Notes under the pieces: model-generated
Seen by the model: only the letters and a program-made list of their open reading frames with translations
What the model was told of the DNA's origin: nothing
Database searches by the model: none
Shown: one piece after another, positions 1 to 64,000 of the stretch
How positions within the stretch are numbered: position 1 is the stretch's first letter
How the letters are laid out: every line of letters starts with the position of its first letter
Program-made: the position numbers and the translations under genes
DNA from: Apus apus
Lineage: Eukaryota; Chordata; Aves; Apodiformes; Apodidae
DNA length: 64,000 bases
Reading direction: 5' to 3'
Assembly (NCBI RefSeq): GCF_020740795.1
Contig: NC_067283.1
Coordinates: forward strand, 39,483,659-39,547,658

Positions 1-14895
<14,895 letters not shown>

Positions 14896-15530
14896 ATTGG
14901 ATTTTTGTCTAACTTGCGTTGTCTGTCTGTGATGGAAAGAGCTGCTTATGATTTTGAAGGGGTGGGGGGAGGGGGGGTGCTGGTAAAGAGTAGGGTATTT
15001 CTATAACAGATTTTATTCAGTCTTTTATTTCCTAAGATTTTGTTGTTGTAACTTAAGGTATCTTGCTACAGTAGACAGCTAGGATTGGGAATAGCATATT
15101 TTAAAGACTGTAATTAGTTCAGCAATATTAGCTCACATATAGTACCGAGAAGAATGTAAACTTCTTAGACTTCTTTGGTTTTCAGTTTGCTTGCAATATG
15201 TAAAAGATTAAAACAGCTTAATTTTGTACAGGTACATATGTTGACATTTATGTAAAAGTCCTTTCAAGACTCTACACACTGTTTTTGTTTTTTGTTTTGT
15301 TTTTGGTTTGGGGGGTTTATTTTGTTCTGGGTTAGGTTTCTTGGGGTTTTTTTTGTAAAAAGATGTTGGGATTGTTTTCCCCTATGGAGGGCACATTGGT
15401 ATTTAACAAATCCTTTTTAAAGGCTGTCATCTCATGATCTGTGATACGGAGAGGTGGATATATGGCCTCATATATGAAATGAGAAGTAGTTAATGTATTA
15501 TTTTATAAGCCAATCTATCTTTGTGAAAAG

Positions 15531-15536
15531 AATAAA
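15531..15536 (+). terminator. UBE2E1: Proximal polyadenylation signal AATAAA of UBE2E1
   Basis: AATAAAGGG lies 636 bases after the stop codon. It may give a slightly shorter transcript than the signal at 15670. Confidence 0.5.
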
Positions 15537-15669
15537 GGGTTTAATCAGGACTTATGGTAACCTGTAGTGAAATACCTTAAGCTGTTTAACTGTAAGGCGT
15601 GGAATAGGAGTCACTCAGTGGATTGGTTGTATGTTGTGGGCTACTTAAGTCTGCATTTGTTACTGTGCT

Positions 15670-15675
15670 AATAAA
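15670..15675 (+). terminator. UBE2E1: Distal polyadenylation signal AATAAA of UBE2E1
   Basis: AATAAA in TGTGCTAATAAAAAG is followed 9 bases later by a genomic A16 tract (15685-15700) and GAAGAAGAAAAAA. The 3'UTR length of about 790 bases is reasonable for this gene. The genomic A-run could cause mispriming in cDNA data. Confidence 0.7.
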
Positions 15676-15713
15676 AAGATGTTTAAAAAAAAAAAAAAAA
15701 GAAGAAGAAAAAA

Positions 15714-18700
15714 TTTCTGCCTAGTGCCTTGCTTTGTCATTTTGCCAGAACAGTGTCACCCAGTACGCTTTGAGGATTAAGGTATGGGTAAGGACAAGGG
15801 AGATCTGCAGGTGAATGCACTGACTGCTGCTATTTTGGGAAGACACTTCTAGACAAGCTACAGTGAATAACAGCTGAGACTTTTCAACTGTTTACTGTGT
15901 AAGTGTTGCACAGGCTGGCGTGGCCCATGACGAGGCAACCTGCCGCAGAGTCTCTGCTAGTTACTTTTTATATTAAGTTTTCACGGCATTGCTTTTTCAG
16001 GACTGGCACATTAATTGGAAATACTACTGAAAAAGTGTGAGAGATCTGGAAGGGAAACATGCAGGAGGTAAAACGAAGAAGCAATTTTCTTCATGGTTTT
16101 CTGATGGAGTGTTGTATTCCCACTTGGAAGAGGAGATGGAATCGTGACTTGGTAAGCTAGCAGAAGACACCTTAAAGGAGAGTAAAGGAGACTTAATCTG
16201 TAGATCCTTTAACTACCTACAAAGATTATCTCCTAGAGACATGTTGTTTACACTGAAGTGTGTGGCAACAGGGTAATTAGTTGTGGATGTGACATTTTTG
16301 ACCACTCCCTTAAGATAAAGGCCGGAAGTACAGATTCATTTTCACACAGCAAGTACTTCACCTTGCGACAATCTTCCGGGTGCACTGTGGTCATCTGTGC
16401 CCGTGGATTTGTTTTGATACTTTAAAATAAATTCTGTATCTATTTTATTTATATATTTCTCTTCCTAGCTATATATAGATCAAATCCAACTTGGTCTAGA
16501 GTAATCTGTTAATTAGACATACCCTTCCTTTGCTGAGTGATTGTAGGTAGTAGTACATTAGCCTCAGCTGCTAAACTTGCCTTCTTTTTGGACAACATAT
16601 GTTTGGTGTATGAGCTCTCTCAGCTGTTTGGCTCAGCCTAGGAAAACTATTGGCATGTAGGTACATCACACCAGGAGCATTTCTGGTAATCCCTTCCTCC
16701 TCCCCTCTTCGGAGTGAAGAGGTAGATGGCTTAATCTCGGTAGGTTTTTCTTGGCTCCTTGCTTCATGCTACCAGGACGTGCCAAATAAAACTATTGTAG
16801 CTGGCAGGGGGGGAGGGAGCTGATTTGTGGTGACTGATTTCTACAGTGTTTGTTTGGCAAGATAGAAGTTCAAGAGGAACAGAGAAAGGTGGTTAAACTT
16901 ACTGATATATTTTCCTACTTTGTGATAACTTTTCTCCATTATCTTGTGAAGAGACTGCCTAGCTGTGTAGTAGGTAAGTGATCCCAGTGACCTAGGAGAG
17001 GTTTCGAGTCAGTGGAATAGTAGGAACAAATTACGTGTTCTGCCCTTTAGCTACTACATTATACTCTGTACTTCACTCATTAACCCCATGTAAAACTGTA
17101 CTGCAGTGAGTTTCAGACTCAGTACCAGCCACTGTGTGTCGATTGTTTGTGGAGGAGATGCTCTATTTTCCATCACTTGTCAATAAAATACTATGGTACT
17201 TAGAAAAGACAATTTATATGAGTGCTTAAAAAGCATCAGAATAAGCTTAGGAAAGAAAACAGTGGATGGTGGTTGTTTATATGAATGCCCAAAATTATCT
17301 AAACTCTTTTCTAATGAATTTAACCAAATCAAAGATAACGTGTTTGCCTTTATGTAACTCTTTTAGAAAAATGGCTTTAGTCATTCAGAAGATCCCTTTT
17401 TAGCTTACCTTTCCTAAAACATTGTCAAGTCCTGAGTGTTCAGGGGAGCAAGTGAGCAAGCTGATCTCACACGGCTCTGGAATCCTACAGATGACATCAG
17501 TCTTGGTAGTGGAATAGGCACCAAGTCTGCTGGGTGCAGAACTGGGCAGGAACCACTTGCCTCTGTTCCTTCCATCTCCACATATTTTAAGTTAATTCTG
17601 ACTTAAGAACCTGCATTCCCCTTGGCTCAAGGGTCAGCATCAATGACAATGTGTCATTAGCAGAGGTCTTTGCTTATTGAGATTAACCCAAAGCTGAATC
17701 AGGTTCCTTCTGGAAGAAGGGTTCTGTAGAGCTGAAGAGGAGGAACATAACCAATTACTTGGTGAGAGGTTGCAGCAAGGAGGTGAACTGCTGCTGCTCT
17801 GAAGTCACCCTCACTTCAAGCATACAGGCAGACATGGAATCTTCTGGGTAGGGAGAAGCCTTTGAGTACACGTGTGTTTGGTAGGAAATGAGTGAGGAGG
17901 GAGTGTTCTGCAGCATCGCTGGGGACAATGACTATGGCTAGCCTGGCTGGGGAAGGTCATGCTATAGTGCTTACTCAGCTGCAGTGTTGCAATGGAAACA
18001 ATTGTATGTTTCTAGCAAGGAATTACAAGAGCTTGCTCATTCCTAATTGCTCTCTTATCTTACTCCTTGGTCACAGCAATCCAAACTACATTGAGCAAAG
18101 CACATAAACAGTTTCGTCTACCTTCATTATAAAGCTAGGAATACCTGCTTAATTTTAAGTGAATTGTACTGCTGCTCTGACATTAGTCATGCTAAAGGAC
18201 TTTTATTTGTCAGTATTCAGGAAGAGCATGCTATAAGCACACAGCTTAATCATGACAATTAGGCATATTTACTACTCAGCAGTTATGATATGACAGTGCA
18301 AATATTGCTTATGGTTTTGCTGATTCACAGTGAAATTCTCAAAATTACATTAGTTCAGTGGAAAATGAAGGAACTGGGGACTTGTTCACTCCCTCTCCTC
18401 ACTCGTGTCTTAAAATATAAAGAAAACCCAGTATCAATTTGTATAAGAGGTTGTTAGAGGCCAAAAGCTGGCCACTCTCTAGGAACAGCTGCTCGTTCTG
18501 TCCCTATATATCCAATTTTGTTTAGTTTACTGAAAAGCTGACCTAGGACAGCAGATTCCTGCAGCCCAGGTTTACCAGCATGGAGAGTCCAATACAGGAC
18601 GTACAGTTGTGCTCCTGCTTCTGGACAACGTGTGGCGTATTAAGACCAAGGCCATTTGTACAGGTATTTCTGGGCATTTGCCATAGGGCTGTTCCCAAAA

Positions 18701-19690
18701 GGCAGCCTCCTACACTCCCTAGCCCCCTCTCACTAAGTAATACAGCACTTGGCACCAGTTGTCATCTGGCCTGTAGCTTCGTGCCAAGGGCGGATTACTG
18801 CAGCTTGGTGGAATGGCTGGGTAGGAGTGTTGTGCAATAGACCCAGCAGAGCCCAGGCAGTGCCTCCTGCATGCAAAATTGCTTTGGATAATTTCTCAGT
18901 AAAATTATCACCTATGTGATTTGTACTGGACGTACTGGAACAAAACCACATACAGCTATGTTGTCCTTCAGGTTGCAGTTAAATGAATGAGCGCTCTGAG
19001 GGCTTTCTGGTTTGTACAAATAAATTCCTGAGCTGAAAGCACTGCTTGCCAGACTTTGTTGACAACCTTCATGTCAGGGTAGATCTGTTTTAGTATCTCC
19101 CACAAGATTTGTTTTGTTTTGTTTTGTTTTTTTCCCCAGGCACTAGCAGAACTTCAGTGGCTAAATCTGTTCCTCCTGCCCCAAAGCCCTCGTCTGCAAC
19201 AACACACTGACCTCAGCCTCCTGCAGCATCAAAAAACCCTGTGGCCATGTTTAAGGTCCAGGTAAAAGCACTGTTGCCATTTCCAATATATCCTTTCTCC
19301 AAATTGAATGCTTTATTACAGCTAGGACTATTTCTGACTAGAGGCTATAGATCTGCAGGGGGATTGCTTAATGATAAATTTGTTGATTTGTCTGTCAATA
19401 TGGCTGTATCCAGGCACAGTCAAAACCCCTGCTAGAGAGGAGTCCACCTGTCCCTCCCGCCTCCATAACCCTTGTTACAAGATAACTCTTCTCATTAAGT
19501 GCTTTTTAAGGCTTTAACCACCAGTGACTTTTTCAAGCCAAGTCCATGAGCAGGAAGGATACCTCTTGGCCATAAGCTTGCTGATTTTATTGCTGAATGA
19601 GATTATTGCTTTAAGTGAAACTGTGAGACGCAAATGGCACAAAAAGGACTTAGGCTGTGACCTGGCAGCAGCAGACAATGCTAAAGTAGC
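15714..19690. other. Convergent intergenic region / NKIRAS1 3' untranslated region
   Basis: UBE2E1 ends to the left and NKIRAS1 to the right, tail to tail. Minus-strand AATAAA candidates for the NKIRAS1 3' end are at 19586-19591, 19312-19317, 18202-18207 and 16444-16449; the sequence does not choose between them. Plus-strand AATAAA words also occur near 16427, 16788 and 17186. No coding exon or repeat family was recognised. Confidence 0.6.
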
Positions 19691-19930
19691 TTAATTATCA
19701 GAGTTATTCCCTTTGCTCTTCCTTCCAGGCAAGGGAAATGTTGATTTGTTCTGGGACTGGGAGAGTTTGCTAGCTAAGAAGGTGAAAGGCTCAAGCAGTG
19801 TTTTCCGATCTGTCACAGTCACTTCCCACAGTCTCACTTTCTCAGCCCTTGCCCATTGCTGTGCTGCTTCTGTTTCCACTTGTCTTTGGTCCAGGAGGTC
19901 AGTTTTGTTTCCCAAGACAATAACTGTTAC
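19691..19930 (-). CDS. NKIRAS1: NKIRAS1 terminal coding exon (residues 113-191)
   Basis: On the minus strand the acceptor TTTGTAG is followed by GTAACAGTTATT ([12 protein letters not shown]). The exon ends [11 protein letters not shown] with stop TAA (plus 19691-19693). It carries the NKxD guanine-binding motif. Confidence 0.97.
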
Positions 19931-22900
19931 CTACAAACAAAAGGAAAGGGTGAGCTTGATAAAAGAAGCATCCACCACTCACAGTGCTTTAAAACAGCAG
20001 GCAAGTAAGTAGAAACACAGTTCAGATCTGTTCTTTAACTTAGCACTGGCACAAGGTAAGCTGTGTGTAGTTTGGAAGATCAGGGCCTGGGATCTGAATT
20101 AGCCTGGGAGCTGGTTTTAATCACAGGATACGCAGGACTTCCCCTTCTCCTCACAGCTCCACCCCACTTTCTGCCGCCCCCCTCCCCCCCCCTCCCGCCC
20201 CACGATTGCTTAAAGGGAAACTAACCAAAAGAGCCAAAGTTAAACAGCCCTATTCTGCATTTATTTGGCAACTGATCTGCCCTAGACAAAGGATAAGAGT
20301 ATTGACATCCGAGTAGGTCAGAGCAGTGGATGCTTGAGAGGTAAAAAAATGCATGGCAGCAGAGAAAGCCTGAGCCCTGCAGCTCTGGATTTTGCCCAGC
20401 TTGGTTTTTTCTCAAGTCCCAGCTGGCAATATACCCAAGGCCATCCCTGCCTTGCAGCCGGGGCAGGCTGCTGAGCAGTTGGGCTGTTAAACCCCTCTCC
20501 CAGCCCAGATGCCCGCTCCTACATGCACGAGAAGCCACTGGAGGGACCTAAGCATACAGTCCTCGGTCGCTGAACAGGCTGGATAAGCATCAACACCATC
20601 CTCAAGGAAGCAGTTTCAAGAGCAGCCAGTTAGTGACCAGAGCAGCCCAGCTCTATCAAGTCAGATCCTTAGCTGTAAGGATCAGTCAAGTGACTTCTGT
20701 GTCACTGTGACAGTACAGTGTGGCTGAGCTCGGTGGCCTGACTGGTACTTCAGTTCTGGGAAGTGCTGACAGTAGTGCTGAACACTTAAAGTCACTGCTC
20801 CTGCTTGTTTTAACCATTTTCTAAGAATGTTTTACCAGAATCAGCTTTTAGGGGAAAACAGCCCTATATTTATAGTTCAAGGTCCTTCATCAAACTCTGG
20901 TCTCATCTCTACGCTAGTGGTTTGACAAAGATCAAGTGACAAAGTCCTCTCTTGCTGATGATGTGGAGTTTTTACTGTGGCCACATCTGCTTGCTCTTCC
21001 CTGTTCATCAGGCTAACTCCAGGATGTCCTCTGGTTCTTTCCAGCTAGAGATGTTTGTCCTGTTCTGTGAGGTCTATAGCAGCCCACCCATGGTGCCTGG
21101 AAAAAAATGTTTTTCCCTCTGCAAGGGCTTTGAAAGAAGATACAATCTTCATATACATTTACTGCTTGCTTCAACTGAATTTTGCCTATGGTTAAGCTCT
21201 GTCAGTATGAGAGAACACATCCTCTATTTAGTATAAAATTTGGCCTGTCTTTAAGCTGTGTGCTGGATAGCCCCCACAGCAGTGGGCCAGTAGAAGCAAG
21301 GAAGCAGCCATCAGTCCCTTCTGTCATCTGTCACACAACAGTGGATTGTGCCACTCAGCAAGGTGAAGTTCTGCCAGATCAGAAGCACCATGAGTGGAGA
21401 TACATCCCTAATTTGGTTAAGGATGGATTCTAGCAGAACCCAAACTTTAAGCCTCCTGATGCTATCTTAAGATAGGACTCCTGATCTCACCTTCTACCCG
21501 CTTCAAAGAACATTTTATATGGACTAGAAACCAGAGGAGTAAAACTAATTTATCCAGCTTATTGTGGGCACTACTCTTTTGACTAGTTATCCTCAGTCAA
21601 AATCACAACTTTAAGTTCTCCCAGAGGAGAAGCAAGTTGGCTGTTTTCTAAAATACCTGCATGTAGCAAGAGAGAAAAGTTCTGGCAGGTAACATGGAGA
21701 GAGAGAGAGAGAGAGAGAGAGATCCTGTTGTGGCTGATTTCCCTCTCCTCAATACAATATGCTGTAAAGTAACAGATCAGGGCCCTCACAAAACACAGCA
21801 CTTGGGAAAAATTTCCTGCTCGTCCACCTTTCCTTGCCCTGCAGGGGAGTTGTGATTGACTCCTGTATCCCTCAAATAACGTGACAGCCTGTAGCTCACA
21901 CCAGCCCTACCAGCTACTAAACCTCTCCTGTGACTGCAAGTTCGGCTGCTGTCAAACTTGAAGCCTGCCTTCCTCCACCATCCTATGTGCTGTCAGTACT
22001 AAACAAATTACATTTTTGGTAAGTCTCACCCTACCATTATCCAATTAATTCTTCATGCCCTTTTTATTTTTTTAACAGCATGAACCAGACATTTGGAAAG
22101 CTGTAGGCTGAAGGGAAATTTAACATTTAACAGGGAAAACTACTTGAGAATATAAAGATACTGTAAGAAAAGCCATAATGCTAATGCCACATGCAAGTTA
22201 TATTTGTTTTGCTAAGCTGGAACACTGTCAGCTGAAAACACTAGCTGCTTTCTAAGGGAAAATAGAGCAGTCATTTCACACAATTGAATTGATTCAATAT
22301 GGTTGTTAAAATACATTAAAGCCGCTTTGCCAATTGACTAATGTCTGGGAGACCCATTGTCAATTACTCTAGTTTGTAAGTCATCAAGTGCATGAATACA
22401 AAACAAACAAAGATAATGCCCTTCGTTATATTTTTCTATGCACTTGACTTCCCATGTACAATATCTAAAAAAAACCCATATGAACTGCACTGCTGTAGAC
22501 CGTATGTTTTATTAGTCATAAGTGTCCTAGCTGGTGCATTCAGCTCACTGAGTTTTAGTTGTACTAGAGGAATTAAGGAGGAAAAAAAACCCGCATTCTT
22601 TTGCATGACCTGCATGGCATGTGAATTAGGCTTCCCCAGCATAAGAAAGCTTCCTTTTGCTGGATTGCCTAAGGCTGTGGGTACGTTAGTTTTCCTTTGT
22701 ATGAGAATTTTACAGAAACAAAAGATACGCTTTGCAACCTTAACTTCTTATCACTGATACACCGATTATCCAAGCAGATAAAGCACCATGCAGTTACCTC
22801 TTTTTTGTCTCTGAAGACGTCAATCTCCTTTTTGAGCAGTTCTACTCTCTGGAAAGCTTCGAGGCTGGTCACAGCGTACACCAGAACAAAGCCATCAGCG

Positions 22901-25900
22901 ACAGAGAAATAGTGTTTTGGCAATTCTACGCCCTCCTGCAGACCCCTGGTGTCATAAAGTCGTAACTGTTCCTTCACGCCTCGGTCTGTTTCCACCGAGG
23001 CCAAATACACATCTTCCATTGTGGCACCCTCTTCTAAGCCTGTTTTAAAACAAGCAAGCAAGTTCAACTGGTGTAAGTACAACACCACCGTAAGAATTAT
23101 TTGCAATACAGCCGAATTTTACCCCACAATAGCTTTCAGTGCATGTTTTCCAGCATGACTTGACCTGGACTCAACCTTGCCTGACACCCCCATGAATGGC
23201 TGTATTCACAGATCACCACACCAGCTATTTACAATGCAGAGGCACTGCGTAAATACAGCCATCTAATATATGAGCACATGATTATGTATGTAAAATTAAT
23301 CTATACAACATGCACTTTCAGGACAGGATAAGATATACCGCTCTTCCCCCAGGTTTCCAAAACTCCAGCCACCCAGGTTATCAGTTCTGTGCCAAACATG
23401 CTGCAAGCAGGCCTGCCCAAACATACCCTTTTGGAATAACAGCCAAGGAATGCCAGATAGTCAAGTACTAACATCTTGAGCCTACTTCTTTGCTTCATAC
23501 CAAGCTGGATCATATGGCAAAAGTAGAAGCCAAAAGAATAATTCTGGAAATGAATGTGTATTGGTGGTACAACTAACCAATAAGTGAAATCAAGCCAGAA
23601 AGGGAAGGGGACGTTTGCATGCAAGAGAAGTTGCATGCTATATTTACTCAAATACACAGTGAGCTTCTTCCATCCCTTAGGGATTTAAAATGACTCATAT
23701 TTGCTAATAGGAACAAGCTCATTTACTGCAAGGTAAGAGCATGCACAAGGTAACAAACTTTCATGTATGTATCACCTGCTCCATGGTAACTATCTGTGTA
23801 CTGGCTCTCCTGTCTTCCTCCCCCCATGGTAAATGTGAGGCAATTCAAGGCAGCTTACTTTGAACTAATTAAAATTATTTTTTTCCAAAGTAAAACCTAA
23901 AAACACATAGATCACCTTAGCTTTGTGTTCCCCCTGGATGCTGGTGCATAAAAAGGTTACAGATCCTTACAAAATATGCAACTAAGCTATGGTGTAGCTG
24001 GGCCACTTTCAGAGTCAGTTTTAAGCATTCATATAAACCCCCTACAATCCACGTTTTTGCCTCCACTGCACTCCTAGATACATGAATTGTTTGCTGTTGG
24101 AGGGTACAATAATGAGCGTTATTCTCTGTCTGCCAAAAAGGGACATATTAGTGCATTGTTTAAGAAAACACGAGGAATTATCTGGCCTGTGAAAATAAGG
24201 ATTTTGCTATATTCAGTGACACTATTCAAAATACTTCACATTGACAACAAGCTAAAGCATTCCACCCACGCGGATGGTTTCCCATGATGTATGCAGCATT
24301 CCTATACAGGAAAGTGGCACAAGCTGTTCTTTTTGCCTCTCTCCATGCAGTCTTCATAGATCAAACTCTTATTAGGTTTGCAACAAATTAATTTTTCTTG
24401 CCTCCAAATATAGCCATGCTAATGTGCAGAAGCAAAACTAAGAGGAGAAGGACAAAACAAAGGTTAATGAAAAGGAAGCACAAACATGTTTCTAGTGGTT
24501 GGAGAATGTGTTACAAGGGCGTTTTTAAAGACTGGAGTAGATAACAGAGCCCTTTCTGAATACAGCACTGTATTTTTTTCTTGCTCTGCCTCATTGCACT
24601 GTACAGAGAGGTCAAGGGAATATCTAGCATCAGTAAATACTGCTGTGGCAAGAAGGAATGCACCGTAAGTACCTAAGTTTTCTTTTTAGAAAGCAATGAA
24701 TAATCTTGGACAGGGTTTTAACATCTAAATGTTGCCCTGTAATTCAACAGTCTAATATATCCACGTTCTCCTATGACAGCTTCTTCCTGATGGTATTAAA
24801 AGTAACAGTGCAAATTATGTCTTTTAACATCCTACTTAAAAATGAAGAGGAAAAATGAAGATCTGGGAGTTAAGTCAGCAGAATATAGCAACAAATTTTG
24901 ATGTGAAATGGGAGGGGACACTTTGGAGGGAAATGGAATTCATGCATCAGTATCCAATTTGAGAGCTGAAATTTCACATACAATGGGGGAGGTAGTATAC
25001 TGAAGCAAACACAGGTAATTTTCAGACATTCCTATGTCACTTTATTCTGGGCCCTGCTTCCAAAGCCCAGACCATATGTTAGCCACATCTTGCTGGCAAC
25101 AAGAATTACATTTTTTGTTAGCACCACCCCTTTCACCCACTTTCCCAGTCTTATTCAAACGTGTGTCGGGCAAGTTGTTGTACGAGCAACAAAACTACTC
25201 AGGAAAACCCAGTGTCCTAGGAAGTTGTCTGGCACCATCCCATCCTCCCTGTCACAAGGATGCTACCTGGGGGGGGGGGGGCAAGGGCAGCTGGCACTGG
25301 GAGCGCTGCCCTGTAGACTGCTGCTAGCTTGAGTAGGTTCTCCTTGGAGGAGAGCATTACCATGGGCCTTTTCTCTCTCTCCTGCTAGCAGTTTTTCTAA
25401 ATTTACAGGAACATATTTTGATATATCTATGGCTGTGACACAGATGGATGGGTAGATGGAGCCAGCTTTCAGGTTCAGAAACCATAGGGGCAAAGGAAAG
25501 GAGAACAAAGAAGACAATAAACAATCTCATAGTTTCTTTGCAAACTAAAGGTGAAAAAAAGTTAGGGAGGGAAAAGAGGAACAGACAGGAGATTTATGCC
25601 ATTCTCTAACATGTACTTAGCTGGTGCAAGTCTTGGGAGAGGCAGAAAGGTCTTTGCCTGTGTTACCCACTGCTGCCACAGAGGAACTGCAAGAGGAAGC
25701 CTCAGTCATAAATTGGGTGGTGTTTCAACCCTTGGTGGTTTCCCATTGAGAAAAGAGGCTCGATTTTCTAGTGAATACTGCACACTCAGACTAGACAAGG
25801 CAGAGATATTGCAAATATCAAAATAAAGAAAAGTTTCAGAATGGATGGAATTTCAGAAGTTCCCAAGTGACTCTCAAACATAAATGCAATACAAAATTTG

Positions 25901-28900
25901 TATCTTACTGAGTACTTCTGAAGATCTCCTATGCAATCTGTCCTTCCCTCCTTCCAGTGGGAATTTAGCAAAGAGCTCCTAAAGTCTGATACTCCTTGTG
26001 TTTGTAAACTGTGGGATAACAGGCTTTGCTTACTTAGATCTCAAATGTCAGCATATCAGAGGATCTTTGACTGGGAGAAGAGCTGGACAGGCCTTAAGCA
26101 GGAGCTGGTCTATTTAGATTTAGCTTCTGTTTAAGTACTGGTCCCACCAAATAGTAACCACAGTGGTAACCCGTAGTTGCCTACATTCAGCTCCTTTTTC
26201 ATCTATTTCTAAAATACAAAGCTGACTACAGCTCTATCAAAAGGTAGTTTTGATTTAAGAAACAAAGATACAAGGATGCACAATTTGGTTAATTAGCCTG
26301 CACATCTTCAGAGCTGTGAAAGTCAAACCCCCAGCTCCCTCCAGCTGAGACCAAGTGAGGCAAATGCTTTCATTATGGGTTCTACCACGATAATGCGTGG
26401 TGTTTACATTCCCTGCTAGTAAGATGATTTGAAGTAGCTGCTTATGAATAACTGACCATACTGGCTATTTGCACAACCAGGAGGCAAAGATAAGGAAAAT
26501 AGTGTTTCCTATCTCCTCCTGTTCATCTGATAAGCTTTACCCATAGGTTGAGGGGCCAGAGATGTTTTAATCATTCTTTCTGCACCATCACTGAATGGGA
26601 ACACTGTCTAAGGAAAAGTACCTATCCTCTTTACAGACATGTCCCTTGTTGAAGTTAAGCCATCAACTCGCCCGTTAGCCCTTTCAAGAGAGCTCAGGCC
26701 AAGCATTGCCAGGTACCACAGGTGTTTAGTGAGACAAACTTCTGCTGCCAGTCAAGGACCCATTTAATGACCTAGAAGAAAAGACTGGGCTCTCTTTCTT
26801 AGGAGAGCAAGAGAGATGGAGGACTTGGACAAACACAACATTTAAGCCACAAAAAGAGAGATCAACCCCAGCACCAAGGCAACCATAGACATACGTGCAA
26901 GTCTTAACCATTTGGCCTGACCTATGGCAATACAGTGCCTACAAGACTCAGAGCTAAACCTGCACCCACTTCAAATGCCATCTTTCAGATTCTGTCCGAT
27001 TCCTTGTATCAGTTTAGCCAGAGGTTACCATGCATGTACATGAATTTATGTGGCTCTGACAGCATCTCTCATCTTTTTGCCCTCTCCTTTCTTATCCAAG
27101 GCAAACAGCCCCTCTTGCAGTTTGAAAGCCTAGCACAAAGCCCAATACCATATGTTGTTGCTCACATGCTCCAGCAACACAAATACTCCTTTTGGGGAAG
27201 TATTCCTGCCTCCCGAGTACTTTTTTCCTCTTTGACCTCAAGCAATCTTAGTGCCTTTGCAGCAGTGCTGGCTGCTGACCATGTAAGTAATGGCAGCACT
27301 TAGGAATTTCACCCATGACAAGCCAGGGAGAGCTGAAGATGCATGTGTTTCTAGGAAAAGAAAGACAGCACAACTGGGTTTACAGCACCATCACCAAGCA
27401 CACAGCCGGGAGTGTGGGCTCAGAGCCAAGGGCTTTATATAGCAGCGTGAAACCTCCAAGGACACTAATCACTTCCCTGATAGCAACTGTGCCACCACTC
27501 CTTTTTACAGGAAAGTCAACAGGAGGCACATGAGCATATACATAGACTCAAAGCTAACGTACAGCCAGGAGGAGACCCCCATGTCAGTGGCTGGGACAAC
27601 TGAAAGAATGGCACCAGACCTTGTGCTCTGAGCCTGCAACCAAGTTCGAGCATGCCTCTTGTCAGTAGGAGGATGTGAATGCCGTCAGGAATGGAAAGAC
27701 TCCATGCGTTGGCTTAGAAGTCCTCCCCACAGTTCCCCATCCCTCGGACCAGCCACAGGGCTGCTCCTGACGTCAGTCAGGAAGCACAGGTTTTGAAACA
27801 GCTTGTGTCCATGTTGCCATACTTGGTGAGCTGCCTTGCTAGTTGGCTTTGAACAAACAGGCTTTCAGCAAACACACTAGTCCTTTTCACCTCCTGCCAA
27901 AAAGGCCAGAGGCCAAGACGTACACCTCAGTTTTCTGGAGATCACAAGTTTTAGGAACCGAGGGCTGAGATTCAGTAATCATGTTTACAGCTTGGAGGGG
28001 CCACCCTTGCTATGGTAGGACTAGCAGCGGGTCTGTGCAGTTTAAAGCCACTCAGCTGAGGAGCGATGAAGGACTCGCCAGTTCTCAAACTCTGTCCTTG
28101 TCCAGGAAGACCCTCACTGTGGTGTCCTGCCTCCACAGTTTGAGGGTTAAATCAACAGAGATTGGAGCAGCAGCTAAATCTCTTCTGGGAACCGTTTTCA
28201 CCATACTTCAGGCACCCTCTCTGTCCGTGGGCTGAGGAAGAGGCAGGGGGAATGGTGGCCACTCAGTGGGATTGCCAGAAACACCAACTTATCAGTCCAT
28301 CCCCCAGACTGCTTGTCGGACACGTGGGTGCTATCAAAAGCACTACAAAAGGGTAAATTTCAACTAGCTATGAAGAAGACATTTCTTACAATGAGGGTGG
28401 TGAAACACTGGAACGGGTTGCCCAGAGAGGTGGTAGATGCCCCATCCCTCGAAACATTCCAGGTCAAGTTGGACAGAGCTCTGAACAACCTGATCTAGTC
28501 AAAGATGTCCCTGCTTACTGCAGGGGGGTTGGACTAGATGACCTTCAAAAATCCCTTGCAACCCAAACTCTTCTACAATTCTATGAAAATCATATAAAAT
28601 GGGAGACTATGTTCTTCCTTCTCCCCTTGCATACACACATATACACCCCCAATATCAGCTGCTCCCTCCCTTTACTGTTAGCTCAAAAAACATAAGAGCA
28701 GAGCTGCAGGAAAGGAAAAATGATGTTTTTGAGTGAAGAGGGGGAAAGACTGCATTGCACAATGGCTGAGCTGGAGTGGAGGGTTTGGTAGCACACCTGC
28801 AGCTAAACCCTGGACACGAGGCCTCCCTCTGTTTATGTCAGTATCTGTGACGTTGTATAATCATGTACATGGCTGGTTCCATAAATAGCTCCTCTGATCA

Positions 28901-30217
28901 GCAACACCCGAATATCCTTCCTGCCTGGGTGGCTAGTAGGAGTTTGGGGGAGCAAGTAATGCAAGGCAACATGATTTAAGCAACGTGGCCTTGCTCACGC
29001 TGCTTGGGTGGCTCTGACAATCACCCAGCACAGTGGAGAGGCAGGTCAGTAACGACGGAGAAAACCTTCAGCCTGCAGGTTTTGCAACCTTCACGCTGAA
29101 AGCTACTCGGGGCTACGTGCACAGGGCTCGGCAGGATGCTGGAAACAGATGCTGCTGCAACATTAGAGGAAATCCTCCCTTTAAACGAGGGTATTAGCAC
29201 GCAGTTCTGTATCACGCTTTGCCAGCAAATTCCTCCCATCCACACATTTTAAAGGCGCAGCGCCTGCAAAGCACCGTTCTAGAAATCCTAGTGTTTCTCC
29301 AGTCACTTACTCCAGCATTCAATTTACCAGCCTAAGGAAAAGATACAAATGGACTAGACATCTTCTGTCAAAGCCCTGAGATTCACCCCTAGTGCCACCT
29401 CTTGTTTCTGGGGGAAGCAGGAATAATTTATCAGCCTGTTGATCGTTGCCCTTCCTCTCAAAGCTGTCATGCAGACACTGAGGGAAACAAGCTGGCTTTG
29501 CCTTCATTCCCTTTCTTTTGTGCACAGCCAGTCTCAGACATTCCATGCTCCTCTCAAGTCCATTTTCCACGGAAGGATTTCTGTGAGAGCCGAGAAGCTT
29601 GGCCCTTGAAGTTCAGCACAGAATGTGGGACCTAAAGCAGAGCTGTTTGTGTTTTGCGGGTTTTTTTTTTAAGCTCTTTGATTAAATATTAACCAAAACC
29701 AAGCAATAGAAAGCTTTAAGAAGATGGAGCAAAAGTCCAGTCTCTCCGCTCATCATGTGCTATCTATTTATTTTTCAGGCATCTACAACGTCTTTCAGGG
29801 AAAGAGATATTATGTAAATAGGCAGCAAGCACAACGCCTACTTTTTGTGTTTGTTTCTTTTTAAACATTCAGGTATTTTATAACTGGGAACATCAGGGAA
29901 AAGGTTCTTCTCCAAGCCTCTTTTAAAAATCAGTAAACAAGGGACTATAAATTTGAAGAACTGCCCAGAGGTGCAGCAAAACCACAATTATTTCCTCCTT
30001 CACCTCAGTGCTGTTTGCAGACCTCGGTTACTGGCTTTTTTTGGGGGCCCACACAGAACAAGATTCTGGAAGAGGAAACAATTCGGCAGGGAAAAAAAAA
30101 AAAAAAAAGTCAAAATATCTCACCAACAGTATGCTTGCCATAGAGAAGCTGCTCCAAAATCGCAGTCTTTCCCACCGAGGCCATTCCACAAACCACCACC
30201 TTGTAGCCCTTCCCCAT
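19691..30217 (-). CDS. NKIRAS1: NKIRAS1, NF-kappaB inhibitor-interacting Ras-like protein 1 (kappaB-Ras1), complete
   Basis: Atypical small GTPase of the Ras fold that binds the PEST regions of I-kappaB alpha and beta, slows their degradation and so restrains NF-kappaB; it also modulates Ral signalling. Three minus-strand exons (30217-30124, 23039-22798, 19930-19691) join in frame to 191 residues (human 192). Residues 11-18 form the P-loop GMASVGKT. Switch II reads DTRGLQEG instead of DTAGQE, so the usual Gly60/Gln61 are absent, as is normal for kappaB-Ras. NKTD is the guanine-specificity motif and EVTVTDRK lies near the G5 position. The C-terminus [11 protein letters not shown] has no CAAX box, so no prenylation is expected. 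The ATG lies in a strong context (AAGATGG). All splice sites are GT-AG. It starts head to head with RPL15. Confidence 0.97.
19931..22797 (-). other. NKIRAS1: NKIRAS1 intron 2
   Basis: This intron runs from GTAACT (minus, 22797) to TTTGTAG (19931). It holds a C-rich tract near 20175-20205 and a GA dinucleotide repeat at 21697-21722. No exon was recognised. Confidence 0.85.
21697..21722 (+). repeat. (GA)13 microsatellite
   Basis: Thirteen uninterrupted GA units in NKIRAS1 intron 2. Confidence 0.98.
22798..23039 (-). CDS. NKIRAS1: NKIRAS1 middle coding exon (residues 32-112)
   Basis: On the minus strand the acceptor AAAACAG is followed by GCTTAGAAGAG, completing a split Gly codon. There are 80 further codons ([14 protein letters not shown] to VFRDKKE), ending at the donor GAG|GTAACT. 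It contains the switch regions and DTRGLQEG. Confidence 0.97.
23040..30123 (-). other. NKIRAS1: NKIRAS1 intron 1 of the coding region
   Basis: This 7 kb intron runs from GTGAGA (minus, 30123) to AAACAG (23040). It contains a CR1 remnant at about 28345-28587, a G13 run near 25268-25280 and an A17 run at 30092-30108 just inside the donor. No additional exon was recognised. Confidence 0.85.
28345..28587 (+). mobile_element. CR1 LINE 3' end remnant with RT C-terminal frame
   Basis: The open stretch translates to the well-known CR1 ORF2 C-terminus ([20 protein letters not shown], then [14 protein letters not shown] and a stop). It is followed by TTGGACTAGATGACCTTCAAAAATCCCTTGCAACCC and an eroded tail CAATTCTATGAAAA. 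It is 5'-truncated and antisense to NKIRAS1. Confidence 0.93.
30124..30217 (-). CDS. NKIRAS1: NKIRAS1 first coding exon (residues 1-31)
   Basis: On the minus strand the ATG is at 30217-30215. The exon encodes [20 protein letters not shown] to GKHTV and one base of Gly, with donor G|GTGAGA. The upstream sequence reads TGTCTGCCCAG|GG at 30252-30251, so the exon probably begins near 30250 with a short 5'UTR segment. Confidence 0.97.
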
Positions 30218-31126
30218 CTTTCCCGTGAGGGCGGAGTCGGCAGGCGAGCCCTGGGCAGACACAGCAGGGTTACCCGGCGCGCTGGCACCGCTCAGCAGCG
30301 GGCAGAAGCAAAGCCCCCCAAAGGCGAGAGGCAAAACGCGAAGCAGCGGGTGACTGGGAGGCACAGCTCCCTCCCCGGCGCTCGCCAGCGACTGGTATTT
30401 TTAGGACTAGAGTGTCCTCCCACACCATTTTTTAAGGTTTTAGGCTGCTGCCATCGGTGCCGACGCTTCCCTGCAGCCTCGACGCTCGTCCCGTTGGGCT
30501 CAGGGAGACTGTTTGCGAGCAGTGCAGTTTGTAAACCTGCTGGCGAGGGGCTGTGCTTGTTGGCATGTGTGTGCGTTGGAAGACTTATCGGGCTGCATGT
30601 TTTTGCTGCGGGCCTGATGGTGCCTGGTGGTATCAGGATGGCTTCTGGACACATGACAGAACGGTGGTTCCCTCCTTTTTATTTCACATACAGAGGGCTT
30701 CTACCTTTTACAGGTGAGGAGCTAGAAAACAGGAGCACGAAAGGCTGAAGCACAGGAAAGCAAATGCAAAAGCAGGGTTTTAAAATACGTTCTGGGGGTT
30801 GGTTCTAGCAGGAGGCCGCGAGAAGCCAGGCCAGTCCCTCTGCCAGCGCGCCCGGGCAGGGCGGCGGGCCCGAGCCCGGGGCTGCTGCTGGGGCAGCTTG
30901 CCGCAGCGGTGAGAGCAGAGCAGTACCTTTTCAGGACCAGGGGGGGCTGACGTCGTCCGGCTTCAATTCCAGTGGAACCAGGTGACGCCTCAGAAGCCGG
31001 GGTGCTCTGCAAGGCACGCCCTGAAAAGCAGAAAGGTCGCACCCCCCGCAGCCGCAGGGAGAGGGGCTCTGCCGGGCGGGAAAGCCTGGTTCCCGTTCTG
31101 ATTCCCGCTGAGGGCCTGGCCCCCCC

Positions 31127-31127
<1 letters not shown>

Positions 31128-31175
<48 letters not shown>
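31128..31175 (+). repeat. (CAG)16 trinucleotide repeat (CTG on the NKIRAS1 strand)
   Basis: Sixteen uninterrupted CAG units lie between the NKIRAS1 start codon and the RPL15 start. On the NKIRAS1 strand it reads CTG and may fall in that gene's 5' leader or first intron. It is not part of any recognised protein. Confidence 0.98.
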
Positions 31176-31176
<1 letters not shown>

Positions 31177-31595
31177 CGCTGCGCTGCCCCCGCCCGCACC
31201 CCGCACCCAACGGGCCTTACAGCCATTTTTAGGGCTTCCCCCCCCCCCCCCTTAGGATTTATCATTTCTTTTTATGATTTTCCTTTAATTATTGTTCATC
31301 ACGGTATTTTAAGGGTTCTGGTCAGGATCTCTTTTAAAGTACTTCTCTTTAGGTCACCCCCCCCCCCTCAGCTACTGCGGGGCTCTCCCGGGCCGGAGGT
31401 TTCGGGGGGTTTCAGAGGGCGCCCCCGCCCGAGGCCGGGCCCCCCCTTTCCCGCCCCGCGGGTTCCCGCGCCCCGGTGCGCGGCCCTGGCCCCCTCGGCC
31501 CCTGCCCCACCTGGACCCGGGCTCCCCGGCGCCGCACGGAGCCGCGCCGGGCGGGCGGGCCGCGCTGCGCTCCCTGCCGCCATTGGCGGGCGCGG

Positions 31596-31625
31596 GGGCC
31601 GGGCCGGGCCGGGCCGGGCCGGGCC
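31596..31625 (+). repeat. (GGGCC)6 repeat in the shared promoter
   Basis: Six tandem GGGCC units are followed by GGGGCGGGGCGGG (Sp1-type GC boxes). The G-runs could form a quadruplex. Confidence 0.9.
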
Positions 31626-31656
31626 GGGGCGGGGCGGGAGGCCCGGCCGCCCCAGG

Positions 31657-31675
31657 ACTACATTACCCATGAGGC
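31657..31675 (+). promoter_or_regulatory. ZNF143/Staf-type motif
   Basis: ACTACATTACCCATGAGGC resembles the ACTACAWTTCCCAGMATGC family of ZNF143 sites, which are common in divergent promoters. It lies about 56 bases upstream of the predicted RPL15 start. Confidence 0.6.
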
Positions 31676-31687
31676 ACCGCAACCGCC

Positions 31688-31705
31688 GCCGGAAGCGTGA
31701 TGTCA
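31688..31705 (+). promoter_or_regulatory. RPL15: ETS site followed by CRE-like site upstream of RPL15
   Basis: GCCGGAAGC (31688-31696) is an ETS/GABPA-type core. TGATGTCA (31698-31705) is a one-base variant of the CREB/ATF palindrome. Both lie 26-43 bases before the TOP start. A further TTCCGG is inside the first exon (31739-31744). Confidence 0.55.
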
Positions 31706-31730
31706 CCGCAAGGGGTTGTGGGAAGGAGGT

Positions 31731-31760
31731 CTCTTCCTTTCCGGTGCGGGGAGCCATCAG
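31731..31760 (+). other. RPL15: RPL15 noncoding exon 1 with 5' TOP motif
   Basis: CTCTTCCTTTCCGG is a C-initiated pyrimidine tract of the TOP class that puts translation under mTOR/LARP1 control. The exon ends GAGCCATCAG|GTGAGG, close to the human RPL15 exon 1 end. There is no ATG in the exon. The exact first base is inferred. Confidence 0.8.
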
Positions 31761-32740
31761 GTGAGGAGCTGTCCGTGCTCGGCCTTTCCCGCAATCCGGC
31801 TCCATCCTGGGCCCAGGGCGAGCATCTGCCCGCCGCGCTGCCGCCCCCGCCCGCTGCCGCCCTGGCGGGGAGGTCGGGCTGCTCACACGGCGCGGGGGCT
31901 CTGCGGGGCCCGGGCGGGCCGCAGGCCTGGAGGGCTAGTGAAGGGCCCGTAGCTGCGCCTCGCCGGGGCGGGCGGGCTGCCCGGGGTGTGGGGCTGGGAG
32001 GGGGACACTCGGGCCGGGGTTGCCTGGAGTGAGGGGAAGGCCGTGCGCTGCCGCGCTGCGGGTTCGTCTTGATTACAGGCCGCGCCTCCTAGTGCGGGTC
32101 TGGGTTTGCAGCTGGTCTGTGGTGGTTTGTGCCGTAATGCTGCTGTACAGGGGGGTAGCTTAGGTTGCCCGTGGCTGTGCAGAGAGGGTTGTGGAAAGTT
32201 GCCATGAATAATTGGGGGGTTTTCTTGTACAAATAAAATAAGCTGCGTTATTCTGATGGCGATTTGGGAGGTGTTTGATGGAGTGCACTCACACGTGCTA
32301 ATTGCTGCAGGTGCATGAGAGCACAGGTGTTTTTAGGGGTAATTAAATCCCACTGAAAATAAGGACCACACCACCCAAACTCACGTATTTCTTTGTAAGT
32401 TAATATATATAACTTGATTCTAAAGTTATATTTTATTTTAAAAATCAATTTTGGTAGCATCTGGCATACACACCTGAAGAATTCTCAGCTGAGGAGTTCA
32501 ACACTTAGGAACATAGGAAAAGAAAAAAATGGCTGAGAGTGACAACTGGCCTCTGTTCTGTTGGAGGCTGCCAAGTATGGGCCATGTTACCAGATGTGCC
32601 AGTGGTGTAAAAGAGGCTTGAGAGCACCCTCCATGCCTGTGGTGTTACCTGTGTGGTTTTACGCAGCATCTCTGTTGGGAGCTGCTCAGACCTGGAATGA
32701 GATGTGGTGCACTTTTTTCACTGACACCTCGATTCTGCAG
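31761..32740 (+). other. RPL15: RPL15 intron 1
   Basis: This 980 nt intron runs from GTGAGG to ATTCTGCAG. The first 300 bases are still CpG-rich; the rest is AT-rich. A CACGTG lies near 32293. No snoRNA with paired C/D or H/ACA boxes was recognised. Confidence 0.85.
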
Positions 32741-32744
32741 GTAG

Positions 32745-36486
<3,742 letters not shown>

Positions 36487-36507
36487 GTCTTGTAAATGTA
36501 ACAATCT

Positions 36508-36513
36508 AATAAA
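36508..36513 (+). terminator. RPL15: RPL15 polyadenylation signal AATAAA
   Basis: AATAAAGCTGATG lies 22 bases after the stop, so the 3'UTR is only about 45 bases, as is usual for ribosomal protein mRNAs. Confidence 0.9.
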
Positions 36514-36530
36514 GCTGATGTGGGTTGTTG

Positions 36531-39500
36531 AATTTAACAACTGCTTCTGCTGCTTCTTGGTTTATGCGGAGAAGTGTAGTGTTCTCCAGGAGTTCAGTTT
36601 TTTCCATATTTTGAGAGGCCTTTGAAAATGTCATTTGATATTTGTGAAGATTGTAGGCTCCAAGCATAGAGTTCTGTGAGGGATCTTTTTATAAGACTGA
36701 AAATACATTTGTGGTGTGAATTTAAAGCCTAACATGTTTGGGTTTTTTTTTTTTGTTGGTCTGGCTATACTTCTTCACTGTCTGTAGGTCAGGGTCTCTG
36801 TCCTGTGCTTAGACTGAAGGCCAGCTTTGATCTTGTGCAATGAGATGTAAACTGAAAGTGCTAGTATATTTTTTACATATGATTAAATACTAATGGCAAT
36901 TTTATTTTTCCAAGTTGTTTTTTTGTATGTCTTCAGTGTCAAACCAGCTCTTAAGCTTGTGTTACCTGCAAACACTGGCCAAATCTAAGCACAGAATAGC
37001 AAAGGTAAGGCTTGCTCTGTTCCTTAAAAGTGCACAGTATTTTAAATATGGACACTCACAAAGACCTGTGTGATGTTTTAGGTTGGTTAATAAAATACTG
37101 ATTCTAGAGTTGGTATTACTTAATTTGTGCAAGATTTTAGGCTGTTCCATTTTATATTTTGCAGTGGAGATTGTTTCTTAGATACTTCTGCCTTTTGATA
37201 CCAAAACAGAATATTTCTCTGGTGTTAAAGAGATGCATTCTGATGTACTCTGCATGGTTAAGTGGTAGAAATAACCACATTTGGGTGACAGTTAAAGAGG
37301 AATGTATTCTAAGCTACATTTTGTGAAATTACAGTGTGACCTTTCCACATGAAGTCAACTTGCACATAAATGCTGAGAAAAGAATAACTGCAATTTCTGG
37401 TCAATTAACTGCACAGCTGTCCTAGCTTCCACAGATTTCATACCACATGCAATGGGCAGTGAAAGGAAAAGGGATTGATAGAAGGCCCAAGAAGCAGCTG
37501 TGTCTTTCTAGAGCTTCAGCTTGGGATGTACAAATGTTTTTAAACAACGGAAAACTAATGCTGAGACTGAAATGTCCAAGATCTGCCCTGCAACTGAGAA
37601 ATTACCTTCCTTTGCTCTTCTGAGTTCTTATGGGAGGACTGGTCAGTCTAGAGACTGAGAGCACTTTCTTTAAGCCAGGAGGAAGAGCTCAAAAGAGCAA
37701 TCTTTCCGGCACATTTTGTTCAGCTCAAGCAAAAAAAAAATTAAATTACGCTTTTGTAGATATGTTTAAAAGTGCTATCTGCTCTTTAAAGGAAGGGTTT
37801 TGTTGGGGTTTTTTTTCCACCTTTCCTGCAAAGGAGGAAGTAGTGTTAGGAAGAGGATTCTTGAAAGCAGCTTCTGTGATGGTGTAGAACAGGAAGTGGA
37901 AGTTCCTCAGAGCAGACTCGTGGGGGTCTGTGGATACTGTACTGGAGCTTGCTCAGCTGTTGAGGACCGTTACCACTGATCAAGGAAGTTGACTTGGCAA
38001 TCAGCACTAATGCTGTCTCTTGCCAGAGTTCAAAACTGATGGTAGGTGGGGGACGTTTTTGGTGAGACTTCCCTGAGGATTCCTATCATGGTCCTGTAGC
38101 TTTTTGAACTTTAAAATAGGGGACAAATACCATCCCCTCCAAGGTTTGTTGAAATCTACTAGTGAAAGTGTATGTAAGTGGGTATGGTATCCATTAGACT
38201 AGCTAAGAAATTTGAAACATGGTTCTCTTTTCAGTGGGAGCTCTGGGTGCACATGGCTCATCCTAGGTATTTAGGAAAATGGGTTGCCTTGGCGTCTTAT
38301 ACTGAAAGCTTATTCTCTGTCAAACAGTGTTTTGAGTTAGATTGAGGGGAAGTTGCAGTATTTGTGTGAGGAGGAAAGGCAAATTACCAAAATCTGTCTT
38401 TTAAAAAGGCAAAACATTAAGGAAAAACTTTTTGTTTGGGTTTGTTAGCTTGGAAAGTGAGGCTTAGAGATTACATGACCTCTGCCTTTCCCACTTGATT
38501 TTTGAAGCTGTTGTGCAAATTCAACAGATTGCCAGTTTGTGTTCTTAGGAATGTGGTGAAATCAGTCATCTGAGACAGCAGTCTTAGTGAGAGCTGTTAT
38601 TTGAGTTCAACCCTCCTTATACATGAAGAGTCTGCCTGAAACATGGATACAAAGCTGTAGTTGAAGGAAGGCAAAGGGAGAGAAGAGGAAGCATCAGGAA
38701 TTTCACTGGTGAAATTTATTAAGACATGGAGGAATCCAATAATTGGTTTCCAAGCAATCTACCTACTTGGCTTTGCTTGTAGGACTGCTTGTTTCTCAGT
38801 CTGAACAGGTGTGTTTTAGACATAGTTAAAAGCTGTTTGGTTTCTAGCTAAGACATAATCAGTGCCACAGTTAAACTACAGAGAAACAGGGCTGTACAGT
38901 ACCAGCCTATTTCAGCCTGATATCAGGTGCTGTTGAAAGTCATTGACTGTAAGCTTTTTATGAGGCTGGATTTCACTTTTGTGTAAGCTGCCTAGATTAA
39001 GTAATCACTCAGCCTTTGGTAGAAGGTGAGGGCCTGGCAAGTAATTCCGCTCCTGTTAGAAATGAATTCTGTCCTGAAGGGTGGGATGTGTAAAAACGGA
39101 TTGTGTGATTGATTTATCACGTTCTTTAAATAAGCAAGTAGTAAACTGCCTTCCATGTAGCTAATAGAAGTGCTCATTATTTGGCAACACTAGCTAAGTT
39201 GTAAAGTACAGACCATGTTAATTAGCAGCAAGTGTAATTGTTTCCTCACATTGTTTCCAAAGCACTGGGAGTCTGTGTGAGGCATTTGAGTGCTTCTGGG
39301 CGAGGGATGCTGGCATGCTGCCTGCGGTAGGCACAGATGCTGATGGAGGGGGCAGTGGGCTGCTTCCTTGCAGCAGAAGGTCACTGGTAATTTTGGCTGG
39401 GGGGTATAAGAATGAAGTAGTTAGCAGTGAAGGAGAGTAATAGCTGAACTTGCTTACTTGTTTTTGTCCTTGTCACGCAGTAGCTGTTCACTAGCCTTGA

Positions 39501-42500
39501 CCTAGTGAGAAATGTGACTGCATGTGAACAGTCTGGTCCAGCTAATGAATTAGAAAGCTACTCTAAAAATAGAGCCTGATTCCTATTCTTTTATCTACTC
39601 AATCCAAGACGGAAAAAAACACCATCTTTTTTTTGCCCTTTTATGGCTCTTTTCTTTTGCAGCACACACAGGTCTAGTTCTGCAAGTATCAAGCCAAAAT
39701 ACCCAGAGTAATAGAAACAGCTTCAGCCACAGAAAAAGCAATTTGGATTTGAATTGGACAGTCTTTTTTGGGGTTTGGAGCAAGCACCAACTTTTTGATC
39801 CAGTCCTTTTCAAGCAATTGCTTGAAATGTAAAGCTGTATAAAAGAATGGAGGGCCTGTGGGTTGTTCTTCATGTGTCAAGGTTCTGAATCAGCCTCAAT
39901 TTGATAATTACACAGTGTTGAGGTTGCAAAGTCTAGCTCCCTGAAGTTAGGAAGTGCCTGAGCTACACTGCTTACACAACCTTTAATTCGGTGGCTATCC
40001 TGCTCTTACCTAACATGCCAGAAGAGGACTCTGGCAAAGCCAGGACTGCAACCCAGTTCTTCTGGGCCCCTTGTCACTGCCTGAAATGTAAGAGGGCATG
40101 CTTTTCTTTGGTATCAAATGATATTTGATGAGATCCTATAATTAAAGGCTCTTATGTAATGAAGATGACATTTAATCTTATTAAGTACTGTCAACTCTCC
40201 ATCATTCAGGGAAATGGAGAGGTGGGGTATCCTGGAGATCAGGGAGCAGAGTGGGAGCAGATGAGTGATTCAATTAAGCCTGGCTCTGTTAAGATCAATG
40301 CTGGCTGAGAGCACTCTCTCAGATGGAAGGTGGCTCCCTTCTGAGCCTGCCCAGGTCTCCCCTTGTTGCCTTCCTGGTACCAGGCTTTAGAAAGCACCTC
40401 GCTAGTTAGTGTGCTGGACTGGAGCTGGCTCCTTAGGGCCTATGCAGCCTGTACCTTGTTGCAAAAGGGCTGTGGATGCATACCTCTGGAGCCAAGCTGC
40501 ATGTCCATGTGCAAGTTGAGAAGTTCCCTCGGAAACAAGAATCAAGAGGCAAGCTGGAGGAAAAAAAAAGAAGACAGAAAGAAAGGACTAGTCACCTGGG
40601 TTCCAGCTGGGCTTGTCATTACCCCAGTGCTGCCCAGTGACAGGAACATGTTGCAGAGGAGTCTATGGGTAGCTGGGGTTCAGCAGGGTTTGTCCTCCAA
40701 GTTTGCATGATGCAGTCCCTGGGGTATAAACCTAGCTGGATCCAAGTCTCAATGCAGAACTAGCTGTGGGTTCCTAGTCTCTAGGGTCAATCTGCAACCC
40801 TGACAGCCCAGGCAGAGGCTGCACTTCACCAAAGCCAGAGCAGAAGGACGATTCTCAATTGTTGCTGAGAATCATAGGCTGTGAAAGGCACTACATCCAG
40901 TGCTCCAGCCCTCCATCTTCCAGGCCTCCTCACCAACCTGTGTCAGTAGCCAGGAGAGCAGGCAGAAACCGAGACCGTATTACACTCTGTGTTGTGTTCA
41001 CACGTGTACAGAAAATGAGTCCCCATCCCCAGAGAGCTCATACGCCAAGCGGAGGAAGTAGCTCATTAGTCTGGTGTTCACTCATTCGTTTATTCATACA
41101 TTTTTCTTCCAGGATTGTTTTTCTGTGACTAACAAGCAATTATTTGAACCCTTTCCTTGTATGCAAATTGCAGCCCTTCAACTCATCCGCTGCTGGGATC
41201 CACCTGCCTCTCTCATGGGTTTCGTGATTAGTCAGATGAGTTTAGATAGTGAGTTACACAACCTTTATAAATAATGTGTTTTGAGCTTTATGTTTTTGAT
41301 TCATTTCCAGCTATATGTAAAAATGATGTTTTATAAGTTACTATGTTGTTTGCAACTAACTGGAAATCAGTCCTGTCAAAGCATGGTTAAAGTCATAGTC
41401 AGTCTTTTAAGTGAAAGATAAAATGTATTGTTTTCACTTTGTTTAAAAGTTATTGCTACAGGTGTTGATGGAGAACATCTGCTTATGGTCTTTTTCAAAG
41501 AAACATACACAAAGTAAAATCTAGCTACACAATAAAAATCAAGGACAGAGATAAATCAGTTAATATTAATGAACTTAGGAAAAGACATGGAAATAAAAGG
41601 AACTCCTTTGATTAATAGAGTTGTACCTACATTATTTATACAAACTACATGATTAAATTGATTCTATGAAATCTAGACAATCTAGTTCCCAATCTGATTA
41701 TAGGTATTTTATTTCTCACAGGTGCCTGGTTTTCCAACAAATACAGACTAAAGACTCATACAAACTGATTGTGAGATACCAACTTTTCCAAGTTAAGGCA
41801 AATGTTTTGTACTGGGAAGGTGATAAGTGCCCTTTATGTGTGATAAACATTTTAGATTACACCTGTCATTTTGATTTTGGACTCTGTTTTAACCAAGGAG
41901 CCATTTTAAAGCAACAGTTACACCATATCCATGGGAAACAAAAAAATGGAGTGATTACTATGATGGGTTACACTGGAAAACCAATTCTTACATTTATGGT
42001 TTATGTTGCCAAGAAGGAAAAAAGGAGAAAAGAGAACAACCCGCTGTGAACAACTGAGTCACTGTTGTGACTCCTGAGGCTAAATTAAAAATTCCATTCT
42101 AATTACTGTTTTCATTGGCTAGTTTAACAAAAATACAAGAATTATAAAATGATCGAAAACATATGGCATACATGAGTTCTGTTTTCTCCAGTGATGGTCC
42201 CATCTGTTTGGGTCTGAAAAATTTAAAATACCTCTCTAGTAAACAATCTTGCCTTCTATTAGGTACCATTCTGGCAACATTCTGAGGTTTTAATTTATTT
42301 TAGGAAAAATAATTTTAAAATAAGGAAAGAAGATACTTGCTTTGAGCCTGAATAATTATTTTAGCCAAATTGCGAATGTGCAGAAATTAAATGCAGAACT
42401 GCAATTTTGTCCAGATCATAATGAACATTGAAACTTGATAGGTTTTACAGATTTTGCAAATTGTTCTAAAATCATATTAACTGCATTACAGTTTGAATAT

Positions 42501-45484
42501 TGAATTGGATGGTCCCTTCGCAGGAACTTTGTAACCGCAGTGAAGCTTGAAGCAAATTCACCATATGCAGTGGAGTGAGATGGACAGCTGGGAAAGTAAT
42601 TACCTGCCACCTTTCTGCACTTTGGCCCCTGAAGTGGTAACTCTGGACCAGCTCTTTCAGCACCTACCAGCCAACACAACCTAACCCATCTCGTTTCTCT
42701 TGGGTTTATTACAGCCCTGTGCAACAGGGTACTGCTTGCTGCTGACTCAGTTCTTTTTGTTGTTGTTCCATGTCCGTGAGACTGCCAAAATTGTAGTCTT
42801 TTGGGTTTGTAAAAAATGAGCTTCTCATATTTGTGTTCTACACTGCTGTGTGAAGAGCTGACCTCAGCTGACTGTGAGGCACAACAGGGAGGAGAAGAGA
42901 TGGGAGAGCAGGAGGTCTAAGCTGGCCAGCTCTGGGGCAGGACACTTGCGAATTCAAAGATAGTCCCAGTTTAATGTGTCCCACTGAGATCTGTGACTCG
43001 GGACTGGATTAAGACTTGGCATGGCCTCCAAGTGGAAAAAACAAACAAAAAACCCAAGTGTGAGCTAATCAAGACCCTGGCTCTGGTGACAGGAGCGGGG
43101 ATACTGTTTGGCAGCACCTGGCCTCCTGCCACCCATGCAGGGCCAGTCCAGATGTCAAAGCAGTCTGCTTTTGACAGGGACCAGCAATGGGTGTTTGGAG
43201 AAAGGCTGGTGAGCATGGAGCAAGTCCAGCCCTGCATGTAGCACCCCTAGTTCTCTGAAGCGCACACTGGTTGCCCTTGAACTGTCCTGCTCAGTAGCTG
43301 CCACCGGCCCTGTGTGCCAACAGCCACCTAGGGTAGCTGCAAGCTGCCACATCCAGAGCTAGCTGGGAACTCCCACAGGGCTTCTGGCTCAGCCGGAGCG
43401 TAAGCTTGATCCATACACAGGATGGCATCTGAAGACAGATAAGGAGAAAATTACTGGCTTGACTCATAGGTGCCTCTTGTAATTTGAAATGGGAAGTGGA
43501 AGTACAACCTGTTTTGATGGTCTGCTCCTGGAAGCTCACTGAACCAGTGATGATGACTCAGGGAAAGAGGGTTGTTCACCGAGAACTGTATCAAGGATTC
43601 GGCAGGGTTATATAACAAGTAGCTGTCCTTCCCCTCGGATAACGTGCCTTCTCCACGAGCCTGATGCTTACAGCTGACCCGTTTTGAGGAACTGCAACAA
43701 AACAAAATGGCAAGTGCCTGGAGGCATTCTCAGGATGCCGCTGATCTCCTGCCCGAAACAGACCTGTTATTTGTTTTTGGACATTGTGCTACAGTTGTTC
43801 AGGAAGAGAAGCCAAAATTTCCCTGCTACCAATTGCTTCGCAGTGGTCCCACTGAAGTCATGCTTAGCGTGATGTACTTCGCTCTGTTTAGCTAAAGCAT
43901 GAAACTAGTTGTGGAGAACGTGCCTGTTTGTTTGCTGTTAAAATGGCTAAGGTTCAAAGTATGATCTTTTTGGGTTTTGGGGGCTGGGGTAAAGCTGACT
44001 TCTTTTGTGTGCTTGAATTTTGCTAGGTCTTTTTCAGTGTCTGTCCTAGAAAAGTTTGCACAGGTTTAAGCATTGGTGAAAATAGTCAGTGTTTGTAGCT
44101 GGAGGTAAAGAAGATCCTTTCTATCATAAAAGAAATGCTTGCTTTTCTCAGTCCAGGAAAAAAAAAAAAAAGCCAGAAAACCACAACAAAACAAACAAGC
44201 AAAAAAACCCAACAACAACGCAAAAAAACACCAACACAGAAGTAACAGGAATGCTCCTGTTTGTTAATGTCTAGTACCACCTTTGGGAGAAGATAATTGA
44301 CTGTGGCAGGGAGTTCCACAACTATTTTCAGTCCTTGGAGCTACGTTTGAGACCCTAATTGGGAGCTACATGTATTTGCTGATGTTCACATAAAGAATAG
44401 ATGAAGTGATTGTGATGATTTTATTAAAACTTTAAGTGCCTCACCAGGAGGTTTTGTTGGTTCACCCATGATCACTTGAAGGAATGAGAGAATTTGCTTA
44501 ATTCCTTCCTATTTGTAATGGTTTAGGCCAGAAGTCTCTGACTTATTGTAGTGAGCCAGTTTTGCCATGCGTGAAGCTGGTAGCTGAATCTGACAAAATG
44601 CACATCTGTCTTTGTTCATGAGGCTGATAATATCCAGCTTTGTTTCCATCACATCACATCCAAATGGTCCCTTAACAGGAATATCATTGTGTCAGGAGTA
44701 ATCTGGGCAAGTTGGTGAGGCATAACACAGACAGGCTCAAGGTTCAGGGCAGCCAGAAAGCTCAGTAATTCCACCACTTGTACCAGTGCTCAAACTACAA
44801 GTGTAAATCAGTTTGAATAGGCAGCGATGTTTGTATCCAGAGATGTCCCACAAACATATTTGTAAGATCCTCAAACGTCTTTCTAACACCCTACAAATGT
44901 CATTGGGATCTTACACTGGTGTTCCAAGATTATAACCCTTTTGCTTTTGATAGAGTTATTCCAGATTTATCTGGAATCTGAGTTATTTTAATAAGTGTTC
45001 TGTATTTGCAAAATAGTTTGAATACCTCAGGTTTGTTTCTAGTAAGTTTTCACTCTTGCTACCAATGCTGTGCATAGGATTTTATGAGAAAAACTACATT
45101 TGTTTTAACACTTAAGGTTTTATAGCTGGAAGCAATTTTCTTTAGTGTAACATTTCAGAAGCCCTTTATGGCTGGTGATATTTCATTGAAAGCCTGAAGA
45201 TTGAGACCTACTGCATGACTTTATCATGTATAAAGCTTATTATCTGACATAATTTGGTGCATAGCAGGCTTATTTATTTAAAAGGTCACACAATCATATT
45301 TCACCACTGGTAATGGCATTTTTATCCCTTTAATAGGTTTATCCTAAAGCATATTTATTCCTAATGCATTTCATTCTGAAGCCAGTTAATAACTTTAACT
45401 CTTCAGGCTCCTAGCAGAATAGAGAAGCCAGCATTTCAGAACAAGATTTTCACCAGTTGTGCCTAATATGTGAGGACAGTATCT
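36531..45484. other. Intergenic region between RPL15 and NR1D2, left part
   Basis: No gene or exon was recognised. The longest plus-strand frame, 41666-42049 (127 codons), matches nothing I know. Sequence near 40975-41070, with CCCCATCCCCAGAGAGCTCA, is weakly like old L2/MIR-type amniote repeats. A/C-rich, low-complexity DNA lies at 44155-44240. Confidence 0.6.
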
Positions 45485-45807
45485 GGCAGGGGCCTAAAGG
45501 AAAACTGGAGAGGGACTTTTTACAAGGGCATGTAGAGATAGGATGAGGGGGAATGGTTTCAAACTGGAAGAGGGTAGATTTAGATTAGATAATAGGAAGA
45601 AATTCTTTAGTGTGAGGGTGGTGAGATGCTGGAACAGGTTGCTCAGGGATGTTGTGGATGCCCCCTTCCTGGAAGTGTTCAAGGCCAGGTTGGATGGGGC
45701 TTTGAGCAACCTGGTCTAGTGGGAGGTGTCCCCACTCATGCAGAGGTGTTGGAACTAGATGATCTTTAAGGTCCCTTCCAAACCAAACCATTCTATGATT
45801 CTATGAC
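45485..45807 (+). mobile_element. CR1 LINE 3' end, best-preserved copy in the window
   Basis: It reads GGGGCCTAAAGGAAAACTGG, GAGGGGGAATGGTTTCAAACTGG, TTAGTGTGAGGGTGGTGAGATGCTGGAACAGGTTGC and GATGATCTTTAAGGTCCCTTCCAA, and ends in the tail CCATTCTATGATTCTATGAC. It is 5'-truncated and on the plus strand. Confidence 0.95.
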
Positions 45808-46480
45808 ACAAGGTTTAATATGCTGTTCCATGCATCATCTCCTGATACCACTCAGAACGTTGAAGAATTAGGCCTTAAATATTCTTTTGACCTCCAAGTT
45901 AGCCAGGGTGAGATGATTGAGAAAAAAAACACTGCACTATATAGCTCTGCTGAAAGTCCGAAGCTGTCATGGCCCTTTAATTGAAAGTTATCCTTTAGGT
46001 AGTTACAGGGGGGGCCAAAATATGTTTTGGTTTATTCCCCAGAGAAATTGCACTGATTTGAATACCATTGCTTTTGTTTTGCCCAGATGTAAATAGGCAG
46101 GACTCTCTCTTGGGGCCAACGCACAGGGACCAATGGTACCAGTAATGAAAGAATGTTCGTCTTCTACAATCTTAGGCTATTTAGGGCCCAGATGCAGGTA
46201 CCATTTCCTTCTGTTCATGACCGAGATAAGTTTTCTATGGCATTTTGCTTGAAAAATATGCCAGTAATCACAAAACCCTTGTGCTGCTCCAGAGGAGAGA
46301 AGCAAGGGCAATACGCAAAACCCTGCAGGAGCTGTGGCAAACATTTCTGACTGTGTCTCCCCACCATATGACCTGCAGAGTTTTCCCAAGATGAGGAGAA
46401 AGCATAATTTGCATCTCTGTTCTGCCCAGCACTGAGCTTCGGGTTTGTGCTAGAATACATCCCTCCAAGGATTAACATAG

Positions 46481-46546
46481 ATTACAAAGAGCAAACAAGA
46501 GTTTATGAAGGTTGACAGAGTTTACAAAAAGCAAACTAGATTTATG
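46481..46546 (+). repeat. Imperfect tandem duplication, period 40
   Basis: ATTACAAAGAGCAAACAAGA..TTTATG at 46481 recurs as TTTACAAAAAGCAAACTAGA..TTTATG at 46521. Origin unknown. Confidence 0.7.
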
Positions 46547-49500
46547 TTTTGGTGGTCTGGAGAGTTCAGAAGAGAAATGGTGGAGCCAAGCTACGTGACT
46601 TCTGAAGAAATGGTTTTGATCCAGTGACAGCAATGCCACCACACTGAGGGTGTCCTGGCCAGCACTGTGCCAGTGTCAAGCAATACCAACGTGACTGCTG
46701 GCAGCCTGCAGCTTACCTAACTTCCTAATGAGCATCAATACTTTGAAATAAGATGCTCTGCAGGACATTGTGATATAAAAGAGGCTGAAAAAGGCAGAAG
46801 AAAGTCCAGTCTTAGAAGGACATTTATTACAAAAGACACCGGAGGGAGAAATGCAGTTGCCCTTGGAGAGGAGTGGGTGGTGGGGAGAAGGGACTAGCAG
46901 CTGTCAGAGCAAAAGGCAGCAGCTGTCTGCTGACTGTGCCTTCAATATAACACCATGGATGTCTTCTCCAAGACAGTAAAATGTGTCACTATAAATCACT
47001 TGTAGTTAAATCACCTAAGTTTTGGTGCTTCAGTGAAAGAGTAGCTCCTTGAGCATCCTTTGCACAATCCATTCTGCTTCTCTCCCAAAAATCACAACTG
47101 GCCCAATCAAGCAATAAATATTCTCATCTTTGTTTCATTAACTGATTATTTCTGGATAAATAGAAGTAGCTTAGAGCACAGAAAGGAAAAGGTGGGCAGT
47201 GCTATTACTGCCATAAAGTATAGGCTTAGTTCATGCAAAATTAATGCTTTGTCTTTCTGGACTAGAAGTCCATATCCCCAAAAATCTGCAGGGGCAGCAG
47301 AGGCTATTGCATGGGGTTATTTCCCTTCATTTTGACCAGTCTAGAAGGCCACATGTATTATCAATTTACATTAATAAAAAGCACACCTGCAGTAACACTA
47401 GGTGAGAGAGAAAAGCAGAAGTGTTCTGTGCTTCAGGCCATAAACAGACTGCTAAAGAGCTGATTCAGGAAGAAAGTTCTCCTATGGGCAAGCTAGTATA
47501 TAACTGTCTGTTACGAGCTTTTATATCTTCCTCTGAGGCTCTGATACTTGGCACTGAGAGACAGGATGTGAGCATGAGGGAACAGTTTGTGAGCCAGTTC
47601 CTGTGTTTTGGTTATACTTAGCTCCGTGACTACACTGCTCCTGGTACCTAGGCTACTTGCATTCATGTCATGTAGGCATGCCCTTAATGGGTAGGCTTTA
47701 AATGACTCTATATTTAGCTTTTGCTTCTTCCTAAAGCGTTCTGCACACATTCAGCCTATGAAGGGTTGTGATGACAAGCAAAAGACCTCTGGGACCTCCT
47801 TATCAGGATTGCTCTTCCAGAGGGAGGAAAAAATAAAGTGCAACAATCTGAAGAGCTAGATACCTATGCGGAATGGAAATGGAGAGTAAGTAGGGCAAGA
47901 GGTCAGAAAACACTGTGTAGGGCTTGACCCAAGCCGGCTCTAATCAATAGAAAAATTTCCACTGGCTTCCAGAGGCTGAGTTTAGTTAGATGAGTTATTG
48001 CTATTTATATCGTTTAATGTAGGAAAGAAGTCACAGTCATTATAATGACTTTTAGAGGGCAGTATTTAAGCTAGTAACTGAAGATAGTAAGTAAATCTTT
48101 GCTTTAAAGAAACTGGAAATGCAAGGATGGGGTTGGTATCAGTTGCCTCACCTAAGAGAAGTGTACTTGTATGAACTAGTTCCGCCTGCAGTTGTGGAGC
48201 ACAAATTATTCAGGATGGACAGATTACTGAAGATTTTAGAAGAATCTCATCAAACAGACTGACAAGACAGAAAAACAGTGACAAAGTATTTTATATGGGG
48301 GAAAATAGCTTTCATCATATGTAAACCAATGTAAGCTGTAAATAACCTGCACTTACTGTAGATCTGTGCAAATGTCAGCGTTGTTCTGAGCATCAGTCAA
48401 AAAGACAAATAAGAGGTAAGGAATTTTTTCCTAAGGTAATATGGAATGAAGAAACAGAAAACATCAGGAGCTGTTGGGGCATGAAAAGATGCTGCTCCCT
48501 GGCATTCTTCATGTAAACAAATTTTTTTCTCTTCGCAAAGTATATGTTTGGGGATCAAATTAATATTATTGTAAATGTGCCAGGCACTGAAGAAATCCAA
48601 CTCATCCAAAACCAGACAAATGCCTGCTGATGGAAACTCCTGCGTTCCTGGCTGGTGTGTGGATGTTTACTGAGATTAGGAGGGCCTCTCCACAGGGATA
48701 GAAAGGTGCAGGCATTCTGTTGTGACCTGAGCAGCCACCAGCATTTCAGGCCTGAGGAAAAAGAGTCATCAGCCTCCACATACCTCTGGTGAGGTGGCCA
48801 GAGTGCATCCTGTCCCACCATCCAGCTATCAACTGCACTTAACAGTTAAGTCAGCTTTAGTTGCTGCAACACTGTTGTGCCATCTCCCATCCAGAGGTAG
48901 CAGAGTCTGTAGCTTAGATGGGAGTCACTCTGCAACCTTTGGAATTGAAATATGCAGTTTTAGCTGCTCCATGTGTGTGGGGTGGGGTACAAAAGGAGGA
49001 AATGTTTATTTTTCTTCCCAGGCGTGGGAAAAAGATTGTGGAAGCTTTCTGTCCCACCTTCTGTGTTGTTGGGTTTTTTTTTCCTTTGTCTGCCCTTTCA
49101 CATGTCAGTGCCTCACTTCAGCCTCTTCCCAGAACCACAAGGCTTCTGCAGAGAGCAGCATCTTCAGCAAACGGAGGCTGAAGGATTCAGAGGACTGACC
49201 AAACACAAGGACTCCCAATCACCCTTCAGGTGGCCTGTCTGACCTCCGGGTTGGAGAGGTGCCATGCCATGCCATGGTGCATGCCAGAAGTACACTGCCT
49301 CTCTGTAATGCCAGAATTTGTTTTGCCCTTTATGGAGGGGTGAACAACCCAAAGGGCTTAATATCTCCTTATGGGGATCAGGGAATATCTTGAAAGGAAG
49401 TGGCAGCTCAGCAAATAACTCTAGAGCTTTATGGGCCAATCTAGGGCTAAACAGAAGAAGCCACTCAGTAAGAAGCCCAGGCACCATGACTGGGTCAGCT

Positions 49501-51330
49501 TCCAGAGCCACAAGTTACTATGCCACTTGTTTGTGGGGGGTCGGGAATACAACCACAGGATACCTGGTTGCAAAGGACCTCAAGGATTATCTGTGCAACC
49601 TTTCTTGGCAAAAGCACAGTGTAGACAAGATGGTTGCAGGTTACATGGCAGGTATAAAAACTTTGATGCTAAGACATTTTTCTCCTCCAAACACTGAAGT
49701 GTCTCTCATGTACTGCTGTGGCATTCCATACCTTCATGCTGATCATGTGGACCTATAGCATAGGAGTGGACAGGGCCATTTCTAAGGACTTCTTCACTTG
49801 GAACTCCAGGAGGGGAATTACACTGGTGACACTATCCCATGGCTACCCCCATCCAGCTCTACCTCCTGGACCTTCTCAGGAACACAACTTTTGGCTTCCT
49901 CTGATGTTGTGGACAAGGAAAATGAGGGGAAGGCTGGGTGATTGGGCCAATTTCTTCCTTTTGCCATACTCTGTCCCTGAGAGAAGTGCTTGGTTCTTGC
50001 AACCCACATGCGTGTGGGGAGCCACCTCAGGGAAGAAACCAAAGAGGGTGTAGTATTGGAGCATAGGGAGCAGTCCAAGGTCATTAAGGAAGGGGTTGAT
50101 CTGAGATATGAGAGAGAAGCAAAAGAAAGGCATTCTTGAAGATGGGTGTTGGGTGGTTCCAGGGCTGCAAAGTGCAGTGCCAGAGATGGGGCTGAAACTG
50201 CTATAATGATCCCTGAGAATGTCAAAAGCAGATGGTAGAAGATACTAGAAGCTGGAATCCCTCTGGGAGGGACAAAGTCCTGTCTTGGCAGTAAATAGGA
50301 GAGACAGAGATTGGGAGTAATAGCACGATGGCCTCTCCCTATGGCATCCTACAAAGCTGTGTATGCTGCCTTTCCCATTTGTCCCGCCAGGCAGGAGCAG
50401 CAGCATATGTCCTTGCCCACAAAGGAAGTGGAGGAGCAGTCTTTCTTTCTCTTTATTGGCCACTCTCAGGAATGGCGTCCATAGACCCGATAAACCTGGA
50501 GCCTCCCTTGAGCACCACATACTGCCTGCAGGCCAGGAGGACCTTTGGTCTGAGTGCCAATGCCTGCATACTCATCTTCTAATGCTGCCACCACCACCTG
50601 CAAATGGAAGTCTCCTGCCTTACCCAACAGCAAGAGCCTGAGTTCTGCAGTATTTTTAGGAGTGAGCATCTAGGGTTGGTAACCCACTGGTTAGTAAATG
50701 TTACACAAGTACCTGCTTTGCTAAAATAAATAAATAAGTAAACCCCTCAGAGATACAGAAAGCATGGGCAGAGAGGACTTTCTCTGCTGTTGTTCCTGAT
50801 GTTCAACATGGTTTCCTAAGAAAATCTGATTTATACACTACCTCCTCCTTTAACCTTGTTGGCCAGTTTCAGCTGTTGAGAGGTTTGACATGGCAGGATG
50901 GTCTAATCTCCAATACATCAAATTTGTGCTTGGTCCACAAAGACCAGCAGCAAACAAGACGAGCAAGACAGAGACCCAGCTTGGTGCCCCTAGCATGGGA
51001 GGGGAGGGTGGGACATTGTACCCCATTCCCAGCTGCTCCCAGGGCAGACTGGACTGCTCGGTGGCCAACCTAGTAGGCAGGGGCTGCATGGGAGAGCTGG
51101 AGGGACCTGTGGCAGGGCTTAGGAGACATTGTTTGGAGTCAGTGTGAGCAGGAGAACTGGGAACACAAGGAGGACAAGAAGCTTCTACCGAAGGAAATTG
51201 GGGCTGGGGGATGGGAGGGCCTGCCGGTGGCACTGGGTGCTGCATAAGAACCAAGAAAGGTGGATGCCTCCTGGCCGCTGGGCCGCAGGCAGAAAACCAG
51301 GAAAACTCACTCCTTTACCTGATTCGTGAA

Positions 51331-51411
51331 GTGAGGAAGCTCGCCCAAGCTGACCTGTTTACCTCATTTGAGAGGAAGCTCACCCAAACTGGGAGACGGT
51401 CAACTACATTT
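51331..51411 (+). repeat. Imperfect tandem duplication, period about 39-42
   Basis: GTGAGGAAGCTCGCCCAAGC..TTTACCTCATTT is followed directly by GAGAGGAAGCTCACCCAAAC..CAACTACATTT. It lies just upstream of the NR1D2 CpG island. Confidence 0.6.
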
Positions 51412-52278
51412 AGCTGCGTTTAACCTCATTTCACCTTACTGCTTCCCTCTCCGCACGGATGTGTAAGTCACCCCACGAAGCCACCCACCTCCCTCTGCCT
51501 CCCGCGGGCCGAGGCAGGACGGAGCTTCATTTGGGGCTGTGCGTGCACGCAACGGAGGTTCCCCCCCGCCCCAAACCCCCATCTCATCGCTGTGGTGGGT
51601 TTTCTTTGTGGGTTTCCTTCTGGGAGCAGGAGATGAGGGAAGGTGAGCCTCCCCGCCCAGGGCAGGGGCGTCCCCGCGTCACCCCCCCGGTGCAGCAGGT
51701 CCCCTGAGGACGCATCCCTCCTCGGCCGGGGGGGCGGGGGGGGCAGAGACCTAACTGCCTGTATTCGGGCCGACGCGGTGCGTGCGCGCTGGCGAAGGGG
51801 TCTCGCCGGGATTTCCCTCTTCCCCTGCAGTGAGAAAACAAGCGGCTGGCAGGGGACGGAGCGCCCGCGCTCCGACCTGTCAGACGCCGTGGTCGGGACA
51901 GGAGAGAGCTAATTAGCTGCGGCAATCAGAGCAGTGGCATTTCCTGCCGGTGCTCGGCGCCGGAGGAGCCCGCCGGCGGATGCTGACACTGCCCCCCGTC
52001 ACCGTGCCCCGCGGCGCGGCGGGCGCGTCCTCCCGCCGCAGCCGCGGGGCGAGACCGCCGCACGGCCTGCAGCAGCGGCGCGGCCCGGCCCGGCCCGGCC
52101 CGGCCAGCGCGGACGTGACTTCCGCGGGGTTCCCCCCGCCCGCCGGCCGCAGAGCCAGCCGAGGGGGCCTCTGCGCACCCCCGGTGGCGAGCAGGTCCCG
52201 CCGCCGCCGCCCCCGCGCCAGCCCCCGCCCCGCCGCCGCCGCCGCCGCAGTGCCCCCGCCGCCCGCACGCGCCCGCCG

Positions 52279-52284
52279 CACGTG
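52279..52284. promoter_or_regulatory. NR1D2: E-box CACGTG upstream of NR1D2
   Basis: A perfect palindromic E-box about 400 bases upstream of the start codon; a candidate CLOCK/BMAL1 or USF/MYC site. Confidence 0.6.
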
Positions 52285-52349
52285 AGCGCTCCCGCCCGCG
52301 GCCCGGGTGGCGCGGAAAGTGTGTCACTGGGTGAGGGGGGCGGCCGGGG

Positions 52350-52410
52350 GCGGGGCGGGCGCCGGGGCGGGGCGGGGCGGAGCGGGGCGGGGCGGGGCGG
52401 GCGGCCGGCG
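52350..52410 (+). repeat. GGGGC-rich array (Sp1 boxes, quadruplex potential)
   Basis: Repeated GGGGC pentamers with one GAGC interruption, then GGGCGGGCGG, just upstream of the NR1D2 leader. Confidence 0.8.
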
Positions 52411-52680
52411 GTGCCGCACTCTGCGCGGCTCCCGATCGCTTTTGTTGTAAAGGGGAGGGCGCCGCGGCGGGGACAGGCAGCTGCGGCTCTGACAGGCGAC
52501 AGCGCGGCCGCCGCGCTCCCTGCCTGCCTCCCGCCCCGCTGCACGTAGGGCTGCGGCGGGGACGCCCCTGGGGAGACAGTGCCCGAGCGGAGCCGTGCCG
52601 AGCGGAGGCGAGCAACAGCCGGGCCGAGCCCGGCGCAGCCCAGCGCGGCGCCGCTCCTGCCCCTGCGGGAGGAACCCGCC

Positions 52681-52696
52681 ATGGAAGTCAGCGCGG
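52681..52696 (+). CDS. NR1D2: NR1D2 exon 1 coding part (residues 1-5)
   Basis: ATGGAAGTCAGCGCGG encodes MEVSA plus one base of Gly, with donor GTAAGC. The exon's 5'UTR extends upstream in the CpG island. The tiny coding part is conserved in the family (human MEVNA). Confidence 0.95.
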
Positions 52697-55600
52697 GTAA
52701 GCGGCCGCAGCGGGCCGGGGGGAGGCTCTGCGGGGTGGTCCCGGCCAGCCGGGGCGGGTGTGGGGGAGGTGTGTGGGGGGGTGTGCAGGCGGGGTCCGGC
52801 CGGGACGCCGCGGGGCGGGGGCAGGTGGCGGGCGGCGGCGGTGCCCGACCCCGCTGGTGGCGGGGACGGCCGCGCGCTGCCTCACATGGACCCGCCGGGC
52901 GAGCCATGTGCGCCCTGTGTTTACGTTCCGCGCGGCGTGCCCGCTCATTGGCCGCGCGGGGCGGTGACGCGCGGATTGCATAATCGTGCCGGGGCGGCGG
53001 CGCGGGGCGGCGGGCGGCGCGGACACGTGAGGCGGGCGCTGTTTGGGTGACCTACATTCGGGGCGGCGGCGGCGGCGGAGGGGCGCGCCGGGGACACGTG
53101 GGGCCGCGCCGCTGCGGCGCTGCCGGCCCCGCCCCCGCCGCGCCGAGCCGCGCTGGAGCGGTGGGCGCGGTGCGGGGCTGTGCGCGTGCGGAGGTGTGTG
53201 TGTGTGTGAATGTGCGGGGCTCGGTGCGGCGCGGGCGCGGCGTCCTCACGCGCGCGGCCGTGTGCGGCGGCGGCGGGGCTGCCCTCGCGCCCCGCACGTG
53301 GACCGGCCCGGTGCGCGGGGCTGGCGGTTGTGTAACGGGAGGGGGCGGCCGGGGACAGGGCTGGGCCGGGCCTCCCCAGCCCGGCTCCGCGGGAGGGCAG
53401 GGAGAGCCGCAGCCCCGGCTGGAGGTGGGCAGGCTGACCCCGCTCCCTTCTCCTCCCGCCGTTGTTGCCGGTGGCGATACACGGGGCGGCGTGGCGGCCG
53501 GGGCAGCCCCTGCTGCAGCAGCAGCGCGCTCGGGGCCGGGTGAAGCCGTCGCTAACCCGGCCGGACCGCCGCTGTTTCACAGCCTCAGCGACAGCTTCCC
53601 ACGTCGCTTCTGAAACCAAGTCCCCGCGCGGTGCGGCCCGCCCCGCCGCAGCCCCCCCTTAGGTAAACAAACCCCTGACCAGGAGGACCCGAAAGGCCCT
53701 TGTGTCTCTGCCTGGCGTTCCTCCGCAGGAGCGCAGCTCAGCACAGCCGAAGTGATGTGTTTTCCCACCCTCTGCCGGGTTCCCTCAGCAGAGCCCCCCC
53801 ACCCAGGACAGCCTCCTGCACCAGGCACTGGGGTCCCTTTCCCTCTGCATGCGCTGCGGTGACCGTGGCTGTGCCCTTTGTTTCCAGTTGTCACCCTGTG
53901 CTGTGCTTCAGGTTCAGCTTTTAACTGCTGATCAAACAAAAAGCAGGGTCCGTAGGGGGATGTAACTTCTAAAATAACAAAGATTCAGGGAATCCTGACT
54001 GTGACACAGGCAAAACTTCCAAGCTCTCTATGGGCTCAGCCACCTGGGGCTCCTCAGGCAGGCTTTCAAAAAATAGGGGTGAAAACCCCCTAGCCATCCT
54101 CTCTGTGATCTCCTGTGTCATTGGTGTTACCTTTGAGGGAAAAGAGCTTTTTTTTTTTCCTTTTTTTTTTTTTTTTTTTTCAGTGAGACAAGGTTTAATG
54201 ATAGTGGGGCAGGGTGACAGCATGTGTTGTGCCCTGCTCTGCCCCTTGCTGATAAGGATGGTGCCTGCTGAGGAGCTGGGTGCCTCCCTTGGATCAGGTG
54301 GACTGTGAGCTTTGACCTGGCACCTGGCAGTGGCACGTGCAGCGCGTGGTGACAGCAGGACCTTTGTCAAAGAGGTGGTGTCTGACACTAGCCACGGGTG
54401 TTTGAGAGTGTCATAATCTTTTGTTTTTGTGGGACCTGTTTCCCCTTTGAAATCCTCCTTTCTCCAAAAACCTTATCTTGGATGCAGGCTACGCTTGTTG
54501 GAGGATTTAGTTAAGAAAATCAAGTCCGTGCAGGAACGCTGTGGTGGGGTGTAGGGACAGTGTAAGTGAGAAGCAGTCTGTGTGTAGTGCATATGTTGCA
54601 CGGCTGCTTGGTCTGGCTTCTGCTCTGGGTCAGTTCTGCCGGGGCCTCCTTGGCTGCACCCTCCTTACGGTGTTGGTGGTGCTTTCCACAGGAGAAAAAA
54701 TGTTAAAGAGAAAATGGGCCATTAAAGCTGCCACAGAAATGCTAAGAGGAACCAGAAATGCTAAGAGGGACCGTAAGAGGACAATAAAAGTAAAGAAAAT
54801 TTGCAAGTCAGAATTGCAACATGAAAGCAGTGATACTTCCAGAATTGTATAACATCACTGCCTTTGTCTCTGAGGAGGCAGTGGCTGATCTAAGGGGCTG
54901 CAGCCCCAACCTGCCATGCCAGCTGGGTTAATTGAGGACCCTACAGATGGCAGTGCTTTTTCCTCCAAGGGAAGGCAGTGCTTGGCCCTGTCAAAGTATT
55001 TGATTCTTAGCTCTGGTGTGGAGTTACTGCTGCGATGTCCTGAGTCGTGTGCAAAGAGACTCTACAGAGCAATACAGGCGTAAAACAGAGGGGATGCTGG
55101 ATGTTATTTATTTAAACAGTTGCGTGGCTTTCCCTGTTGAAATTTTTGTGTGAAACATCACATGTTTTTATATTGACTTTTGAAATGCTGAGTCTTGGAG
55201 ACAAAATCAAATGAAGTGAAAACAATTTCTCATGCTTACAAGCGAGAAAAAGGAGCCTGTGAAAAGCCAGAACTGCTCCCAGGTCTGCCTGAGGACAAAA
55301 AGCTGTTTCATCTGAGGGATTCTCAAGTGTGTCAGATTGCAAAATGCAGCGGGACAGAGACTGTTTGCAAGCAGCAGCCTGGCAGTTGGAGTTGAGCTGC
55401 TGCTAGGAATGCTACAAAGGCTTGCAGTCGGACAGACGGCGTTCAGCAGGCTGACCAGGCTGCAGCGCCATTTCTTTCCCTTGCCACCTTCCCTTTTGCA
55501 TCCTGGGCATTTCCCAGCCCTTCCTTTCTGTGCCTCTGGCGCGTAGCCTGCGTGAAGTCTTTGCTCTCTGCCCTATTTCTGTCTCCAACCCAGCTTGTTT

Positions 55601-58600
55601 GCGTTCTGGTTCAACAGCACTGTAAGATCCGGTCTTTGCTGTGGCTCTGGTTGAGCTCTGCGTGGAGGGCAGCTGGGGAAACCCTCTCTGGGCCACTCTG
55701 TGCCCTCTTCCCTGCTGCCTCATCCTGCCACCACCATGGCTTGTTGCTCCATGTTTTGGTTCAGCCGATTCATCTTGACCTGGGTCGGAGGAGGCCGATA
55801 AGACAGGGGAAGAGGATGGGGGCAGATTGGGAGGTCAGGTGTTGAAAATGAATGGAGAGAAGTGAGTTCAGGGGAGGGAGGGAAAGGAGTGCGCCCAGGG
55901 ACACGTGATGGCTGGGTCTGGCGGTGCTGGGTCACGGCGTGGCTCACATGGCAGCGGTGCATGTCTGCTTGTTATGTCACTACATGCTGCCTTTTTTTCT
56001 TGCCTTAGGGGGTGTGATAGCTTACATCAGCTCTTCAAGCTCGGCATCTAGCCCAGCCTCATGTCACAGTGAGAGCTCAGACAGCGGTTTCCAGTCATCC
56101 TCTTCGCCTGTACCATCTTCTCCAAACAGCTCCTCCTCGGAAGGTGGCTGCAATGGCCGGAGCAGCGAGGGCTCTGACGGGGCACCCAAGAGTGATCGGC
56201 TGGAGGAGACTATTAAAACAAACCAGTCGAGTGTTGCTGGTTTGACAAAAGGCCATAATGGAATCACAAGTATGTTTGGTGTTGGTGCCTGAAACCACAG
56301 TTTTTCCCCTTATATTCCCCTTATATTACAACCAGGTTTTCCGTGCGGTTTCCTTTGAAGGCACGTAGCAAAGCCTCCATTTTTATCTTTTTGTATGATC
56401 TGTATGGTAATACATATGGTCTCGCCATAGAAATGCTAGGAGATGGAGGTCCCATTGCTGCTGACTTCAAATGGTCCATAAATACAGTCCAGATTTACTT
56501 CAGATTTTCACTACTGTAAACTGTTCTTAATAAAAATCAAACACTTTAAAAGATGTGATGAAGTAAAAGGTAACAGTAATCGAAGACTGCCTTTGGGAGT
56601 ACTTATGGAGCAGTCTTGCAAATCTAGTTTCTCTGTTCTTTAATACTCCTTCCCCTAGCCCCTTACCTCCCCTCTTCCCAGATTTCTTTGAGAAACAAAA
56701 TAAACAAATTGCCGAACGTTCGTTATGTTTGCATAGCTGTATCCAGGACCTTTATCTTTTTTATTCCAAGTGTCAATTTGTGCATTTAGAAAAACAAAGT
56801 ACTCTCAAGATGGACCTACAGGATAGCCTTTTAAAACGCATTTAACAAGCTAGCTCCAGCTCTTTTCTTCATACTTTTTTTTTTTTTTTTTTTTTTTTTT
56901 TGTGATCAGAGAAGATTAACTATATTTGAACAGTTTGGGAAGGGTAAGAATCAAACTACTGAAATGTCTGTTTCAACAAGCTCTCAGCTGGAATTTAGAC
57001 TAGTTTTTGAATGCTGAATTCTTTTTTTTTTTGGCAGAATTATTTTACCATTTTGAATTGTTATGAAGCTAGAATAAGTATCTTAGCAGTTCTACCTTTA
57101 AAGTCTGTCTTGTATGTGTGGGGTTTTTTTAGTGTTCCTACCCTAAGTTCTTAGTAATAACCTTTACTTCCTCTTAAAAATTGGCCAGTAACTAGGTTTT
57201 TGGTATCGGGGCAGAAGTTCCTGAAGATGAAACCTGTTGTAAACTGTTTAGATGAATACATAGATGGGTAACATTTCTAGCTCATTTGGTGGTTTGGTTC
57301 CTTTTCAAAACCTTGGGGAGAAAAAAAAATAAATAGTTCCTGTTTACAAATTAAACCCAAATGTAAAATAAACTGCTTTTCTGGTAGAATATGGTTCTGT
57401 GGGAGTAATTCCAGCTGTCTCTGTTGCTCACTATTAAGGTGACATTATGGTTACTGAAGTCACTGGTAAAATTCCAGGTAGTGTCATTGAAACATATGTT
57501 ATACCAGCACTTAGGACTTGCAGAAAATCTGAATTGACAGATATATAAAATATGTGGGTAAAAACTTAAAAAAAATAATAAAATCAAACCATAAGTGTAT
57601 TTATAGGGCTGAGAAAGTATTCTCAAGTTGTAGTGTGTGTGTGTGACATTCTGTTTATGTACTCAGATGAGGAGGCTTTACATAAGCAGATGTAGTTGAG
57701 TTACCAGTCCTAAACTGTTATTGAATAAGTAGCGTGTATAATTTCTTTGCAACACGTAGTAAAGTGTACTTTTAATATTTCTGTTTTCTAAGAAAAGCTG
57801 TTTATTCTCCCTTGGACAAACTGCTGCCTTTATATGGGCTTAGTTGTCCTGGTGGAAAAACAGGCTGAGCCCAAACTTTGGTGGCCTAGTTAACTAAATG
57901 GTCCATGTGTAAATGTAAGCAGACTTTCTTTTTCTACAGTTGAGTATAATGCTACAGTGATTGAAAGCCCAATGAATATGTCCTTTCTCCCTATTTTGTT
58001 GAGTTTTTCATGTTGGTCTGTTTTCTCCCTCCCTTGCACTGGCACCTTCTGAACTGTTCAGGGTTTTTGTGCATTCTACTTGTCTGTTCCTCTGCTGTGT
58101 TTTTTTGTTGTGTTGAACTGACTTGGCATATTTTGGTTTTAGTTCAGGTTTTAAAAACTGCGAATGTGTTCCTGCAAATGCTCTTGGTTTTCTATATCCT
58201 TGGCTTTTCTGTTCTAATTCTAGAGTTTAATGGCATGGTGCTTCTTTGCAAAGTCTGTGGAGATGTTGCTTCAGGATTTCATTATGGTGTTCATGCCTGT
58301 GAGGGCTGCAAGGTGAGATATATTTCTCCTCATTTTCCTGCTGGTGAAACGTTCTGGGTTTGCCTATGTGGGAACAGGCATCATACTGCTGAAAAAATAT
58401 CAGTGCACTTTGCTACTAAACTTAAATCTGAGAAATTCCAAATGGTGGATAAATTGTGAGAAAAGGCAAACTGCTTAGCAATAGACAGCATCTTCCAAAC
58501 TCTGCAGTACCTTCTGTTCTCACCCCTTGTCCAATCCTGCCTGACCTGCAGTGCACAGCAGAGAACAAAAACTGGAGGCAGAGGTGGTAAGTACCATGTC

Positions 58601-61557
58601 ACGCAAGACATGTGAATGTTAATTGCATTAAGAAATAGTGGGTGTGAGTTGTCGCCTGGGCTTGGGACACAAAACAGAACAGCTTTGGAAAAGCAATTCT
58701 TTACCAGGGTAAAGCTAGAAGTGGGTGCTTGCGTTTTCACTCATCAGTAGATCTGTATTTTCTGATACTGTACCACTACAAATTTTATGCTCTGTGAAGG
58801 AGTTTATTAACTTGGGTGTTATGTGGTAGGACCACTTTTGAAGGCCATACAGTGCAATAGCATGTTTTTGTTGCCAAACTGTGGAGATTGAAGTAAAAAG
58901 ATGCAATTTTGACTTTCATCTTTGTACTTGATGTCATGGGAGATTGAGGCTATATCTTATAAACTGCCAGTACCATGATAGGGATAATACTGGAGATAAT
59001 TTGCCCTTAGGTGCTGACTATGCAGGGAACAACTCAACATCTTCTGTAGTTAGAAATCATAGCTAGTTTGTGTTCAGCTCATACACGAAGGGGAAATAAG
59101 TCACAATGAGTAGTGAGTTTTTCAAAATCACATGGGTCTGATGGCTGTGAAGCAGCTGATGAGATATTGTGAGGTTTTCTGGGCTTGTGAAGAGGTGAAT
59201 CTTAGCAGGAGGATTTTACGCTGTAATAATAGTTCTGGGGTATTTGTGTTTGTTCACAGGGTTTTTTCAGAAGAAGCATTCAGCAAAACATCCAATATAA
59301 GAAGTGCTTGAAGAATAACAACTGTTCTATAATGAGAATGAATAGGAACAGATGCCAACAGTGTCGTTTCAAAAAATGCCTGTCTGTTGGGATGTCAAGA
59401 GATGGTACGTTCCTGTACTGCGTGGTGATCCTCTGAGAGCGAATGTGCTGCCCCCCTCAAAACAGATTGCTAAGGGTTTTAACTGCAGATCTTGCAGCCA
59501 ACCTTACCGTCAGGGACAGGTTCCCTGTCCAAGAGTGTTTAGATCAGTTTGCCTTCTTGCTCTGTGACTGGCCTGACCCGGTAACATAATACTGGCTGCA
59601 GAGCTGTCCTCTCTCTGGAGGCTGATAATGCAGTGGGATGCACTGCAGTGGTCTGTCAAGAGGATGGTTGTAACAGGAGTCTCAGCTTTGTTTTAGTGAG
59701 TTTAATATTTTAGCTGTATCCTGCCTGAATATGACCAAGAATATTTTCATTTTTTTGTTTTGTTACTGTTGTTTTTTCAATGGTGACTCTGCCCGAGCTG
59801 ATAGCTTTAGAGTAATTGTTATAGACCATAAAGACTTAGGTTTGGGTGCATTTAAATCTTTTTTTTTTAATTATTTTTTTCCCTTTTTGGGGGGAGAAGG
59901 AAGGCAGGGAGGAAAGGGTAGTGTTGAGCTGTGTCTCTGACCAACTTGCTGGTTCTCCATTCCTTGTGACATTTTCTAAAATGTAATGCTGAAAGTGTAG
60001 TTCATTAGTTTGCTACAACTTACTGTCACAAACCAGAACTCTTCCTTCTGTTTCACTTTTTAACTTTCTATGGGTGTTTATTTCACAAGAACTAGGAATC
60101 TTGGACTGCTCATAATTTACTGGGTGGAGTGTTAAAACTTAATTTAAGTAATTATTCCGAGTTCTTGTTGTGCATAGGAGTTATTTCATCCCCTAGGCGC
60201 TTGTTTGTGCATCAAATTGCACCTGCTCTAATGAAAGATACTTAGTTATGTTAATGATGGACTACTGCATGAACCCAATTAGATCAGTCAACACTGGTTA
60301 TAAGCCCTTGTAAGGCTGTGGTTGGACAAGATGGTAAAGGCAGTTGTAGATTTCCTAGGACAGGGTCAAAAGCACTGCAGCCACAATGATGCCCATCCCC
60401 TTGCCAAGGCAAAGTTATCAGGAAATTTTTCCAAGGTAAGCTTCATTCAGCATTGATTCTCTTAACTGTTTTGGCAAGTTGTATAATTAGTCCATGAGGA
60501 GCCGTCTTGTAGGACTTCTATTCAAATATCTTATGAACTGTGTATAAATTGGGCTAATTGTCAGTGCACAAAGTTGTACTGATTTAATTGATCCAGTCTT
60601 AAAGCCTGACACATAATTAACTCACACAACTGTCTGTATAGTCAGTAGCTGGGTTTGTAGCAAAAGGGGAAAAGGCTTTAGAGAATGCGTTCTTTAGAGC
60701 TGCTGTCTCTTTCGTATGTAAACAGCAGCACACATTTCATGTCTCACACCTGTCCTATGTCCAGGAAGCTCCTTGACTTCACTGCTAATACTCCTGCTGT
60801 AGCATTGGTGAGAGCAGTTAAAGCCTTCCCTTAAGTGCCAGGATTTTTAGTTGGGGTTTGTATTCTGTGTGTGTGCTAACACTTTTGGGATTGACTTTTT
60901 TTTTTTTTTCCCTTTTCCACTGCTTTTCGTTTCTCCACCTTGGTAGCTGTTCGATTTGGCCGTATTCCCAAACGTGAAAAACAGAGGATGCTGATTGAAA
61001 TGCAGAGTGCCATGAAAACCATGATGAACAGTCAGTTCAATGGTCACTTACCTAATGAAGCCCTAACAGAACATCAAGACCAAGCACCTCAAGAAGACCT
61101 TTCCTCCAAGCCCAAACAAGAGCGTGAAGCCATCAAAAGCCCTTCTCCTAGCGCTGATATGGCTAAGGAAGAAGTGATCGGTATGGTCACTAGAGCCCAC
61201 AAAGACACTTTCATGTACAACCAAGAACAGTCCCAAAACCCAGCAGAGATGATGCAGTCCCAGAGTGGGGAGAGAGTGTCGAAGAATGCTGAGCAGTACA
61301 TCTTGAGCAGTGAGCACTGTGTTAGCGGGCTCAGTGGCCCTCAGTACCCAGAAAGCGAGCAGCACCTTGGTGGACAGTACAAAGGGAGAAGTGCAATGCA
61401 TTACCCAAGTGGGCACGCCGTGTGTTTCACAAATGGCCACTGTATGAACTTCACCAGTGGTTATACTCAGCGACTGTGTGATAGGATCCCAGAAGATGGC
61501 TTTTCTCCAAACGAGAATACTACTTACTCTTGCAGCACGGGAGGAAGAATGCATCTG
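52681..61557 (+). CDS. NR1D2: NR1D2, nuclear receptor REV-ERB beta (coding exons 1-5; ligand-binding domain exons outside window)
   Basis: Heme-binding orphan nuclear receptor and transcriptional repressor of the circadian clock and of lipid metabolism; it binds ROR elements as a monomer and recruits NCoR. Five exons join in frame to the first 374 residues. Residues 1-93 are a Ser-rich A/B region opening [13 protein letters not shown]. Zinc finger 1 uses Cys 101, 104, 118 and 121, with P-box CEGCKG. Finger 2 uses Cys 138, 144, 154 and 157. The C-terminal extension is [13 protein letters not shown], followed by a long hinge ending GGRMHL. Readings such as MEVSAGG and [10 protein letters not shown] fit NR1D2 better than NR1D1. 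The next expected segment (VCPMSKSPYVD and the LBD) does not occur by 64000. Splice sites are all GT-AG. The start codon lies in CCGCCATGG, a strong context. Confidence 0.97.
52975..52984 (-). promoter_or_regulatory. NR1D2: D-box / C/EBP-like site
   Basis: The minus strand reads ATTATGCAAT, which fits RTTATGYAAY. It is one base from the canonical D-box TTATGTAA bound by DBP/TEF/HLF and NFIL3, and also fits C/EBP. Confidence 0.5.
53024..53029. promoter_or_regulatory. NR1D2: E-box CACGTG (intron 1, site 1)
   Basis: Perfect E-box in the context GGACACGTGAGG, 328 bases after the exon 1 donor. Confidence 0.6.
53048..53058 (-). promoter_or_regulatory. NR1D2: ROR/REV-ERB response element (RORE)
   Basis: The minus strand reads AATGTAGGTCA, a full match to WAWNTRGGTCA. 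It lies between two E-boxes and could give feedback repression by REV-ERB proteins. Confidence 0.65.
53095..53100. promoter_or_regulatory. NR1D2: E-box CACGTG (intron 1, site 2)
   Basis: Perfect E-box in the context GGGACACGTGGGG, 71 bases from site 1 and sharing GGACACGTG with it. Confidence 0.6.
53295..53300. promoter_or_regulatory. NR1D2: E-box CACGTG (intron 1, site 3)
   Basis: Perfect E-box in the context CCCGCACGTGGACC, within the CpG island. Confidence 0.55.
54148..54183 (+). repeat. Poly-T tract ending in CAG (possible minus-strand poly-A tail or cryptic acceptor)
   Basis: T-runs broken only by CC are followed by CAGTGAGACAAGG. On the minus strand this is ATTAAA (54199-54194) about 14 bases ahead of a long A-tract, the layout of a retroposed 3' end. 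No parent gene was recognised. Confidence 0.5.
55902..55907. promoter_or_regulatory. NR1D2: E-box CACGTG (distal intron 1)
   Basis: GGGACACGTGATGG lies about 100 bases before exon 2 and repeats the GGACACGTG core of sites 1 and 2. Confidence 0.45.
56009..56269 (+). CDS. NR1D2: NR1D2 exon 2 (residues 6-93, A/B region)
   Basis: The acceptor is CCTTAG|GGGGTG. The exon has 261 nt and encodes [20 protein letters not shown], then a Ser-rich stretch to NGIT and one base of Lys, with donor A|GTATGT. Confidence 0.96.
56270..58223 (+). other. NR1D2: NR1D2 intron 2
   Basis: This 2 kb AT-rich intron runs from GTATGT to AATTCTAG. It contains a T27 run at 56875-56901 and AATAAA words near 56529 and 56699. 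No exon was recognised. Confidence 0.85.
58224..58312 (+). CDS. NR1D2: NR1D2 exon 3 (residues 94-122, zinc finger 1)
   Basis: 89 nt: [20 protein letters not shown] and GVHACEGCK, holding all four Cys of the first finger, with donor AAG|GTGAGA. The border between CEGCK and GFFRR is the usual one for this family. Confidence 0.98.
58313..59259 (+). other. NR1D2: NR1D2 intron 3
   Basis: 947 nt, from GTGAGA to TGTTCACAG. Nothing else was recognised. Confidence 0.88.
59260..59404 (+). CDS. NR1D2: NR1D2 exon 4 (residues 123-170, zinc finger 2)
   Basis: 145 nt: [20 protein letters not shown] through [17 protein letters not shown] plus one base of Ala, with donor G|GTACGT. The second finger's four Cys are present. 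Confidence 0.98.
59405..60946 (+). other. NR1D2: NR1D2 intron 4
   Basis: 1.5 kb, from GTACGT to TTGGTAG, with a T-rich tract about 35 bases before the acceptor. Nothing else was recognised. Confidence 0.88.
60947..61557 (+). CDS. NR1D2: NR1D2 exon 5 (residues 171-374, DNA-binding extension and hinge)
   Basis: 611 nt encoding [20 protein letters not shown], then the hinge with [19 protein letters not shown] and the end TGGRMHL, with donor CTG|GTATAT. The hinge is more diverged from human than the finger region, as expected. Confidence 0.97.
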
Positions 61558-64000
61558 GTATATTGATACACATTGTTTGATTTGATTTAGTGAAAGGCTT
61601 AGGGAAGGGTGTGATCCAGCTGTGCCTCTTTAGTCAGTGAAGCACAACTGCTGAAACTTAAAATAGTAATGCCAGTTTGATATCACAGATTGTGATGAGG
61701 GAGAATAATGGCTCAAGTTGTGTGGAGGATTTGAAGACATAGAAGTGATGGGGTTTCTTGACTCAGTTTTTAGCAAACTGAAAGTAGACTAATATTAAAG
61801 AGTGTTGGTTGAAGAAAACTCCTGGGCTTGTTAACTGGCTTGACTAAAAAATGAAAATAGATGCCAGGAGTTTTATGAATTCCCTTCTTCACTCAATCCT
61901 TGAAGACTTCACTTTAAAATAATCTACACAGTCAAGATATGCTTTATTTTCCTTAAAGGTATTCAGAAGAAATTTATGGGGTGAAACCTCAGGGCTAGGA
62001 TTTGAAGCCAGTCTGCACACCTTGCTAGTGTGTTCTGAAATACTAGGCAGGCTTTTTGGGGGGAGAAGTTTATTTTGTTTTAAGGGGGATAGGTGCATAC
62101 AGGCAGTGTAAAACACAGAACCAATGAGACCCACAGGCTGTGCATCCGTCTGCCCTAGAATATCTTCAGATCTGAACAGAAGCAGGAGGAAGATGCACAG
62201 CTAAACCGCATGAGAGTCGTTCAGAGGCTTTTCTGTAGTACTTACACAAATGAGGCTTAGATACCTTAGGTGACTTTGTTACAGCGTTTTCTCACTGAAT
62301 TCTTAACAAGGATGCTTCCTTTTATCTTGAATATGGGTTTTGGGTTTTTTTTTCCTTAACAGGTCACTCCCATTTGCCTTGCACCTGCTGTTTCTCTGCC
62401 ATTGAGGCAACCAGTTCTGTAAGCCCCTTAAAATAGATTGTCCTTCTCTTTATCACTGGAACCGCCTGGGATGAGAGAACATAACATCCTCATTCTCTTC
62501 CTGCACTCCTGTCGAGAAGTGCAGGTTTCTGACCTTTCTGAAGTACTTGAACTGCCAGTGTTTTTCTTCCTCCTAGTTTGTAAAGATTCTTCACAGGTTC
62601 TTGAAAGCCCCTGAAAGTCTCTACACCGTGATGGCAGTTTATTTTGATGCTCGGTTTCCTTTGTTTGTTTGTTTGTTATTTCTTTTTTTCCTTCTTCAGC
62701 TACTGCGTATGTGGACCATGCCATCCCCAGCAGGCTCTGGCCTGAATTTTGCTGGCTCCAGGCACTGCGGCATGGCAAATAATAATAATTCCCAACCTTT
62801 CTTCCTTACAGGGAAAGTCTGTGGAGTCACTACAATGGCATTCTTGGCACTCCTGAGGAGCAGAGGTTAAACCTGTCAGTATGGGCAGGCCGGGAGTGGC
62901 ACTGCCTGCAGCAGCCCAACCAGTCAGTTTGACCCATGCATGACAGCTGCAGGGAGCTTTAACACAGCTGACAATGAGGAAACAAAACCAAATCCAACAG
63001 AGCACTGCAGCGCCCCCCTAGTCCCTGACATGAGTGACGGAGCCAGAGAACCAAATGAGATCAGGGTCTAACCAAAATGAGTCAGTACAGTAAGGGAGTG
63101 TAATCAGGCTCTGAAGCAGTATGGAGACAGATGTTCAAGGTTGTTTTTTTTTTAACTCAGTACCCCCCAGCCAGAAAAGCAGAAGTTTGTTCCTGAAGAG
63201 GTTCCTTTTGAAGAGAGCTAGTGACTGTACAAGCTGACAGCTGCTTCCATAGGAAGCCAGTCAGAGTTAAGGAGCATCTGGATGACAGCCTTAGTCTTAT
63301 GGTTTAGTTTTAGGTAGTTTGCAAGGAGCAGGAAGCTGGACTTGATGATCCTTATGGATCTCTTTCAGCTTGAGATACTCTGTTACTCTTGGGCAGAGGT
63401 CTCTCAAGAGAGCTTGGACATAATATATGGGTGGGGAGGGCAGGGAAAGTGACAGTTTCCCCTTGGGACCAAGTGCCTAGGGTTTAGGGTAAATCACTGT
63501 AGGATGAGAAGTTGAGGTGCTTTGTGTGTCCAATTCAGAGTGCAGTGCTGAACCAGAGCTGCCCTGTTTTCAGAGAGTAATGTATTTGTAACAATGCTTG
63601 AGTGAACCATTAAAATAACTTGGACAGAGCAGTGGCTAGTGTCTGCCGTGTTTCTGGTTGTGTGCCTAGACTTTTCCTTTTGCCCAAATATTCCATGATT
63701 TTCCGTTCATGGAAAAGGTTCCCCTCTGAAGGTGTTGTCCTCAGACACACAAATGATGATGTGATTCACAGCTGAACCAAGAACTCCACAGTTCTCTTCC
63801 TAATCTTCTGGGGAGAGAGAAAGGGAGGAGCTTTCTGCATGTTGACTGCCTGGTTAATAACTGCTGTTTGGGCAGAAAAAAGCCAGAAATTTGTTTTCCC
63901 AAGCTGTTTGCCAAATACACACGTGTATATACCTGTTGAATATATTATTGCAATGTAATTCTTGAATATGTTCTTGTAACCACAGGACCCTCCACGCAAA
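61558..64000 (+). other. NR1D2: NR1D2 intron 5 (start), running past the window end
   Basis: From the donor GTATAT no sequence for the expected next exon (VCPMSKSP and LBD helices) appears before 64000. A CR1-like remnant lies at 63262-63384. Confidence 0.85.
63262..63384 (+). mobile_element. Decayed CR1 3' end (different subfamily)
   Basis: AAGGAGCATCTGGATGACAG, CTTAGTCTTATGGTTTAGTTTTAGG and CTGGACTTGATGATCCTTATGGATCTCTTTCAGCTTGAGATACTCTG follow the CR1 3' plan (rightmost RT codons, CTGGACTTGATGATC, then the tail). The octamer tail is eroded. Confidence 0.75.

Follow-up and report, generated by a model that had tools for sequence, protein, structure and literature searches.

In the vertebrate clock, the stabilising loop is completed by REV-ERB beta, and its gene in Apus apus raises the question of what kind of control sequence is a 154-bp interval of intron 1, at positions 52947 to 53100, in which binding motifs for several classes of clock factors lie close together. 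The original prediction took this interval to be a compact circadian enhancer; the same motifs could also belong to an ordinary promoter flank, to the core of a second promoter, or to a chance gathering in GC-rich DNA. We examined it within the window, i.e., the whole 64-kb stretch of DNA analyzed, to which all positions below refer.

Results

As judged from the encoded protein, the gene hosting the site cluster is NR1D2. The human NR1D2 protein matched exons at 56008, 58217, 59236, and 60946, and the DNA-binding domain, once its exons were joined, hit PF00105, with NR1D1 as its best PDB match (E 5.8e-55). Matching of protein sequences to the window placed both neighbors upstream, RPL15 in three pieces on the plus strand (97.8 to 100% identity) and NKIRAS1 in three pieces on the minus strand. 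The start codon of NR1D2 lies at 52681, and the coding part of exon 1 (52681 to 52696, plus strand) reads MEVSA followed by a G split by the intron, with the donor GT at 52697. Intron 1 extends from 52697 to 56008, where its acceptor AG ends and reading resumes as GGVIAYISS; the interval begins 250 bp into it. Upstream of the start codon, 52201 to 52680 is devoid of any ATG, the 5' end of the transcript being putative here; mouse Nr1d2 mRNA has been reported with AUG-initiated upstream open reading frames and ribosome occupancy.

Direct reading and a motif scan both recovered the six motifs on which the enhancer proposal was built. The weakest are the NF-Y-like CCAAT box on the minus strand (52947 to 52951) and the CRE half-site TGACG on the plus strand (52965 to 52969), a common motif: CCAAT, although found only once in this CpG island, occurs 87 times in the whole window and TGACG 18 times. 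The D-box TTATGCAA (52976 to 52983, minus strand), of which the 64 kb holds three copies, is D-box#1 of Yoshitane 2019, and that work reports it as the top-scoring sequence among in vivo D-boxes of mouse liver and traces the older D-box definition to ten D-boxes from clock genes, Rev-erb beta included (PMC6687812). By exact scan, two CACGTG E-boxes lie at 53024 to 53029 and 53095 to 53100, among 13 in the 64 kb. Between them, at 53048 to 53058 on the minus strand, stands the single (monomer) RORE/RRE AATGTAGGTCA, the sole strict match to WAWNTRGGTCA in the 64 kb, which has the RGGTCA preceded by an A/T-rich stretch that defines a RORE (PMC4750502). A DR2 arrangement, i.e., two half-sites two bases apart, was not found in 52947 to 53100, and RGGTCANNRGGTCA was absent from the whole window. 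The interval is 79% G+C, with a CpG observed/expected ratio of 1.46. Of its 33 A/T bases, 24 fall within 46 bp of motif, a count that we did not use as evidence since it is largely circular.

The claim that three classes of clock elements would hardly come together by chance was borne out by a cluster scan, by shuffles, and by permuted motif trios. Scanning 154-bp neighborhoods with strict motifs (CACGTG; TTATGCAA or TTATGTAA; WAWNTRGGTCA) or with a medium set gave one merged three-class cluster in the 64 kb, namely 52947 to 53100, and a loose set gave four (three besides this one). Under Markov models of orders 0 to 2 built from the island minus the interval, the probability per given 154 bp of at least one motif of each class was about 2e-10 to 3e-10 (strict), 4e-8 to 6e-8 (medium), and 4e-5 to 9e-5 (loose), these figures multiplying motif rates as if independent and taking no account of the choice of motifs made after seeing the gene. 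The most permissive model tried, of order 2 and trained on the finding and its flanks, gave 6e-8, 1e-6, and 7e-4, respectively. We rate controls that keep real sequence, i.e., permuted trios and other CpG islands, above these Markov figures. When the 154 bp were shuffled 20000 times with dinucleotides preserved, no shuffle contained all three classes: at least one CACGTG appeared in 967 of them and at least two in 9, a D-box in 11, and the RORE in none. Moreover, we drew 3000 permuted trios, each made of a random palindrome with four G/C, the permuted letters of the D-box, and the permuted letters of the RORE. Clusters holding two or more E-like sites were formed by 0 of 3000 anywhere in the 64 kb, and clusters holding one or more by 1 of 3000 in the 64 kb and 0 of 3000 in the island, where permuted D-box and RORE versions occurred in 51 and 9 draws, respectively, and never together within 154 bp.

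The caution that GC-rich DNA raises the base rate of CACGTG was answered in part. The island portion from 51900 to 53650 has four copies against a shuffle mean of 0.48, a count reached by 2 of 2000 shuffles, and among the 24 palindromic hexamers with four G/C, CACGTG alone occurs there more than twice. Pure chance clustering in GC-rich DNA could still appeal to the four clusters under loose motifs, to the 7e-4 of the most permissive null, and to a motif set picked once the sequence, that of a known clock gene, had been read; with the strict and medium definitions, the shuffles, and the permuted trios all counting against it, we regard it as extremely improbable. The interval holds an E-box, D-box, and RRE composite of clean motifs, close together and beyond chance expectation.

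The CpG island around the interval is about 2.5 kb long (51321 to 53800) and also holds the main promoter region. In its promoter part, an E-box CACGTG at 52279 to 52284 is preceded, 7 bp upstream, by CACGCG (52266 to 52271), a tandem-like arrangement with one mismatch. Beyond the interval lies a further E-box CACGTG at 53295 to 53300, and at 53328 to 53335 on the plus strand is TTGTGTAA, D-box#5 of Yoshitane 2019. This downstream E-box and D-box form a second such pair, separated by 27 bp. On the plus strand, TTAGGTAA (53659 to 53666) equals D-box#7 and overlaps the donor-like AG/GTAAAC at 53661, which makes its meaning doubtful; the surrounding CCCCTTAGGTAAAC at 53655 to 53666 admits three readings, namely splice donor, splice acceptor, or D-box#7.

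The clearest candidate for a REV-ERB element may also lie in the promoter. Positions 52315 to 52334 (plus strand), where a degenerate DR2 is found, carry GAAAGTGTGTCACTGGGTGA, of which 17 of 20 bases, including an unbroken run of 16, agree with a human NR1D1 upstream primer printed in PMC5709507 and read as its reverse complement; that source states that the cloned NR1D1 fragment includes a response element for ROR alpha. Elsewhere in the window, the best agreement with the primer was 14 of 20. We take the matching NR1D1 stretch to be the RevDR2 through which REV-ERB alpha represses itself; in that case, NR1D2 would have its clearest REV-ERB element in the promoter and not in 52947 to 53100. 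The two stretches differ in their last half-site, GGGTGA in 52315 to 52334 versus GGGGCA in NR1D1.

E-boxes, D-boxes, and the RevDR2-like element are thus spread from 52279 to 53335 within one island, so that "compact enhancer" is too narrow a description. These further elements in the same island make the whole look like one clock-controlled promoter region. The window has five CpG islands that reach 400 bp or more; in the four others, which total 2660 bp, CACGTG and top-10 D-boxes are absent and a single relaxed RRE is present. Close to one of these four islands, but outside it, another CACGTG (32292) stands a short distance before the RPL15 coding exon at 32751. It is probably unrelated to the clock, and its place near RPL15 shows that an E-box on its own is no clock-specific mark.

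CACGTG is also a target of USF, MYC/MAX, TFE, and HIF-type factors, as is TTATGCAA of C/EBP. The interval may be an ordinary CpG-island promoter flank, with sites used by USF, MYC/MAX, NF-Y, C/EBP, and SP1, with clock input arriving through the E-boxes only, if at all, and with a coincidental D-box and RORE. Consistent with this, GGGCGG or its complement occurs at 52959, 52992, 53005, 53012, 53061, and 53129 (52901 to 53200 scanned), and the CCAAT and TGACG motifs are common ones. Rev-erb beta is treated, in the passages of PMC4650315, as a typical E-box gene with a peak at CT10, from which it follows that the RRE and D-box may matter little and that the E-boxes may be the main input. A gapped D-box/E-box/RORE pattern also gave one match in a large collection of microbial-virus contigs (viral_contigs), in an unrelated phage-like contig (L001) of 35% GC for which blastn against the window found nothing at E 1e-5; we rejected this match as chance. 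Against an ordinary flank stand the rarity of D-box and RORE at this composition in the shuffles, the failure of their permuted versions to meet within 154 bp in the island, and the other four islands with neither E-boxes nor top-10 D-boxes. On balance, we consider this reading possible and rather unlikely.

The original prediction had also placed a second transcription start near 53000 to 53150, for which we found no positive support in GC skew, TATA patterns, or splice donors. A GC-skew change usually marks the transcription start in CpG-island promoters. In 200-base windows, the skew was +0.02 at 51851 to 52050, then negative up to 52151 to 52350, positive from 52251 to 52450 (+0.18) through 53351 to 53550 (+0.08), and negative afterwards. 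The one change to clearly positive values thus falls between 52151 to 52350 and 52251 to 52450, and no second change was seen near 53000. Because the skew changes there, NR1D2 likely has a single main start near 52250 to 52350, beside the RevDR2-like element.

A second NR1D2 promoter core in intron 1, starting at about 53000 to 53150 and giving a different first exon, would fit the CCAAT box, the GGGCGG sites, and the CpG island, as well as the donor-like AG/GTAAAC at 53661, which with the exon 1 donor is the only donor found in 52601 to 54000 by simple donor patterns. It also has a parallel in the zebrafish paralog nr1d1, driven by two promoters, ZfP1 and ZfP2, according to the passages of PMC7069618. 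The uninterrupted skew speaks against it, as do the absence of a plus-strand TATA pattern from 52901 to 53200 and the position of the only two Inr-like matches in that segment (52944 and 52977), both before the proposed start. We therefore hold a second promoter to be improbable. A sigma-70 promoter and terminator scan relied on bacterial models and was uninformative for the NR1D2 region.

Discussion

We propose, with moderate confidence, that 52947 to 53100 belongs to a clock-responsive downstream-promoter region of NR1D2, located in the CpG island of the main promoter. This reading appears best in view of the intronic BMAL1 site of the mouse gene and of the joint BMAL1/REV-ERB alpha peaks reported on mouse Nr1d2, both being data for the gene and not for this stretch. 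Nr1d2 is also among the listed loci bound by BMAL1, CLOCK, and RELA. Motif quality, the statistics, and the published mouse occupancy thus uphold the part of the original prediction that saw clock input in intron 1, while its restriction to a compact enhancer gives way to a wider region. The cluster is most likely an instance of the already known clock-controlled promoter type of NR1D2 and not a new kind of element; given the mouse reports on the same gene, the clock-responsive reading is the expected one.

The closest known system is that of mouse liver, where one BMAL1 site was reported in Rev-erb beta, within an intron, and where Rev-erb beta pre-mRNA closely tracks BMAL1 binding (Rey et al. 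2011, PMC3043000). The same gene, an intronic position, and CACGTG E-boxes are shared with Apus NR1D2, whose intron offers canonical E-boxes as expected of an ortholog of the mouse site. The intronic sites of mouse Rev-erb alpha and beta, however, carry a tandem E1-E2 element with a 16-bp spacer (PMC3043000), which the Apus interval lacks: at spacer 16, the hexamers that would pair with the three intronic E-boxes all show four or more mismatches. This absence counts against simple orthology with the mouse intronic site. Weak partner hexamers with two mismatches stand at spacer 7 (53295) and spacer 17 (53024), a finding of little weight in GC-rich DNA, and a search of 52000 to 54000 for E1-E2 tandems with spacers of 6, 7, 16, or 17 and at most one mismatch returned only the CACGCG+7+CACGTG of the promoter E-box.

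Control regions of the paralog offer a second likeness. In the goat, ROR alpha and BMAL1/CLOCK activate the NR1D1 promoter, whereas NR1D1 itself represses it (PMC9035992), and like the zebrafish nr1d1 reporter (PMC7069618), this promoter combines E-boxes with a RORE/RRE in the control region of a REV-ERB gene. Both differ from the Apus interval in belonging to the paralog and mostly to its 5' flank, and the goat table, within the passages of PMC9035992, has one CACGTG among six E-boxes, few canonical motifs, and no D-box. In the Per1 core promoter (PMC6291157), CCAAT and TTATGCAA also lie close together near clock-gene E-boxes, in the order opposite to that of Apus NR1D2. Context matches, cores included, amounted to 13 of 20 around the D-box and to 12 of 18 and 14 of 18 for the best E-boxes, too weak for homology, which we rejected in favor of analogy only. 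As for the literature, none of the matches listed for printed AATGTAGGTCA or TGACCTACATT was on Nr1d2 by its title and the start of its abstract, and none of those listed for NR1D2, chicken, and E-box was on a bird NR1D2 promoter by its title or the start of its abstract. Publications matched by Nr1d2 with "first intron" or "intron 1" yielded no element-level description in the portions consulted, a result that makes no claim of absence from print.

Under the clock-responsive downstream-promoter reading, we infer the binding, the rhythm, and the direction of each effect from the motifs. CLOCK:BMAL1 on the promoter and intron E-boxes would bring the main daily activation. DBP/TEF/HLF would activate and NFIL3 (E4BP4) would repress through TTATGCAA, and DBP-type activators and NFIL3 may likewise occupy the other D-boxes of the region. 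Through the single RORE, ROR would activate and REV-ERB alpha and beta would repress, which would give the REV-ERBs a feedback loop onto their own gene. Acting at both the RORE and the RevDR2-like element, ROR and the REV-ERBs could add self-repression. NF-Y at the CCAAT box may keep the site and its chromatin open.

Intron 1 might go further and act as an integrator of three clock phases with its own REV-ERB-responsive site, doubling as a clock-gated second promoter with a different first exon. We consider this quite improbable; if true, REV-ERB beta would be supplied by two separate sources, the RevDR2-bearing main promoter and a second one that limits itself. The 16 consecutive bases common to 52315 to 52334 and the NR1D1 primer look like a sign of shared control between the paralogs, and a RevDR2-like element common to both genes would suggest that REV-ERB self-repression is older than the paralog split. 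Such a shared element would not overturn what is known from the mouse.
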